Assembly (NCBI RefSeq): GCF_020510585.1
Contig: NZ_CP075190.1
Coordinates: 2,912,001-2,976,000, forward strand
DNA: 64,000 nucleotides
Origin: Ferribacterium limneticum
GTDB lineage: Bacteria > Pseudomonadota > Gammaproteobacteria > Burkholderiales > Rhodocyclaceae
Direction: 5' to 3'
The notes beneath the pieces are model-generated. The model searched no databases. It was not told the DNA's origin and was given only the letters and a program-made list of their open reading frames with translations. Positions within the stretch are counted from its first letter, which is position 1, and each line of letters opens with the position of its first letter. Below, in pieces: positions 1 to 64,000 of this stretch. The position numbers and the translations under genes were made by a program.

Positions 1-33
1 ACGCAGCGCAATCGAATGCCGCCAGCCCGTCAC
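1..33 (-). CDS. Start of sensor histidine kinase (partial)
   Basis: Reading leftward from a GTG three bases beyond the stop of the response-regulator gene, an open frame runs off the window edge. Its first residues are V-T-G-W-R-H-S-I-A-L-R, resembling the cytoplasmic N-terminus before the first membrane helix of CusS/CopS-type heavy-metal sensor kinases. Such kinases normally follow the regulator in the same operon. Only 11 codons are visible, so the identity rests on context. Confidence 0.5.
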   Translation of the reverse strand, partial: MTGWRHSIALR

Positions 34-35
34 GA

Positions 36-707
36 TCAGCGGATTTCCATGACGTAACCCATGCCGCGCAGGGTGTGGATCAGTTTGGGCGAAAAGTCGT
101 CATCGACCTTGGCGCGCAGCCGACGGATGGCCACCTCGACGACATTGGTGTCAGAATCGAAATTCATGTCCCAGACCTGCGAGGCGATGAAGCTGCGCGC
201 CAGCACCTCGCCCTGCCGACGCAGGAAGAGCTCGAGCAGCGCGAACTCCTTGGCCGTCAGGTCGATGCGCTGGCCGGCCCGGGTCGCCCGGCGCTTGAGC
301 ACATCGAGTTCGAGGTCGGCCAGCTTCAGGTTCTCGGCGTCGCGGGCCCGGCCCCGACGCAGCAGCGTGCGCACGCGGGCGAGCAGTTCGGAAAAGGCGA
401 AAGGCTTGACCAGGTAGTCGTCGGCGCCCAGTTCCAGCCCCTTGACCCGGTCCTCGACCTGATCGCGCGCCGTCAAAAACAAAACCGGCAAATCGCGTCC
501 GGCCGCCCGCAAGGTTTTCAGCACCTGCCAGCCATCCAGCCCCGGCAGATTGACGTCGAGGATCAGCAGGTCGTACTCGCCGGCCAGCCCCTCGTGCATG
601 CCATCGAGCCCGTTGCGCACGAGGTCGGCCGTGAAACCGGCTTCGGACAGCCCCTGCTTGAGGTAATCGCCAGTCTTCGCTTCGTCTTCGACGATGAGAA
701 TCTTCAT
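36..707 (-). CDS. cusR: OmpR/PhoB-family heavy-metal response regulator (CusR/CopR type)
   Basis: A 223-residue two-domain response regulator. The receiver domain (about 1-115) has the acidic pocket E7-D8, phospho-acceptor D51 in LDVNLPG, T79 and K101 in VKPF. The C-terminal winged helix (about 125-221) ends in the family pattern of [11 protein letters not shown] and RGMGYVME. Length and sequence fit CusR/CopR/IrlR regulators, which activate copper or silver efflux genes when phosphorylated by their cognate kinase. The kinase gene appears to start 3 bases downstream at the window edge. A cus-type efflux operon with a palindromic box lies about 1.8 kb away, supporting a copper/silver role. The exact metal is inferred. 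Confidence 0.85.
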
Positions 708-758
708 GCCGGCATTTTGCCCGACAACCCGCCGCCTTGTGTAATTGGCCGAGGTGCC

Positions 759-1322
759 CTAAAAACAGGTCAGGCGTCCGCGACGTCGGGACAGGCGATA
801 CACTGCCTTCCAGCGCCGCAGCGAATGGGCCAACAGTCCGCTGCGAACACCCCGCCGAAGCACCATCAGGAAAGCGCGTGTCTGCTGATAGACGGGGTGC
901 TGGTGCAGGGTTTCAAACACGTAGTTCTTGAAGCGCACGACCACGGCATAGGTACGGGCGAACCAGCCGATTTCCATCAACTGCGGCTTGGTCAGCGCAA
1001 AAATTCGCGCCACCAGCGCCGTCCCGACGACTTTGGCGGCGAGAAAGGTACCAACGCCCAGCAGCGGCGCCCCGTGCCCCAGGAAATAAAGACCGAGGAG
1101 CTTGAAGGGCAGGAGTACGGCGCCGGGAATTACGAAGCAAACCAGCGCCAGATAGCGCGGGGCGCGCGAAATCCACGCTTCGGCCAGACGCAGCACCGGC
1201 CACTGGCCGATTTTTGCCATGATGCTTTCCAGCGGCTCCCACAACCATTCCCAGAACCACAAAAGGAATGCGGCCAAGATGATGAAGGGCGGCGTCAGCA
1301 GGCGTTTGAGTTTCGATTCCAT
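759..1322 (-). CDS. Hypothetical membrane protein, 187 aa
   Basis: I do not recognise a named family. The protein has a hydrophobic stretch near the N-terminus (about 10-30, rich in W, F, L) and a second long one (about 57-105, from YLALVCFVIPG to FLAAKVVGTALVARIF). These predict an inner-membrane protein with two to four helices. The C-terminus is strongly basic (RRGVRSG, LRRWK, SRRRGR). It lies between the regulator and the bestrophin gene and is transcribed leftward, possibly as the first gene of the regulator transcript. The start follows GGGAAACGGT, a reasonable ribosome site. Confidence 0.65.
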   Translation of the reverse strand: MESKLKRLLTPPFIILAAFLLWFWEWLWEPLESIMAKIGQWPVLRLAEAWISRAPRYLALVCFVIPGAVLLPFKLLGLYFLGHGAPLLGVGTFLAAKVVGTALVARIFALTKPQLMEIGWFARTYAVVVRFKNYVFETLHQHPVYQQTRAFLMVLRRGVRSGLLAHSLRRWKAVYRLSRRRGRLTCF

Positions 1323-1501
1323 ACCGTTTCCCGGTGATATGCGTGGGAAATATACGGGAATCCCGAAATTTCGCCTGCGTGATCAGCGTGACCGGGTGTA
1401 ACAGGGCGTTACGCCGGATTGTTTGCCCGTCTCCCGTCCGTTATGCTGCGCCTCCCCAGCGCTTGCGCCGCCATCTCCCATTCACCTGTCCGACTGCCGC
1501 C

Positions 1502-2422
1502 ATGATCGTCCGCCCCCATCTGCACTGGTTTCGCCTGCTTTTTGTCTGGCGCGGCTCCGTTCTGCCTTACATCCTCACGCGTTTGCTGCTCGTCCTGGCG
1601 GTTTCCGTACTGAGCGTCCTGAGTCTCGACTGGTGGATGAGCGCCCATGCCGCTTCGGCCCTGTCGATTCCGCCATTTACCCTGATGGGCGTGGCGCTGG
1701 CCATTTTCCTCGGCTTCCGCAACTCGGTCAGCTACGACCGCTACTGGGAAGCCCGCAAGCAATGGGGCGCCCTGCTCATCGGCGCCCGCTCGCTGATCCG
1801 CGAGGTGGCCAGCTTTGCTCCTGACGAAACCGGATTACAGCGCCGCGTGGCGCGCACCCTGTCGGCCTTTGCCTTTGCTCTCAAGCACCAGTTGCGAGGC
1901 ACCGACCCACGGAATGATCTGACCTGTCGCCTCGATGCGGCGGTGCTCGAGCGCGTTTGTGCCACCCGCTTTGTGCCGTCAGCGCTGTTGCTCTGCCTGG
2001 CCCAAGACTTTGCTGCTGCGCAAAAGGCCGGCGTGCTCAGCGACCTGCAGTTGCAATCGCTGGATCGCAACCTCAATCTCCTGACCGAAGCCTCGGGGGC
2101 CTGCGAGCGCATCGCCAACACGCCCATTCCCTACACCTACCGCGTGCTCATGAACCGGACCGTGATGGTCTATTGCCTGCTGCTGCCGGTCGGCCTGAGC
2201 ACCTCGATCGGCTGGGTGACCGTGCTCGTCGCCCCGTTCATCGCCTACACCTTTCTGGCGCTGGATGTCATCGGCGAACAGATAGAGGAGCCTTTCGGCA
2301 AGGAACCGAACGACCTCGCGCTGGCTTCGATGTGTCATGGCATCGAGGTTTCGGTCTGCGAACTGGTCGGGGAAACCCCGCTCAGCTCGCCGCCCGAAGT
2401 CGTCGATTACGTCGTAACCTAG
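1502..2422 (+). CDS. Bestrophin-family (UPF0187/YneE-like) anion channel
   Basis: A 306-residue membrane protein of the bacterial bestrophin family. N-terminal features are MIVRPHLHWFRLLFVWRGSVL, a long helix, then the family signature FLGFRNSVSYDRYWEARKQWG at about residues 77-97. Further landmarks are NTPIPYTYRVLMNR and a hydrophobic segment ending in VTVLVAPFIAYTFLALDVIGEQIEEPFG. Bestrophins form pentameric anion channels; the prokaryotic physiological role is poorly known. The frame is open 56 codons upstream, but that extension is basic and unlike the family, so the ATG at 1502 is preferred. It ends about 30 bases before the cus box. Confidence 0.87.
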   Translation: MIVRPHLHWFRLLFVWRGSVLPYILTRLLLVLAVSVLSVLSLDWWMSAHAASALSIPPFTLMGVALAIFLGFRNSVSYDRYWEARKQWGALLIGARSLIREVASFAPDETGLQRRVARTLSAFAFALKHQLRGTDPRNDLTCRLDAAVLERVCATRFVPSALLLCLAQDFAAAQKAGVLSDLQLQSLDRNLNLLTEASGACERIANTPIPYTYRVLMNRTVMVYCLLLPVGLSTSIGWVTVLVAPFIAYTFLALDVIGEQIEEPFGKEPNDLALASMCHGIEVSVCELVGETPLSSPPEVVDYVVT

Positions 2423-2451
2423 TCATTGCCGCAAACCCGCGTCACGCAGCA

Positions 2452-2469
2452 GATTACAAACTTGTAATC
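2452..2469. promoter_or_regulatory. Probable CusR/CopR operator (palindromic cus/cop box)
   Basis: GATTACAA-AC-TTGTAATC is a perfect 8-2-8 inverted repeat, 66 bases upstream of the cusF start. It has the geometry of the CusR/CopR box of E. coli and Pseudomonas (TGACAA-NN-TTGTCA-like). It is the obvious candidate for control of the efflux operon by the regulator encoded at 36-707. Binding is inferred. Confidence 0.7.
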
Positions 2470-2472
2470 CTG

Positions 2473-2490
2473 CCGTCAGACGCCTGACGG
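2473..2490. other. Short stem-loop in the cusF leader
   Basis: CCGTCAG-ACGC-CTGACGG forms a perfect 7-bp stem with a 4-base loop, immediately after the cus box. No T-run follows, so it is not a typical intrinsic terminator. It could overlap the promoter or shape the 5' leader. Confidence 0.4.
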
Positions 2491-2535
2491 CCGCAGCAGC
2501 GCAGAATCGCCGCATCCATCCACCAAGGAACCGCC

Positions 2536-2853
2536 ATGCGCCTGCTGCTTGCCCTCATGCTCTCCCTCAGCCTCCCCGCTTTCGCCCAGCACGATCCCCA
2601 CGCCGGCCACATGGCGGCGACGAAAAATGCGCCGCTGAGCGACGGCCTGGTCAAGAAAATCGATGCCAAGGCTGGCGAAATAGTCATCCAGCATGGCCAG
2701 CTCGACAGCATCGGCATGCCGCCGATGACCATGGCCTTCGGCGTTGCCGACAAAGCCTGGCTGGGCAAGCTCAAGGCCGGTGACAAGATCCGGTTCGCGG
2801 CCGAGATGAAGGGCGGCAACGCCATTGTCAGCCGCTATGAGATGGCGAAGTAA
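2536..2853 (+). CDS. cusF: CusF-like periplasmic copper-binding protein
   Basis: A 105-residue protein with a signal peptide (MRLLLALMLSLSLPAFAQ, cleavage near 18) followed by a His-rich patch (HDPHAGH) and one CusF/DUF domain. The metal site is recognisable as the H of IQHGQ and the two Met of MPPMTM. The Trp that caps Cu(I) in E. coli CusF (WPxMTM) is Met here. CusF chaperones Cu(I)/Ag(I) to the CusCBA pump. It is the first gene after the cus box and begins a run of five same-strand genes with short gaps. Confidence 0.85.
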   Translation: MRLLLALMLSLSLPAFAQHDPHAGHMAATKNAPLSDGLVKKIDAKAGEIVIQHGQLDSIGMPPMTMAFGVADKAWLGKLKAGDKIRFAAEMKGGNAIVSRYEMAK

Positions 2854-2864
2854 GCGCTTCGCCG

Positions 2865-3434
2865 ATGCCTGAAATCATCCCCAACTGGCACCCGGCGGTC
2901 GTTCATTTTCCGATTGCCCTCGCCGTCACGGCCACGCTGCTCTTGTTGCTTGGCCGGCTGCGCCCGGCCAATCCGACTTTCACGGCCAGCGGCCGCCTGC
3001 TTGTCCTGGGCGCCGCCGTGAGCGCCGGTTTCGCGGCGGCGCTTGGCTGGTACGCTTTCCAGACGGTTGAACATGACGGCGCCGGTCATCTGGTCATGCT
3101 CAGTCATCGCAACTGGGCATTGGCCGGCACGGCCGGGCTGATCGCGCTGGCCGTCTGGGATGGCCTGCGCCAACGCGCGGAACGCCCGCCGCACGCGGCA
3201 TTGCTGCCGATCATGCTGGTGCTTTCGGCCGGCCTGGGGGTGACCGGCTGGCTGGGTGGCGAAATGGTTTATCGGCATGGTATCGGCGTCTCGGCATCGG
3301 CTTTCGCTGGGCCGGAAGTGGCGGCGCCGACGATGGCAGAGCCGCCGGCGGTAACGCCTGAAACGGTTGCCGAAACGCCAGCCCCCGCCCCCGGCGAGCA
3401 CATTCACAAGGATGGCAAACGCCATCGCCATTGA
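2865..3434 (+). CDS. DUF2231 membrane protein with His-rich tail
   Basis: A 189-residue integral membrane protein with the DUF2231 opening (NWHPAVVHFPIALAVTA, about 6-22) and four hydrophobic segments. A Pro/Ala/Glu-rich linker leads to a C-terminus rich in His and Lys (GEHIHKDGKRHRH). DUF2231 proteins often occur with metal-efflux genes; their activity is unknown. The conserved intramembrane His residues and the terminal His cluster suggest metal contact, which is inference. It begins 11 bases after cusF and precedes the TolC-type gene. Confidence 0.78.
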   Translation: MPEIIPNWHPAVVHFPIALAVTATLLLLLGRLRPANPTFTASGRLLVLGAAVSAGFAAALGWYAFQTVEHDGAGHLVMLSHRNWALAGTAGLIALAVWDGLRQRAERPPHAALLPIMLVLSAGLGVTGWLGGEMVYRHGIGVSASAFAGPEVAAPTMAEPPAVTPETVAETPAPAPGEHIHKDGKRHRH

Positions 3435-3442
3435 GGCTGCCC

Positions 3443-4690
3443 ATGAAACATCCGCTGCTTCTCGCCCTCCTGCTCACCGCGCTGGCCGCCCATGGCGCCG
3501 AGCCGCTGCCCGGCGCCAGTGTCGAATCGCTGCTGGCCGCTGCCCGCGAGCACAGCCCGGATGTCCGCATGGTCCGCCTCGAAGCCGAAGCGGCGCGCGA
3601 ACGCATTCAGCCGGCCGGCGCCCTGCCTGACCCAGTGCTGCGCATCGAGCTGGAAAACATCACGAAGAACGGCAGCCAGAATGCGACGCTCGACCCGACG
3701 CGGACGGGTGACACCAAATACACGCTGATGCAGCCGCTGCCCTTCTGGGGCAAGCGCGACCTCAAGCGCGACGTGGCCAGTGCCGAGGCGACCCAGGCCG
3801 AAGGCCGGGCCAGCGACACCTGGGCTGAAGTGGCCGGCCGCATCAAGACGCTTTACGCCCAATACTGGCTGACCGGTCAGTCGCTGCAACTGACCCGCGA
3901 GAATATCGAACTGACCCGCCGCCTCGAACAGATCGCCCAGGCCCGCTACGCCGGTGGCCTGGCGGCCCAGCAGGACGCCATTCGCGCCCAGCTCGAACGC
4001 AGCGCGATGGATAGCGAGCTGGTCGGCATGGAGAGCGAGTTCCATCACCTGATGGTTTTCCTCAACGCCATGCTGGCCCGCCCGAGCGGCGCGGCGCTGG
4101 CCGAACCGGCAGTGCTCCGGCCGATTCCCGCCCGCCTTGATGGCGCTGCGCTGACCGAGCGACTGCTCGCCGCCAACCCGCAGCTGGCCATCGAAACCGC
4201 CCGCGTCGGCGGCGCCGAGAAGAGCCGCGAGCTGGCCTACCGCAACCGCTATCCCGACCTGACGCTGGGCGTCGCGCCGATGCAGGTCGGCAACCGCGTC
4301 GATGCCTGGAGCCTGATGCTGGAAATGAACCTGCCGCTGCAACAGGGCACCAGGCGCAGCCAGGAGCGCGAAAGCGAGCGCATGCTGGAAGCCGCGGCGG
4401 CGCGCAAGGAAGCGCTCGGCCACCGGCTGATGGGCGACCTCAGTGCCGCGCTGAGCAATCTCGATGCGGCCCGGACGACCGAGCAGATCACCCGCACCCG
4501 CCTGCTGCCGCAGGCCGAACTGACTTTCAAATCGGCGCTGGCCGGCTACGAGAACGGCAAGGTCGATTTCGCCACCCTGCTCGACGCCCAGCGCCAGATC
4601 CGCAATGCCCGCCTCGCGCTGCTGCGCGCCCAGGCCAGCCAACAGATACGGCTGGCCGAGATCGAACGCCTGCTTGGAGAAGACCTGTGA
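3443..4690 (+). CDS. cusC: TolC/CusC-family outer-membrane efflux protein
   Basis: About 415 residues. It starts with a signal peptide (MKHPLLLALLLTALAAHG) and contains two outer-membrane efflux protein repeats. Family landmarks are PDVRMVRLEAEAARERI, LPDPVLRIELEN, FWGKRDLKRDV and, in the second half, NPQLAIETARVGGAEKS and ARTTEQITRTRLLPQAELTF. It would form the outer-membrane channel of the tripartite Cus pump. A TTG start at 3431 is possible, but the ATG at 3443 gives a normal signal peptide. The stop overlaps the GTG of cusB (GTGA), indicating translational coupling. Confidence 0.85.
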   Translation: MKHPLLLALLLTALAAHGAEPLPGASVESLLAAAREHSPDVRMVRLEAEAARERIQPAGALPDPVLRIELENITKNGSQNATLDPTRTGDTKYTLMQPLPFWGKRDLKRDVASAEATQAEGRASDTWAEVAGRIKTLYAQYWLTGQSLQLTRENIELTRRLEQIAQARYAGGLAAQQDAIRAQLERSAMDSELVGMESEFHHLMVFLNAMLARPSGAALAEPAVLRPIPARLDGAALTERLLAANPQLAIETARVGGAEKSRELAYRNRYPDLTLGVAPMQVGNRVDAWSLMLEMNLPLQQGTRRSQERESERMLEAAAARKEALGHRLMGDLSAALSNLDAARTTEQITRTRLLPQAELTFKSALAGYENGKVDFATLLDAQRQIRNARLALLRAQASQQIRLAEIERLLGEDL

Positions 4691-6210
4691 AAAACGGCCC
4701 CTTATTCATTTTCATCGCCGTCGCCCTCACCGTCGGCGGTTTTGCCGGCGGTTACCAGTTGGCCCAGCAGAAAACGGATGACGCGACAGCGGTTGCCACG
4801 GTCAACCCGGAAAAAGGGCAAAAACCGAAATTGCTCTACTACCGCAACCCGATGGGCCTGCCCGACACCTCGCCGACGCCGAAAAAAGACCAGATGGGCA
4901 TGGACTACATCCCCGTCTATGAGGGCGAGGATGAAGGGGCGGGCGACAGCGGCCTGAAGATCAGCGCCGAGAAAATCCAGAAAATGGGCGTCAAGGCCGA
5001 GCCGGCGAAGCTGCAGGTGCTCGACAAGAACGTCCGCGCCAGCGGCCGGGTCGAAATCGACGAAAGCCGCAGCTACACGGTGACCGCCAAGTTCGAGGGC
5101 TACATCGAGCGCCTGCACGTCAACACCACCGGCCAGCCGGTCGGCCGCGGCCAGCCGCTGTTCGAGGTGTACAGCCCGGAACTGGTCTCGGCCCAGCGCG
5201 AATACGCCATCGCCGCGCAGGGCGTCGGCAAGCTCAACGAAGCCGGCGGCGAAGCGCAATCGGCGATGAAACAACTGGCCGACTCCAGCCTGCAGCGGCT
5301 CAGAAACTGGGATATTTCCGACGAACAGATCAAGGCCCTGGCCCACTCCGGCAACGCCAAACGCACGCTGACCTTCCGCGCCCCGGTGGCCGGTATCGTC
5401 AGCGAGAAAAAGGCCGTCCAGGGCATGCGCTTCATGCCCGGCGAGATGCTTTACCAGATCGCCGACCTCTCGTCGGTGTGGGTCCTGGCCGATGTTTTCG
5501 AGCAGGACATTACTGCGGTGAACCTTGGCCAGAAGGCAAAAATCAGGATCAACGCCTATCCCGGCGAGGTCTTCGAGGGCCGCATCGCCTACGTCTATCC
5601 GACGCTCAAGGCGGAAACGCGGACGGTGCCGGTGCGCATCGAACTGGCCAATCCAAAGGGCCGCCTGAAACCGGCGATGTTCGCCGAGGTCGAGATTCCG
5701 GTGGCTGGCGCGGCGTCGGTCGTCACCGTGCCGAATTCGGCGGTGATCGACAGCGGCAACAAACAGGTGGTCATCGTGCAACTGGCCGAAGGTCGCTTCG
5801 AGCCGCGGGCTGTGAAGCTTGGGGCGCGGGGCGGGGAATTCGTGCAGGTGCTGGAGGGGGTCAAGGAAGGAGAGATGGTGGTTTCGTCGGCCAACTTCCT
5901 GATTGATGCCGAGAGCAATTTGAAGGCGGCGCTGGGCGGGATGCAGAAGGCTGACGGCGCTCCGGCCGTGAAACCGGCGGCAGTCGGGCACAAGGCGGTC
6001 GGGGTTTTGAATGCTGTGGATGCGGCGTCCGGAAGCGTGACGATTTCGCATGAGCCGGTGGCCAGTTTGAAATGGCCGGCGATGAAGATGGATTTTGTGC
6101 TGGCGAATCCTTCGCTGGTTTCGGGTTTGAAGCCGGGGGCTGGCATTGAGTTTGAGTTTGTTGAGCGGGGGCCGGGGGAATGGGTGGTTACCTCGGTGGT
6201 GAAGAAATGA
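4687..6210 (+). CDS. cusB: CusB-type periplasmic adaptor with C-terminal CusF domain
   Basis: A 507-residue membrane-fusion protein of the heavy-metal RND family. An N-terminal hydrophobic anchor (5-25) is followed by a linker and the metal-binding YYRNPMGL...KKDQMGMDYIPVY block (about 55-80). Next come the barrel-sandwich and helical-hairpin domains (about 100-240, with EVYSPELVSAQREY) and the beta-barrel (FRAPVAGIVSEK onward). The last 75 residues are a fused CusF-like domain with the intact ISHEP, WPAMKM copper site. The GTG start overlaps the cusC stop. Residues about 36-49 are encoded by DNA resembling the dispersed intergenic repeat (see 4795-4832). Confidence 0.9.
   Translation: MKNGPLFIFIAVALTVGGFAGGYQLAQQKTDDATAVATVNPEKGQKPKLLYYRNPMGLPDTSPTPKKDQMGMDYIPVYEGEDEGAGDSGLKISAEKIQKMGVKAEPAKLQVLDKNVRASGRVEIDESRSYTVTAKFEGYIERLHVNTTGQPVGRGQPLFEVYSPELVSAQREYAIAAQGVGKLNEAGGEAQSAMKQLADSSLQRLRNWDISDEQIKALAHSGNAKRTLTFRAPVAGIVSEKKAVQGMRFMPGEMLYQIADLSSVWVLADVFEQDITAVNLGQKAKIRINAYPGEVFEGRIAYVYPTLKAETRTVPVRIELANPKGRLKPAMFAEVEIPVAGAASVVTVPNSAVIDSGNKQVVIVQLAEGRFEPRAVKLGARGGEFVQVLEGVKEGEMVVSSANFLIDAESNLKAALGGMQKADGAPAVKPAAVGHKAVGVLNAVDAASGSVTISHEPVASLKWPAMKMDFVLANPSLVSGLKPGAGIEFEFVERGPGEWVVTSVVKK
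4795..4832 (+). repeat. Probable copy of the dispersed 36-bp repeat inside cusB
   Basis: CCACGGTCAACCCGG followed by AAAAAGGGCAAAAACCGAAAT matches the dispersed repeat, especially the copy at 6491, with a one-base insertion and a few substitutions. It encodes a low-complexity linker (A-T-V-N-P-E-K-G-Q-K-P-K) just before the conserved Met-rich block. Such a linker tolerates insertions, but chance similarity is possible. Confidence 0.45.
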
Positions 6211-6227
6211 GCATTGGATTTGCTCAA

Positions 6228-6783
6228 GCTTGGGGTTCCGCCCTGCTGGCGGGCGTACTTTCTTCTTGCTTCGCCAAGAAGAAAGTAGCCAAAGAAGAAG
6301 GCGACCCCGAGGGCGCCGCCGGCTTTGCCGGTTCCTTGCGCTACTCGGCAGTCCGGGCGGCTGCGGAACTCGGGCTTCGCCCTCAGACAGTCCTCGCCGA
6401 CTGCCCCCGGCCTCCCTGCGTTGCTCAGCGCCTTCCACGGGGGCCCCAAAGGCGTCCACGCTCGACCGATGTAGCCCCAAAAACCGGCTTCCACGGTCAA
6501 CCGGAAAAAAAGGCCAAAAATGAAATCTGCCATTCAGGCACCCAAGCTCAAACCCGGATCGTTTCACCGGGCCCCTTGAGAGGTGCCGAGCAACGCAGGG
6601 GCTGGCGGATAAAGGGCGAGGACTGTCTGAGGGCGAAGCCCGAGTTCCGCAGCCCCCGCCAGCACCGAGTCGCGCAGGGAACCGGCGCAGCCGGCACCGA
6701 CCCAGGGTCGCCTTCTTTTTGCTTACTTTTTCTTGGCGAAGCAAGAAAAAGTGAGACGCCCCGCAAGGGCGGAACCCCAAGCC
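6228..6783. repeat. Large inverted-repeat element between cusB and cusA
   Basis: Two arms of roughly 220 bases (about 6228-6453 and 6566-6783) are imperfect inverted copies. Both outer ends read CTTGGGGTTCCGCCC, followed by TTCTTGCTTCGCCAAGAA-type and CTCAGACAGTCCTCGCC-type blocks. The centre carries one copy of the short dispersed repeat. Open frames in it are shadows without protein similarity that I recognise. It resembles the non-coding GC-rich palindromic elements scattered in some proteobacterial genomes. It stretches the cusB-cusA gap to 624 bases and could form a very large hairpin in the mRNA. Confidence 0.75.
6491..6526 (+). repeat. Dispersed 36-bp repeat copy
   Basis: CCACGGTCAACCGG, an A-run, then GGCCAAAAATGAAAT. 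It lies in the spacer between the arms of the large inverted repeat. Confidence 0.75.
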
Positions 6784-6834
6784 AATTAGCCGCCCGCACG
6801 CCGATCCAGGGCAAACCCCACAGAAAAGCGCCTC

Positions 6835-9800
6835 ATGCTTAACGCCCTCATCAATTGGTCAGCCAGAAACCGCTTCCTCGTCCTGCTGGCCACCCTCTTC
6901 ATCACCATCGCCGGCATCTGGTCGGTGCTCAAAACCCCGCTCGACGCCATACCCGACCTCTCCGACGTCCAGGTCATCCTGTACACCGAATTCCCCGGCC
7001 AGGCGCCGCAGGTTGTCGAAGATCAGGTCACCTACCCGCTGACCACCGCCCTGCTCTCGGTCCCGAAATCCAAGGTCGTCCGCGGCTTCTCCTTCTTTGG
7101 CGCCTCCTTCGTCTACGTCATCTTCGAAGACGGCACCGACATCTACTGGGCCCGTTCGCGGGTGCTGGAGTACGTCAATTCGGTCTCCGGCAAGCTGCCC
7201 AAGGGTGTCAGTCCGACCCTCGGCCCTGATGCCACCGGCGTCGGCTGGGTCTACCAGTACGCTGTGCTGGCCAAGGACAAGACGCTGGCCGAACTGCGCA
7301 CCTTGCAGGACTGGTATCTGCGCTACCAGCTGGCGAAAGCGCCCGGTGTCGCCGAGGTGGCCAGCATCGGCGGCTTCGTTCAGCAGTACCAGGTCACCGT
7401 CGATCCGATCAAGCTGAAAACCTACGGCATTCCGCTCATGCGCGTCGCCGAGGTGATCCGCAATTCCAACCGCGACGTCGGCGGCCGCACGCTGGAGATG
7501 GCCGAGACCGAGTACATGGTGCGCGGCCGCGGCTATCTGCGCGGCAAGGGCGACATCGAGAATCTGGTCTTGAAGGCGCAGAACGGCACGCCGGTGCGCG
7601 TCGCCGACATCGGCCGGGTCGAACTGGTGGCCGACGAGCGGCGCGGCATCACCGAGTTGAACGGCGAAGGTGAAGTGGTGTCCGGCATCGTCATGTCGCG
7701 CTTTGGCCAGAACGCGCTGGACGTCATCCACAACGTCAAGACCAAGGTCGCCGAAATCAGCGCCGGGCTGCCCGAAGGCGTCAGCATCCAGACCGTCTAT
7801 GACCGCTCGGAACTGATCGAACGTGCCATCGCCACGCTCAAACGCACACTGGCCGAGGAAAGCCTGATCGTCGCGCTGGTCTGCATCGTTTTCCTGCTCC
7901 ACCTGCGTTCGGCACTGGTCGCCATCATCATGCTGCCGGTCGGCATCCTCGCCGCCTTCATCGGCATGCGGGCGCTGGGTATCAATTCGAACATCATGAG
8001 TTTGGGCGGCATTGCGATTGCCGTCGGCGCGATGATCGATGCGGCCATCGTGATGATCGAGAACGCCCACAAGCATCTCGAACGTCTGCAGCCGGGCGAG
8101 TCGCGCAGCGAAGCCATCATCGCCGCCTGCAAGGAAGTCGGCCCCGCCCTCTTCTTCAGCCTGCTCATCATCACCGTCTCCTTCCTCCCCGTGTTCACGC
8201 TCGAAGCCCAGGAAGGCCGGCTGTTCGCGCCGCTGGCGTGGACCAAGACCTTCGCCATGGCGGCCGCCGCCTTCCTGTCCGTCACACTGGTGCCGGTCCT
8301 CATGCTGCTCTTCATCCGCGGCCATATCCGCCCGGAAGCCGAAAACCCGGTCAATCGTTTCCTGATCCGCATCTATCGCCCGATCATCGCCGCCGTCATG
8401 AACTGGAAGAAAACGACCATCGCCCTCGCCCTGATCGCCATGGCCGTCAGCATCATCCCGGCCAGCCGGCTCGGCAGCGAATTCATGCCGACCCTCAACG
8501 AAGGCACGCTGTTCTACATGCCGACCACCCTGCCCGGCCTGTCGGTGACCAAGGCGGCGGAGTTGCTGCAGACCCAGAACAAGATCATCAAGAGCTTCCC
8601 GGAAGTTGCCTCGGTATTCGGCAAGGCCGGCCGCGCCCAGACGGCAACCGACCCGGCGCCGATGGAGATGTTCGAGACGGTGATCAACCTCAAGCCGGAA
8701 AGTGAATGGCGGCCCGGCCTGACCACCGACAAGCTGATCGCCGAACTCGACAAGGCGCTGCAATTCCCCGGCGTCGCCAACTCATGGACGATGCCGATCA
8801 AGGCGCGCATCGACATGCTGTCCACCGGCATCCGCACCCCCATCGGCATCAAGGTTTTCGGCACCGATCTGGTCGAGATGGAACGCCTGGCCAAGGAAAT
8901 CGAAAGCGTCGTCAAGGCCGTGCCGGGCACCAGCAGCGCCTTCGCCGAACGGATCACCGGCGGCTTTTACCTCGACATCGTGCCCGACCGCAATGCCCTG
9001 GCCCGTTACGGCCTGAGCGTCGGCGAACTGATGGACGTCGTCGCCGCCGCCCTCGGCGGAGAAATGGTCACCACCACCGTCGAAGGCCGCGAGCGCTTCG
9101 GCGTCACCGTCCGCTACCCACGCGACCTGCGCAGCGACCCGCAGGCCATCGCCCGCGAAGTGCTCGTCCCGGTGCCGGCCGAAATGGGCGCCCCGGCGAC
9201 CATGATCCCGCTCGGCCAGGTCGCCGAGATCAAGATCAGCACCGGCGCCCCGGCCATCCGCACCGAAAACGCCCTGCTCTCGGCTTACATCTACGTCGAT
9301 ATCCGCGACCGCGACATCGGTTCCTACGTCGCGGAAGCCCGCAAGGCGGTCAACGAAAAGGTCAAATTCACCCCCGGCACCTACGTCACATGGAGCGGCC
9401 AGTTCGAGTACATGGAACGGGCCATCGAGAAACTCAAAGTCGTCGTCCCGGTCACCCTCCTGATCATTTTCCTGCTCCTCTACCTGAACTTCCGGCGCAT
9501 CACCGAAACGCTGATCGTCATGCTTTCGGTGCCCTTCGCGCTGGTTGGCGGCATCTGGCTGATGTGGATACTCGGCTACAACCTGTCGGTCGCCGCGGCC
9601 ATCGGCTTCATCGCGCTGGCCGGCGTGGCTGCTGAAACGGGCGTCGTCATGCTGATCTACCTCGACCACGCGTGGACGGCCGTGCAGGCCAAATGTGCCG
9701 CGGAAGGCCGTAGCCCGCAAGCTGCCGACCTCTACGCCGCGGTCATGGAAGGCGCCGTCGAACGGGTCCGCCCCAAGATGATGACGGTCACCGCGATCAT

Positions 9801-9969
9801 GGCCGGCCTGTTGCCTATTTTGTGGGGGACCGGTACCGGCTCGGAAGTGATGAGCCGCATCGCCGCGCCCATGGTCGGCGGCATGATTTCTTCAACCATC
9901 CTGACCCTGGCCGTCATCCCGGCGATTTACGCGCTGGTCAAACATCGCCAGCAAAGGTTAGGCGGATAA
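6835..9969 (+). CDS. cusA: CusA-type heavy-metal RND efflux pump
   Basis: A 1044-residue inner-membrane proton antiporter, full length for the HME-RND family. It begins MLNALINWSARNRFLVLL and has the DAIPDLSDVQVILYTE signature (about 34-48). The TM4 charge motif GAMIDAAIVMIENAHK (about 399-414) is typical of monovalent-metal Cu/Ag exporters. A second-half counterpart of TM helices runs from about 860 onward, with a GVVMLIYLDHAW motif. With CusB and CusC it would export Cu(I)/Ag(I) from periplasm to outside. It is separated from cusB by the inverted-repeat element, and its ribosome site is weak (AGAAAAGCGCCTC), so expression may depend on read-through. Confidence 0.92.
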   Translation: MLNALINWSARNRFLVLLATLFITIAGIWSVLKTPLDAIPDLSDVQVILYTEFPGQAPQVVEDQVTYPLTTALLSVPKSKVVRGFSFFGASFVYVIFEDGTDIYWARSRVLEYVNSVSGKLPKGVSPTLGPDATGVGWVYQYAVLAKDKTLAELRTLQDWYLRYQLAKAPGVAEVASIGGFVQQYQVTVDPIKLKTYGIPLMRVAEVIRNSNRDVGGRTLEMAETEYMVRGRGYLRGKGDIENLVLKAQNGTPVRVADIGRVELVADERRGITELNGEGEVVSGIVMSRFGQNALDVIHNVKTKVAEISAGLPEGVSIQTVYDRSELIERAIATLKRTLAEESLIVALVCIVFLLHLRSALVAIIMLPVGILAAFIGMRALGINSNIMSLGGIAIAVGAMIDAAIVMIENAHKHLERLQPGESRSEAIIAACKEVGPALFFSLLIITVSFLPVFTLEAQEGRLFAPLAWTKTFAMAAAAFLSVTLVPVLMLLFIRGHIRPEAENPVNRFLIRIYRPIIAAVMNWKKTTIALALIAMAVSIIPASRLGSEFMPTLNEGTLFYMPTTLPGLSVTKAAELLQTQNKIIKSFPEVASVFGKAGRAQTATDPAPMEMFETVINLKPESEWRPGLTTDKLIAELDKALQFPGVANSWTMPIKARIDMLSTGIRTPIGIKVFGTDLVEMERLAKEIESVVKAVPGTSSAFAERITGGFYLDIVPDRNALARYGLSVGELMDVVAAALGGEMVTTTVEGRERFGVTVRYPRDLRSDPQAIAREVLVPVPAEMGAPATMIPLGQVAEIKISTGAPAIRTENALLSAYIYVDIRDRDIGSYVAEARKAVNEKVKFTPGTYVTWSGQFEYMERAIEKLKVVVPVTLLIIFLLLYLNFRRITETLIVMLSVPFALVGGIWLMWILGYNLSVAAAIGFIALAGVAAETGVVMLIYLDHAWTAVQAKCAAEGRSPQAADLYAAVMEGAVERVRPKMMTVTAIMAGLLPILWGTGTGSEVMSRIAAPMVGGMISSTILTLAVIPAIYALVKHRQQRLGG

Positions 9970-9974
9970 AGCGG

Positions 9975-10208
9975 TCAGTAACGGTCGCGAGCCCGCTCGA
10001 AAACCTCGGCGGCCAGATCAAGTTGATCGGTATTGCCGGTAGCTTTGTTCACCGAGCCGAAAAATTTTGCAAAGTCATCGGCCGACAACTCGGCTTCCGC
10101 GGTTTCGGGAAGTCGGCGCTCAACCGTTCGCCGCCGGTCGAAACAACCGCTGGGCGGGCCGACGTCGCGGCCGCGTCTCTCCGGGCGTCCTCTGCGCTCG
10201 TTGCTCAT
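9975..10208 (-). CDS. Small hypothetical protein, 77 aa
   Basis: An open frame converging on the cusA stop from the opposite strand. The product is hydrophilic: an Arg-rich N-terminal half (ERRGRPERRGRD, DRRRTVERRLPE) and an acidic C-terminal half (AELSADDFAKFFGSV). It has no signal peptide or membrane helix. I do not recognise a family. The ATG at 10208 is preferred to the one at 10220 because GGAG lies at a workable distance. Similar short Arg-rich proteins with an ERRLPE-like motif exist as unnamed proteins in beta-proteobacteria, which modestly supports coding. Confidence 0.5.
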   Translation of the reverse strand: MSNERRGRPERRGRDVGPPSGCFDRRRTVERRLPETAEAELSADDFAKFFGSVNKATGNTDQLDLAAEVFERARDRY

Positions 10209-10271
10209 GGCTGGCTCCACTGATTATGAAACCTGCATTTTCTCCTCGCAACAACGCTGACGCAATCAGGC

Positions 10272-10293
10272 TAACGTCATATAGCTGACGTTA
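10272..10293. other. Stem-loop overlapping the end of the DedA-rhodanese gene
   Basis: TAACGTCA-TATAGC-TGACGTTA is a perfect 8-bp inverted repeat that spans the stop codon at 10277. No T-run is present on either side, so it may be an mRNA 3' structure or a protein-binding site rather than an intrinsic terminator. Confidence 0.35.
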
Positions 10294-11221
10294 CCATTCC
10301 TTTGTCCAGGGCAATCGCCAGCCAGGCTTCATAGCCGCCTTTCAGGGGCCGGACGGAGATATATCCGGCGTCGAGCAGCTGGCGCGCCGCCTGAATCGCC
10401 CCGGCATCCTCCGGGCAGGCACACAGGGTGACGATGGGCTGGTCTTTTGGCCATTCGCCGACGGCATGAAGCAGCAGGTCATGCTCCGCCACTGTCGCGC
10501 CGGCAATCGGCCCGGTTTCCGCGATCATGCTCGGCCCGCGCAGGTCGAGGACCAGCGGCGGCTGGTCGCCCTCCATCGCGGCGATCAGTTCAAGCGGCGT
10601 GATGTGCGGTACGGCCGACAATTGCCGGAAGCGGTATTTCTGCCACAGTTTCCAGCCCAGCCAGAGGGCGATCATGGCGGCGAGCAGGACAAGTGCGCTG
10701 CCGCTGTGCCGGTCCAGCGCCGCGATGGCAGCGCTGACTTCGTTGCGCAACAGCCAGCCAGCACCCAAAGCCAGCCCGGCCCACAATGCCGCCCCGGTGG
10801 CAGCGGCGAGCAGGAAACCCGGCTGCCGCATGCGCAAGGAGCCGGCAATGGGTGGCGCCACCGTCGAAAAACCGGGAATGAATTTGGCAAAGACCAGAGA
10901 GCCAATCCCCCAGCGGACAAAGCGGGATTCGGTCTGGCTGACGCAGGAAGCAGGGTTGATCGACAGCTTGCACAGCCCCGCCAGCACCCGATAGCCAAAG
11001 GCGCGGCCGGCCAGATACCAAACCCAATCAGCCAGCACCGAGGCGACGATGGCGGCAGCCAGGACGCTGGCGAACTGCCCCGAGCCGACGACCAGACTGC
11101 CGGCCAGGAGCAGCGTCGGAACGGCCGGCACCGGCAGCCCGATCTGTTGCAGCAGGACGTTCAGGAAAACGACCCAGACGGCGTCACGCTGAAGTGCTTC
11201 GCTGAGCTGGGAAATTTCCAC
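10277..11221 (-). CDS. DedA-family membrane protein fused to rhodanese domain
   Basis: 314 residues with two parts. The N-terminal half (about 1-195) is a DedA/VTT membrane domain, with the GLPVPAVPTLLLAGSL re-entrant loop and the FAKFIPGFSTVAPPIAG motif. The C-terminal part (about 205-310) is a rhodanese-like domain, with a PPLVLDLRGPSMIAETGPIAGA core and a candidate active Cys in TLCACPEDAGA. DedA proteins are lipid scramblases or transporters; rhodaneses carry persulfide or phosphate on the Cys. The fusion suggests a sulfur- or redox-related membrane function, which is inference. It is followed by no close partner gene. Confidence 0.83.
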   Translation of the reverse strand: MEISQLSEALQRDAVWVVFLNVLLQQIGLPVPAVPTLLLAGSLVVGSGQFASVLAAAIVASVLADWVWYLAGRAFGYRVLAGLCKLSINPASCVSQTESRFVRWGIGSLVFAKFIPGFSTVAPPIAGSLRMRQPGFLLAAATGAALWAGLALGAGWLLRNEVSAAIAALDRHSGSALVLLAAMIALWLGWKLWQKYRFRQLSAVPHITPLELIAAMEGDQPPLVLDLRGPSMIAETGPIAGATVAEHDLLLHAVGEWPKDQPIVTLCACPEDAGAIQAARQLLDAGYISVRPLKGGYEAWLAIALDKGMVTSAI

Positions 11222-11306
11222 GGAGTCGCCTTTCGTTATCGTTCGACTGGCCCAGCCATGTCGGAAAATTCATCTTCCTGATTCGACGATGGCCGGGCCT
11301 ATTGGT

Positions 11307-12185
11307 TCACAACGATTGAACCGCCGTCGCCTCGAACTTGCCGGCCTGGTAGTCGCGCATGGCCTGCTGAATCTGCTCGCCGGTGTTCATGACGAACGGG
11401 CCGTACTGGGCAATCGGCTCGTTCAACGGTTGGCCGGCGACGATCAGCACGCGGGCGTCCTCAACGGCTTCGATGCAGACAGCCGCGGCGCCGTTGTTGC
11501 TCAGGACGGCCATGTTCCGGTCGGCGACCGTCGTGCCGGCGATGCTCACGCTGCCCCGGTAGGTGTAGGTGAAGGCATTGTGACCGACAGCTATCGGCTG
11601 CTCGAAACGCGTGCCGGCCGGCAGATGGACGTCGAGATAGAGCGGCTCGGTGTCCGGACGGTGGACGGCGCCATCGACGCCATGGCTGGCCCCGGCAATG
11701 ACGCGGACGACAACGCCGTTCTCGTCGGTGAATTCCGGAATGGCCGCCGGCGGAATGTCGCGATAGCTCGGCGCGACCATTTTCTGGCTGGCCGGCAGGT
11801 TGAGCCAGAGCTGGAAACCTTCCATCAGCCCTTCCTCCTGTTCCGGCAATTCGGAATGGATCAGCCCGCTACCCGTCGTCATCCACTGGGCGCCACCCGG
11901 CCCGAGCAGGCCTTCGTTGCCGACGCTGTCGTGGTGGCGCATGCGGCCGGCGATCATGTAGGTGACCGTTTCGAAACCGCGGTGCGGATGATCGGGGAAG
12001 CCGCCGATGTAGTCGTCCGGATTTTCGTTGCGGAAGGCATCGAGCATCAGGAAGGGATCGAGGCGACGCTGCAGGTTCTGGGTCAGCACCCGCGTCAGGC
12101 GCACGCCGGCGCCGTCGGAGGTCTGAACACCGGCAACGAGGCGCTCAACCGTTCTGTATTGATGGCTGGATGGTGCTGTGTTCAT
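11307..12185 (-). CDS. Pirin family protein
   Basis: A 292-residue bicupin of the pirin family. The metal-binding N-terminal cupin has DPFLMLDAF and DHPHRGFETVTYMIAG (His pair and Glu) and WMTTGSGLIHSE. The C-terminal pirin domain starts near 185 and includes APIAQYGPFVMNT at the end. Bacterial pirins can act as quercetin dioxygenases or redox modulators. The gene lies 62 bases downstream of azoR on the same strand, forming a probable two-gene quinone/electrophile-stress operon divergent from a LysR gene. The start is the ATG that gives MNTAPSSHQ; an upstream ATG adds four residues. Confidence 0.88.
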   Translation of the reverse strand: MNTAPSSHQYRTVERLVAGVQTSDGAGVRLTRVLTQNLQRRLDPFLMLDAFRNENPDDYIGGFPDHPHRGFETVTYMIAGRMRHHDSVGNEGLLGPGGAQWMTTGSGLIHSELPEQEEGLMEGFQLWLNLPASQKMVAPSYRDIPPAAIPEFTDENGVVVRVIAGASHGVDGAVHRPDTEPLYLDVHLPAGTRFEQPIAVGHNAFTYTYRGSVSIAGTTVADRNMAVLSNNGAAAVCIEAVEDARVLIVAGQPLNEPIAQYGPFVMNTGEQIQQAMRDYQAGKFEATAVQSL

Positions 12186-12247
12186 GATTTTCTCCAATGG
12201 GCTTGAGACAGCAGCGCTCGGTTATGAACGCCGCCCATCTTCAATTG

Positions 12248-12847
12248 TTAGGCAATCAGTTCTTCAATCTGTGCTTCAGCTTCGGCAAATGCCTTGCTCG
12301 CCGACTCGGCACCCAGCGCCAGGCCTTCGGCGTAGATGAACTCGACGTCGGTCAGGCCGAGAAAGCCGAGAACGCTCTTCAGATAAGGCACTTGCGAATC
12401 GGCCGGGGTATCGCGGTAGAGACCGCCGCGGGCCAGGGCGACATAGACCTTCTTGCCCTTGAGCAGGCCTTCCGGGCCCTTCTCGGTGTAGCGGAAGGTC
12501 ACACCGGCCCGGGCGATGGCGTCAATCCAGGTCTTCAGCTGGACCGGCACACCGAAGTTGTACATCGGCACGCCGAGAACGATGGCGTCGACCGACTGGA
12601 CCTGGGCAATCAGCGCGTCGTCGAGGGCGACGCGGGCCGCCTGTTCGGCCGTCCGCTGATCGGCCGGCGTGAACAAGGCGCCGAGCGCCGGTTCGTCGAG
12701 CACCGGATGCGGGTGGCTGGCCAGATCGCGCAGTTCGACCGTGGCGTTCGGATTTTGGGCAAGCAGGCGAGCCGTCACGGTATCGGCCAGACGGGTCGAG
12801 TTGGCACCGGCAGAACGGGCGCTGGCGTTGATTTGCAGGATTTTCAT
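12248..12847 (-). CDS. azoR: FMN-dependent NADH-azoreductase / quinone reductase
   Basis: A 199-residue flavodoxin-fold protein starting [18 protein letters not shown], the FMN phosphate-binding segment of AzoR. It also shows [29 protein letters not shown] and a VYVALARGG region. AzoR reduces quinones and azo compounds by two electrons using NADH. The start at 12847 follows GGAGATAACGATC; the upstream frame is not family-like. It is the first gene of the azoR-pirin pair and is divergent from the LysR gene, whose product is the likely regulator. Confidence 0.9.
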
Positions 12848-12911
12848 GATCGTTATCTCCAATGTGGGGTGGGGTTCGTGGCTCAAACCGCTGAAACCAT
12901 GGAGTGAATTC

Positions 12912-12925
12912 TATTGATCACAATA
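12912..12925. promoter_or_regulatory. Inverted repeat in azoR-lysR divergent region
   Basis: TATTG-ATCA-CAATA, a 5-4-5 inverted repeat sharing its half-site with the larger operator candidate 30 bases away. It sits where the azoR promoter is expected. It is a likely second LysR-binding half-site pair; this is inferred from position. Confidence 0.45.
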
Positions 12926-12953
12926 ACGATCCGGAAGTCGTCGAAATGGGTAT

Positions 12954-12977
12954 TATTGTTCCGTTAATGAAACAATA
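12954..12977. promoter_or_regulatory. Candidate LysR-type operator
   Basis: TATTGTT-N10-AACAATA is a perfect 7-bp inverted repeat of LysR T-N11-A style, ending 3 bases before the LysR start codon. Its position over the ribosome site suggests autorepression together with control of the divergent azoR-pirin genes. Confidence 0.55.
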
Positions 12978-12980
12978 AGG

Positions 12981-13886
12981 ATGGCCATGAGCCTTGATGC
13001 CAACGATCTGATCCTCTTCGCCCTGGTCATGGACGCCGGCAGTTTTTCCCGGGCGGCCGAGCGCTGCGGGCTGCCCAAATCGACGCTGTCCCGGCGCATT
13101 ACCCAGCTCGAGACGAAACTCGGCGAACGCCTGCTGACGCGCAGCACGCGCCGGCTGGCCATCACCGAATTCGGTGAGCAGATCCTCGATCATGCCAAGC
13201 GCCTGCTCGAGGAAACCGAGGCCGCTTCGGCCATGGCCCTGCACCGGCAGGGCATGCCGCGTGGGGTGCTGCGCGTTTCGCTACCGCCCGATTTTGTCGA
13301 GCTCGATCTGACGCCACTGCTCCTCCAGTACGCCAGCAGCTACCCGGAAGTACGGCTCGAACTCGATCTGTCGCCCCGCCGCGTGGACTTGCTGGCCGAG
13401 CGCTTCGACCTCGCCGTGCGTGCCGCCAGCCGCCTGCCCGACGACAGCACGCTGGTCGCCCGCAAGCTCTGCGAAATGCAGGGCAGCCTTTACGCCAGCC
13501 CGGCCTATCTGGCCCGTTATGGCCCCCTGGAACAGCCGGCCGATCTGCTCAACCACGTTTGCCTCGGGGCGATCAGCGGTACCGGTGAAGCCCTGCCCTG
13601 GCAGCTCTCGCGCGGTGCGGAGCGCTGGGAGGGGATGCCGACCGGGCCCTTGGCGGCAAACTCACGCAGCCTGCAACGCGACCTCGCGGCGCACGGACTG
13701 GGCATCGTCGGGCTGGCCGACCGCTTCGCCGTGAAATGGGTCGAACAAGGCCTGCTCAAACGCGTGCTGCCGGAATGGACCTTGCCGACGGTGACCATCT
13801 GGTGCGTGACGCCGGGCCGCCGCCTGCTGCCGGTACGCACCACGGCCTTTATCGACCTGCTGCGCACCGCCATGGAAAGCCAATGA
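12981..13886 (+). CDS. LysR-family transcriptional regulator
   Basis: 301 residues. The N-terminal helix-turn-helix (about 6-65: LILFALVMDAGSFSRAAERCGLPKSTLSRRITQLETKLGERLLTRSTR) is typical of the CrgA/DsdC-like subgroup. The substrate-binding domain (about 92-295) contains GVLRVSLPPDF and LAVRAASRLPDDSTLVARKL. It is divergently arranged with azoR-pirin, so it most likely controls quinone or electrophile detoxification. Two ATG codons (12981 and 12987) are both possible starts. The inverted repeat TATTGTT/AACAATA abuts its start. Confidence 0.9.
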   Translation: MAMSLDANDLILFALVMDAGSFSRAAERCGLPKSTLSRRITQLETKLGERLLTRSTRRLAITEFGEQILDHAKRLLEETEAASAMALHRQGMPRGVLRVSLPPDFVELDLTPLLLQYASSYPEVRLELDLSPRRVDLLAERFDLAVRAASRLPDDSTLVARKLCEMQGSLYASPAYLARYGPLEQPADLLNHVCLGAISGTGEALPWQLSRGAERWEGMPTGPLAANSRSLQRDLAAHGLGIVGLADRFAVKWVEQGLLKRVLPEWTLPTVTIWCVTPGRRLLPVRTTAFIDLLRTAMESQ

Positions 13887-14216
13887 TCTTTGAAACTTCA
13901 GTTGACCGCTTACCCATCCCCCGACCAGTCGCATGAATACAGCCCTTTGTGCCTTCTAGGCCATTCACCCGTTGGGTGACAGCGCTACGCAGCCGCTGGC
14001 ACGCCTGGTCGGGGTCCGGCTTTGTCACTCCTCCTTGCAGGCATGAGCCTGCCGCGTCGTCGCTTCGCGCCGGCCATCCCGCCCAGACGCACCATCAGCC
14101 GCGTCCAACTGAGGTTTCAAGGATGATTTCAAAATTGGCCAGTATTTCCGGTTGACCGTGGCAATGCCTGCGCGCAGGCGTACACTGCGCCCCTTACTTT
14201 TCAGTCAGGACGCCCG
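13887..14216 (+). other. Intergenic region with one dispersed repeat
   Basis: 330 bases between the LysR gene and ycaO. Only the reverse-oriented dispersed repeat at 14126-14161 stands out. Short open frames here look like noise. Confidence 0.5.
14126..14161 (-). repeat. Dispersed 36-bp repeat copy, reverse orientation
   Basis: ATTTCAAAATTGGCCAGTAT then TTCCGGTTGACCGTGG, the reverse complement of the family consensus with two changes in the central palindrome. It lies 55 bases upstream of ycaO. Confidence 0.85.
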
Positions 14217-15950
14217 ATGCAACAAGAACACTTCATTCCGGGCAAAGACGCCTCGCTCGAACACTCCATTTCCTCGATGCAGGCCAAGCTGGCAGCCCGC
14301 GGTTTCGACATCGAGGAATGCTCCTGGCTCAACCCGGTCGACAACGTCTGGTCAGTGCATGTGCGCAACCGCGCCTGCCACCTGATGTTCACCAACGGCA
14401 AGGGCGCCACCAAACTGGCCGCCCAGGCCAGCGCCCTTGGCGAATACTTCGAGCGGCTGTCCTGCAACTATTTCTGGAACCACTATTACCTCGGCGACGC
14501 CATCGCCAACCGCGCCTTCACGCACTACCCGCGCGAACGCTGGTTCCCGCTGACCGCCGATGGCACCGACTGGCCAGCCGAATTGCTGACGCCGGAACTG
14601 CAGGCCTTCTACAACCCGGAAGGCAACATCCCGGCTGAAGTGCTCGTGGACATGAATTCCGGCAACGAAGACCGCGGCATCTGCGCCATTCCCTACGTCC
14701 GCCAGCGTGACGGCGCCGAGGTGTTCTTCCCGGTCAATGTCATCAGCAACCTCTACGTCAGCAACGGCATGTCGGCCGGCAACACCCAGGCCGAGGCGCG
14801 CGCCCAGGCGCTGTCGGAAATCCTCGAGCGCCACGTCAAGTTCAAGGTCATCGCCGAAGGTCTCTGCCTGCCAGACGTACCGGACGAAGTGGTCGGCCGC
14901 TACCCGACCATCGCCGCCGGCATCAAGGGCCTGCGCGACGCCGGCTTCGGCATTCTGGTCAAGGACGCCTCGCTCGGCGGCCTCTACCCGGTGCTGTGCG
15001 TGACCATGCTCAACCCCAAGGATCAGGGCGTCTTCGCCAGTTTCGGCGCCCATCCGCGCTTCGAGATAGCGCTTGAACGGGCCCTGACCGAACTGCTCCA
15101 GGGCCGTGCCCTCGAAGCGCTCGACGGCTTCCCGCCGCCCGGCTTCGACCTCGACGAAATCGCCAGCGCGCCGAACATCGAAATCCACTTCGTCGATTCG
15201 AGCGGCATCATCAGCTGGGATTTTCTCGGCGAAGAAGCCGACTATGAATTCGTCGACTGGAACTTCAACGATCTCGACAACGGCAAGACGGCCGACGACT
15301 ACGCCTGGCTCTGCGAACGCATCCACGCCGACGGCCACGACATCTACGTCGCCGACTTCGACCACCTCGGCGTTTACGCCTGCCGCATCCTGGTCCCCGG
15401 CATGTCGGAGATCTACCCGATCGACGATCTGGAATGGGAAAACAACAGCAACGGCAATGTCGTCCGCGCCGACATCCTGCGTCTGGCCGAACTCAACGAC
15501 GACGAATGCTGCGAACTGCTCGACACCCTCAACGAACTGAACATCGCCGACGAACGCCCGGTCGCCGCCCTGATCGGCCTCGCCGCCGACGCCGGCTCGC
15601 TGTGGGCCGACCTCCGCGTCGGCGAACTGAAGACCATGCTCGCCCTGGCCGGCGGCGACCCCGACGCCCTGCGCGAAGGCCTCGAATGGGTGCGCCAGTT
15701 CGAACAGCTCGACGCCGGCCGCCGCCGCATCTACGCCTGCCTGCAGACCATCGTCGACATGGAAGACCCGGCCAACTACGAAGCTGCCATGCTCAGTCTC
15801 TACGGCGAGGACACGCTCGACCAGGCGATTGCCATGCTCGACGGCGACGTGCGTTTCTTCGGCCTGGTTTCACCCGGGCTCAACCTCACCGGCTGCGACC
15901 TGCACCAGCGCCTGCTCAAGGAATACGACAAGGCGCACGCAACCGCCTGA
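14217..15950 (+). CDS. ycaO: YcaO-type protein (RimO/S12 methylthiolation accessory type)
   Basis: 577 residues, matching E. coli YcaO in length and along its whole sequence. The YcaO ATP-binding core lies in the N-terminal two thirds (GKGATKLAAQASALGEYFERLSCNYFW, then AEARAQALSEILERHVKFKVIAEG, and FGAHPRFEIALERALTELLQGR). A C-terminal extension is specific to this clade. YcaO enzymes activate peptide amides with ATP. The E. coli protein was linked to RimO-dependent methylthiolation of ribosomal protein S12, although its direct reaction is unsettled. There is no cyclodehydratase partner nearby, so a thiazole-peptide role is unlikely. Confidence 0.9.
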   Translation: MQQEHFIPGKDASLEHSISSMQAKLAARGFDIEECSWLNPVDNVWSVHVRNRACHLMFTNGKGATKLAAQASALGEYFERLSCNYFWNHYYLGDAIANRAFTHYPRERWFPLTADGTDWPAELLTPELQAFYNPEGNIPAEVLVDMNSGNEDRGICAIPYVRQRDGAEVFFPVNVISNLYVSNGMSAGNTQAEARAQALSEILERHVKFKVIAEGLCLPDVPDEVVGRYPTIAAGIKGLRDAGFGILVKDASLGGLYPVLCVTMLNPKDQGVFASFGAHPRFEIALERALTELLQGRALEALDGFPPPGFDLDEIASAPNIEIHFVDSSGIISWDFLGEEADYEFVDWNFNDLDNGKTADDYAWLCERIHADGHDIYVADFDHLGVYACRILVPGMSEIYPIDDLEWENNSNGNVVRADILRLAELNDDECCELLDTLNELNIADERPVAALIGLAADAGSLWADLRVGELKTMLALAGGDPDALREGLEWVRQFEQLDAGRRRIYACLQTIVDMEDPANYEAAMLSLYGEDTLDQAIAMLDGDVRFFGLVSPGLNLTGCDLHQRLLKEYDKAHATA

Positions 15951-15965
15951 GGTAAATTCAACATT

Positions 15966-16001
15966 CCACGGTCAACCGGGAAAAACGGCCAAAATTGAAA
16001 T
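15966..16001 (+). repeat. Dispersed 36-bp repeat copy
   Basis: CCACGGTCAACCGGGAAAAA then CGGCCAAAATTGAAAT, beginning 15 bases after the ycaO stop and ending 8 bases before the end of the converging kinase gene. Confidence 0.88.
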
Positions 16002-16008
16002 CGGGCGG

Positions 16009-18888
16009 CTACCCCGCCGCCCGCCTCAGCCATTTGACCAGCATCGCGTACAGATGCTCCGGATCGACCGGCTTGGCGATGAAGTCGTTCATGCCGACCT
16101 CGAGACAGCGCGCCTTGTCCTCGGCGAAGGCGTTGGCCGTCATGGCCAGAATGGGCACGCTGCCCCCCTGCGGCATGGTGCGAATCTTCCGGGTCGCCGT
16201 CAGGCCGTCCATGCGCGGCATCTGCATGTCCATCAGGATCAGGTCGTAGGCCTTGCCGCCCAGCATGTGCAGAGCAGCCACGCCATCGTCGGCGGTATCG
16301 ACCAGTAGCCCGACATCATCGAGCATGGCCTGGGCAATCAGCTGGTTGATCGGCTCGTCATCGACGAGCAGGATGCGGCGATTCGGATAGTCGCGACGCA
16401 ATATTTCATCGGCGCCAGCCAATGATTCGCCATCAGTCGGCGCATCGCCCGCTTGCCCCTTTTTCAGACGGGCCGTCAGCCAGAAGGTGCTGCCTTGCCC
16501 GGGCAGACTGAAGGCGCCGGCATCGCCGCCCATCAGGTGGGCCAGCTTGCGCGTAATGTCCAGGCCAAGTCCGGTGCCGCCATATTTTCGGGTGGTCGAA
16601 TTGTCGGCCTGCTCGAAGGCACCGAAGAGCCTGGGCAGATCGTCCTCGGCAATGCCGATCCCGGTATCCTCGACCTCGAAACGCAGCAGGACGCTGTCGG
16701 CAACCTCCTCGACCAGGCTGGCGCGCAGGGTAATGATGCCTTCGTCGGTGAACTTGATGGCATTGGTGACGTAGTTGAGCAAGGCCTGCTGCAGGCGTGT
16801 CACATCGCCGAGCAGCGGCGGCAGGACTGGCCCGGGCTCGGTGTTCAAGGTCAGATGTTTGGCCTGGACACGATCGCGCAGGATCGCGGCGACATTGCCG
16901 AGGATGCTGTCGACCCGGAGCGGGGCTGCTTCGAGCGTGAATTTCCCGGCTTCGATCTTGGACAGGTCGAGAATGGCGTTGATGATGTCGAGCAGGTGTT
17001 CGCCGGCCAGCTCCAGGCGGTCAAGGCGTTTCATCTGCTCGGGCTCCAGGCCGCTGCGCCGGATCAGGTGCGTCATGCCGGTAATGGCGTTGAGCGGCGT
17101 CCGGATTTCGTGCGACATGTTGGCCAGGAAAGCGCTTTTCGCCACATTCGCCGCTTCGGCGGCTTCCTTGGCGACCGCCAGTTCGGCCGTGCGCCGGTCA
17201 ACCAGTTCTTCAAGATGCTGCCGGTATTGCCGGAGCTCTTCTTCATTGCGCACGCGTTCCGAAATATTGCGACTGATGCCGAACAGGCCGACCACCCGTT
17301 GCTCTTCGTCAAAGAGCGGCCATTTGTTGGTTTCCACATAACCGAGCTGACCATCGACCGCGTAGTAGGGCTCGATCTTGCCGAGCAGGGGTTTCCCCTC
17401 CATGAACACCGGGCGCTCCTCTTCCTCGTAAAGTCGAGCCGTGTCTGCTGGAAAGACTTCCCGGTCATGCTTGCCGATCATGTCGCGCCAGTGGGCATGG
17501 CCGGTAATGTCGGCCATGGTCTGGCTGCAGAAACGGAAGCGGCTCTCCGCATCCTTGAAATACATGAAATCAGTCGTCTGATTCAGGAAGGCTTCGAAAT
17601 CGCGGTTGAAATCGGCCACCTTTTTCTCGGCCAACTTGCGGTTGGTGATATCGACATCCATGCAGACCAGAATCCGCGACGCATCGTTGTCGCCGGGGAT
17701 CATGAAGGCGGTCGATTCCACCCAGCGCACCTCACCGTCCCGCGTCCGGGTGACAAATTCGCTCGGCCCCAATGACGGGCCGTTGGCATTCAATGCCGTC
17801 AGCGCACTGCGCCAGCGGGCCGCCTCCTCCCCGCTGAAAATCAGTTGGTCCAGGCGCTTGCCTGTCGCCTCCTCTTGAGGCCACCCATAAAGCTTTTCTG
17901 ACGCCCGGTTCCAATAGATCACCAGCCCCTGCGCGTCGAACCACTGTATTGCCACGTTGGGCGTATTTTCGAGGGTCGCCGAGAGCTGCCGGCGTGACGA
18001 TTCAGCCCGCTCGGTCGCCCGCGACGCCAGCATCAAGGCTCGCGCCAGGATGAAAAAAGCGCCGGCCACCATGAGGGCGACCAGGGCAAATCCCAAACGG
18101 AGCAAGACCAGATTATCCGGCTCGGCCGACCAGCCGCCACGCGGCGTCGCGGCAATCTGCCAGGAGCCCTGCGGGACGTGAATAGTCGCCAGGACCGGAT
18201 TGGCCTCGAACAATTCCGGACGGCCGAAAAACACTGCGCCGTCGACGCCCTTGGCATCCTTGCCGCGAATGGCGATTTCAACAGGTAGCGCGTCGTTGTG
18301 CAGACCACTGCTGGCAAACAGTTTTTCAGCGTCAATCGCCGCGCTGACGATGCCCCAGAAATATTCCTCACCCTTGCTGTCCGGCAAATAGACCGGCAGA
18401 CGCGCCAGCAGACCGACGCCACCCTGCACCAGATTCAAGGGCCCGGCCAGGACTATCTGGCGCGATACACGGGCTCGCTCGACCGCCGCGAACTGTCCCG
18501 GCACAGTGCGGTAATCGAGTCCGACCGCCCGTTCGTTGCCCTGCAGCGGGTACATCAAACGAATGACCATGTCCGGTGCGGCCCCAATATTGCGCAACTG
18601 GGTAGGCCCCGAAAACAGTGAGCGGGCAGCCAGTTCGAAGCGGTCCTGATTAAGCGTGGGCTCGAGCGCAATGACGCCGACCATGCCTTTCACCAGCTGA
18701 ATATCGCTGTTGAGGTTGCTTTCGAGCGCATCGCGGACCACCGTCAGGCCACGCAGCACCACGGCGCGTTCGCCCGAGGCGAAGCGTTCCTGATTGATTT
18801 TTTCGGCGACGTAAGCGGCCAGCGCCAAGCCCCAAAAAACCAGCAAGGCGGAGGCGAGGTACAAGGCTCGGCGCTTCATGTCAGGCAT
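16009..18888 (-). CDS. CHASE-PAS-PAS hybrid sensor histidine kinase
   Basis: 959 residues. There is one membrane helix near 9-27, a periplasmic CHASE domain (about 45-260; [14 protein letters not shown]) and a second helix near 265-290. Two PAS domains follow (about 300-550, with [24 protein letters not shown]). HisKA has phospho-acceptor H593 in [10 protein letters not shown]. The ATPase domain has EDTGIGI and GGTGLGLDI boxes, and a C-terminal receiver has D887 in [11 protein letters not shown]. This is a sensor of a small extracellular ligand that acts by phosphorelay. No response regulator or Hpt gene adjoins it, so the output is unknown. A start three codons later is also possible. Confidence 0.9.
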
Positions 18889-19123
18889 TTCCTATCATGC
18901 CGAGGCTCCGGCTTCCCCTGCACCAGAACAACTGCGAGAGGCGATGACAAAAGATTTCACACTGTGCTCCGGAAGTCTGCGCTGCATGTTGCTGATGCCT
19001 GATTGTATCCCCGGGATCGTTCACGCCAAGCAATTGCCGCCGAACTTCCCGGCCGCCAGCCACTCAAACAGGCAGGCCCCAAGCGCATGGCCAGAACCCT
19101 GCGCGGCCAACAAGGAATCGGCC

Positions 19124-21971
<2,848 letters not shown>

Positions 21972-22095
21972 TGGATGCCGCATTCATCGGCAGCATCAAC
22001 CCGCAACTTCTGCATTCTGCATCCCAACAGCAAGGGCTTGACCGCGCTGTTGCGGTCGCGCTCAAGGTCATGCACCGCCCTTTGAGGAAATTTCC

Positions 22096-22386
22096 ATGAT
22101 TTCAATCATTGACGTCAAAGACTTCATCGATCTCGATAAGGAAACGGTCTATGCAGTCCACCACGCGCTAGAGGTTCCAGTCGACGAAGCCATCACCCTT
22201 GCGCACCAGTTGCTGGCAAGCGAATCGGGACTGACCATCCTTCATCACATGTTTCTAGACCAGATTGCAGCTGCCAAGCAGAATTTCCAGCTATCCCGCG
22301 AAAAAGAGATGCGGCAAGCCTATGCCTACTTCGCCCGCAAATATCCTTTGCCTCAATTGCTGAATTCGCCAAAGGCCGCTTTGTAG
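22096..22386 (+). CDS. Small hypothetical protein downstream of mreB paralogue
   Basis: 96 residues with a good ribosome site (GAGGAAATTTCC-ATG). No signal peptide or membrane segment is visible. The sequence is predicted mostly helical (DKETVYAVHHALEVPVDEAITLAHQLL; LDQIAAAKQNFQLSREKEMRQAYAYFARKY). I do not recognise a family. It lies 124 bases after the MreB paralogue on the same strand and could be an accessory factor, but only position supports that. Confidence 0.6.
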   Translation: MISIIDVKDFIDLDKETVYAVHHALEVPVDEAITLAHQLLASESGLTILHHMFLDQIAAAKQNFQLSREKEMRQAYAYFARKYPLPQLLNSPKAAL

Positions 22387-22564
22387 CTCGACGTCTATGC
22401 GATTTGGCGGTCAAACATACGCAATTCCGCAAAACTGGCCAATTTTGCAATCCGTACAAACAAGCTGCATCCCGTTTGAACTTCCCGACATCTCACATGT
22501 CATTAAGTCAGTGAGTGGAATCACGGCAGCCTGAGACTCGTAGGCGTTGATGGGGAGAAAACGT

Positions 22565-25168
22565 ATGAAACGTACTCTGCTGGCCGCTATCGCGGCATTC
22601 GTCACCCTTGCCGCTGGCATCGGGATATTCCAGAACCTGCACCACAGCATCGGCGAGGCCTTCGCCGAGAACGCGCCAGCCAGCGCCGCGGCACCGCCCG
22701 TCAGACCCATCCCCGAAGTTTCTGCCGTCGATCAGGACGCGCCCTACATGGAGGCCTGCGCCCGTGAGGGCCTCAACGAATCCGAGTGCGTCGGCCGGCT
22801 GATCTGGTTCAAGGCGACGGCCGGCAACGAACGTTTCCATACCTACACCTTCCAGCAGCGCATCGGCGTGCTCGTCGACTGGTTCCGCGTCCTGCGCACC
22901 GACCAGCGCGACGACCGGTTCTGGGCTTGGGGCATCATCAACGACCCGGCCTGCTGCAAGCCAGGCGACCCGGACTGCCCGGCCAAATCGGCCGATGAAA
23001 CCTACGGCTTCGACTGGTGCCCGGGCGACGACGTGTTGCTCAATTATGTTGGCAAGCCAGGCTATGTCGACCCGGCCTGCGGCCTCAAGGATGCCGCGCT
23101 CGACCCCGACGACCCGCACAGCCAGGGCGGCAAGGCCGATCAACGCGCTTCGGCCTGCGATCTCAAGTTCGGCACCTCGACCGGGGCGCTCGGCCTGCGC
23201 AAGTTCCCCAATCCGCGCTTTGACGCTGCCAAATGGCAGGCGCTCAATGGCGGTAACGCTAGCTGGGCCGGCTTCAATGCCACCAAGGCGGCGGCCACCG
23301 GCATCGAGTCCGACAGCCGCGTCTCCAAGCTGGCCGATGCCTCAGTCGAGCCGCCCTTCCTGATCGGCACGACCTGCGGCTCCTGCCACATCGCCTTCGA
23401 CCCGCTCAATCCGCCGGCCGACCCGGCGCATCCGAAATGGGAAAACATCAAGGGCCTGATCGGCAACCAATATACCCGGATGTCCGAACTGCTCGGCTCC
23501 GGCATGCCGAAGAGCGCCCTCGAATACCAGATGTTCGCCCACGCCCGGCCGGGCGTCACCGACACTTCGGCCATTTCGCACGACCAGATCAACAATCCCG
23601 GCACGATCAACGCGTTGATCAATGTCGCCCAACGCCCGGTGTTCAAGGGCGAGATGATCAACAAATGGCGCAAGGCCACCACCTGCGGCGCCGAGAAGGA
23701 CGAGGATAAATGCTGGTGCGAACCGGGCCGTAGCGGCAAGTGCTGGCTGAAGAGCACGCGCGACGACGACACGACCACGGTCTTCCTCGGCGGCCAGAAG
23801 GTCGCCCTGCCCGGCGTGCACCACATCCTGAAGGGTGGCGAGGATTCGATTGGCGCCCATGAGGCGATCCAGCGCGTCTATTTCAATATCGGCTCGTGCT
23901 CCGAGCAGTGCTGGGTCAATCACTTCTCCGACATGCGCCAGGTCGATCCCGAGCAGCGCGGTTTCGGCCAGACCTCGTTCAACATCGGCCAGTGCCGGCG
24001 CGACTGCCCGAACTTCCGGGCCGTCGAGGATCGCTTGCAGAACGTGCTCGATTTCTTCGCCTCGGCCGAGTCGGACGAAACCAATCTGCAGGCCGCCCGC
24101 GCCAAGAGCAAGACCGGCGCCTATGCGCTGGCCGACCTCACGGCCGATCTCGAAAAGGAATTCGGCAAGGGCGCTGTCGGCCGCGGCCAGACGGTCTTTG
24201 CCGACAACTGCGCGCGCTGCCATTCGAGCATCCCGGAAAGCACCGGCGGCGCCTTCAAGAACCGCGATTTCGCCGCCCCCAACGACGCCCACCCGCGCAA
24301 GGTGCGCGCCGATTTCCTGAGCAACGACCAATCGACGCCGGTCACCGAAGTCGGCACCTTCCGCTGCCGCTCGCTGCACTCCAACCACAAGGCCGGCCAC
24401 CTTTACATGGAATATGCCTCCGACACGCTGCGCAAACAGCAGGTAGTGGCCGATATTCCCGAGCGGCCCGAGCTCAAGGACGGCGGCCGCGGCTACATGC
24501 GCAATATTTCGCTGGTCAATGTCTGGGCGACCGCGCCTTTCATGCACAACAACGCCATCGGCCCCGAAATCTGCGGCAAGCCGGCCAACGCGGACAATGA
24601 TTTCCACCGTGCCCGCTACGTCGACCGCGACGGCAAGCTGCTCGCCGCCCAGCCTGACTGCCTGCGCTACGACCCGACGGTGGAAGGCCGCTTCGATCTT
24701 TACAAGCGCTCGATGCGCGAACTGCTCAACCCCAAGGAGCGCGGCAGCAAGCGCACGCTGACCAACGCCGATCTGATCATCGACGTCGGCATCCGCCCAC
24801 TCGAAGGCTCGACCGAGAAACCGCTGGGCGGCTTCGGCCAAGTCAGGATTCCGGCCGGAACCAGTGCCGGCTTCCTCAACGGCCTGCAGCACAAGCAGTT
24901 GATCGGCGACCTCTTCCTCGCCAAGCGCCACCCGGACAAGCTGGAAGCTGCTGGCAAGAAGGATCAGCTGGCAACCCTGCAGGCGATGGCCGATGACATT
25001 CTCAAGAGCCCGGCCCGCTTCGTCGACATCCTGCGCGAGAAACGCGATTTCCTCAGTGCCAATTACGAAACCTGCACGCAGGAAATCGAAAACGAGGGCC
25101 ATCGCTTCGGCGAGGACCTTTCCGAAACCGACAAGAAGGCGCTGACCGCCTTCCTGGCCACGATGTGA
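22565..25168 (+). CDS. Large exported c-type cytochrome (two CxxCH)
   Basis: 867 residues. The N-terminal hydrophobic segment (MKRTLLAAIAAFVTLAAGIGIF) is a signal peptide or anchor. Two haem-binding motifs are visible: CGSCH at about 271 and CARCH at about 549. Many additional Cys (for example PACCKPGDPDCP, CWCEPGRSGKCW) suggest disulfides. The second half resembles peroxidase-like di-haem cytochromes (GVHHILKGGEDSIG; MRNISLVNVWATAPFMHNNAIG). It is the first gene of a five-gene cytochrome operon. The ATG at 22565 follows GGGGAGAAAACGT. Substrate is unknown; RoxA/MauG-like oxidative chemistry is an inference. Confidence 0.8.
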   Translation: MKRTLLAAIAAFVTLAAGIGIFQNLHHSIGEAFAENAPASAAAPPVRPIPEVSAVDQDAPYMEACAREGLNESECVGRLIWFKATAGNERFHTYTFQQRIGVLVDWFRVLRTDQRDDRFWAWGIINDPACCKPGDPDCPAKSADETYGFDWCPGDDVLLNYVGKPGYVDPACGLKDAALDPDDPHSQGGKADQRASACDLKFGTSTGALGLRKFPNPRFDAAKWQALNGGNASWAGFNATKAAATGIESDSRVSKLADASVEPPFLIGTTCGSCHIAFDPLNPPADPAHPKWENIKGLIGNQYTRMSELLGSGMPKSALEYQMFAHARPGVTDTSAISHDQINNPGTINALINVAQRPVFKGEMINKWRKATTCGAEKDEDKCWCEPGRSGKCWLKSTRDDDTTTVFLGGQKVALPGVHHILKGGEDSIGAHEAIQRVYFNIGSCSEQCWVNHFSDMRQVDPEQRGFGQTSFNIGQCRRDCPNFRAVEDRLQNVLDFFASAESDETNLQAARAKSKTGAYALADLTADLEKEFGKGAVGRGQTVFADNCARCHSSIPESTGGAFKNRDFAAPNDAHPRKVRADFLSNDQSTPVTEVGTFRCRSLHSNHKAGHLYMEYASDTLRKQQVVADIPERPELKDGGRGYMRNISLVNVWATAPFMHNNAIGPEICGKPANADNDFHRARYVDRDGKLLAAQPDCLRYDPTVEGRFDLYKRSMRELLNPKERGSKRTLTNADLIIDVGIRPLEGSTEKPLGGFGQVRIPAGTSAGFLNGLQHKQLIGDLFLAKRHPDKLEAAGKKDQLATLQAMADDILKSPARFVDILREKRDFLSANYETCTQEIENEGHRFGEDLSETDKKALTAFLATM

Positions 25169-25185
25169 GCAAGGGGGAGATGATC

Positions 25186-26073
25186 ATGACACCGACAAAA
25201 ACCGCTCTGCTCACCCTCGCCGCCCTGGCTGCCGTTGCCACCATGAGCGCCTGCACCAAGCCGGAGCCGCCCAACATCGGCTACGCCCCCTACGACAAGA
25301 GCTATCAGTCGAAGATGGACCTCGCCCAGGTCGATTACAAATACCCGATTCCGCCGGCCGAACTGGCCAAAATAACCCCCGACTACCTGGCCAAGCTCGA
25401 TCAGGAACAGCTCGATCAGCTCTACGGCCGCCTCGCCGCCGGCCCCATCCCGGACGGCGCTTTCGATGGCCGCATCCTGCTGCCGCGCGGCGAAAGCGGC
25501 AAATTCCGGCTGAGCGAACTGGTCGGCGGCTTTACCGGCACGCTGCTCCATCTCAAGGGGCTGGTCATTGAGGACGTCGGCGAAGCGCTATGGCGCGGCA
25601 AGGTTTTCTTCCGCGACGAGCGCGTGCTGCGCAACCGCATCGATGACCTTTCAGTGCTCAAGAAAGTCGGGCTGGTTGAGGGCGAGCCAAAGAAGATGAC
25701 CTACGCCGGCAAGGAAACCTGGCTGCTCTTCCCGGCCAAGCTCTATTGTGGCCAGAGCCTGCTCGATGCCCGGCGCGAATCGATCATCATCGACTACTTT
25801 TTCACCGACGAAATCCCCGGCTATCAGGAAAGCCCGGACTACCTCGCCGGCCGCCGCGGCCTGAAGGTGCGCGACGAAATCCGCATGATCCGCCCCGGCC
25901 TCTACCTCGGCCGCGCCTACCTCGATAAGGCTTTCGCCCTCAACTTCACGCTCTACGACAAGGCCACCGACGACAAGGCGCGCGAGGAGTTCATCAAGAC
26001 CGGAGAGGTTCAGCAAGACTGCTGGCCGGGCACTCAGCGGCGGCAAGCAGCTGTCGCCACCGCCAAACCGTGA
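25186..26073 (+). CDS. Lipoprotein of the cytochrome operon
   Basis: 295 residues with a lipoprotein signal (MTPTKTALLTLAALAAVATMSAC, lipobox MSAC). I recognise no enzymatic domain. The mature part has no CxxCH motif and is rich in charged residues and Tyr. The gene starts 17 bases after the preceding cytochrome stop, with AAGGGGGAG as ribosome site favouring the ATG at 25186 over the GTG or ATG just upstream. It probably tethers or assists the neighbouring cytochromes at the periplasmic face of a membrane. Confidence 0.7.
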   Translation: MTPTKTALLTLAALAAVATMSACTKPEPPNIGYAPYDKSYQSKMDLAQVDYKYPIPPAELAKITPDYLAKLDQEQLDQLYGRLAAGPIPDGAFDGRILLPRGESGKFRLSELVGGFTGTLLHLKGLVIEDVGEALWRGKVFFRDERVLRNRIDDLSVLKKVGLVEGEPKKMTYAGKETWLLFPAKLYCGQSLLDARRESIIIDYFFTDEIPGYQESPDYLAGRRGLKVRDEIRMIRPGLYLGRAYLDKAFALNFTLYDKATDDKAREEFIKTGEVQQDCWPGTQRRQAAVATAKP

Positions 26074-26100
26074 TCCGTGAGTTGGTCATGGAAGCCTGCC

Positions 26101-28254
26101 ATGGACCTGCGCAACGCCCTGCTGGCCAGCCTGCTCGGACTGGCCTGCGGGCCGGGAGCGGTAATGTGGGCGGCGGCTGAAACCACCCGCCCGGCGCCGA
26201 CCTGGGTGATCGACCCGGCTGTGCCCGGTGAAGATTTGCCCCCCGTCGGCCGCTCGCTGTTCGACCAGCTTTTCGCCGTAGCGCGCAACGGCCAGAGTGC
26301 CATCGAACTGCCCTTCCCGTTCACCGCCCTGCTAGCCCGCCTCGATGCCCTGCTGGCATCCGATCCCGGCAGCGCCCTGCCGCCGGCCAAGCGCGTACTT
26401 ATCCCGCTCGGCCGCTCGCTGCAACGGACCGCGGCGGCGCCGGACTATTTCGCCTATCCCCGGGTGGTTGTTGCGGTCGACTCGGAAAATGGCCCAAATT
26501 CGACATTTCTCCTGAAAGACCGCGTCTACCTCGGCTATCAGGAAAAATCAGCCGTGCTCGAAGTAATCAGCTACAACGAAGCGGCCGGCCGCTTCGAATT
26601 CCAGCTCGTCAAGGACTACCGGGCCGGCGGCCAGCCGCAGGTCTTCTACGCCAACCGCAAGCTCTGCTTCGCCTGCCATCAGAACGGCTCACCCATTTTC
26701 TCGCGCGCCCTGTGGGACGAAACCAACGCCAACCCGCAGATTGCTGCCCTGCTCGCCGCCACCGGCAGGCGTTTCTACGGCATCCCGGTCGACCGCGGCA
26801 TCGACATTCCCTACGCCATCGACAACGCCACCGAACGCGCCAACGGCTTCGCCCTGAGCCAGAAGTTGTGGCGCGAAGGCTGCGGCGACAACGACATTGC
26901 CGCCCGCCGCTGCCGGGCCGGGCTATTCACCGCCGCCCTGCGCCATGCCCTGTCCGGCGGCCAGACCTGGGCCCCGGATGCAGCTTTCGACCAGACGGTA
27001 GCCGAGCCGCTGCGCCGCGAATCCCGCCGCCGCTGGCCTGGCGGGCTGGCCATCGGCAACCCCGACATCCCGAATCGCAACCCGCTGCATAAAGTTGCCG
27101 ACTGGCCCGCCGAACCGGCCGCCCGCATCGCCCATTCCAACGTTGCGGCCCGTTTCGAACCGCTGACCCCGCGCGCTCCTCGGGAAATCTGGCAGGCCGA
27201 AGCACCGGGTGCGCTCACCACGCTGGTCGCTGGTTTGGCCGAATTCGTTTCCGCCCCCGAGCGCCGCCAGATCGAGGTGGCCCTCGCCCGGCTTCCCGAC
27301 ATCGCCACGACCCAACTGACAGCACCCTGCCGATTCAGCGCCAACGCCCCGGCCTCGCGCTGGTCGCTAAACTGTACTTCGAGCAATGGACCGAGCCTGG
27401 CCGGCACCGTAAACCTGACAGCCGGCCGGCCGAGCAGCGGACAACTGACCCGGCTCACCCTGCCCGGCGGTACCGCCCTGAGCAATCTCGATCTGGTGCC
27501 CAGCGGCCCGGCGCCGGCAAACGGAGCGAGCTTCACGCTGCGCCTCGGGCAGCAACTCCCGCGCAGCGCCGAGGGCCATGTGCTTGGCCGGCTGGTGTTC
27601 CGCCGTAGCGCCAGCAATCCCACCACGGGTGAGGTGGTGCTCGATATCCGCCAGGATTTCGCCGCCATCGAGCGTGCCATGACGCGACTGGCCGAAGGCC
27701 CACAAGGCGAGTCGCTGTTCGCGCCCCAAGCCATTCCTCGGGAAAGCCTGCTGGCAGAACTGCTCGCCGAACTCGGCGCCCCAGCCGCCAAGCCCTGTTG
27801 CCAGGCCGCCTTGAACCTGCCCGCGCCGCGACTGGAAGTGCCCTCGGCGGCGCTGGGCAGCCTGGTAACCGCCCCGGTCGAATCGGCGTTACAGGCTTTC
27901 TACCCTTACTGCGCGACCTGCCACCAAACTGCCGAAACCTTCCCGCCCAATTTTCTGGCCGGCAATGGCGCGCAGGTGGCAGCCCGTCTGCGCCAGTGCG
28001 CGCCGCGCCTTTACGTCCGTCTGGCCATGGCCGATCTGGCGCAGGAACAGCGCGACAAGACGCCGATGCCGCCGGAAAGCATGCTGCCGGCCTTCGCCAC
28101 CAACAGCGAGCGCTGGCGCAACAGCGCCGCCCGCAAGACCCTGCTCGCCCAGGTCAGCGACTGGCTGCGCGCTGAAAGCGGCCGTCCGCCGAATCTCAAC
28201 GAATTGCTGGCCGGGGGCTATGAAGCCCTGCGGCCCTGCCTACCCACGCCATAA
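26101..28254 (+). CDS. Exported di-haem cytochrome c-like protein
   Basis: About 717 residues with a signal peptide (MDLRNALLASLLGLACGPGAVMWAAAE). Haem-binding motifs are CFACHQ at about 189 (FYANRKLCFACHQNGSPIFSR) and CATCHQ at about 604 (FYPYCATCHQTAETFPPNF). The region between is Ala/Pro-rich with a beta-rich portion. A GTG start at 26077 would add eight residues. It sits between the lipoprotein and the RoxA-like pair with short gaps. Function is unknown; electron transfer to or from its neighbours is likely. Confidence 0.75.
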   Translation: MDLRNALLASLLGLACGPGAVMWAAAETTRPAPTWVIDPAVPGEDLPPVGRSLFDQLFAVARNGQSAIELPFPFTALLARLDALLASDPGSALPPAKRVLIPLGRSLQRTAAAPDYFAYPRVVVAVDSENGPNSTFLLKDRVYLGYQEKSAVLEVISYNEAAGRFEFQLVKDYRAGGQPQVFYANRKLCFACHQNGSPIFSRALWDETNANPQIAALLAATGRRFYGIPVDRGIDIPYAIDNATERANGFALSQKLWREGCGDNDIAARRCRAGLFTAALRHALSGGQTWAPDAAFDQTVAEPLRRESRRRWPGGLAIGNPDIPNRNPLHKVADWPAEPAARIAHSNVAARFEPLTPRAPREIWQAEAPGALTTLVAGLAEFVSAPERRQIEVALARLPDIATTQLTAPCRFSANAPASRWSLNCTSSNGPSLAGTVNLTAGRPSSGQLTRLTLPGGTALSNLDLVPSGPAPANGASFTLRLGQQLPRSAEGHVLGRLVFRRSASNPTTGEVVLDIRQDFAAIERAMTRLAEGPQGESLFAPQAIPRESLLAELLAELGAPAAKPCCQAALNLPAPRLEVPSAALGSLVTAPVESALQAFYPYCATCHQTAETFPPNFLAGNGAQVAARLRQCAPRLYVRLAMADLAQEQRDKTPMPPESMLPAFATNSERWRNSAARKTLLAQVSDWLRAESGRPPNLNELLAGGYEALRPCLPTP

Positions 28255-28278
28255 AGCCAACAAACCAAGGGGAGCACC

Positions 28279-29796
28279 ATGAACGAAGAATTCGAACAGA
28301 CCCCCAGCCCCTGGAAGCGCCGCTTCCTGATTCTCTTTGTTGTCACCATCGTCATCCCCGGCTTCATCGGCCTGCTGCTCCTCAAGCGCTTTGGCGAGGA
28401 CATTCCGGTCGACTACGCCAGCCCGACCGAGCACTTCAAATACGGCTCGACCGGCGGCGAGCATGAAATGGGCTTCCCCTACTGGATCTGGAAGGCGCTG
28501 CCCGAGGTCTGCCCGCAATATCTGCCGGGCAAGGGCTATCAGTCGCTTGGCATGGTCTATGAAAAGAAGCCTGACGGGAGCGACCGCGATCTGCCGATCG
28601 GCACCTCGCAGCGCCGCTTCCAGGGCGTGGACCGCGTCTTCGTCAATTGCGCCGCCTGCCATGTCAGCACCGTCCGCACCGCCCCCAACAAGCCGGCCAC
28701 CATCGTTCTCGGTATGCCGGCCGCCACCTTCAACATGAAGGGTTTCGAGGAATTCTTCTTCCGCTGCGCCGCCGATCCGAAGTTTTCCAAGGAATACATC
28801 CTGCCGGAAATCGAGCGTCAGGGCGGCGATCTCGATCTGCTCGACCGCTACCTCGTCTACCCCATCGCCATCGCCATCATGCGCGACCGGGTGCTCGCCC
28901 TGGCCGGGCGTTTCGACTGGGTGTTCAAGCAGCGCGAATGGGGCCCTGGCCGGGTCGATACCTTCAATTCGGCCAAGGTCATTTTCAATTTCCCGATGAG
29001 CCATCTCGACCCCAAGGAATTCGACGCCCCGGCTGATTTCCCGTCGATCTGGCGGCAGCGTCAGCGCAAGGAACCGAAGGAAATGCAGCTGCACTGGGAC
29101 GGCAACAACACGACCGTCGAGGAGCGCAACAAGAGCGCTGCCTTCGGCACGGGGACGACGCCGCCGACCATCGATATCGAACGCATCAAGCGCGTCGAAG
29201 CGTGGATCATGGATGCCGAGCCACTTCGTTTTTCGGCTTTTTTTCCGGTTGACCGTGGCATGGCCACCCAGGGCGCACCGATTTACCAAAAGTATTGCGC
29301 ATCGTGCCACGGCGCCTCGGGCAGCGACTTCAGCGGCGAGTACGTCGGCACCGTCGAACCGCTGGCCAAAATCGGCACCGACCGCCGCCGGCTCGACTCC
29401 TACACCTACACGCTGGCCGTAAACCAAGCCACGCTCTACGCCGGCTACCCATGGCGCTTCACGCATTTCCAGAAAACCCACGGCTACGCCAACATGCCGC
29501 TCGACGGTCTCTGGCTGCGCGCCCCCTACCTGCACAACGGCTCGGTGCCCACCCTGCGCGACCTGCTCGAACCGGCCGCCAAGCGGCCGAAAGCGTTCTA
29601 CCGCGGCAACGACGTCTATGACCCAGTGAAAGTCGGTTTCGTCTCGAACATCAGCGAAGCCGCCGGCAAGAAATTCTTCCGCCTCGACACCACCGTGCCC
29701 GGCAACGGCAACGGCGGCCACGAGGGCAAGGCCTACGGCACCGAACTGAGCGCCGGCGAAAAGGCCGCGCTGGTCGAGTTCCTCAAGACATTCTGA
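28279..29796 (+). CDS. RoxA/MauG-like di-haem cytochrome c
   Basis: 505 residues with one N-terminal membrane anchor (about 15-36) and haem motifs CAACH at about 124 and CASCH at about 340. The C-terminal segment APYLHNGSVPTLRDLLEPA is the hallmark of the RoxA/cytochrome-c-peroxidase superfamily. Family members oxidise polymers, proteins or peroxide at the cell surface. It is about co-linear with the next gene, a tandem paralogue. Residues about 316-327 (RFSAFFPVDRG) are encoded by a copy of the dispersed intergenic repeat, with T-runs unlike the rest of the gene, just before the second haem motif. Confidence 0.82.
   Translation: MNEEFEQTPSPWKRRFLILFVVTIVIPGFIGLLLLKRFGEDIPVDYASPTEHFKYGSTGGEHEMGFPYWIWKALPEVCPQYLPGKGYQSLGMVYEKKPDGSDRDLPIGTSQRRFQGVDRVFVNCAACHVSTVRTAPNKPATIVLGMPAATFNMKGFEEFFFRCAADPKFSKEYILPEIERQGGDLDLLDRYLVYPIAIAIMRDRVLALAGRFDWVFKQREWGPGRVDTFNSAKVIFNFPMSHLDPKEFDAPADFPSIWRQRQRKEPKEMQLHWDGNNTTVEERNKSAAFGTGTTPPTIDIERIKRVEAWIMDAEPLRFSAFFPVDRGMATQGAPIYQKYCASCHGASGSDFSGEYVGTVEPLAKIGTDRRRLDSYTYTLAVNQATLYAGYPWRFTHFQKTHGYANMPLDGLWLRAPYLHNGSVPTLRDLLEPAAKRPKAFYRGNDVYDPVKVGFVSNISEAAGKKFFRLDTTVPGNGNGGHEGKAYGTELSAGEKAALVEFLKTF
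29223..29258 (-). repeat. Dispersed 36-bp repeat copy inside a cytochrome ORF
   Basis: The stretch ends TTTTTTTCCGGTTGACCGTGG and matches the reverse complement of the copy at 6491 at about 32 of 36 positions. It is in frame, contributes no stop codon, and is conspicuously T-rich within a GC-rich gene. The corresponding region of the downstream paralogue (PKYPFPINAARAAAG) is of similar length, so the repeat may have replaced rather than merely lengthened the linker. Confidence 0.75.
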
Positions 29797-29810
29797 GAGG
29801 CGATGACATC

Positions 29811-31289
29811 ATGACTACCTCCTGCTCCTGCAAGACCTGGCTCAAATACGCCGCGCTCGCCCTCGCTGCCCTCGCCATCATCGGCGGGATGATCGGCTAC
29901 GACCGCGGCTTCCGCCAGTATCCGCAACCCGACTGGGTGACCGCCTCACCGGAAATGCGCTTCAAATACGGTTCGATCGGCGCCGAGAACGACGCCGGCG
30001 TGCCTTACTGGATTTTCTACGTGCTGCCCCGGATCTTTCCGGAAAAGCTGACTCAGGATGGTCTGGTCGTTCCCGGCGGCTACGCCTCGCTCGGTGTTTC
30101 GTGGGAACAGGGCCAGGAATTGCCGATCGGCTTCACCAAGAAAATCATCGGTTTCGCCCGTGTCGCCAACAACTGCGCCGTCTGCCACACCACCAGCTAC
30201 CGCGAGAAAATCGATTCCAACCCGGTTTTCGTCGTCGGCGGCTCGGCCCACACGACCAATGTCGAAGGTTTCTTCCGCTACTTGATCGACTGTGCCAAGG
30301 ACCCGCGTTTCAACGCCGACATCCTGATGGCTGAAATCAACCGGGTGACCCATCTGGACTGGATCGACCAGCTGCTCTACCGCTTCCTGATCATCCCGAT
30401 CACCAAGAAACGCCTGCTCGAACGCGAAGCCCAGTTCGCCTGGATTTACCGCAAGGATTTCCCGGAATGGGGCCGCGGCCGCGACGATGCAATGAACCTG
30501 ACCAAGTACTTCATGATCAAGGCACCGATGGACGACACCTTCGGCCCGACCGACATGCCCTCGGTGTGGAATCTCAAGAAATACGTCTGGGAAAAAGGCC
30601 ACCGGATGAACTACGCCGGTGACAGCAACGATGCCTACTCGGTGATCATGGATTCCGCCCTCGGCGTGCTCGGCGCCCCGCCCGCCAACAAGGCCGACTT
30701 TCTCGAGCAGGTCAAATGGCTCAAGGATTACCTCTCCGCATTGCCGCCGCCCAAATATCCCTTCCCGATCAACGCTGCCCGCGCCGCCGCCGGCATGACG
30801 GTGTTTGACGCCAATTGCGCCGCCTGCCATGCCAGCGAAAAGACCGGAACGCCGCTCCCCCTGGCTGATGTCGGCACCGACCGTGGCCGGCTCGACTCGT
30901 GGAACAAGGGTGCCGCCATCAAGGCCAATCAGGTCGTCAAGGACATGGGGCTGGAGCGCAAAGGGCTGGTCGAAGAAGACCTCATCGGTTACGTCGCCCC
31001 CTTCCTCGACGGCATCTGGCTCAAGGCGCCCTACCTGCACAACGGCTCGGTGCCCACCCTGCGCGACCTGCTCGAACCAGCCGCCCGGCGGCCCAAACTA
31101 TTCTGGCGCGGCTACGACGTTTATGACCAGACGAAAGTCGGCTTTGTCAGCGATTCGCCGGAAGCAAAACGCGTCGGCACCCGGCTCGACACCGCCAGCA
31201 AGGGGGGGAGCAACAAGGGGCATGAGTTTGGCACTGGCCTGTCGGCCAGCGAAAAGGACGTCCTGGTCGAATATCTGAAAACGCTGTAA
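29811..31289 (+). CDS. RoxA/MauG-like di-haem cytochrome c, tandem paralogue
   Basis: 492 residues, similar to the preceding gene throughout. It has an N-terminal anchor (about 12-30), the shared opening (EMRFKYGSIGAENDAGVPYWI), haem motifs CAVCH and CAACH, and the C-terminal APYLHNGSVPTLRDLLEPAARRPKLFWRG signature. It starts 14 bases after its paralogue. The pair probably arose by duplication and may form a hetero-complex. No substrate can be assigned from sequence. Confidence 0.82.
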   Translation: MTTSCSCKTWLKYAALALAALAIIGGMIGYDRGFRQYPQPDWVTASPEMRFKYGSIGAENDAGVPYWIFYVLPRIFPEKLTQDGLVVPGGYASLGVSWEQGQELPIGFTKKIIGFARVANNCAVCHTTSYREKIDSNPVFVVGGSAHTTNVEGFFRYLIDCAKDPRFNADILMAEINRVTHLDWIDQLLYRFLIIPITKKRLLEREAQFAWIYRKDFPEWGRGRDDAMNLTKYFMIKAPMDDTFGPTDMPSVWNLKKYVWEKGHRMNYAGDSNDAYSVIMDSALGVLGAPPANKADFLEQVKWLKDYLSALPPPKYPFPINAARAAAGMTVFDANCAACHASEKTGTPLPLADVGTDRGRLDSWNKGAAIKANQVVKDMGLERKGLVEEDLIGYVAPFLDGIWLKAPYLHNGSVPTLRDLLEPAARRPKLFWRGYDVYDQTKVGFVSDSPEAKRVGTRLDTASKGGSNKGHEFGTGLSASEKDVLVEYLKTL

Positions 31290-31315
31290 CGCCCATCCGG
31301 AAAGGAAGGTCACCC

Positions 31316-31785
31316 ATGAAAACCCAGTTCATGATTGCCGGCACCCTCTTATGGCTTTTACCTGCACCACCGCCGTCGGCACGGCGGACATGCTGTCACC
31401 CTCCGACCAGGCCGCCGCCCGCCTTCAAGGCTGCCGGCTTCAAACAGAAGGGCAAGCGCTGGCAAGCCTGCGACGACCCGACCCCGAGCTACACCCCGGG
31501 CGCCATCGCCGATGTCCGCAACCTCGACGGCGACGGCCTGCCCGAAGCCATCATCACCGAGGACGACAGCTACTGCTACGGCCACACCAGCGTCGGCTAC
31601 AGCTTGGTCAGCAAGCAGCCGAAAGGCAGCTGGAAACTGGTGACCAGTGACACAGGCATGCTCGACGTCCTCAACACCAAAGGCACCGGCAACTGGCCCG
31701 ACCTCGAAATCGGCGGCCCCGGCTTCTGCTTCCCGGTCGAACGTTGGAACGGCCGGCAATACGTGTAGCACCGGCATCAATACGA
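31316..31785 (+). pseudogene. Decayed paralogue of the secreted protein at 40574-41062
   Basis: The DNA aligns with the intact gene at 40574-41062 but carries three lesions. A one-base-type shift near 31345 and a compensating one near 31425 scramble residues about 12-36, so the proper signal peptide (MAFTCTTAVGT in the next frame) is lost. A TAG at about 31766-31768 replaces a Leu codon and cuts off the last residues, which are still recognisable beyond it (HRHQYEGKPCR). A 150-residue product could still be made. It follows the cytochrome operon with a good ribosome site (AAAGGAAGG). Confidence 0.75.
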
Positions 31786-31867
31786 GGGCAAGCCTTGTCG
31801 TCCGAGATAGCCGGTAAATTGGCGGCCGAACGTGATTGGCACACCCCAGGAGTGCATCCTTCGGGGT

Positions 31868-31901
31868 GCGGTCAACCGGAAATATTGGACAAAATTGAAA
31901 T
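31868..31901 (+). repeat. Dispersed 36-bp repeat copy
   Basis: GCGGTCAACCGGAAATATTG followed by GACAAAATTGAAAT, about 80 bases after the decayed paralogue and upstream of the RiPP operon. The intact paralogue at 40574-41062 also has a copy just downstream. Confidence 0.85.
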
Positions 31902-31980
31902 CAGCTGGAACTTTATTCAAACCGAGAAATCGCATGTTCATGGCATGTAAAATTTCGTAAGCATTCCTGCGGAGGGGTAG

Positions 31981-32280
31981 GTGAACAACTCAGGAAAACG
32001 AGCAACTGGTCTGCTTCGTCGCCTTTGCACGGCAGTGTTGGCGATTGCCGGTGCTTTGGGATTCTGCACGGTCGGCGCCAGTATCGAAGCCCCCTCGACG
32101 GAACGACAGATTCTCGAAGCGCGAGTCCTTGAAATGCGCAAGTTCCTGCACGATGCGGAGTCATCTGATGCCGGAATGGCGTCAGAGCGGGAATATGCCC
32201 AGTGGTTCAACTGGCCGAACTGGGGTAATTGGAACAACTGGCCGAACTGGCGGAATTGGGGTAATTGGTTCAATCGCTAA
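31981..32280 (+). CDS. RiPP precursor with eight tandem WxN motifs (GrrA-like)
   Basis: 99 residues from a GTG preceded by GGAGGGGTAG. Residues about 12-34 form a signal-peptide-like hydrophobic stretch (LLRRLCTAVLAIAGALGFC), then a charged helical leader (RQILEARVLEMRKFL). From W75 to N98 the protein is eight uninterrupted W-x-N triplets with x = F, P, G, N, P, R, G, F, ending in Arg. W-x-N is a known substrate motif of three-residue cyclophane-forming radical SAM enzymes (triceptides). The next gene encodes such an enzyme 20 bases downstream. GrrA/OscA precursors likewise have an export-like leader and a repetitive C-terminal core. Modification and number of rings are inferred. Confidence 0.82.
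   Translation: MNNSGKRATGLLRRLCTAVLAIAGALGFCTVGASIEAPSTERQILEARVLEMRKFLHDAESSDAGMASEREYAQWFNWPNWGNWNNWPNWRNWGNWFNR
32203..32274 (+). repeat. DNA encoding the (WxN)8 core
   Basis: Eight tandem 9-base units of form TGG-NNN-AAY encode the predicted modified core. Units 2 and 5 are identical (TGGCCGAAC); units 3 and 7 are both TGGGGTAAT. This suggests expansion by duplication of a multi-unit block. Confidence 0.85.
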
Positions 32281-32300
32281 TTTGAACGCTCAAGGGGGAA

Positions 32301-33575
32301 GTGCGGGTGAGCATCGCTTCGAATATCCAGTGGGTTCCAAGGCGCACCTTAAGAACAGTTCCATCGGCAATGGTGCGCTTCGATTTTGCTGATTTTTCCC
32401 CGGCAATTCGCACCCGCCTGCTCATATTGCAGCCAACCCCGTTCTGCAACCTCGACTGCGATTATTGCTATCTCCCTCATCGTGACTCGAAGGCGCGGAT
32501 GAGCCTGGAGACGGTTTGTCTGGCCGCCCGGCGACTGGCCGATGACGATCTGGCCGGCCCGGAACTGACGGTCGTCTGGCATGCCGGCGAACCGCTCGTC
32601 GTGCCGCCGTCCTTCTACGACGAGGCGATTCCGTTGGTTAGCGAAGTGCTCGGAGGGGCGTGCGCGGTGTCGCATTCAATCCAGACCAACGCCACCCTGG
32701 TCGACGACGCGTGGTGCAGACTGTTCAAACGCCACGGCGTGCGCATCGGCGTCAGCGTCGACGGACCAGCATGGCTGCACGACCTGCATCGCCACACCCG
32801 ACGCGGGCAGGGCACCCACCAGCGAGTGCTGCAGGGCATGGCCAGGCTGCGCGAGCACGGCATTCCGTATCACGCGATTGCCGTCGTCACGGGGGAAACA
32901 CTCGACCATGCCGATGCCTTTTGCGACTTTTTCCTGGAGCAAGAGGTTCACGAAGTCGGTTGCAACTTCGACGAGGCGGAAGGCTTGAACGACCGCTCCA
33001 GCCTCGCGGATCACGAGCCGGCCCACGCCCGATTTGTCTCGCGCCTGCTCGAGCGCCACATCCAGAGCGGCGGTCACCTCAACTTTCGGGAACTGGACAT
33101 GGCCATGCATCTGATCGCCGAGCCGCTGGCGACCTACCGCTGGCAAGGCCGGGAATGGCCGGACAACGCCCAGACCATCCCCTTCACCCTAATCTCGGTT
33201 GCGTACAACGGCGATTTCAGCACTTTTTCGCCCGAACTGCTCGGGCAGCACTCGGTTGAGTTCGGCGATTTCGTGCTGGGCAACGTGCATCGGGCCAGTT
33301 TTTTGGAAAGCACAGCAGGCCAGCGCTTCCTCGACCTGTGGGCGGCCATCAGGCGCGGAACGGGGGTATGTGAAGCAAGCTGCGCCCACTTCGGATTCTG
33401 CGGCGGCGGGGCGCCTGCCAACAAACTCTATGAAAACGGCAGCCTGGCCAGCGGGGAGACGCTGTACTGCCGGACCATGCTCAAGCGGCCGTTCGACGCG
33501 GTGCTGGCCAGACTTGAACGTGATGCCGCCCCCCGGAGCAGGCACGGAAACGCGGCAACAACGGAGACGGAGTGA
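32301..33575 (+). CDS. grrM: Radical SAM/SPASM cyclophane synthase, GrrM/OscB-like
   Basis: Up to 424 residues. The radical SAM cluster motif is CNLDCDYC (C49, C53, C56; QPTPFCNLDCDYCYLPHR). The C-terminal SPASM-type segment holds C357, C361, C367 and C390 within GVCEASCAHFGFCGGGAPANK and ENGSL...LYC. This CGGGAPANK arrangement is characteristic of the GrrM/OscB maturases, which join an aromatic ring carbon to a backbone-near carbon two residues on. The start is uncertain: GTG 32301, GTG 32307 (best spacing to AAGGGGG) or ATG 32370. It directly follows the W-x-N precursor and its stop overlaps the next ATG (TGATG). Confidence 0.87.
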   Translation: MRVSIASNIQWVPRRTLRTVPSAMVRFDFADFSPAIRTRLLILQPTPFCNLDCDYCYLPHRDSKARMSLETVCLAARRLADDDLAGPELTVVWHAGEPLVVPPSFYDEAIPLVSEVLGGACAVSHSIQTNATLVDDAWCRLFKRHGVRIGVSVDGPAWLHDLHRHTRRGQGTHQRVLQGMARLREHGIPYHAIAVVTGETLDHADAFCDFFLEQEVHEVGCNFDEAEGLNDRSSLADHEPAHARFVSRLLERHIQSGGHLNFRELDMAMHLIAEPLATYRWQGREWPDNAQTIPFTLISVAYNGDFSTFSPELLGQHSVEFGDFVLGNVHRASFLESTAGQRFLDLWAAIRRGTGVCEASCAHFGFCGGGAPANKLYENGSLASGETLYCRTMLKRPFDAVLARLERDAAPRSRHGNAATTETE

Positions 33576-34753
33576 TGCCATTGACTACTGAAAAGACTGT
33601 CGTTACGGAAACGATCGATGCCATGAAACGCCCGTTTTCCGAGTGCCGGTACTATGCCTTCTTCAGCTATTCCGAGGGCGACAATCGTGCTTGGAACAAA
33701 TGGGTGTCTTGTTTCAAGGATGAACTTTATTACTCGTTGCCCGGCCGTTTGCGCGGCATCCGGTTACCGCCGATTCACCATAGCGGAGAGTATCCACTGG
33801 TATCCGGCCTTCTGGATGGCAAATTGAAAGACAATGTCCGCGACACGTTTGTGCTTTTCCTGTTCGTGCACGACAACTACCTCGATTCGGGATGGTGCCT
33901 GAAGGAACTAGAACATTTCAAGGAGCATTTCGGGGATGACGGATTTCGCGAACGGTTGTACGTCATTGCGATGTCCAAGAATGCAATAGATGAATTGACC
34001 AAAGGTGACATGTGGAAGCGCTTGTGCCCCTTTAATGATCAGCTATGGGTGCCGTTTTACCAAGCGGCAAAACCCAAGCAGCCCATTCAGATTTATTCCG
34101 GAGAAGACGACGACGCCGAAGGCAAGCACCGCGTCGTTTCAAATACCTTCTGGAAGGCGTTCGTAGACATTCGTGAGGACCTTGCGGACAAAATTCTAGA
34201 CGCGGTGGCACGCAGCAAAACCGCGGACGTTGCTTCGCAGACGGAAGATCCTGAGATGGTCCGAATCTACATAGAGACCAACGAGCGGCAGGATGAATAC
34301 AAGGGGCCTCTTGCTGCCCAAGTCTACATAAGCTGGGATCAGGTCGTTGCCAGCGACCATGTCGAGCCTACGCTTCGGGTGCGGCCGACCGGCCTGCCGA
34401 TGAAGGAAATCAATGACCGCCCCTATCTGGACGATGCCGACGGCGTAGTGCTGTTGTGGGACGAAAAGACTTCCGCTTCGCTTTTGGCGCAAATCACGGC
34501 CGTGGAAGACAAGCTTCGCGGAAAAACTCCCATCCCGGGCATTATCGCCTACCCGATGAAGAACGGTGCGCCGGCGCCGGAGGAAGCTCATGTCCAGAAC
34601 TGGCAGGTATTGAAATTCGAGCCGGATGCGCAAGGCGGCCTGCGCATAGCCGATCAGGACAGTCTGGCACTGGTCATCTTCCTGACCAAGGTTTTGGAGC
34701 GCAAGCGTCAGCGCCTGCTGGCCGGCAAGTTCGCAGGCGAGGCAGCGAAATGA
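33575..34753 (+). CDS. TIR-domain protein coupled to the RiPP maturase
   Basis: 392 residues. The N-terminal domain (about 15-190) is TIR-like. It has YAFFSYSEGDN as box 1, VLFLFVHDNYLDS and a WCLKELE motif (W107, C108, E111) that matches the WCxxE catalytic Glu position of NAD-cleaving TIR domains. The C-terminal part (about 220-380) looks like a second Rossmann-like segment (AAQVYISWDQ; DADGVVLLWDEKTSASLLAQITAVE). No signal peptide is visible. ATG 33575 overlaps the radical SAM stop, and its own stop overlaps the STAND gene start (ATGA), so the three are made together. Its DNA looks less GC-rich than its neighbours. NADase or scaffold activity is inferred. Confidence 0.78.
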   Translation: MPLTTEKTVVTETIDAMKRPFSECRYYAFFSYSEGDNRAWNKWVSCFKDELYYSLPGRLRGIRLPPIHHSGEYPLVSGLLDGKLKDNVRDTFVLFLFVHDNYLDSGWCLKELEHFKEHFGDDGFRERLYVIAMSKNAIDELTKGDMWKRLCPFNDQLWVPFYQAAKPKQPIQIYSGEDDDAEGKHRVVSNTFWKAFVDIREDLADKILDAVARSKTADVASQTEDPEMVRIYIETNERQDEYKGPLAAQVYISWDQVVASDHVEPTLRVRPTGLPMKEINDRPYLDDADGVVLLWDEKTSASLLAQITAVEDKLRGKTPIPGIIAYPMKNGAPAPEEAHVQNWQVLKFEPDAQGGLRIADQDSLALVIFLTKVLERKRQRLLAGKFAGEAAK

Positions 34754-37700
34754 GCTGCGCTGACGGACTCGGGGTTTTCCGTGTTCCGACGTCTCCTTAT
34801 CCGGGCCTGCGTCCTTTCCTCGACCACGAGGCGTCGCTTTTTCTCGGTCGCGGCCAGCAAGTTAAGGATATTGTTCAGCGCCTCGAGGAGACCCAGTTCG
34901 TTGCGGTAATCGGTGGTTCGGGGTCCGGGAAGTCCTCGTTGGTGCGGGCCGGGGTCGTTCCGAAGCTGCGCGGCTTCGGCATTCCAGAGGCGGGGGATTA
35001 CTGGGTACCGGTGGTGTTCACTCCGGGAACCACGGCAACACCGGAATCGGAAGCGAGTCAGAGGGATGAAGAACGTACGGCCAGCCAGACGCCCATCACT
35101 AGGCTGGCCTGGAAGTTCTCCCAAACGCTCAACATGTACACGCTGCATAATGACCCGAAGACGGTCGATGACGTGCGGGAAAGCGCGCGACGTAGCGATA
35201 TCGCGGCCATTTTCCGTCGTGGATCCGGCTTTGCTCGCCTGATCGATGCCTTCTCGAAAGATCTGCCAGCCCGCGGGCCGAAACCGGAAAATGCCCGCTT
35301 TCTCGTCGTCATCGATCAGTTCGAAGAGCTCTTCCATCCCAACAACAATCCCAAGACCAAGGGAAATGAAGATACCCGGACCCTGATCGAGGCAGTCATC
35401 GATCATTTTTTCAGTCCGCATCCGCGCTGCTTCGTCATCATCACCATGCGCAGCGAGCATCTAGCCGACTGCGCGGGCTATCTCGAATTGCCTGACGCCA
35501 TCAACGAATCCGTCTATCTGGTTCGGCGGCCTGATAAAGAACAATTGCGCCAGGCGATCACGGGGCCAGCTAACAAATTCCTCCGCACGCTGCAGCGGGG
35601 CGACGACGCTGCCGGCCTGCCCGAAGACATCGCATTCGATGAGACCGTCGTCAAGCGGCTGCTTCAGGACGTGGAAGGGATCGCCGACGACCCGGACCAC
35701 CTGCCCCTCCTGCAGCATCTGCTCGCCAGGATCTGGCAAGTGGCCAGCAAGCGTTGTGGCGTCGATGGCGAGCACAAGGTGCCGAACGCGGTTCAATGGG
35801 CCGACCTCGAAGGCGCCGCCGACCCCGCGTGCAAAGAAGAAGTGGGCTGGCTGATCCGGCTGGACGCCGACCGGAAGCAGGAGAATAAGGAAACGCTGAA
35901 CACCCTGCGTGCCAGCCTGGAAAATTGGGCGCAGGCGACCTATGGGGAGAAGTCCGAAGGCGACAGGAAGCATCTCGACTTCGTCCTGCGCCGCCTGGCC
36001 TTCAAGGATCCCAACAATGGCACCTACAACCAGCAGCGACTGGATGTAGACGATCCCGACCTGTTCGCAGGCGAACCCGAGCCTCCGACTGATCTGCGAG
36101 CCTTGCTCAAAAAGGGCTACCTTGATTCCGTCCATTACCTGTATTGGGACCGGGAAAATCCGCTGCAGGTGACGCTCAAGGTTTCTCATGAATCCTTCAT
36201 CCGCGGCTGGGCGCATTTCAAGGGACTGGTCGACGAGGAGGCCGTTCGCTTCGAAGCATTTCTGAGCGTGTTGCGCTGCTGTTCACAATGGCGGGACGAG
36301 AAATGGAGTCCGGAACGGCTGCTCGGACAGCCGGAGCTGATCCGGCTCGACGAAGCCAGGCTGGGCCCGGTGTTTGCCGAACGCGACAAGCGCGACGACT
36401 GGTTTCGCACCCTGAAACAATATCGGGACGGCGACCGCCTCGGTGACGTCGAGGGCGAGGTTGCGAACTACATCGAGGCGTCGCGAGCGAAGCTTAAATC
36501 TGAAGCCGATGCCCAGCGTGCGCTGCAGGAGCGGGAGCGCAAGGCACAGGAAGATGCGCGGCTCGCGGAAGAGCAGGCGCGTAACGCACGAGAAGAAGCT
36601 CGACTGGCGAGCGAACGGGAGAAAGAAGCGGACCGGCGCAGGGAGGCCGAGGAAAAGGCCCACGAATTGTCACTAAAAGCGGAAGCCGACGCGAAACAGA
36701 TTCTCGAAGAACAGGTCCGTCACAGCAGGGAAGAAGCCCGCCTGGTACGTCTGCGCGACAGCGAAGAGAAACAAAGAATTCAAGCCGAGGCTGACAGATC
36801 AAAGGCGAAAGCGTGGGGCTGGGGGTTTCTAGCTGTTGCCGCAGTTATCGCATTGTTCGTGGCGGCGCCCTACCTGCGCACCGGTGGCGTTATGAAAGCC
36901 AGCCAAGACTTCGCGATGGCGCGGCAGACGGTCGAGCAACGAAGTTATGGCTTGGAACCGGATAGCCGTCTTGCCGGGCATGAACTGGATAAGCTACTGA
37001 TGGCAACGAGCCAGGTCGCGGATGGACAGGCGAAAGGGGAATACATCAATCAACCGCCCACGAAGTGGTTCAGTTTGTTTCCCCAGATATCCCTGGCGCA
37101 GCGCCTGGTATATCTTCAGGACACCGAACCCGTGGTCAACGGGAATTTGCGCAGCCGGATGATTACAGGCATTTGGCGCAGCGACCGGAAACCCCCAGAA
37201 AATAAGGAATTCGACCCGGACAATCCAATAGCGTGCAAAGGTAACAGCCTGTCCGGTATCTTTTATCCGGCACGCGGAACGATGCGCGGAATATTCTTGC
37301 CGGAGCGAAAACCAACCGACGATATCAACTTCTACGCGGCGACCTATGCCAGAAGCGCTACCGGGCAGGAAGCGACCTGCACGCTCAGCCCCACCAGCAT
37401 TTGGCGCGAGGCGTTCTTTTTTGACCCGGTCGTATTGCTGGATGCCAACGATCGCTACATGACGATTTCGCGTAGCGGCCAATTTGTCCAGCGAGGTTCA
37501 GTCAATCTCTACCGGATTGTCTGGGACGATGATCCGGCGGTTCCCAGCGCCAAGGTCGATCAGATTGGTCAGGTGATCGGCGAGGAGGCCGTAAATGTAT
37601 TGAAGACGGAGATTAAATCCAAACAGGAAGGGGCTGACCCGAAGGTAAAGAGCGTTCGTACCTGGCCGGAAGACGGTGGTGTCGGGGTGGAGGTCGGCGG

Positions 37701-38394
37701 GAAGAGCTGGCGCCTGTTTGACGACGACGCCCGGGAGCTCGAGGTTTCAGATGGGGACGAGTGGAAGAAATTGGCTGACGCGTCGCCCGATTGCAAAGCC
37801 CTGGAGAAGCGGCTGCGGGACAAGGGAATCCTGAATCCCACCTTTGATGTCAGCACAAAGAGTGATGGTGCGCATTGTTTCGTCCTACAGATACCCAAGC
37901 CGCCCGCGAGCAAGGAGCCTGGATCCACGCTGGAGGCTGGAAATGCGGCGGCACACGCGGATCAGGGCGGACCTCCCGAAAAAATTGCGGTTGGCGTCTA
38001 TAACGCGCTGATTCCGGGCGATTTGCAAGACGTTATACCGACGGCGGTTACCGCGATCCAGCAATTTTCCAGTCGAAAAGCGGCAGAAGGCGCGACGTGG
38101 ATGGTCGGTGTCAGTGGAAAACATGCGGGCTGGATCGCGCTGGCGAAGTGCGATGGCACGGGCAAGAAATGCAGCTACTCCGGTACGCCATGGAGCACGT
38201 CGGCGCTGGCAAGACTGGGCAAGGCGGTGGTTGCGGCTTCCTGCGATCCGCTATCCGATGCCCCGAAAGCGATGCCGAGGACTGTTGACAAATACGTGCT
38301 GCAATGCCCGCCATCGCAAGCGAGTGGTCCGAAATCGAGCCCCGGAATCGCTTCCGGGGCCAACCAAGGTGCCGCAGAGAGAAGGGATGACTGA
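34750..38394 (+). CDS. STAND NTPase with coiled coil, membrane helix and novel C-terminal domain
   Basis: 1214 residues. The N-terminus PYPGLRPFLDHEASLFLGR is the classic entry to nSTAND/NACHT-like NTPases. Walker A is GGSGSGKSS (G55-S62) and Walker B is RFLVVIDQFEEL (D189). A winged-helix-like region runs to about 560. A charged coiled coil (about 575-685) leads into one membrane helix (about 688-708, WGWGFLAVAAVIALFVAAP). About 500 residues follow without WD40 or TPR repeats that I can see and which I do not recognise. STAND proteins act as ligand-triggered switches in immunity and signalling. Coupling to TIR and a cyclophane peptide maturase suggests one system. Confidence 0.8.
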   Translation: MSCADGLGVFRVPTSPYPGLRPFLDHEASLFLGRGQQVKDIVQRLEETQFVAVIGGSGSGKSSLVRAGVVPKLRGFGIPEAGDYWVPVVFTPGTTATPESEASQRDEERTASQTPITRLAWKFSQTLNMYTLHNDPKTVDDVRESARRSDIAAIFRRGSGFARLIDAFSKDLPARGPKPENARFLVVIDQFEELFHPNNNPKTKGNEDTRTLIEAVIDHFFSPHPRCFVIITMRSEHLADCAGYLELPDAINESVYLVRRPDKEQLRQAITGPANKFLRTLQRGDDAAGLPEDIAFDETVVKRLLQDVEGIADDPDHLPLLQHLLARIWQVASKRCGVDGEHKVPNAVQWADLEGAADPACKEEVGWLIRLDADRKQENKETLNTLRASLENWAQATYGEKSEGDRKHLDFVLRRLAFKDPNNGTYNQQRLDVDDPDLFAGEPEPPTDLRALLKKGYLDSVHYLYWDRENPLQVTLKVSHESFIRGWAHFKGLVDEEAVRFEAFLSVLRCCSQWRDEKWSPERLLGQPELIRLDEARLGPVFAERDKRDDWFRTLKQYRDGDRLGDVEGEVANYIEASRAKLKSEADAQRALQERERKAQEDARLAEEQARNAREEARLASEREKEADRRREAEEKAHELSLKAEADAKQILEEQVRHSREEARLVRLRDSEEKQRIQAEADRSKAKAWGWGFLAVAAVIALFVAAPYLRTGGVMKASQDFAMARQTVEQRSYGLEPDSRLAGHELDKLLMATSQVADGQAKGEYINQPPTKWFSLFPQISLAQRLVYLQDTEPVVNGNLRSRMITGIWRSDRKPPENKEFDPDNPIACKGNSLSGIFYPARGTMRGIFLPERKPTDDINFYAATYARSATGQEATCTLSPTSIWREAFFFDPVVLLDANDRYMTISRSGQFVQRGSVNLYRIVWDDDPAVPSAKVDQIGQVIGEEAVNVLKTEIKSKQEGADPKVKSVRTWPEDGGVGVEVGGKSWRLFDDDARELEVSDGDEWKKLADASPDCKALEKRLRDKGILNPTFDVSTKSDGAHCFVLQIPKPPASKEPGSTLEAGNAAAHADQGGPPEKIAVGVYNALIPGDLQDVIPTAVTAIQQFSSRKAAEGATWMVGVSGKHAGWIALAKCDGTGKKCSYSGTPWSTSALARLGKAVVAASCDPLSDAPKAMPRTVDKYVLQCPPSQASGPKSSPGIASGANQGAAERRDD

Positions 38395-38521
38395 TGACGC
38401 TCAGGCGCAGGTCGGGGCGAAGCTTTCCTGCGGTTTGGCTTCTTCCTCGGTGTTGCAGACCGGGAGCGAGAAACGCATCGTGCCAAAGACGCCGTTTAAG
38501 GGGGTCCAGAATTTTGTGTAA
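38387..38521 (+). CDS. Doubtful 44-aa ORF overlapping the STAND stop
   Basis: An ATG eight bases before the STAND stop opens a short frame (MTDDAQAQVGAKLSCGLASS...). A ribosome site AGAGAAGG is present. The product is unremarkable, and the end (about 38497-38525, GGGGGTCCAGAATTTTGTG) has the look of an insertion-sequence terminus. It could be chance. Confidence 0.25.
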   Translation: MTDDAQAQVGAKLSCGLASSSVLQTGSEKRIVPKTPFKGVQNFV

Positions 38522-38667
38522 ACGAACATTTGGCAGGACACTCACCGAACATCGAATACAAGTGCCAGTGCCCCGGCCTGCTGATTCCACCGGATGAGCC
38601 CAACTCCACGGGCACACCTGAGCTATGCTTCGAGTAACCATGATCGGTTTGGCATTGTGGCAGCCCC

Positions 38668-39180
38668 ATGAAAAACGAGAACTGCCACCCCGCCCCCGCC
38701 CACGAGGTCGCGGATGAGGCCCCCGAGGTCGAGGTGGTGATCGAGGTACCACGAGGTTGTTTCCTGAAACGCGGCTCCACGGGGCGCATTGATTTCATCT
38801 CGCCCCTCCCAAGTCCGTTCAACTACGGCTCGGTGCCGAATTACCTGGGGCTTGAAGGCGATCTGCTGGATGCACTGGTGCTCGGGCCGCGTTTGCCCCT
38901 CGGTACTCGACTTCGGATCAGGGCGTGGGGCGCGGTGACCTTGACCGACCGCGGCATGAGCGACGACAAACTGGTCTGCAGTGCCGCTCCTCTGACTACG
39001 GCGGAGCGTGAGCAGGTGCTCCGCTTCTTTCACTTCTACGCGCGCTGCAAGGCACTACTCAACCGCTGGCGCCGCCGCCCGGGCCGCAACGCCTGCGAGG
39101 GCTGGCGTACAGCCAGCGATGCGATCGCTCGTGCCGCACCCTTTGACAACATCTGGAAAGGGCCTCCGGTTAGGTTCTGA
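38668..39180 (+). CDS. Inorganic pyrophosphatase-like protein
   Basis: 170 residues of the soluble inorganic pyrophosphatase family, which hydrolyses diphosphate. Landmarks are VVIEVPRGCFLKRG, FNYGSVPNYLGLEGDLLDALVLGPRLPLGT and WGAVTLTDRGMSDDKLVC. The arrangement resembles E. coli Ppa (EIPxG, Y, DxDPxDVLV), but parts of the metal-binding Asp cluster differ (EGDLLDALV). A divergent, possibly specialised enzyme is therefore likely rather than the main Ppa. A C-terminal Arg-rich helix (ALLNRWRRRPGRNACEGW) is typical of this subgroup. Confidence 0.8.
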   Translation: MKNENCHPAPAHEVADEAPEVEVVIEVPRGCFLKRGSTGRIDFISPLPSPFNYGSVPNYLGLEGDLLDALVLGPRLPLGTRLRIRAWGAVTLTDRGMSDDKLVCSAAPLTTAEREQVLRFFHFYARCKALLNRWRRRPGRNACEGWRTASDAIARAAPFDNIWKGPPVRF

Positions 39181-39199
39181 GCTTTTCTGGCACGACAGT

Positions 39200-39778
39200 T
39201 CAGCCAAACGGTCTCACGCCGATCAGCCAGCCATGCAGAACGGTGGCGAACAATGCCCAGGCGGCCGTACCGATGATCACCACCAGTGCGTCGCGCGCCG
39301 CGGTGCCAGGTTGAGCCTTCTGCCCAACGGGCGGTTCGCGGCGCCGGGCGGAGGCAAAATCGAGGACGGCCCAGACGAAGAAGGCACCGAACAGCACCAC
39401 GGCATGGGTGCGGCCGTTGGCGATGAGATGGGCGAAGGCCCAGATCGCCACGCCCAGGATCATAGGATGACCGACCGCCGCTTTGATTCGGCTGCCGGGC
39501 ACATAGGCGGCGACCAGCAGCACGAAGGCGGGCAGTGTCAGCAAGGCGGCCAGGTGGACGGTCCACCGCGGTGGTTGCCAGAGAACCTGGGCCTCAACGC
39601 CGGCCAGCCCGAAACCCCAGACGATCAACCCCAGCACCAGAGCGGAAATCAGCGCGTACAAACCCTTCCAGCGATTCTCGCCAAGGCGGGCGATCTGCCT
39701 GCCGCGCCAGCCTTCGGCGACGATTCGAATGGAATGCGAGGAAAGAAAGAGCAGCAGGCCGATCAACAGTATGCGCAT
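39200..39778 (-). CDS. nnrU: NnrU-family membrane protein
   Basis: 192 residues with five or six hydrophobic segments. The NnrU signature is visible: an N-terminal LLFLSSHSIRIV, RWKGLYALISALVLGLIVWGFG and HPMILGVAIWAFAHLIANGRTHAVVLFGAFFVWAV. NnrU is associated with nitrite/nitric-oxide reduction in denitrifiers; its molecular role is not established. It converges on the pyrophosphatase gene, with only 19 bases between stops. The start is preceded by AAGGAACAGGACC. Confidence 0.85.
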   Translation of the reverse strand: MRILLIGLLLFLSSHSIRIVAEGWRGRQIARLGENRWKGLYALISALVLGLIVWGFGLAGVEAQVLWQPPRWTVHLAALLTLPAFVLLVAAYVPGSRIKAAVGHPMILGVAIWAFAHLIANGRTHAVVLFGAFFVWAVLDFASARRREPPVGQKAQPGTAARDALVVIIGTAAWALFATVLHGWLIGVRPFG

Positions 39779-40036
39779 GGTCCTGTTCCTTGAAGGGTGA
39801 GTGGTAAAAAGCGTCGAACGCCAGCCCGAATCATGCCTGCGGAATTATGGCATGCCGGGGCGTGCAGGGTGGCGGCATGGCCGCTCCCGCCCAGACGGCC
39901 GGTCAGAGTGTCTGAAGAGCAGTGGGGGTTTCCCGGAATCACCAACACCACGCCCGAACTTCCAGACCTGAATCGTATCCAACCTGTGCCGCTAAATGGC
40001 AACACCGTTGCCAGTGACGTCCAGCGAGGAGCCAGC

Positions 40037-40276
40037 ATGGAACGACCCGTACACAGCATGAACAACCTGTTTGCCCAACTCGGCAAGCCGAGCGACGACG
40101 ACGCCATTGAGCGGTTCATCGAAACTTACCGCCCACTGGCCGGCGCCATGCAACTCCATGAAGCATCCTTCTGGAGCGCCTCGCAGGCTTGTTTCCTGCA
40201 CGAGGCACTTCTTCATGACGCCGATTGGGCGGAAGTTGCCGACAAGTTGAACGTCGAATTGCACGCCCGGCACTAG
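40037..40276 (+). CDS. DUF2789 family protein
   Basis: 79 residues. The core MNNLFAQLGKPSDDDAIERFIETYRPL and the FWSASQACFLHEALLHDADWAEVADKLNVELH end match DUF2789 along its length. These are small helical cytosolic proteins of unknown function. The frame is open farther upstream to 39797, but only the part from 40037 is family-like. A start at 40058 (MNNLF) is also possible. Confidence 0.8.
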   Translation: MERPVHSMNNLFAQLGKPSDDDAIERFIETYRPLAGAMQLHEASFWSASQACFLHEALLHDADWAEVADKLNVELHARH

Positions 40277-40298
40277 CCGGCAAATGCCATGATGGCTG

Positions 40299-40537
40299 GA
40301 GACAGATACCATCGGCAGTATCGCGGTGGCGGTGAACTGCCTGTGGGGCGCTCAAACGAAGCGTTCGCCGGAGCATATTGCCATCTCGACCAAACGCATG
40401 CCCAACGAACTGATCCAGGCGCTGGCCACTGCGTTGATGAATATCGCCAACGACATCCGCTGGCTGGCATCCGGCCCACGCTCCGGCATGGCAGTTTCGG
40501 GCACCACTGCGTGCGCGGCATCAAGGCCAACCGCTAG
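40299..40537 (+). pseudogene. fumC: fumC remnant with internal deletions
   Basis: Three pieces of class II fumarase are fused in about 240 bases. They are ETDTIGSIAVAVNCLWGAQTKR (family residues about 8-30), SPEHIAISTKRMPNELIQALA joined directly to [20 protein letters not shown], and, after a one-base shift, FGHHCVRGIKANR followed by TAG. Two large internal segments, including the SIMPGKVNP active-site loop, are deleted. The intact gene is at 19124-20530, and sequence differences show this is an old, separate copy rather than a recent duplication. Confidence 0.85.
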
Positions 40538-40573
40538 CGCCTTGTGGTGCTCATTCTGAAAGGAAAGTATTCG

Positions 40574-41062
40574 ATGAAAACGAATCTTCTGATCGCCGGC
40601 GCCCTCCTGGCCTTTACCTGCACCACCGCACTCGGCGCGCCCGAAAAGCTGTCGTCAGCCGACTTGGCCGCCGCTTTCAAGGCTGCCGGCTTCAAGCTCA
40701 AGGGCAAACGCTGGCAAGCTTGCGACGATCGGTCACAAGGCGCCACCCCAGGTGCCATTGAAGATGTTCGCGATCTCAACGGCGACGGCCTGTCCGAAGC
40801 GATCATTACCGAAGGCGGCACCTTCTGCTACGGCAACACCGGGGCTGGCTACAGCTTGGTCAGCAAACAGCCCAATGGCAACTGGAAGCTCATCACCAGC
40901 GGCACCGGCATGCTCAACATCCTGACCACCAAAGGAACCGGCAACTGGCCAGACATTGAAATCGGCGGCCCCGGCTTCTGCTTCCCTGTCGAACGCTGGA
41001 ACGGTCGGGAATATGCGTTGCACCGCCATCAATACGAAGGCAAGCCTTGTCGGCGGAAATAG
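40574..41062 (+). CDS. Secreted protein of unknown function (VCBS/FG-GAP-like segment)
   Basis: 162 residues with a signal peptide (MKTNLLIAGALLAFTCTTALGA). The mature part includes DLNGDGLSEAIITEGG, which resembles the Ca-binding DxNxDG loop of FG-GAP/VCBS repeats, a GWx-rich centre and four conserved Cys positions. I do not recognise a named family. A decayed paralogue lies at 31316-31785. The ribosome site AAAGGAAAG precedes the ATG at 40574. Both copies are followed by the dispersed repeat. Confidence 0.75.
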   Translation: MKTNLLIAGALLAFTCTTALGAPEKLSSADLAAAFKAAGFKLKGKRWQACDDRSQGATPGAIEDVRDLNGDGLSEAIITEGGTFCYGNTGAGYSLVSKQPNGNWKLITSGTGMLNILTTKGTGNWPDIEIGGPGFCFPVERWNGREYALHRHQYEGKPCRRK

Positions 41063-41091
41063 CCGCCTGAGCTACTCGCCAAGCTCGGTTC

Positions 41092-41127
41092 CCACGGTCA
41101 ACCGGAAATTTTGGCCAAAATTGAAAT
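41092..41127 (+). repeat. Dispersed 36-bp repeat copy (near consensus)
   Basis: CCACGGTCAACCGG, then AAATTTTGGCCAAAATTG, then AAAT. It begins 29 bases after the stop of the secreted-protein gene. It contains the perfect palindrome AATTTTGGCCAAAATT. Confidence 0.9.
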
Positions 41128-41144
41128 ATCCGAGGCTTGGAATC

Positions 41145-41170
41145 GAGGGCGACCCCGGTCGGTCGCCCTC
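41145..41170. other. Stem-loop between convergent genes
   Basis: GAGGGCGACC-CCGGTC-GGTCGCCCTC is a perfect 10-bp stem with a 6-base loop and no T-run. It precedes the stronger terminator hairpin. Confidence 0.45.
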
Positions 41171-41220
41171 CAAAGCTCACCGTAGGCACCTGTCGGCCAG
41201 ATCTGTCAGGTCTTGCGAAG

Positions 41221-41246
41221 AAAACGGGAGCCACGGCTCCCGTTTT
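41221..41246. terminator. Bidirectional intrinsic terminator
   Basis: AAAACGGGAGC-CACG-GCTCCCGTTTT with a further T. It is a strong hairpin with a T-run on both strands, between the rightward secreted-protein gene and the leftward propeller-peroxidase gene. Confidence 0.85.
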
Positions 41247-41349
41247 TGTTTCGACGGGTATTGTCCTGGCACGTTACCAGCCCACCGCCGAGGAGCTTGC
41301 TGATCGGCTCGTCGGTCAGCGCAACGCCACCCGTGCCGACCAGCCCGAT

Positions 41350-43653
41350 TCAAAATATCGGTATCGTCGCCGCGTCGATGGACTGCAGGAATCTCACTAT
41401 CTTTGCCCGGTCGGCGGGGTTGGAGAGCTTATCCACGCCGCTGGTGCCGGCAGAGCGGTGCGTGACGTTGTTCAGCACTTCGTCCAGCGACTTCGCCGCA
41501 CCGTTATGCAGGAAGGTCCGCGGGAAGGCGAACAGCGACAGCAGTGAGGCGGGAACGAAGCCGTCGGCGCCGAGCGGCGCGGTGGCGGTGGCGCGCACCT
41601 CATTGAAGAAGCTGGCGTCGAAGGTACCGACCTTACGCAGTTCGCCGATGATCTGGCCACCCACTACCTGGGCAGCGCTCGGCGGCGGCGTATAGCGCAG
41701 CCGCCCGCTGGTCCATTGCGGGCCGCCGTGGCATTGCTGGCAGTTGGCGGAGGTGAACAGGGCACGTCCGGCGAGCACGTCCGGCTCGCTCTTGGCGACC
41801 GGCGAGATGGGCGGGCGGATGCCGAACTTCTCGAAGGCCTTGATGGCGTCCCAGCCCCCCACGCCGCGCACCTTGAGCTGATTCCGGTTGGCGCTGGCGG
41901 GGGTGAAGGCGGCCACCGCGGCGTCGGGCGTCACGCCATCGGCCTGGACGATCAGGCCGGCGCCGCCGGAGACATTGCGGATGTTAAGTTCGAAATCCTC
42001 TTCCTCGTCAAATATCGCCGACCAGTTGAGAATGCGTTGAATGCTGCGGGTCGAATCGGTGAGATCGAAGTCGGTATGCTGCGGAATGGTCCGCCGCGGC
42101 CCGGCGGCGAAGATCCACACCACGTTGTCGGTGAGGCCGAAGGGGCTGTGGCAGGCGGCGCAGGAGCCCCAGCCGTTGTTGGACATGCGCCCGGTGATCG
42201 GGGCGCCGGCCGGCGTTGCTGGATCGAACTCGCCGACCGAGGTGTTGTACAGCTCCTTGCCGATGTGCACGATGTCGGCCTGAGTGCCAACGGCCGGCAT
42301 GTTAGTCGATTTCAAAGTCGCCATCACGGCCTCGGGAATCGCAGTGAGGTTGATCACCGAGACGTCGCGGGACACGTAATTCATGACGTAGGCGCGCGTA
42401 TCGGCACCGTTGACCACGATGCCGCGCGGGTTCTTGCCGACCTTGATCTGCAGCACACGGGCTGAATCGGTGGGATCGCTCAGCACACTTGGCGCGCCGG
42501 ACTGCCCGTCCACCGCCAGCTTGACGACGATGTTGCTCGCCGCGCTGACGACGTAACCCTCGTCGGCCAGGTGCTTGAAGGCTAGCGCCCAGGGCTGGGT
42601 GATGAACAGCTTGGGCGTCGACGTCTGGTCGCGCACGGCGGTGTGCATGTTGAGAGTGAGGCCGGCGTCGAGGTGGTTGCTGCCGTCCAGCACCGACAGC
42701 AGGCTGTGGGTGTTGACGTCAAAGCGCACCGGCCCGTTGGGTGAGGCGCCAGTGTTGGGGACGTAGGCGAAGCCGTTCTTGATGCCGATGCCGTTGAGCT
42801 GGTTGGGGTAGGCGCCGGTGGTGAAGGTGAAATTGGCGCCTGGCGCGATCCGCGCCAGGGCATCGCCATTGGCCTTGAAGCCGCTGTCGGCAAGCGGCTG
42901 CAGGGTCGCTTCGGTGACAATGCTGTCGGTCGAGGTCGACAGCACCGTGACTTTGCCGACCTTGGCGTCATCGGCGCCATCCACCTTGCCGGCCACCGGC
43001 AGCGAGAGGAATTGGGTGACGTAGACAGTTTCGTCCGTGTCATCGCCGTCGCCGTCGTTGGAAATCGCCAGGCCGCGCGGCTCGAAGCCCACGTTGGAGA
43101 TAGTATTCACTACCGTGTCGGTGGCGGTATCGATGACCGAGACCGAGTTGGAGCGGGCGTTGGTAACGTACAGCTTTCTGCCGTTGGGGGTCAGCGCCAG
43201 GCCGTAGGGTTCGGTGCCCACCACGATGTGCTTGCTCGGCCTGGCGACCACGCCGTTGGCGATATTGGTCTTGATCACCGACACCGTGCCGCTCACGGTG
43301 TTAGCCACGTAAGCCTTGCTGCCGTTGGGCAGGAAGGCCACGCCGTTGGGTTCGCCCTGCACTGGCACTTCCGCCACCCGCCGGTTGCGGTCGCTGCGCA
43401 GGTCGAAGAAGGTGACGCTGTTATTGTCCGGATTGGCCACCACCAGAAACGCGCCATCGGCGCTCAGCGCCAGGGGCTGCGACGAGGTCGGCCCAGCGAA
43501 TACGTTGAGTGGCGCCGCCATGAGCGGCGCAGCAGTGAGCGGCGACGGCGACCACACCAGCGCACCAACGCCCGCCAGCAAGGCGATCACTGCCGTTATC
43601 GCCCGACCAGCGTGCCGGCTCTCGAACCTTATCTGCTTCGCGGAAATGCTCAT
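41350..43653 (-). CDS. YVTN beta-propeller / cytochrome c peroxidase-like fusion
   Basis: 767 residues. After a signal peptide (about 15-42), residues about 50-470 contain repeated YVTN-type blades (for example AYVANTVSGTVSVIKT, LYVTNARSNSVSVIDTATDTVV). The C-terminal third is a di-haem cytochrome with CAACH at about 498 and CQQCH at about 638, and a FLHNGAAKSLDEVLNNVTHR segment typical of the MauG/CcpA group. The start ATG follows AGGAGG. Such fusions are periplasmic or surface oxidoreductases of unknown substrate. It is the fourth RoxA/MauG-superfamily-like protein of the window. Confidence 0.85.
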   Translation of the reverse strand: MSISAKQIRFESRHAGRAITAVIALLAGVGALVWSPSPLTAAPLMAAPLNVFAGPTSSQPLALSADGAFLVVANPDNNSVTFFDLRSDRNRRVAEVPVQGEPNGVAFLPNGSKAYVANTVSGTVSVIKTNIANGVVARPSKHIVVGTEPYGLALTPNGRKLYVTNARSNSVSVIDTATDTVVNTISNVGFEPRGLAISNDGDGDDTDETVYVTQFLSLPVAGKVDGADDAKVGKVTVLSTSTDSIVTEATLQPLADSGFKANGDALARIAPGANFTFTTGAYPNQLNGIGIKNGFAYVPNTGASPNGPVRFDVNTHSLLSVLDGSNHLDAGLTLNMHTAVRDQTSTPKLFITQPWALAFKHLADEGYVVSAASNIVVKLAVDGQSGAPSVLSDPTDSARVLQIKVGKNPRGIVVNGADTRAYVMNYVSRDVSVINLTAIPEAVMATLKSTNMPAVGTQADIVHIGKELYNTSVGEFDPATPAGAPITGRMSNNGWGSCAACHSPFGLTDNVVWIFAAGPRRTIPQHTDFDLTDSTRSIQRILNWSAIFDEEEDFELNIRNVSGGAGLIVQADGVTPDAAVAAFTPASANRNQLKVRGVGGWDAIKAFEKFGIRPPISPVAKSEPDVLAGRALFTSANCQQCHGGPQWTSGRLRYTPPPSAAQVVGGQIIGELRKVGTFDASFFNEVRATATAPLGADGFVPASLLSLFAFPRTFLHNGAAKSLDEVLNNVTHRSAGTSGVDKLSNPADRAKIVRFLQSIDAATIPIF

Positions 43654-43725
43654 GGGAACCTCCTGATGCAAGACACGCCCGACATCGTCGCAGCCGGGCC
43701 AAACGAACGGATAACCGGCCCGGAC

Positions 43726-44328
43726 TCAGCGCAGCGGCGAGCGTCTGGCGAGGATTAGCCCGGCCAACGCCAAAGCGAACAAGGCCAGCGAGCCGGGTTC
43801 GGGCAGCGGGGTAGCAGTGGCGTCGACGATGAAATAACCGCTACCGCCGAAGCTGGGTGCCAGAACGGGCACGATCGTGATGGCGTGCGCCCCGGCCGCA
43901 AGGAGGAAACTGCCATGGCTGATGCTCGGGTCGGCCAGACAGGGCACGGGATCGTCGCCGCAGTCAACTATGTTGGCCCCCGGAGCGGAGGTGAGCCCCA
44001 GGCTCAGGCCGAAATCGAAGATTTCAAACTGGTCGCCGGACTCAAAGGCATCGGTAACGATGAGCTCCGAACCGCTGGCGGGTGCCAGGAAGGACCAAGG
44101 CGAGGCGTCGGCAAATGTCGTCGGCGTGCCGGAACTAGCCAGGCAGAAGGCTCCGGCCGGGTCCGCCGGGTCGCAGCCAGTGGCCGCCAAACCGGCATCG
44201 CCGAAACCGAACTGGTAATAGGTGCCTGACACGATCGGCCCGGCCTGGCTGGCCCCCGGCATTGCGAGAAGCGCCCAACAGCTAAGCGCGGCAACGCGGG
44301 AGAGTCTTGGAAAACGAAAAGGGTTCAT
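43726..44328 (-). CDS. PEP-CTERM sorted secreted protein
   Basis: 200 residues. It has a signal peptide (about 10-29, ending ASQAG), a Gly/Ser/Ala-rich mature region and the C-terminal sorting tag PLPEPGSLALFALALAGLIL followed by ARRSPLR. That tag directs cleavage by an exosortase and surface display linked to exopolysaccharide. No exosortase gene is in this window. It lies 72 bases upstream of the propeller-peroxidase gene on the same strand and may be co-transcribed. Confidence 0.9.
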   Translation of the reverse strand: MNPFRFPRLSRVAALSCWALLAMPGASQAGPIVSGTYYQFGFGDAGLAATGCDPADPAGAFCLASSGTPTTFADASPWSFLAPASGSELIVTDAFESGDQFEIFDFGLSLGLTSAPGANIVDCGDDPVPCLADPSISHGSFLLAAGAHAITIVPVLAPSFGGSGYFIVDATATPLPEPGSLALFALALAGLILARRSPLR

Positions 44329-44922
44329 GGCACCTCCAGGACGAAGGAACGGAGCGCAGGCGATCCCTCTCGTCAGGTAGTACCCGCACCGGAGACCGTG
44401 TCGTCACCCGCATGCATCAAGCGTACCCGAATGCATAATCGTCAATCATCAATGACTTAGACGAATACCCGGACACATGGGGCGGCCCCGGTGTAAAGAA
44501 ATCCGACAGCACCGAACTCCCGGACGGCAGGATTTGGCCGCTCCGGCCGGCGACGGTAAAACTCTTCGACATGCGTGTCTGGCATATCGACTGATCAGCC
44601 CGCCAGATGCTCCGGACGCCACAACCGGAATTCGTCGCTCCACCCTGCAAAGACGCAGTGCATCCGCCGGCAGTTTGGTAAAAGCAGCCAATCACGGCCA
44701 TGCCTGAGGCGATCAATTTCATGTGGTGAAGCAAGGCGGCAGTTGAATCCGTCTTCCACGGTCAACCGGAAATTTTGACCAAAATTAAAAAGCATCCGGG
44801 CATTTAACGAGAGGTCGCTGAATTTCCTGCCTCATGGCCGATGGTCACGACAATGTCGGGAACATAACCAGGCCATGCGAGTCACATGCATTTCACATAC
44901 ACCATGTCGACAGGAACTCAAA
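44329..44922 (+). other. Intergenic region before the esterase gene
   Basis: About 590 bases between divergent genes. It holds one dispersed repeat (44756-44790) and presumably both promoters. A 105-codon minus-strand frame (44417-44734) has a hydrophobic start but no family resemblance, so I do not call it. Confidence 0.4.
44756..44790 (+). repeat. Dispersed 36-bp repeat copy
   Basis: CCACGGTCAACCGG, then AAATTTTGACCAAAATTAAAA. Two changes from consensus. Confidence 0.85.
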
Positions 44923-46011
44923 ATGAATACACGCTTGGCGGTTCCTAAGAAATCACCCAATACGAAGCCAGGCAAGCGCTGGCTCAACGCATTCATGCTG
45001 ACGCTGTTGCTGGCGCTGCCGCTGACGGCTTCCGCGCAATCCTCCTGGTGGTGCATCTGGTTCCCGTGGCTGTGCGCCGCCCCGGCCAGCAGTTGCGGCG
45101 CGCCACTGAGCGAAGTCACCAACTTCGGCGCCAACCCGGGCAATCTGAAAATGTGCCAGTACCTGCCGGCGAATCTCGGCGCGTCGCGCCCGCTGGTCGT
45201 CGCGCTGCACGGCTGCCGGCAGGAGGCGGCGGCTTACGATGACGAGCCGGGCTGGACCAAGCTCGCCGACCAGCACCGTTTCGCGCTCTTGCTGCCGCAA
45301 CAGCAGCAGGCCAATAACTCGTCGAAGTGCTTCAACTGGTTCGAACGCGGCGACAACGAGCGCGACAGGGGCGAAGCCTTGTCGATCCGGCAAATGATCG
45401 ACAAGGTCAAGACCGATGCCCGCGTCGACCCGCAGAAAGTCTATGTCACCGGCCTTTCAGCCGGCGGCGCCATGACCGCGGTGATGCTCGCCACCTATCC
45501 GGAAGTCTTTGCCGGGGGTGCGATCATCGCCGGCATCCCCTACAAGTGCGCCAACGACGCGGGCGAAGCATTGGGTCAATGCGGCGTCAGCCTGTCGGGT
45601 CAGGTGGCGCCGATGAAAAATTTGACGCCGGCCCAGTGGGGCGCGCTGGTGCGCAGCGCTTCGAACCACAATGGGCCGTTCCCACGCGTCTCGATCTGGC
45701 AGGGGACAGCGGACGGCACGGTCAACCCGCAGGACCAGCGAGAACTGGTGGACCAGTGGACCAACGTGCTGGGCATCGATCAGATCCCCGACGGCGAGGA
45801 CACGATCAACGGCCAGGCACACAAGCAGTACAAGGACAGCAACGGCAAGGTGCTGGTCGAGACGGTGTTGATCACTGGCATGGGGCACGGCACCCCGATC
45901 GCTCCCCGCGCTGCGGAAAACGGGTGCGGCAAGGCGGCACCGTTCATTCTGGACGTGGGGATTTGCTCCAGCTTCCACATCATCAAGTTCTGGGGGCTCG
46001 ACGTACCGTGA
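44923..46011 (+). CDS. Secreted PHB-depolymerase-family esterase
   Basis: 362 residues. It has an N-terminal basic region and signal peptide (cleavage near ASAQ, about residue 39) and a WWCIWFPWLC patch. An alpha/beta hydrolase of the poly(3-hydroxybutyrate) depolymerase/LpqC family follows: RPLVVALHGCRQ (oxyanion hole), lipase box GLSAGG with S179, IWQGTADGTVNPQD (Asp) and a MGHGTPI (His). Such enzymes cleave polyesters or feruloyl-type esters outside the cytoplasm. ATG 44923 is preferred over upstream frame extension because it gives the signal sequence. Confidence 0.85.
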   Translation: MNTRLAVPKKSPNTKPGKRWLNAFMLTLLLALPLTASAQSSWWCIWFPWLCAAPASSCGAPLSEVTNFGANPGNLKMCQYLPANLGASRPLVVALHGCRQEAAAYDDEPGWTKLADQHRFALLLPQQQQANNSSKCFNWFERGDNERDRGEALSIRQMIDKVKTDARVDPQKVYVTGLSAGGAMTAVMLATYPEVFAGGAIIAGIPYKCANDAGEALGQCGVSLSGQVAPMKNLTPAQWGALVRSASNHNGPFPRVSIWQGTADGTVNPQDQRELVDQWTNVLGIDQIPDGEDTINGQAHKQYKDSNGKVLVETVLITGMGHGTPIAPRAAENGCGKAAPFILDVGICSSFHIIKFWGLDVP

Positions 46012-46080
46012 AGATCCGATGACTGCGCCCCTGGCTTCTGCTTCCCCGCCCCCTTGAATGGCTGGCTGGACGCCATTGCT

Positions 46081-46114
46081 ACGGTCAACCGGAAATTTTG
46101 GCCAAAATTGAAAT
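46081..46114 (+). repeat. Dispersed 36-bp repeat copy (consensus)
   Basis: ACGGTCAACCGG, then AAATTTTGGCCAAAATTG, then AAAT, 69 bases after the esterase stop. Identical in the core to the copies at 41092 and 54849. Confidence 0.9.
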
Positions 46115-46298
46115 GTCTGAGGCGTTGAGTTGACCAAGGAAATCCTGCGTATGGTCATTTGGAGTTCGCAATCTGAACAACCGTGACAGAAAGCATCCCC
46201 ACCGTTGGCTTGTTATTCCCTCGCGCTACTGCTTGGAACTGCCGTGAATGAGTGCTTCGTGCCCTAAACGGTCGGACGGTTGTTATGAAAGCGGCCGT

Positions 46299-47222
46299 TC
46301 ATCCTCGCGCTCTTTCCAAGGCATCAAACAGCAGATTCAAGCACTCATCTACGCGATTGGTGATGCCGAAGGCGTAGGTTGGTGTTCCAAGGTCTGGGCG
46401 ATATGCGCCGACCGTGAAGATCACAGGAGGAGCGTTGGGCAAAGTTCTTAGTCGCTCCAAAAAACGAATTCCTTCATCTTGAATACCATACCGCTCCATG
46501 TCTGAGATGACCACATCAAATTTCTTGGATGTAAGCGAAGCAATCGCAGAGTCTGATGTGGTTTCAATGCTGACATCGATTCCAAGTTGCTCCATTAGCG
46601 AGACTACATAGTTCATCTGTTCCGGCACATCGTTCACAAGAAGCACTTTGGCACCAGCGACAACGTGTGCCAAGCGTGCGGCCCTCCGGGCAGCCTGAGA
46701 GTTTCCCGACTCCGAACTGCCGGCCTCGGCGCTTGGGGCTTTATCTAGCGTTTCCTTGACCTTTCGAGTTAGAAGAAATCTTCCCACTGAGGAGGCGACT
46801 TTGAATGCAAAGTCATGCGGTGTTGAAACAACTTCTGTCACAATTTGACTCTGAATGCGATTCTTGAATGAAAGGAGCGCAGTTCGACTAGGCTCGCCAT
46901 CGATGTGCTTTGGTGGCCACGGCTGTTCATCGTCTATCAGGAAGCAGAATACGGGTTTGGACCTAGATCGAGCAAACTCAAACTCTTGCTCCGTTATTGA
47001 GGTTGTTTGGCCTTCGGGAATATGCCCGTACCTATGCGCATAGATACCTACAAGCGCATCGGACTCCGCAATTTCATCGAAGCAAGCCGTAGTCGCATCT
47101 GTGGGCCTAGCTCCGAAAACCTCCATTCGAATACCTTGTTGGCCCAAGCGCTCAAGTGCCTCTGCTCCAGCCGCTCGATACTCGATGAGGTCTCGATATG
47201 TGGAACTCAGGAAAATTTTCAT
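46299..47222 (-). CDS. DUF4062-receiver domain fusion protein
   Basis: 307 residues. The N-terminal DUF4062 domain (about 1-110) starts MKIFLSSTYRDLIEYRAA and includes SDALVGIYAHRYG and SITEQEFEFARSRSKPVFCFL. DUF4062 is a TIR-related fold often found at the head of STAND proteins. After a linker, residues about 190-305 form a receiver-like domain: KVLLVNDVPEQM, putative phospho-site in FDVVISDMERYG, and VIFTVGAY. The canonical acidic pair and Lys are only partly kept. No kinase or STAND gene is adjacent. The combination is unusual and suggests a phospho-regulated or degenerate conflict sensor. Confidence 0.78.
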   Translation of the reverse strand: MKIFLSSTYRDLIEYRAAGAEALERLGQQGIRMEVFGARPTDATTACFDEIAESDALVGIYAHRYGHIPEGQTTSITEQEFEFARSRSKPVFCFLIDDEQPWPPKHIDGEPSRTALLSFKNRIQSQIVTEVVSTPHDFAFKVASSVGRFLLTRKVKETLDKAPSAEAGSSESGNSQAARRAARLAHVVAGAKVLLVNDVPEQMNYVVSLMEQLGIDVSIETTSDSAIASLTSKKFDVVISDMERYGIQDEGIRFLERLRTLPNAPPVIFTVGAYRPDLGTPTYAFGITNRVDECLNLLFDALERARG

Positions 47223-47789
47223 GGTTGATAACCTAGGGAACGCTCAGTGGCGGTGCGGTTTCAAGTCTCAGGCGCAGAAACTTCCGGGCTATTGCTAATA
47301 ATACGGACACGATTGAGTTGCCAGCACGGTTTTGAATGACAAGGAGATTATCCGATGGAGGTCTCCTTATCAATCAAGAATCATACGGACAGAGCCAATG
47401 TCTGCTATGTGAGGCCGGATACCTGCCGATCAGTGCCAAAGCATGACGAATGTCCGCTTCATTATTTGCCCCATGAGTGCTCAGTGAGGTTCAACGCCCG
47501 AATTCACCGGCCTGCGCGTCTTTTCGCGCAGGCCGGTGGAATGATGGGTTGGGACGATCATTTCTTTGGAAACTCCTCGTGACCGCAGCGAGTACATGAC
47601 CACCACCAAGCAGAGTCATGAGTGCTGTTAATACGAAGAGTACCCGCTGGTACACAAAATGCTCGAAGTCTCAGCGAGCCGTGGTCGAGTAGGTGGAATA
47701 TGGATTCTTCAAGCATAGCAACCGGTTCTCCATCAACTTATCGGCAGCGAAGTCAGGAAAGGCGAGGCAGTCGCAACGAGAGCCAGTGG
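47223..47789 (+). other. Intergenic region with stem-loops and a doubtful ORF
   Basis: A 75-codon plus-strand frame (47355-47582) has an ideal ribosome site (AAGGAG, 8-base spacing), but that site and start lie inside an inverted repeat (AAGGAGA 47341-47347, TCTCCTT 47362-47368) and the product resembles nothing I know. A long perfect hairpin is at 47505-47538. Confidence 0.4.
47505..47538. other. Long perfect hairpin
   Basis: CACCGGCCTGCGCG-TCTTTT-CGCGCAGGCCGGTG, a 14-bp perfect stem with 6-base loop. No T-run follows on either strand. It could be a terminator variant, an RNA processing site or the remnant of a mobile element end. Confidence 0.6.
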
Positions 47790-48242
47790 TTAGCCAGGTG
47801 TGCTCGACCGTTGAGCCTGATAAAGCTCAACCAGTGCCTGGAAGGTCACTGTGCCAAGTGGATTACCTGCGTCATCAAGAATCTCGTAGAGCAATTCTTC
47901 GTTACCGGGCCGAATGCTGAAATGAATAATGACATCCTGTCCGCCGCCACCTTCCCGATGGGGTACTTCGCTGCCAGGCGAAACGGTGTAGCTGCCTGTC
48001 GGCCGTGTCTCGCGCAGGCTGCCATCGGTCTCGTACAGTCGGTGCTCCCCTTGAACCACAAAGGTATGGTTGAGCGCATGATGACGGTGCAGAACGATTT
48101 GTTCATTGGCAGGAAATTTGAACAGCACATCTGCGATTCGGCTTTTCTCGTCCAGATCAAGGATGGTGTAGTGAAAACTGGGCACAAAGTCGCCAAAGCG
48201 ATTCCAATGAATGGCGTGATCATCGAATTGATAGCTGGTCAT
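47790..48242 (-). CDS. Cupin-domain protein
   Basis: 150 residues. A single cupin barrel is suggested by LFKFPANEQIVLHRHHALNHTFVVQGEHRLYE (motif 1 with His residues and Glu) and PGSEVPHREGGGGQDVIIHFSIRP (motif 2). The metal-binding His pattern fits small cupins of the ChrR/anti-sigma-like group. The start chosen is ATG 48242; TTG 48275 would add 11 residues. Its TAA stop lies within GGTTAGCC, the type of core site found at integron-cassette junctions, as for the next two minus-strand genes. Confidence 0.72.
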   Translation of the reverse strand: MTSYQFDDHAIHWNRFGDFVPSFHYTILDLDEKSRIADVLFKFPANEQIVLHRHHALNHTFVVQGEHRLYETDGSLRETRPTGSYTVSPGSEVPHREGGGGQDVIIHFSIRPGNEELLYEILDDAGNPLGTVTFQALVELYQAQRSSTPG

Positions 48243-48868
48243 CTGAGATATCTTTCTGTCTGAGTTATTGGCCAATTGCCGTAGTCATTAGACGATTGGC
48301 CGCAGGAATCTCATAGGGAACGCTGCCTGTGATGGCGCGGGTATTTTGCCCGCTTGGAATTTTCAAGGACAGCGTCGAATGTCGCGTGAGTGGCCGACGT
48401 GTACAACTTCACGAAATCGAACGAAATAAGGACCCAACGCAAAGCGGGGGCAGCAAAACCTCATGGAGCAGGCAGTCACCTCAAATCCGAGAATGGCTCT
48501 TTGCGGCGTACACCGTGCAACTTGAAAAAACGGCGTTTCCTAGTGAGTGAATGCGATGAGTAGCCGGTCTTTTGGGGTATCTTAATTAGCGACCTTGCTG
48601 ACTAGCGTTGGCGACATTGAGGCAGAGCGGTCGTTAATTTTTGCTCGCCGAATACCGGTCACTCAACTCGATTACAGGGCGCACCACCAGCAGAAATTTA
48701 AACGTAACCCCGACCGGCGGATTGTGGCTGACTGGGGCCGGTTGCTCTGCCTGATACTGGTCATTCCTAGCTACGGCAGCTTTCTTGAAATCGACGTGGC
48801 TGGAACGTGCCCATTGCTGACGTAGCCAGATTTGGAAAGCTGCCGCTCAGGTCAGTTGGAATGAGAGG
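48243..48868 (+). other. Region between cupin gene and first clear cassette
   Basis: About 625 bases without a gene I can support. Two plus-strand frames (48329-48550, 48595-48825) lack family resemblance. A degenerate attC-like inverted repeat lies at its right end (48798-48873). Confidence 0.35.
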
Positions 48869-48873
48869 TTAGC
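48798..48873 (-). other. Degenerate attC-like site
   Basis: GTTAGC core at 48868-48873 overlaps the TAA of the 182-residue gene. Inner arms CTGAC (48817-48821) and GTCAG (48851-48855) are inverted, and the outer left arm (GGCTGGAACG) matches poorly. Structure and position fit an eroded cassette recombination site. Confidence 0.4.
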
Positions 48874-49417
48874 TATTTTGGATATTGGTTTCAACGTGTG
48901 GGAACGGTGTGTTCCAGTTGGTTTCAACAATTGCTAATTCGATAGAGTCACCATCGAACAGGTCTTCAAGCTGCCAATTCCAATTCTCTCCGTCGTTTCC
49001 TGCCATTACATAACAGCGCGCATGATCGCGTGGCACGTTGGCCAGCATGAAACTAAAACCACCATCGGGTGGATGCGATAGCCGAACCTTGTGTTCGCCT
49101 TCAAGCACAACGTCAAATCCAAGACGAAGGCCGGAGGGAACGGCATATGTTTCCCCTTCGCGGGCAAAAGTTTCAATGGCACAAACTGAGTTTTCAACAC
49201 ACTCCGTTGTGACGGCATACGAAAATTTCAGGCGATCACCTGGTTTGATTGTCTTGAGCCAGTAGTCAGCTTTCTCCGCACCGCTGAGCTTTACGGATAC
49301 CCGCAGATACAGGTATCCCTCAGTGGAGTTGTACAGGTGAACTGAAAGTCCTCCCCGTTCGGCAGAGACGGCCCGCAATGGTCCGCTGTCGTTGTACTCG
49401 ATAGTCAGTGCGTGCAT
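48869..49417 (-). CDS. Cassette-encoded hypothetical protein, 182 aa
   Basis: Unknown family; no signal peptide, no membrane segment. The composition is beta-rich (GGLSVHLYNSTEGYLYLRVSVKLSG; HKVRLSHPPDGGFSFMLANV). The ATG at 49417 lies 16 bases after the GTTAGC core of the attC site at 49433-49502, and the TAA overlaps the next core. This layout (short leader, single gene, stop in attC) is that of an integron gene cassette. Codons upstream of 49417 are merely attC read-through. Confidence 0.65.
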   Translation of the reverse strand: MHALTIEYNDSGPLRAVSAERGGLSVHLYNSTEGYLYLRVSVKLSGAEKADYWLKTIKPGDRLKFSYAVTTECVENSVCAIETFAREGETYAVPSGLRLGFDVVLEGEHKVRLSHPPDGGFSFMLANVPRDHARCYVMAGNDGENWNWQLEDLFDGDSIELAIVETNWNTPFPHVETNIQNS

Positions 49418-49432
49418 AGGATACCGATGATG

Positions 49433-49502
49433 GCTAACGTTGAAGCTCAGCCGACGACAGGCAGCGTAGCTGGCTGACGGTCGGCTGGAGCGGCGGGTTA
49501 GC
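49433..49502 (-). other. attC (59-base-element) recombination site
   Basis: Outer cores GCTAAC (49433-49438) and GTTAGC (49497-49502) are perfect inverted repeats. Inner arms CAGCCGAC (49448-49455) and GTCGGCTG (49480-49487) are also perfect, followed by an extra unpaired base on one arm, as expected for the extrahelical base of attC. Spacers between cores and inner arms do not pair. Length is 70 bases. The stop of the 137-residue gene lies inside the core. Confidence 0.8.
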
Positions 49503-49911
49503 GGGGCGCACTGAATTTCTCCTTGAGTGCAGAAAAATGCGCTGCGGCGATGGCCGCACCCCACAAAAGGTTAGAAGCCTCAGTCAAAGCCAAAGACCAA
49601 CCAGATGAAATACTGACGCCGAACATAGGCCAAAGGGGCAATGACAAGACTGTGCCGACGATGGCAAGACGCGGCGCCCAAGGTTTAAAGACAAATAGAC
49701 CGTAATAGGCTGCCAAGGTAGCAATACTGGCAGCTAGGCCAACGATCACAATGGACACCAAGCCCAAAAGAGGAATTTCGGTATCACTTGCAGCTTGCGC
49801 AGAGGAAAGAGCTTCGGGCACGAGAGATGTAACGACGAGATCAATGCTTCCGCCGGTCAATGCGAGGACAAATGAAGCAACCAAGATCCAGCGAAAAGTA
49901 GTGGGTGACAT
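49498..49911 (-). CDS. Cassette-encoded membrane protein, 137 aa
   Basis: Four hydrophobic segments (about 7-30, 46-70, 75-95, 100-128), so a small integral membrane protein. I do not recognise a family. The ATG is 11 bases after a GTTAGC core (49922-49927), and the TAA overlaps the attC site at 49433-49502, the layout of a gene cassette. The opening helix may act as an uncleaved signal. Confidence 0.68.
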   Translation of the reverse strand: MSPTTFRWILVASFVLALTGGSIDLVVTSLVPEALSSAQAASDTEIPLLGLVSIVIVGLAASIATLAAYYGLFVFKPWAPRLAIVGTVLSLPLWPMFGVSISSGWSLALTEASNLLWGAAIAAAHFSALKEKFSAPR

Positions 49912-50505
49912 ATGTTTTACGGCTAACGTTTATCGGGAGACAGATTTGACGCATAACTTTGACGCCTGTCTCCCTAATCTCGGACTTTCATATTGCCGGA
50001 AATCGGCACAGCTACCGTATTTCGACGATTTTTACTTGGAGAGCATGGCTACAAAAAGTTCTGAAAAGCCGCACTCAAGTACATTAGCATAAACGAGGTT
50101 TTGATTGTCTGCTATGGGCAAGTAAGGCCGATGGCCGCTGTTGGCCGACAGCACGTATTCCTGCCTCACACCTGATTGCCGCCGTAGGGCTTTCTGGGTG
50201 GCCGCTTTGGGGCGCGACCAAATCAGGCTCTTCCCGGCCACAAGCCGCCGGCCGATGTGGTCATCCAATTTTCATAGTTAAGACGTCCTGGCACGGTTGA
50301 ATGTCTGCATTTAGACGAGATAATTGATCTGCACTCTGGGCGAAAGTGGCGCGGCCTCAATTCCGGCAGCACTCGGCCACCCCGTAGCCTTGTTGCTTGC
50401 GAAAGCACCGTAGCTTGCTAGAGTTAATAAATGAGGATGTTTTTGGCGCGAAAAAAGGAACGTTCCGTAATCGAGTTGTTTCGCCCATGAGGAAGGAGAT
50501 GTTTG
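49912..50505 (+). other. Right end of the cassette region and aldolase upstream region
   Basis: It contains the half attC-like structure at 49922-49974, then about 500 bases in which I see no convincing gene. The final 100 bases are AT-rich and probably hold the aldolase promoter. Confidence 0.4.
49922..49974 (-). other. Partial attC or attI-like site
   Basis: One core, GCTAAC (49922-49927), is present with perfect inner arms GGGAGACAG (49935-49943) and CTGTCTCCC (49966-49974). The opposite core is missing or unrecognisable. It marks the upstream junction of the 137-residue cassette. Confidence 0.5.
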
Positions 50506-51528
50506 ATGAATATCGATGAGCTCAAGTCTGTCGCCCAGACCATTGTTGCCATGCAGAAGGGTGTGCTGGCAGCAGATGAAAGCAGCCCGACGATCAAGAA
50601 GCGTTTCGAGTCCATCAACGTTGAATCCAGTGAAGAAAATCGCCGGCGCTACCGCGAAATTCTGTTTACGGCTGAGGGCATTGAGCGCCATATCGGTGGC
50701 GTTATCCTCTTTGATGAGACGCTGCGCCAGAGCACGCGGGAAGGTATTCCTTTTCCCAAGTTATTGTCGAACCGTGGAATCGTTCCTGGTATCAAGGTGG
50801 ACAAGGGAACCAAGGCGCTCGCACTGTTTCCCGACGACAAAATCACCGAAGGTCTGGACGGCTTGGCCGATCGGCTTGTCGAATATCGAGACCTGGGCGC
50901 GCAATTCGCCAAGTGGCGTGCGGTGATCAATATTGACGACCGTAGTCTTCCATCAATGTACGCTATTCGCGCCAATGCCCACCAGTTGGCACGCTATGCC
51001 GCGATGTGTCAGGAAGCTGGCCTGCTACCTGTCGTCGAGCCAGAAGTACTCATGGACGGCGCGCATGACATCGAGCGTTGCGAGGCGGTGACAGCGCAAG
51101 TGCTCGAAGCGGTTTTCGCCGAACTCAATGCCCATCGGGTGGCGTTCGAAGGCATATTACTCAAGCCGAACATGGTGATCCCTGGCAAGAAGTGCGCGCG
51201 CCAGGCGAGTGTGCAGGAAGTTGCCGAAGCCACGCTCCGTTGCCTGAAGCGCTATGTTCCGGCGGCGGTCCCTGGCATTGTGTTCTTATCAGGCGGGCAG
51301 AGCGATGTCGATGCCACCGATCACCTGAACGCCATGAATGCCATGGGCCCTCAGCCGTGGGAGGTCAGTTTCTCGTATGGGCGCGCATTGCAGGCGCCGG
51401 TGCTGGCTGCCTGGGCAGGCGATGAAAGCAATGTCGCTACGGCGCAGAAGGCGCTCCTGAATCGATGCCACCTCAATGGTCTGGCGCGCGACGGGAAGTA
51501 TGCCCGGTCGATGGAGTGCGCTACCTAG
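50506..51528 (+). CDS. Class I fructose-bisphosphate aldolase
   Basis: 340 residues of the metal-independent class I aldolase family, cleaving fructose 1,6-bisphosphate into two triose phosphates. Landmarks are KGVLAADESSPTIKKRF, NRGIVPGIKVDKG, FAKWRAVI, the Schiff-base Lys in FEGILLKPNMVIPGKK, and SGGQSDVDATDHLNAMN. The ATG at 50506 follows AAGGAGATGTTTG. Class I enzymes are uncommon in beta-proteobacteria, and the surrounding region is AT-richer, so acquisition by transfer is plausible. Confidence 0.92.
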   Translation: MNIDELKSVAQTIVAMQKGVLAADESSPTIKKRFESINVESSEENRRRYREILFTAEGIERHIGGVILFDETLRQSTREGIPFPKLLSNRGIVPGIKVDKGTKALALFPDDKITEGLDGLADRLVEYRDLGAQFAKWRAVINIDDRSLPSMYAIRANAHQLARYAAMCQEAGLLPVVEPEVLMDGAHDIERCEAVTAQVLEAVFAELNAHRVAFEGILLKPNMVIPGKKCARQASVQEVAEATLRCLKRYVPAAVPGIVFLSGGQSDVDATDHLNAMNAMGPQPWEVSFSYGRALQAPVLAAWAGDESNVATAQKALLNRCHLNGLARDGKYARSMECAT

Positions 51529-51921
51529 GGTTTTCGATCATGCAATGCTCAGGATCAGCCGACGCTCTGCGGCGCGGCAGATGATTTCCTTGATGGTGCC
51601 GGGGCTGCCATATCTCTGGTGAAGGAGCGCTTTTGATTTCGCGGCTCGTTCGTTCAACGGCCGCTTCAGGGAATCGGAATGTCAGTGACCGATTTTCGGC
51701 GATGAATCCGAAGAGAGGTCAGTCTCTTGGGTGCCCATTACCGCCGCTCCGAATTGCCAGGGAACTGTCAGCTATGCAGTGCGACAACGGACATATGTTC
51801 TCCGCATAGACCGTGCTTCAGCATATTGAGTCAATCAGCTTACTTATTGGATAATGATTTTGAGGGGAAAGGCTGGCAAATTTCGGACGACAAAGAGAAG
51901 CCGTCGGCAGGAGGAGCAGGA
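51529..51921 (+). other. Region between aldolase and YkgJ-type gene
   Basis: About 390 bases without a supported gene. The frame of the YkgJ-type gene stays open to 51727 but the extra residues are not family-like. A minus-strand open stretch (about 51540-51690) has no recognised similarity. Confidence 0.35.
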
Positions 51922-52278
51922 TTGGGAATCTGTACTAGTTGCGGCGCCTGTTGCGCCACATATCCGGTGACATTCTCACGGCAAGAACTCGATTCCGGGT
52001 CTGGGGGATGGGTACCGACTGCATTGACCGAAAATGACCCTGTCTTTCGTCGATGTGCACATATGCTTGGCACCCGCGATCATCCGAGGCGCTGCGTTGC
52101 ACTAAAGGGAAGCATTGGGGTCAGCGTTAGCTGCGCAATCTATGACCTGCGCCCAAGCCCCTGTCGCGATTTTGCGCAGGAGGCCGATGCGGGACGGGGT
52201 GACGCGCGTTGCGGCGATGCCCGTCGTCTTCACGACCTTCCTCCACTAAAGGGATCGTATGATGCCTTCCCTCTTTAA
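51922..52278 (+). CDS. YkgJ-family cysteine-cluster (putative Fe-S or zinc) protein
   Basis: 118 residues from a TTG preceded by AGGAGGAGCAGGA. The N-terminal GICTSCGACCATYPV and later RRCVALKG, SCAIYDLRPSPCRDF supply the spaced Cys typical of YkgJ/UPF0153 proteins, thought to bind zinc or an iron-sulfur cluster. A longer frame from TTG 51727 would add 65 residues that do not resemble the family. Function is unknown. Confidence 0.75.
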   Translation: MGICTSCGACCATYPVTFSRQELDSGSGGWVPTALTENDPVFRRCAHMLGTRDHPRRCVALKGSIGVSVSCAIYDLRPSPCRDFAQEADAGRGDARCGDARRLHDLPPLKGSYDAFPL

Positions 52279-52645
52279 TAGCACTGCTAGCGCTTATCAA
52301 GGCAAGTAGTTAGTCGCGGCGTCTCACCGAGCCCAGTCGGCTGCTACCAGTCTTTAGCTGCCTGGCAGGTATTTCGGTCGAATGGCTCTTGATGGCAGCC
52401 GATGGCTGCCGTTGCTGACGAACGAGGCAGACCCGGGACGTTCTCGATCAACCGAGCTGGTTGCGCAAATACAAATCCTCGATTTCACTTTCACCCCCAC
52501 CCTAATTGAACGGAATATTATTTCTGCGGTCGACTAGCTGAGGTTGGCCGGCTTGCTGGCGTCGAATCCTTGGCTACCCGCCGATTGAGCGGGGGTGGCG
52601 AATCGATGGGTTTTCCGGTTTTTCTGGCCTCATCGGGGAGAAGGA
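52279..52645 (+). other. Intergenic region upstream of the TIR gene
   Basis: 367 bases with no supported gene or repeat. The last 150 bases include an AT-rich patch near 52500-52530 suited to a promoter. Confidence 0.35.
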
Positions 52646-53557
52646 ATGACCGATATATTCCTGAGTTATACCGAACGGGACCGGGAGACGGCGCGGCGGA
52701 TTGCCGAGGCTCTTGGTTCGGCGGGCTGGAGCGTCTGGTGGGACCGGCGGATTCCGGCCGGGGAAACTTGGCGCAGCGTGCTTGAGCATGCGCTGGAAGA
52801 CATGCGCTGCATGGTGGTCTTGTGGTCGGCCAAATCGATTGAAAGCGAATGGGTTTACGAGGAGGCCACCGAGGGGCGCCGGTTGGGCAAGCTCGTGCCG
52901 GTGATGATCGAAGCCGTTCGCCCGCCGGCCGGTTTTCGTGAGATTCAGGCGGCCGATCTGACGGGCTGGGATGGCTCGCCCGATTTCGATGGCCTGCGCA
53001 TGTTGCTGGCCGATCTCGAAAATCTGCTGGGCAAGCCGGTTGCTGTTGTACCGGAACGACCGGTGAAACCGATTCACACGGGGCCCGGAGAAGCAGGCCA
53101 GGCTTACGACCCGGCCGATCTGGCCGCCGTAAAACCCAAGGCGCCCGGGTGGCCCAAAAGCAGTTTGGTCGGCATGGCTGTCGCTGGCGCGCTGTTGCTG
53201 GCGGTGGGGGCCGGCTACCTGGCTTTGTCCGGGCGTGAACCGACGGTGCTTGAACCTCAGGCGCGTCAACCGGAACGGCCGGAAACGCGCCCCGGCCCGG
53301 TGGCGCCAACACCTGCGCCAGTGGCCGACGCCCCGGCCACCAAGAAACCTGCGGCAGAATCAGTGACCGCAGAAGTGCCGATCCGGACCGAAAAACTGGC
53401 GCAGAAGCCGGCCGCGCGGCCTATCGACGAGAAAGTCAAAACAACGCGGGCGCCGGCGATCAAGGCGCGCTGCGCCGATCTTCTCTCCCGGGTTCAGTTG
53501 GGCGAATCGCTGTCCTACGAGGCGCAAGCCGTATTCCAGAAGGAGTGTCAGCAATGA
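52646..53557 (+). CDS. TIR-domain protein with membrane helix
   Basis: 303 residues. An N-terminal TIR domain (about 1-135) has MTDIFLSYTERDRETA, WSVWWDRRIPAGETW, VVLWSAKSIESEWVYEE and catalytic-position E73 (WVYEE, four after W69). A linker leads to a single membrane helix (about 172-195, GMAVAGALLLAVGAGYLAL) and a Pro/Ala/Thr-rich segment of about 85 residues ending in a short Cys-containing helical motif. The TIR domain is predicted cytosolic with the tail in the periplasm. The stop overlaps the next start (ATGA). The start follows GGGGAGAAGG. Confidence 0.85.
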   Translation: MTDIFLSYTERDRETARRIAEALGSAGWSVWWDRRIPAGETWRSVLEHALEDMRCMVVLWSAKSIESEWVYEEATEGRRLGKLVPVMIEAVRPPAGFREIQAADLTGWDGSPDFDGLRMLLADLENLLGKPVAVVPERPVKPIHTGPGEAGQAYDPADLAAVKPKAPGWPKSSLVGMAVAGALLLAVGAGYLALSGREPTVLEPQARQPERPETRPGPVAPTPAPVADAPATKKPAAESVTAEVPIRTEKLAQKPAARPIDEKVKTTRAPAIKARCADLLSRVQLGESLSYEAQAVFQKECQQ

Positions 53558-54825
53558 CGACCATTTTTCACAAAACGGGCGCCGCCGGGTTCTGCATAAC
53601 GGCGTTGTGCGTCGCGCTGCTCGCCACGGGCTGCGACAGCCTGCGCGAGAAACCGGCAACACCGGCCGCCCCCGCCACCAGCTCGCAGCCCTCTTCTTCC
53701 ACCCCGCCCGCCGCCCCGCCGCCAACGCAAGCCTACGACAAGGCGGTGTTGAGCGCAGCCACCGCCTTGTTCAAAAATGCCAAACTGCCGGCCGAGGGCA
53801 TGCCGGCGCAGGCCAAGTACGCAGTCGTCATCGACCCGCTGATCGACGGCATGACCGGGACGCAATCGGTCGCCACGCAGGCGATGGGCCTCCGTCTGGC
53901 CAACATGATGCGCGAGCAGTATCCGCAGTTCGACGTGAAGGCGTTTTCGGCCGCCAACGTGGCCAGGAGCCCGCTCGTGCTGATCGGCACCTTCACCGGC
54001 GTCAACGCCGAGCGCAAGACGGCCGGGCCGCGCGAGGCTTACCGGATTTGCCTGGCGCTGGCCGATCTGCGCAGCGGCAAGCTGGTCAGCAAGGGCCTTG
54101 CCTTCGCCTTGCCCGACGGCGTCGATCCGACGCCGCTGGCCTTCTTCCGCGATGCCCCGGCCTGGTCCGAAGACCCGGCGACCGAGGGCTATATCAAGAC
54201 CTGCCAGGGGACGAAGGCCGGCGACCCGATCAATCCGCTCTACCTCGACCGCATCATCGCCGCCTCGCTGGTCGCCGAAGCCATAGCCGCCTACGATGCG
54301 GGCCGCTATCAGGAGGCGCTGGAGCTCTATGGCAACGCCCTGGCCACGCCGGCCGGCAACCAGTTTCGCGTCCATAACGGCATTTACCTCGCCCACTGGA
54401 AGCTGGGGCACCGGCAACAGGCGGCCGCGGCCTTCGGGAAGATCGTCGATTACGGCCTCGAACACCGCCGCCTGGCCGTCAAATTCCTCTTCCGGCCCGG
54501 CTCGACGGCTTTCGTCAATGATCCCAAGCTCAGTGGCCCGTATCCGGTCTGGCTGAAGACCATCGCCCAGCGCACATCAGGCGCCGGTAGTTGCCTGGAA
54601 GTGACCGGCCACACCAGCCCGACCGGCCCAGAACCCTTGAACGAACGGCTGTCGCTGTTGCGGGCAGAATTCGTCAAGGCGCGCCTGGAAGGAGCAGCGC
54701 CGAAACTGGCCAAACGGATGATTGCCAACGGTGTCGGCTCGCGGCAAACGATGGTCGGCAACGGCCGCGACGATGCCAGCGATGCGCTGGATCGGCGGGT
54801 GGAGTTCAAGGTGATCGGATGCTGA
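53554..54825 (+). CDS. OmpA-like lipoprotein partner of the TIR protein
   Basis: 423 residues. A lipoprotein signal ends in LLATGC (lipobox, about residue 26). A Pro/Ser-rich linker precedes a middle domain (about 60-330) that includes a TPR-like stretch (AYDAGRYQEALELYGNALATPAGNQFRVHNGIYLAHWKLG). The C-terminal OmpA domain (about 345-423) has EVTGHTSPTGPEPLNERLSLLRAE and a DRRVEFKVIG end, and would bind peptidoglycan. Its start overlaps the TIR stop (ATGA). The pair may sense envelope state and pass it to the TIR domain across the membrane; this is inference. Confidence 0.83.
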   Translation: MTTIFHKTGAAGFCITALCVALLATGCDSLREKPATPAAPATSSQPSSSTPPAAPPPTQAYDKAVLSAATALFKNAKLPAEGMPAQAKYAVVIDPLIDGMTGTQSVATQAMGLRLANMMREQYPQFDVKAFSAANVARSPLVLIGTFTGVNAERKTAGPREAYRICLALADLRSGKLVSKGLAFALPDGVDPTPLAFFRDAPAWSEDPATEGYIKTCQGTKAGDPINPLYLDRIIAASLVAEAIAAYDAGRYQEALELYGNALATPAGNQFRVHNGIYLAHWKLGHRQQAAAAFGKIVDYGLEHRRLAVKFLFRPGSTAFVNDPKLSGPYPVWLKTIAQRTSGAGSCLEVTGHTSPTGPEPLNERLSLLRAEFVKARLEGAAPKLAKRMIANGVGSRQTMVGNGRDDASDALDRRVEFKVIGC

Positions 54826-54848
54826 TGGTCCGGTAGGCGGCGGTTGCT

Positions 54849-54882
54849 ACGGTCAACCGGAAATTTTGGCCAAAATTGAAAT
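54849..54882 (+). repeat. Dispersed 36-bp repeat copy (consensus)
   Basis: ACGGTCAACCGG, then AAATTTTGGCCAAAATTG, then AAAT, 23 bases after the OmpA-like gene stop. Confidence 0.9.
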
Positions 54883-54958
54883 GCCGGGGATGCCCGGCGC
54901 GTAGCGATCACCCCGCAGGCGAAGCGCGCCGGCCGGCTTGTTGTCAATGCCGCATGGC

Positions 54959-55306
54959 TCAACTGCAGGCCTGCTCCTGGCTGCGGCGATCCGAATTCAT
55001 TCGGCGATCTGCACAGAGCCTTTGTTCCGCCTGCCCTGTGGGCGGGCCGTAGTTGATCGATCGCCTGTCGTAGTTGCGCCGGAGAGCATGAAGATTGCGC
55101 TGCTCCGGATACAGGCCAGGCAAATATTGCAGTTCGCCAATGCCTTCCGCCAGCCCGCCATGGCGCAAGGCTCTTTCGTATTGATCGAGGGCATATTCAG
55201 CGATGCCGGCCGCCCGCTCGTCCTGCCCCCGCAGATAGGAAATCGTGGTCAGGGCTTCGAGCAGGATTCTGAGTGTTTTTTCGCCCGGAATTTCTGATTC
55301 CATCAT
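54959..55306 (-). CDS. Hypothetical protein, 115 aa
   Basis: A helical N-terminal half (GEKTLRILLEALTTISYLRGQDERAAGIAEYALDQYERALRH) is followed by an Arg-rich C-terminal half with RRNYDRRSI and ADRRMNSDRRSQ. The repeated DRR-type motifs are common in small beta-proteobacterial proteins of unknown function. There is no signal peptide. The ribosome site GGAGGCGACAAGCAC supports the start. I do not recognise a family. Confidence 0.6.
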   Translation of the reverse strand: MMESEIPGEKTLRILLEALTTISYLRGQDERAAGIAEYALDQYERALRHGGLAEGIGELQYLPGLYPEQRNLHALRRNYDRRSINYGPPTGQAEQRLCADRRMNSDRRSQEQACS

Positions 55307-55618
55307 GTGCTTGTCGCCTCCTGTTCACCAACATCCTCGGCTGTCACAAAGCCGGTTCTGAACACTCAGCAAACATGATGCCTGCGTCTGGAAAACCTAC
55401 AAGCACAACGGGAAACGATTTTGGCAATTTGGGCCGTGTAAGTATTTTCGACAGATTTCGCAGCCAGCGGGGCGTGGGCACGGCAGAATCCAGGCTACTT
55501 GCACGGGCCACGACGCGGCAGCAAGGCCAAGCCACGAATTAGCGGCCGAGCCGCTGTCGCCAGGGGCTTACGACGGTCAACCAGAAATTTTGGCCCAAAT
55601 CGAAATCTTCAGCATCCG
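55307..55618 (+). other. Intergenic region before sodC terminus
   Basis: 312 bases with only the dispersed repeat copy at 55573-55606. No supported gene. Confidence 0.4.
55573..55606 (+). repeat. Dispersed 36-bp repeat copy
   Basis: ACGGTCAACCAGAAATTTTG followed by GCCCAAATCGAAAT, three changes from consensus. It lies 12 bases beyond the sodC stop, in the opposite orientation to that gene. Confidence 0.85.
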
Positions 55619-56137
55619 TCAGCGCGCCGCGATCACCCCGCAGGCGACACGCTTGCCCGAGTTGCCGGCCGGCTGCGACTTGTAGTCGTCCGGATCGGCA
55701 TGGATCACGATACTGCGCCCGACTACCCCGGTCGGGCCGCTCAGGGTCAGGCCACGGAGTTCGGCCCCGTAGATGGCTACACCCTGCGCATCGGCAATCA
55801 GGTTGGGCATGTCGCCGCTGTGATGCTCGTCGCTGGTGTGGTGGCCGTGCGCCTTGCTCATCGGATTGAAATGGCCCTTGGCGCTGCTCGCGTCCGGTGC
55901 GCTGCAATCGCCTGCCTCGTGCACATGGAAACCATGCTCGCCCGGCGTCAGCCCGGCCACCTTGGCCTCGACGCGCAAACGGCCGTCCGTTTCGGAAAAA
56001 TTGACCGTGCCGCTGACCATGCTGCCCGAACGGGCGAGCAGTTCGGCGCTGGCCGACGGTCCGGACATGGAGGTGGCACAGCCGCTCAGCACAGCAATGG
56101 ACAAGGCGCTCAAGGCAATAGCGGGGCGAAACAGCAT
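55619..56137 (-). CDS. sodC: Periplasmic Cu/Zn superoxide dismutase (lipoprotein)
   Basis: 172 residues with a lipoprotein signal (MLFRPAIALSALSIAVLSGC). Cu and Zn ligands are visible in GEHGFHVHEAGDC, KGHFNPMSKAHGHHT, HHSGDMPNL and SIVIHADPDD, with the disulfide Cys in GDC and VACGVI. It dismutates superoxide at the periplasmic face. The start follows CAGGAGAAAACC. Close to full length for bacterial SodC. Confidence 0.92.
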   Translation of the reverse strand: MLFRPAIALSALSIAVLSGCATSMSGPSASAELLARSGSMVSGTVNFSETDGRLRVEAKVAGLTPGEHGFHVHEAGDCSAPDASSAKGHFNPMSKAHGHHTSDEHHSGDMPNLIADAQGVAIYGAELRGLTLSGPTGVVGRSIVIHADPDDYKSQPAGNSGKRVACGVIAAR

Positions 56138-56318
56138 GGTTTTCTCCTGAATGGAAACGGGCAATGCCGTCTGACCAATATGCAAAACGGATGTTCCGTC
56201 AATATGCGCCCATCTTTATAACAATTTGCAATAACAAGATGCGCACTTGTTCTTAAACGAATATTAAGGACTTGCTACAATGGCGTTCATTCGACAATCC
56301 ACGCGGATTACCCAAGCA

Positions 56319-57248
56319 ATGACCCAACGCTCTACCCTCTCTCACCTCGACTGGCTCGAAGCCGAAGCCATCCACATCATGCGCGAAGTGGCCGGCCAGT
56401 GTTCCAACCCGGTGCTGCTCTTCTCCGGCGGCAAGGACTCGATCTGCATGCTGCGCCTGGCCGAAAAAGCCTTCCGCCCGGGCAAGTTTCCCTTCCCGCT
56501 GATGCACATCGACACCGGCCACAATTACGAGGAAGTCGTCGCCTTCCGCGACAAGCGTGCCGCCGAGCTCGGTGAGCGCCTGATTGTCCGCTCGGTCGAA
56601 GATTCGATGAAGCGCGGTACCGTCGTCCTCAAGCATGAAGGCGAATCGCGCAACAAGCACCAGTCGGTGACCCTGCTCGAAGCCATCGAGGAATTCGGCT
56701 TCGACGCCTGCATCGGCGGCGCCCGCCGCGACGAGGAAAAGGCCCGCGCCAAGGAACGCATCTTCAGCTTCCGCGACGAATTCGGCCAGTGGGACCCGAA
56801 GAACCAGCGCCCGGAACTATGGAGCCTGTACAACGCCCGTAGCCACAAGGGCGAAAACATCCGCGCCTTCCCGATCTCGAACTGGACGGAAATGGACGTC
56901 TGGCAATACATCGAGCGCGAAGGACTGGAACTGCCAAGCATCTATTTCGCTCACAAGCGTCCGGTCGTCATGCGCCAGGGTTCCATCGTGCCGGTCAATG
57001 TGCCGCTGGTCGGCGGCGGCGTTGCCAACCCGTCCAAGGACGGAGAAGAAATCATCGACCTGCAGGTGCGTTTCCGCACCGTCGGCGACATTTCCTGCAC
57101 GGCCCCGGTCGAATCGGATGCCGACGACGTCAGCAAGATCGTTTTCGAAACCGCCACCACCACCATCACCGAGCGCGGCGCTACCCGTCTGGACGACCAG
57201 ACCAGCGACGCCTCCATGGAACAACGCAAGAAAGAGGGTTACTTCTGA
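56319..57248 (+). CDS. cysD: Sulfate adenylyltransferase small subunit CysD
   Basis: 309 residues of the ATP-sulfurylase catalytic subunit. PP-motif LLFSGGKDSICMLRLA, MHIDTGHNYEEVV, CIGGARRDEEKARAKER and ISNWTEMDVWQYI are characteristic. With CysN it makes adenosine 5'-phosphosulfate in sulfate assimilation. The ATG at 56319 gives the family N-terminus (HLDWLEAEAIHIMREVA); the frame is open to 56280. Its TGA overlaps the cysN ATG (TGATG). Confidence 0.95.
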   Translation: MTQRSTLSHLDWLEAEAIHIMREVAGQCSNPVLLFSGGKDSICMLRLAEKAFRPGKFPFPLMHIDTGHNYEEVVAFRDKRAAELGERLIVRSVEDSMKRGTVVLKHEGESRNKHQSVTLLEAIEEFGFDACIGGARRDEEKARAKERIFSFRDEFGQWDPKNQRPELWSLYNARSHKGENIRAFPISNWTEMDVWQYIEREGLELPSIYFAHKRPVVMRQGSIVPVNVPLVGGGVANPSKDGEEIIDLQVRFRTVGDISCTAPVESDADDVSKIVFETATTTITERGATRLDDQTSDASMEQRKKEGYF

Positions 57249-58516
57249 TGACCGCCCAAGTTGAAGACCACGGCCTGCTGCGCTTCCTGACCTGCGGCAG
57301 CGTCGATGACGGCAAGAGCACCCTGATCGGCCGCCTGCTGTTCGACACCAAGACCATCCTCGCCGACACGCTGAGCGCCATCGCCAAGACCTCCGAAAAG
57401 CGCGGCATGGGAGCAGTCGACCTCTCCCTGCTCACCGACGGCCTGCAAGCCGAGCGCGAACAGGGCATCACCATCGACGTCGCCTACCGCTATTTCAGCA
57501 CCGGGACGCGCAAGTACATCATCGCCGACGCGCCGGGCCACGAGCAGTACACCCGCAACATGGTCACCGCTGCTTCCACGGCCAACCTCGCCATCATCCT
57601 CATCGATGCGCGCAAGGGCGTCCTGACGCAGACCCGCCGCCACTCGAAACTGGCCTCGCTGGTCGGCATCCCGCACCTGATCGTCGCCATCAACAAGATG
57701 GACCTCGCCGATTACTCGCAGGAAACCTACGAGCGCATCAAGGGCGAATACCTTGAATTTGCTGCCAAGGTCGGCATCGAAGACATCCGTTTCATCCCGC
57801 TCTCTGCCCTCAACGGCGACATGATCGTGGACCGTGGCGACAACCTGAACTGGTACGACGGCCCGACCCTGCTTGAAATGTTGGAAGTTGCGCCGGCCGC
57901 CCATACCGAACACACTGAGAAATTCCGCTTTCCGGTCCAGTACGTCTGCCGCCCACAGGATTCGGCCAATCCGGAACTGCACGACTACCGCGGCTTCATG
58001 GGCCGCGTCGAAGCCGGCTCGATCAAGGTCGGCGATGCCGTCACGGTGCTGCCCTCCGGCCGCGAGTCGACCGTCAAGGCCGTCCAGCTCGGCGGCGTCG
58101 ATATCGGCGAAGCCTTCTGCGAACAATCGATCACGCTGCTGCTGGCCGACGAAATCGACACATCGCGTGGCGACATGATCGTCAAATCGAGCGAAGTGCC
58201 GGCGGCAGTAAAGCAGATCGAAGCCACCGTCTGCTGGATGGCCGAAGCCCCGATGGACCGTGCCCGCACCTACCTGATCCGCCACACGACGCGCGACTCG
58301 AAAGCCAAGCTGGCCGCCATCGACCATCGCCTCGACGTGAACACGCTGGAAAAAGTCCCGGCCGAAAAGCTGGCGATGAACGACATCGCGCAAGTCACCT
58401 TCAAGCTGGCCCAGCCGCTGTTCGCCGACCCCTACCTGGAAAACCGCGGCACCGGTGCTTTCATCATCATCGACGAGAGCAACAACAACACGGTTGGGGC
58501 GGGGATGATTCTGTAA
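57248..58516 (+). CDS. cysN: Sulfate adenylyltransferase large subunit CysN
   Basis: 422 residues, EF-Tu-like GTPase that drives the CysD reaction. G motifs are GSVDDGKSTLIGRLL (P-loop), DAPGHEQYTRNM and NKMDLADYS. The length fits a CysN without a fused APS kinase (CysC) domain. It ends upstream of a repeat copy and a strong terminator, so cysDN is the end of this transcript. Confidence 0.95.
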   Translation: MTAQVEDHGLLRFLTCGSVDDGKSTLIGRLLFDTKTILADTLSAIAKTSEKRGMGAVDLSLLTDGLQAEREQGITIDVAYRYFSTGTRKYIIADAPGHEQYTRNMVTAASTANLAIILIDARKGVLTQTRRHSKLASLVGIPHLIVAINKMDLADYSQETYERIKGEYLEFAAKVGIEDIRFIPLSALNGDMIVDRGDNLNWYDGPTLLEMLEVAPAAHTEHTEKFRFPVQYVCRPQDSANPELHDYRGFMGRVEAGSIKVGDAVTVLPSGRESTVKAVQLGGVDIGEAFCEQSITLLLADEIDTSRGDMIVKSSEVPAAVKQIEATVCWMAEAPMDRARTYLIRHTTRDSKAKLAAIDHRLDVNTLEKVPAEKLAMNDIAQVTFKLAQPLFADPYLENRGTGAFIIIDESNNNTVGAGMIL

Positions 58517-58523
58517 GGGATAC

Positions 58524-58559
58524 CCATGGTCAACCGGAAAAAACGGCCAAAATTGAAAA
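58524..58559 (+). repeat. Dispersed 36-bp repeat copy
   Basis: CCATGGTCAACCGG, AAAAAAC, GGCCAAAATTGAAAA, 7 bases after the cysN stop. Its end merges with the terminator hairpin. Confidence 0.85.
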
Positions 58560-58582
58560 CGCCTCCGCTCTGGAGGCGTTTT
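58556..58582 (+). terminator. Intrinsic terminator of cysDN
   Basis: AAAACGCCTCC-GCTCT-GGAGGCGTTTT followed by GATTTG: an 11-bp perfect stem with A-run and T-run. The dispersed repeat ends inside its left A-run. Confidence 0.9.
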
Positions 58583-58690
58583 GATTTGTCTCTGTCCATT
58601 TTGCCCATTTCGCGGCTAACATAAGCGTCGCAAGCGATTTGACCGAATCGCACGAAATCCGGATTCAACGAAATTGCTGGGAAGTTCTGA

Positions 58691-59515
58691 ATGCGTGTTC
58701 TGATTGTTGATGACAATGCCTCGATGCGAGACCTGCTGACCGCCCTGCTGTCCAGCCAGGGTTACACGGTGGTGGGTGCGCTGGAAGAGGGCAACGGCGT
58801 CATGGATGCCATCCGCAAGCTGTCGCCGGAAATTGTCTGTCTCGACTACCTGTTGCCGGGTCGGGATGGCCTCGACATCCTGCGTGAAATCAATTCGCAG
58901 TTGCCGGAAATCGACGTCCTCTTCTTCACCGCCTCGGAAACCCCCGGTATCGAAGCCAAGGCCGCCGATGCCGGCGCCGCCGGTTTCCTGCGCAAACCGT
59001 TCGGCCAGAAACAGGTGATCGACGAATTGCGCGCGGTATGCGATATGCGCAATCGCGCTTCAGAAGCGAACAGTCCGGCCGAAACCACCAAATCGCCACT
59101 GCCACCACCTACGGCAGCCGGAACCAGCGCACCCAAAGCACCCGGCAAGCAGCAACCGACCGCCGTCATTGTTGACGACAACAGCTCGATCCGCCTGCTG
59201 CTCAAAGGCCTGCTCACCGAACTTGGCCTGCAGGTCGTCGGCCAGGCGGCGAATGGCGAAGAAGCCATCCGCGCTGCCAAGACCCACCAGCCAACCGTGC
59301 TCTTTCTCGACGTCAATATGCCCATTCTCGGCGGGCTTGAAGCGCTGCCCAGAATTGTCGAGGCCAGCCCGAAAACGGCCGTGGTCATGGTCACCGGCGA
59401 TACCTCGCGGACCATTGTCCAGCAAGCGGCCGGACTCGGCGCCCGCGGCTATGTCGTCAAGCCGGTGCGCCCGGCCTATGTCGAGAATTTCCTGAAACAG
59501 CTGTTCAACACCTGA
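58691..59515 (+). CDS. Double-receiver response regulator
   Basis: 274 residues: receiver 1 (about 1-118, phospho-site D52 in CLDYLLPG, Lys in FLRKPFG), a Pro/Ala/Thr linker, and receiver 2 (about 153-272, phospho-site D207 in LDVNMPILGG, Lys in YVVKPVRP). It has no output domain. Stand-alone paired receivers usually signal by protein contact, for example in chemotaxis or cyclic-di-GMP circuits. An HDOD protein gene follows after 20 bases. Confidence 0.87.
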   Translation: MRVLIVDDNASMRDLLTALLSSQGYTVVGALEEGNGVMDAIRKLSPEIVCLDYLLPGRDGLDILREINSQLPEIDVLFFTASETPGIEAKAADAGAAGFLRKPFGQKQVIDELRAVCDMRNRASEANSPAETTKSPLPPPTAAGTSAPKAPGKQQPTAVIVDDNSSIRLLLKGLLTELGLQVVGQAANGEEAIRAAKTHQPTVLFLDVNMPILGGLEALPRIVEASPKTAVVMVTGDTSRTIVQQAAGLGARGYVVKPVRPAYVENFLKQLFNT

Positions 59516-59535
59516 GCCAAGAAAGGTTTACAGCC

Positions 59536-60417
59536 ATGACCTTGATGATCGACTTTCCGTTCCCGGGCGCCGCCCCCTGGGTCGATCACTTCAAGACCAT
59601 CGAAGTCCCTGTCCTGCGCCATACGGTGCACCAGCTCGGCGAGCTGCACGAAACGGCGGATACGATCAACACCCGCAAACTGGCTACCGTCATCGGGCAC
59701 GACCCGCTGATGACCCTGCGCCTCTTCCAGTACATGCAGGCCAACCGCTCACGCCGGCAGTCGGCCGACATCACGACCATCGAACGCTCGCTGGTGATGA
59801 TCGGCACGCAGAATTTCTACAACAGCATTCAGGATCCTCCCATCCTCGAGCAGCAGCTCAAGGGCTACCCGAAGGCCATGCTCGGCCTGCTCAAGGTCAT
59901 CGCCCGCTCCCGCGTTGCCTCGCAATGGGCGCGCGACTGGGCCTTGCTGCGCCAGAACGTGAGTTTCGACGAAATTGCCATGGCCGCGCTGCTCCACGAT
60001 CTGGTCGAAATCCTCATGTGGTGTTTCGCCCCCAACCTCGCCATCCGGGCCAAAGAGCGGCTGGCCAGCGAACCGGGGCGGCGCAGCAGCCAGATCCAGC
60101 TGGAAGTTTTTGGCGCGTCGCTCGACGAAATCGCCGTCGAACTGATCGCCCACTGGGGGCTACCGCCCCTGCTTTGTTCGCTACTGAATCCGGCCGACGC
60201 CGAAGTAGCCAATGTCAGAAACGTCGTGCTCGCCGTCGATCTGGCCCGGCATTCGGCCAATGGCTGGAACGACCCGGCCTTGCCGGACGATTACCGCGCC
60301 ATCGAGAGCCTGCTGCACATCGGCCATAGCAATCTGCTCGAACGCATCGGCGCCCCCGACGAGCAGGTCGAGGCGGCCCGCCAGGCCGAGGCGGAAGGCG
60401 ATCCGCTGGCCTCCTAA
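59536..60417 (+). CDS. HDOD-domain protein
   Basis: 293 residues, one HDOD domain (about 25-235; VIGHDPLMTLRLFQYMQANRSRR, IERSLVMIGTQNFYN, MAALLHDLVEILMWCFAP). HDOD domains are catalytically inactive relatives of HD phosphohydrolases that act in signalling. It probably forms an operon with the double receiver, from which it is separated by 20 bases (ribosome site AAGAAAGG). Its target is unknown. Confidence 0.87.
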   Translation: MTLMIDFPFPGAAPWVDHFKTIEVPVLRHTVHQLGELHETADTINTRKLATVIGHDPLMTLRLFQYMQANRSRRQSADITTIERSLVMIGTQNFYNSIQDPPILEQQLKGYPKAMLGLLKVIARSRVASQWARDWALLRQNVSFDEIAMAALLHDLVEILMWCFAPNLAIRAKERLASEPGRRSSQIQLEVFGASLDEIAVELIAHWGLPPLLCSLLNPADAEVANVRNVVLAVDLARHSANGWNDPALPDDYRAIESLLHIGHSNLLERIGAPDEQVEAARQAEAEGDPLAS

Positions 60418-60467
60418 CCTGGCCTTCCACCAGATAGAGCTGCGCCGGAAACAAAGGCGCAAAAACC

Positions 60468-62453
60468 TCAGAGATCGACGTTGAGCTGGAACCAGTAGGT
60501 TCGGCCATCCATGCGCAACGAGTCCTGCGCCACCCCGCTGTCAGGACGCCAGTCGAAGGGCGAAACGACTTCGTATTCGCGGTCGAACAGGTTGCGAATG
60601 CTGAACGAGGCCGACAAGCCGTGCCACTTGCGCTCGCTCGAGAAGGTCAGGTTGGCCAGCCCAACGCCGTCGAGCCGCCGCCGCTCCAAGGTCAGCCGGG
60701 AACCGAGGTATTGCGCCTCGAGCCCGGTACGTAGCCTATCGCCGAGCATGGGAAAGCTCAGATTGAACTTGCCCAGCACATGCGGCGAATTGACGGCTTC
60801 GGCCCCGTAGACATCCTGCGCGTTCTGCCAGGCCAGGCTGCCGCGCGATCGAATACCGTTTTTCCACAAGCGCTCGAGCTCGACTTCCAGCCCCTGGGTG
60901 CGGCTGTTGCCTTCGGGCACATAGTCGCCGACCGCGTCGTTATAGATCAGCAGGCTACTTCGGTTGTAGTTGTACAACGAAGCAGTCAGGCGCATGTCAC
61001 GGGTGAATTCATGCTGCAGCGCCAGTTCGGTGGCCGCTACATATTCGGGCACAGCGGTCCCGTCATAGGAGAAACGCTCGTAGGCATGCGGCATGCGGAA
61101 GGCTTCGCTGTAGGAAGCTTTCAGGGTTGTCTGCAGGGTCGGCTTGTAGATGACGGCCAGACGCGGGCTCCAGTTACCCGCCAGATCGCTGGCATCGTCG
61201 TAGCGCGCCCCGATGTTGAGCGACCAGCGCTCGTTGATGCGGTATTCGTCGGTCAGGTAGAAGCTGGCCGTGCGCCGTGACAGCGAATCGCTGAACACCT
61301 CGACGACGGCTTTTTCGGGAGACAAATACGTCCGCCGGAACTGCTGGCGGTAATCGTTGCGGAATTCAAAGCCGAAGACCATCGTGTGGTCGACCAACCA
61401 GTTGCCGACGAACTTCTGGTCGACGCCCCACCACTGGCCGTGGTATTCGCGTCGCCCGTACTTTTCGTTGTCGAGGCTGTAGTCGGGAAACTCTCGCCAT
61501 GAATCGTAGGCATAGTGGCCGGAATAGAAGCGGGACAGCGAACTCAGCGTAGAAGCCAGTGTCGTCTGATAGGCGAGATTCAGGAATGAATTTTCGTCGC
61601 GGACCGAAAATGGCGTGTTGAATGTCGTCGACGCACTGGGATTGGTCGGCAGCATCTTCTTGCGGTCGACATAGCCGCCTTCAACGGTCAGACCCTGGTA
61701 GGCGAATTTGCCGAAAACCCGCTTGTTGGTCTCGCCATCGAGGTTTTCGGCGATGCCATGATTGGTCGTCGGCGTGTCGTAGGCGGGGAAATACAGATTG
61801 CGCCCCTTGACGTCGAGCGCAGACACGGACAGCAAGACGTCGGCCCCATTTTCAAAACGCTTGCCGTAGGTGGCGCGCTGCTTCTGGCCACCGCGGCTGA
61901 AAACCTCGCCAGACAACTGGGCGGCATTGAAATCGCGCCCCTTTTTGGTCACCACGTTGATGATGCCGAGCATGGCGTTGTTGCCATAAGTGACCGAGCC
62001 GGTGCCCGGCACGTATTCGACGCGTTCGACCAATTCGAGGTCAAGCAGGCCGGATTCGTCGATGTAGGCCTGGTTGAACAGGCTGTCCTGCGTTGCATAG
62101 CCGTCGATGAGCAGCATGATCCGCCCGGCGTAATCGCCCGGCTCGCCGAAGCCGCGGCCGCCCAGATACTGATAGCGCCGATCGTAGGTGGTGGTCAGGC
62201 CGCGCATGCTGTTGATCACGTCGGCCAGCGTCCGGTAGCCATAGGCGCGGATATCGGCTGCCGTGACGATGCTCACGGCCGACGGGGAATCACTGACTTG
62301 CTGGGCGATTTGCGCAACCGGCACAGCCTCGCGGAGCATCAGCTGCTCGAAGGGCACCTCTGAGAGGTCGACATCCGGTTCGGCCAGCGCCGCACCGGCA
62401 AGAAATGTCAGGCAAAGCGCAGCATTCAACCATTTCAGCCTGCCAAAACTCAT
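60468..62453 (-). CDS. TonB-dependent outer-membrane receptor
   Basis: 661 residues: signal peptide (MSFGRLKWLNAALCLTFLAGAALA), plug domain (about 45-165; SDSPSAVSIVTAADIRAYGYRTLADVINSMRGL, ELVERVEYVPGTGSVTYGNNAMLGIINVVTKKG) and a 22-strand barrel ending in YWFQLNVDL. TonB-dependent receptors import scarce metal chelates, cobalamin or similar ligands. The substrate cannot be read from the sequence; the BtuB/colicin-receptor-like plug is typical of several classes. A palindrome lies 42 bases upstream of the start. Confidence 0.88.
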   Translation of the reverse strand: MSFGRLKWLNAALCLTFLAGAALAEPDVDLSEVPFEQLMLREAVPVAQIAQQVSDSPSAVSIVTAADIRAYGYRTLADVINSMRGLTTTYDRRYQYLGGRGFGEPGDYAGRIMLLIDGYATQDSLFNQAYIDESGLLDLELVERVEYVPGTGSVTYGNNAMLGIINVVTKKGRDFNAAQLSGEVFSRGGQKQRATYGKRFENGADVLLSVSALDVKGRNLYFPAYDTPTTNHGIAENLDGETNKRVFGKFAYQGLTVEGGYVDRKKMLPTNPSASTTFNTPFSVRDENSFLNLAYQTTLASTLSSLSRFYSGHYAYDSWREFPDYSLDNEKYGRREYHGQWWGVDQKFVGNWLVDHTMVFGFEFRNDYRQQFRRTYLSPEKAVVEVFSDSLSRRTASFYLTDEYRINERWSLNIGARYDDASDLAGNWSPRLAVIYKPTLQTTLKASYSEAFRMPHAYERFSYDGTAVPEYVAATELALQHEFTRDMRLTASLYNYNRSSLLIYNDAVGDYVPEGNSRTQGLEVELERLWKNGIRSRGSLAWQNAQDVYGAEAVNSPHVLGKFNLSFPMLGDRLRTGLEAQYLGSRLTLERRRLDGVGLANLTFSSERKWHGLSASFSIRNLFDREYEVVSPFDWRPDSGVAQDSLRMDGRTYWFQLNVDL

Positions 62454-62494
62454 CCCGCCAATTTTCCCTGTGTCGTTGCCAGCACCTGCTCATG

Positions 62495-62510
62495 CATGAC
62501 GCATGTCATG
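62495..62510. promoter_or_regulatory. Palindrome upstream of the TonB receptor
   Basis: CATGAC-GCAT-GTCATG, a perfect 6-4-6 inverted repeat in the receptor leader. It is a possible operator for a metal or ligand regulator; no consensus is matched. Confidence 0.35.
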
Positions 62511-62683
62511 GCCGGTATTTTTGCCGATTTTATCAAAAGCAAAAACCAGCAACCAAGCAAAACATTTTTGTTATTTTACTCAAATAATACAAATAAATAG
62601 GCGTATTGGGTCGGCAAGCCAGAACGCTTGCGGACAGCCCTCGCTGATACGCACCGAATGCATTTTTGGTGAATAATTACGCC

Positions 62684-63238
62684 ATGTTGAGAATTTTCAT
62701 CGTCACCTTTGCCCTCATCTCGCTGCCCGCCCCGGCCAGTGCCGAAATCTACAAGTGCCGCCTGGCCAATGGCAAAACCGAGATAGCCAACGTCCCCTGC
62801 CCGACGGGCAGCGGCACGGTGACCGTACGACCGGACGAACACGTTTCCGAAGCCACTCGCCGGGCAGCCGAGCAGGATGTCGAGCGGATGCGCAATTACG
62901 TCGAGAAACGCGAGGCCGTGCAGCGCGCCGAAGAGGCGGCCGAGCGGGAAGAACGGGTGGCCAGCCAGCGCCAGCAAAACACGGCCAGTCGCGCCCCCCG
63001 CCAGTACGGCAACACCGACGAATGCCTGCGCAACATCGAGTCAATGATTCTGGAAGCGAGTCAGCGCGCCCAGATGGAGGCCGAATGCCGCAATCTGGTC
63101 AGCCCGCAGCCGGTTTACGCGCCCGTCGGCGTACCCGTCTATCCGCAACGTCACCACGTTCATCCGCTGCCGGCACCAGCCCCCAAGACCGAACCGCCCA
63201 GCGCGCCGAAAATTTCGGTACAACCCCTGAAAAAATAG
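62684..63238 (+). CDS. DUF4124-containing exported protein
   Basis: 184 residues with a signal peptide (MLRIFIVTFALISLPAPASA) and an N-terminal DUF4124 motif (EIYKCRLANGKTEIANVPCP). A highly charged helical middle (about 55-105, coiled-coil-like with many E, R, A), a Cys pair and a Pro-rich tail follow. Function is unknown. GTG 62666 could add six residues. The upstream 150 bases are AT-rich and probably hold its promoter. Confidence 0.8.
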   Translation: MLRIFIVTFALISLPAPASAEIYKCRLANGKTEIANVPCPTGSGTVTVRPDEHVSEATRRAAEQDVERMRNYVEKREAVQRAEEAAEREERVASQRQQNTASRAPRQYGNTDECLRNIESMILEASQRAQMEAECRNLVSPQPVYAPVGVPVYPQRHHVHPLPAPAPKTEPPSAPKISVQPLKK

Positions 63239-63273
63239 CCGGACAAGTTCACAGCCAAACTTTCCGGAACCCT

Positions 63274-63307
63274 ACGGTCAACCGGAAATTTTGCCCAATT
63301 TTGAAAT
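63274..63307 (+). repeat. Dispersed 36-bp repeat copy
   Basis: ACGGTCAACCGG, AAATTTTGCCCAATTTTG, AAAT, 35 bases after the DUF4124 gene stop. Confidence 0.88.
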
Positions 63308-63353
63308 ACCCCGAGCGGCGCCAGCGTCGCCTCAACGCACGCCAAGGCCCGCC

Positions 63354-63926
63354 ATGTCCCAGCTTCTCCAGCCCTACCCTGACGCCGCTGCCGGCGAGGA
63401 AATGATCGCCAGCACGCAAGTCTGGCTGGAACGCGCCGTGATCGGCCTCAACCTGTGCCCCTTCGCCAAAAGCGTCTTCGTCAAAAAACAGGTCCGCTAC
63501 GCCCTGACGGCAGCCAGCACACCTGACGAACTATTGGCCGAGCTGGAGCATGAACTAACGCTGATGGTCGAAACCGACCCGAGCAAACTCGACACGACGC
63601 TGCTCATCCACCCGCTGGCGATGACGGATTTTCTCGACTTCCATTTCTTCCTCGGCGAAGTCGATGCGCTGATCCGCAATCTCGGCTACGAAGGCGTTTT
63701 CCAGATCGCCAGCCTGCACCCGCAATACGAGTTTGCCGGCAGCGAACCGGACGACATCGCCAACTACACCAACCGCTCCCCCTACCCGACCCTGCACCTG
63801 CTCCGCGAAAGCAGCATCGACCGCGCCGTGGCGGCCTTCCCCGATGCCGAAGCGATTTTCGAGCGCAACATCGAGACGATGGAACGCCTCGGCCACGAGG
63901 GCTGGAAAAAGCTCTGGCTGAGTTGA
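63354..63926 (+). CDS. DUF1415 family protein
   Basis: 190 residues matching DUF1415 along its length: WLERAVIGLNLCPFAKSVF, TLLIHPLAMTDFLDFHFFLGEVD, GVFQIASLHPQYEFAGSEPDDIANYTNRSPYPTLHLLRESSIDRAV. The conserved Cys in NLCPFA and several acidic residues suggest an enzyme, but its activity is unknown. The ATG at 63354 follows AAGGCCCGCC; the open frame before it is not family-like. Confidence 0.88.
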   Translation: MSQLLQPYPDAAAGEEMIASTQVWLERAVIGLNLCPFAKSVFVKKQVRYALTAASTPDELLAELEHELTLMVETDPSKLDTTLLIHPLAMTDFLDFHFFLGEVDALIRNLGYEGVFQIASLHPQYEFAGSEPDDIANYTNRSPYPTLHLLRESSIDRAVAAFPDAEAIFERNIETMERLGHEGWKKLWLS

Positions 63927-64000
63927 GCAAACGGCAATTTCGTGGCCGACCGGTCAGTGGCAAGAATTGGAAGCGGCCGTTCTCAGCCTGAATACAAAAT

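Follow-up and report, generated by a model that had tools for sequence, protein, structure and literature searches.

A predicted cyclophane RiPP pathway coupled to a TIR protein and a transmembrane STAND NTPase in Ferribacterium limneticum

The window analyzed here is a stretch of 64,000 nucleotides of Ferribacterium limneticum, and all coordinates refer to positions within it. Four consecutive reading frames on the forward strand encode a precursor peptide, a GrrM/OscB-class maturase, a TIR protein and a transmembrane nSTAND1 NTPase. The maturase and TIR genes overlap by 1 base, the TIR and STAND genes by 4 bases. This arrangement, described in an initial annotation of the same DNA, was confirmed in the window sequence. 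The annotation had further called the pathway 'translationally fused' to the TIR/STAND module, which was not borne out: the last three genes overlap only and are coupled, not fused. As it had also stated, no exporter or protease gene was found among the four operon genes in NCBIfam and Pfam profile scans; nor was an outer-membrane export gene or a separate immunity gene seen in the operon. In PADLOC 2.0, the TIR protein matched no model and no model names the four-gene set, while the STAND protein gave two weak matches only (mads_3 and mads_8), both at the P-loop. No relative was found in the viral contigs and plasmids searched, and the literature yielded no published experiment on any member of the system.

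The precursor gene (31981..32280) starts with GTG and encodes 99 amino acids. Its N-terminal region (31981..32079) resembles a Sec signal peptide, with a positive n-region, a hydrophobic stretch and V-G-A at residues 31-33, where the cleavage site was placed by eye. In the precursor family of 48 proteins, window copy included, a simple signal-peptide rule was satisfied by 42 members, the window copy among them, in line with the signal-like leader noted previously. The core (32203..32274) holds all eight proposed tandem W-x-N triplets, WFN WPN WGN WNN WPN WRN WGN WFN, at residues 75-98. It is near-invariant across the family and is the most conserved part in comparison with D. hankyongensis (96% of 26 residues). 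The GrrA/OscA1 model TIGR04260 did not match the window precursor at E values up to 1, and one precursor of the other GrrM-bearing genus described below reached 18.9 bits against a cut-off of 31.

The second gene (32301..33575; the more likely start is GTG 32307) encodes a radical SAM/SPASM maturase. It matches PF04055 and scores 390.3 bits against TIGR04261 (cut-off 310), which upholds its earlier assignment to the GrrM/OscB class; the FxsB-class model TIGR04269 gave 106 bits only (cut-off 370). The radical SAM motif CX3CX2C reads CNLDCDYC at 32445 (residue 47 counted from GTG 32307), and C-terminal cysteines at 355, 359, 365 and 388, positions read from the sequence alone, are candidate ligands of the SPASM cluster. 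OscB is described as joining Trp C7 to Asn C-beta (PMC11002830, in part). The suggested W-x-N substrate motif of three-residue cyclophane synthases was upheld. A W-x-N precursor beside this maturase fits such synthases, and ring formation is predicted.

The TIR protein (33575..34753, 392 amino acids) carries an N-terminal TIR domain with WCLKE at 33893, and residues 225-390 make up a further domain that is Rossmann-like. In fold, the TIR domain is matched best by those of plants. Residue E111 of WCLKE, which we take to be the catalytic glutamate of the WCxxE region, aligns with the glutamate of the plant WCxxE motif and is invariant in 42 aligned TIR homologues. Fold and glutamate both agree with the TIR protein and WCxxE motif first read from the sequence and are those of TIR NADases, making the protein a putative NADase. 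No NCBIfam model, and hence no FxsC-type model, matched it at E values up to 1.

The last gene (34750..38394) encodes an nSTAND1 NTPase of 1214 amino acids (PF20703, 182.6 bits) with a Walker A motif GGSGSGKS at 34912, a Walker B motif FLVVIDQFEE at 35299 and, by hydropathy, a single predicted transmembrane segment at residues 691-709 (36820..36876). The membrane-anchored STAND NTPase of the initial annotation was thereby recovered. Beyond the segment lies a beta-rich C-terminal part of about 500 residues (36877..38391), predicted to be periplasmic. Four of its cysteines (C829, C877, C1015 and C1043) are invariant in 18 sequences. The window protein has 8 cysteines in this part and the homologues have 4 or 6 in 17 of 17 cases, counts in which L011 and L014 are cut by contig ends and from which L026 and L009 were left out. 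In 17 of 18 STAND homologues the flank N-terminal to the transmembrane stretch is the more positively charged, L007 being the exception; in the window protein the difference across the membrane is one charge only. Since the chain crosses the membrane and its C-terminal part has four invariant cysteines and even cysteine counts, this part is probably periplasmic.

To assess recurrence, 399 genomes of the order were surveyed. A close GrrM was present in four, namely the genome of the window and three from a single further genus, and an nSTAND1 gene adjoins it in 4/4 with the window's own included, which amounts to two independent cases only. nSTAND1 genes over the cut-off numbered one each in four of the five genomes counted and two in G376. 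The other genus has the same set, but with a different gene order and a different TIR; its STAND-like protein has one transmembrane stretch and a C-terminal part of about 400 residues. The peptide-alarm pairing thus recurs in other betaproteobacteria. Five more distant GrrM loci had no TIR or STAND neighbour among 20 neighbouring proteins scanned with Pfam, and the coupling is therefore lineage-specific. The conservation of neighbours, named initially as a check, held within the order and was not seen at these five loci. In a sample of 60 genomes of relatives, the TIR was found in two, own included.

In a second sample of 23 genomes chosen by their TIR, GrrM was present in 11, each time at the TIR and with one copy broken; the other 12 have TIR-STAND without GrrM or peptide. 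The peptide therefore accompanies the alarm, not the reverse, and cannot be an obligate ligand. As the exported STAND domain is still alignable in genomes lacking the peptide, peptide binding is not its sole purpose. Between the window and D. hankyongensis this domain changes fastest (44%, where GrrM reaches 83% and the core 96%). Such fast change is the opposite of a tight receptor-ligand pair, though it would fit a domain sensing a trigger that itself changes. GrrM and TIR trees have in common the groups window/L006, L007/L008 and five Rubrivivax/Leptothrix-type loci. They conflict over L021: its GrrM falls in the window clade (96/96), its TIR in the Rubrivivax clade (100/99). Either an exchange of the two modules or a misleading long branch may account for this.

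We favor, at a probability of roughly 0.48, a two-gene TIR-STAND alarm to which a cross-linked, exported RiPP serves as an accessory input. Enzymes of the GrrM class link a Trp to the Asn that follows it by two positions, so that as many as eight three-residue cyclophanes would form from the eight W-x-N triplets before the precursor leaves the cytosol. Its signal peptide would then direct it via Sec into the periplasm. In the STAND protein the NTPase would stay in the cytosol, with a disulfide-rich domain in the periplasm past the one transmembrane segment, and this domain could watch the presence, state or removal of the peptide, which might act as a ligand, as bait or as a co-sensor with an outside trigger. 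A triggered NTPase would oligomerise and recruit or activate the co-translated TIR protein, which in turn would cleave NAD+ and lead to growth stop or cell death. Contact between peptide and receptor and the death of the cell are what we infer, and a role of the peptide as signal, toxin or ligand is likewise conjectural. In favor of the reading are the adjacency of GrrM to nSTAND1 and TIR genes, the second arrangement in the other genus, the charge and cysteine patterns of the STAND homologues, the signal peptides, the plant-like TIR fold with its glutamate and the groups common to both trees. Against it stand TIR-STAND pairs that lack the peptide, the rapid change of the exported domain, the conflict over L021, the small number of independent cases, the slight charge difference in the window protein and the negative PADLOC, viral, plasmid and literature results.

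A more specific proposal, which we regard as doubtful, is that a membrane-spanning immune receptor guards the exported cyclophane RiPP. The peptide would be deliberately placed for the STAND C-terminal domain as periplasmic bait or co-ligand, and the TIR would fire once the peptide was captured, damaged or lost, for instance when a phage or competitor acts on the envelope. Searches of the open-licence PMC literature yielded no function for any GrrM-class peptide of Gram-negative bacteria; if true, the proposal would provide the first one assigned there, for a system with at least two arrangements.

Cross-linked Trp-rich peptides can be antibacterial, and no separate immunity gene was seen in the operon. 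The peptide might thus attack other bacteria as a weapon or toxin, with TIR-STAND as the producer's trigger or self-sensor, or as another weapon that acts independently but shares the promoter. An analogous peptide has been termed 'toxin or signal' (Kaur et al. 2020, PMC7159879, in part). However, the four genes include no exporter or protease, TIR-STAND persists without the peptide, and the core barely varies whereas weapons often diversify; we consider this explanation unlikely. The same near-invariant core would suit a shared signal, released so that kin or density is measured through the periplasmic STAND domain and the TIR sets the response, and exported peptide and exported domain would occupy one compartment. 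Yet the system is rare and patchy, as its TIR distribution among relatives indicates, so few neighbours would share such a signal, and the operon genes include none for outer-membrane export, which renders a released signal improbable. Finally, the genes may share an operon while their products do not interact directly, the peptide having a separate envelope role and TIR-STAND sharing transcription only. The five distant GrrM loci, the TIR-STAND pairs without GrrM and the tree conflict over L021 are all consistent with this, but nSTAND1 adjoins all four close GrrM genes of the order sample, the window's included, in two different arrangements, and we judge mere adjacency rather unlikely.

A radical SAM-modified peptide system coupled to TIR/STAND has a precedent in the actinobacterial VMAP ternary systems, in which an FxSxx peptide-processing system is coupled to a TIR-AP-ATPase, as the relevant part of Kaur et al. 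2020 (PMC7159879) describes. By analogy, this FxSxx/radical SAM/TIR-AP-ATPase set is the closest precedent; it was absent from the initial annotation. Both systems place a small peptide modified by a radical SAM/SPASM enzyme beside a TIR and a STAND-class NTPase, and in both the conflict system carries its peptide system as an optional accessory. The FxSxx system has its own zincin-like metallopeptidase core, a TIR fused to an AP-ATPase with TPRs and an actinobacterial host, as far as that part of the source goes. In contrast, the window system has a GrrM-class maturase, W-x-N repeats, a Sec-like signal, a separate TIR gene and an nSTAND1 that has a transmembrane segment and an exported domain. 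Scans of the four operon genes and of nine nearby proteins found no metallopeptidase, and the four include no vWA/MoxR gene. With the GrrM/OscB triceptides (OscB, PMC11002830) it shares the maturase family and the Trp-x-Asn substrate motif, and differs in a precursor that escapes the GrrA/OscA1 model; the consulted portion of that paper describes the chemistry and mentions no TIR/STAND partners. Plant TIR immune receptors (RUN1, RPV1, RPP1) and bacterial TIR effectors resemble the window system in the TIR fold, the WCxxE glutamate and the split into sensor NTPase and TIR effector, whereas here TIR and NTPase occupy separate genes and the putative sensor lies past the membrane. Because the pairing recurs in other betaproteobacteria, the operon gives W-repeat peptides a testable role in bacterial immunity or signalling. 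It also carries the idea of a peptide plus TIR/STAND, known from actinobacteria, over to Gram-negative bacteria. There the periplasm would be the meeting place of peptide and receptor domain, which would connect RiPP biosynthesis to NLR-like immunity via the cell envelope.

The maturase scored 390 bits against the GrrM/OscB model (cut-off 310). An assignment to the FxsB class was considered and rejected, the protein reaching 106 bits on the FxsB model against a cut-off of 370. OscB enzymes are reported to link Trp C7 to the C-beta of Asn or Asp (PMC11002830). The initial annotation had placed four consecutive genes, and its positions for all of them were borne out on reading the window sequence. 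The precursor gene (31981-32280) encodes a 99-residue peptide whose eight W-x-N triplets are in register, the maturase gene extends from 32301 or 32307 to 33575, the start at 32307 being favoured by a ribosome-binding site, the TIR gene (33575-34753) overlaps it by 1 base, and the STAND gene (34750-38394) overlaps the TIR gene by 4 bases. The genes are coupled and not, as had been proposed, translationally fused.

The window precursor belongs to a real gene family, which comprised 48 proteins in a database search, its own included. Members carry 6 to 11 W-x-N triplets, exactly eight in 33 of the 48, with G, N, P or F most often in the middle position. The leader motif RVxxxR is kept in 44 precursors and a simple signal-peptide rule is satisfied by 42; several of the remaining six appear shortened or have a different start. 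One relative bears the UniRef name rSAM-associated Gly-rich repeat protein, and a profile search with the GrrA/OscA1 model gave no match to the window precursor. A second core type, WTNWPKWSKWSNWANK or near it, with W-x-K triplets, lies at the precursor end in five loci of the TIR-based genome scan (L017, L018, L020, L022 and L027). These loci contain W-x-K plus W-x-N triplets with GrrM adjoining, and in L021, from Schlegelella koreensis, both kinds are mixed in one core. From W-x-K cores beside GrrM, one would expect enzymes of this class to form Trp-Lys three-residue rings.

In a first survey, GrrM was searched at E <= 1e-60 in 399 genomes drawn from the order Burkholderiales, ignoring TIR. 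It was found in four: the window's own genome and three that share a genus and belong to another family, in the sample of which 9 of 12 genomes lack GrrM. Because the three belong to a single genus, the carriers are two independent cases. An nSTAND1 gene adjoins GrrM in all four, and since four of the five genomes counted hold only one such gene over cut-off, and G376 two, adjacency by chance is very unlikely. The expectation that TIR and STAND genes are conserved neighbours of GrrM thus held within the order, but not at five more distant loci, two from the class sample (GrrM match in 3 of 369 genomes, own included) and three of seven plasmid records, where a Pfam scan of 20 neighbouring proteins revealed neither. 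In the other genus, the TIR and STAND genes, detected by Pfam and not by the window's sequences, stand tail-to-tail toward precursor and maturase. In two of its three genomes the neighbour of STAND is a TIR_2 protein; the third contig stops at the STAND gene start. Its STAND-like protein has one transmembrane stretch, as in the window, and matches from position 103 of 379, the P-loop part not being seen. WPN and WRN occur close to the ends of the precursors in this genus.

The TIR-based scan yielded 26 loci, reduced to 23 genomes by leaving out L031 (Ruminococcus, 28% identity, no match in the follow-up search) and the second contigs of genomes already counted (L026, L028). GrrM was present in 11 of the 23, every copy directly upstream of TIR, and was not found at E <= 1e-20 in the assemblies of the other 12, most of them metagenome assemblies whose completeness is not stated. 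Related TIR genes, most with STAND, occur without peptide or maturase gene at L010-L016, L019, L023, L025, L029 and L030; among the matches listed, TetR-like regulator and transporter-like genes were seen by eye beside several of them. L027, one of the eleven, is broken, with the maturase N-part and TIR C-part in one open frame (L027:3933-5354), through either a deletion or an assembly fault. The order sample gave TIR in 4 of 399 genomes, with GrrM only in the window's: G179 and G289 have TIR with STAND and no GrrM, and in G108, apparently the same contig as L029, the sequence stops at TIR. Among 60 genomes of relatives two have TIR, own included. The distribution of the operon is patchy.

Its host chromosome is a single contig of 4.42 Mb; among the named relatives found to carry this operon, Dechloromonas hankyongensis XY25 is the closest. 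Two RoxA-like dihaem cytochrome genes (28279-31289) lie directly upstream; in D. hankyongensis, too, they precede the operon, and they occur without it in the genomes G021 and G002. In G021, the homologue of window 39797-40273 comes immediately after the upstream cytochrome gene, leaving what looks like an empty site for the operon. Diverged direct copies of a 0.5 kb segment (31352-31901 and 40608-41127, pieces 79-94% identical) flank the operon. The segment encodes a small secreted-looking protein with a weak FG-GAP match below cut-off; on visual reading, the copy ahead of the operon (31316-31768) is degraded, whereas that behind it (40544-41062) is intact. Elsewhere in the window, a second TIR gene (52595-53557; TIR_2, 90 bits; a transmembrane stretch by eye) is followed by an OmpA-like lipoprotein gene (53545-54825). 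Of 35 window ORFs, one was hit by the Shedu (SduA, DUF4263) model (7e-10) and one by PD-T4-6 (1e-6).

The STAND protein matches nSTAND1 at 182.6 bits and contains Walker A and Walker B. By hydropathy, the window protein and its relatives have one transmembrane stretch near the middle, with two exceptions among the untruncated sequences: L009, where none passes the threshold, and L025, which has an additional weak one. More positive charge lies on the N side of the stretch in 17 of 18 homologues, L007 being the exception, and the window protein has a charge difference of only one. Beyond this stretch, the C-terminal part spans 442-565 residues in homologues, with four Cys invariant across 18 aligned sequences. 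Its Cys total is 4 or 6 in 17/17 homologues and 8 in the window (L011 and L014, truncated at contig ends, L026, of which only 83 residues remain, and L009 not counted), and N-terminal totals are odd as well as even. Even totals and invariant Cys give this part the look of a disulfide-bonded periplasmic domain. Its predicted structure is beta-rich (pLDDT 82.6, pTM 0.81), and structure comparison of the model gave no trustworthy match.

Since the TIR-STAND pair occurs without the peptide, and peptide genes without the pair were not found in this lineage, the peptide is best read as an accessory input to a TIR-STAND alarm. On the 21-row TIR tree, three changes account for the peptide label, against 7.3 in shuffles; 0 or 2 of 500 shuffles reached three, according to the label counted. 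GrrM and TIR trees share three groups: the window with L006, L007 with L008, and five Rubrivivax/Leptothrix-type loci. L021 groups with the window's clade by GrrM (96/96) and with the Rubrivivax clade by TIR (100/99). This conflict could reflect exchange of peptide and alarm modules or, because the L021 branch is long in the TIR tree, an artefact.

Peptide and exported STAND domain are both predicted in the periplasm, and each step after export is inferred. As a natural reading, the exported domain would sense either the peptide or an agent that acts on it, whereupon the NTPase would activate TIR. Between the window and D. hankyongensis, identity is 96% in the core, 83% in GrrM, 73-74% in TIR, 74% in the NTPase and 44% in the exported domain. 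This pattern counts against a plain ligand-receptor pair; a better fit would be a sensor whose trigger changes, the peptide serving as its constant bait or co-factor.

Searches of open-licence papers turned up none on GrrM with TIR/STAND, which is weak evidence of novelty. For actinobacteria, Kaur et al. 2020 describe a system in which FxSxx peptides, a radical SAM/SPASM enzyme and a metallopeptidase are coupled to a TIR-bearing AP-ATPase, and they suggest a peptide toxin or signal (PMC7159879). The window operon works in a broadly similar way but differs from the FxSxx system in the features compared: maturase class, TIR class and metallopeptidase.
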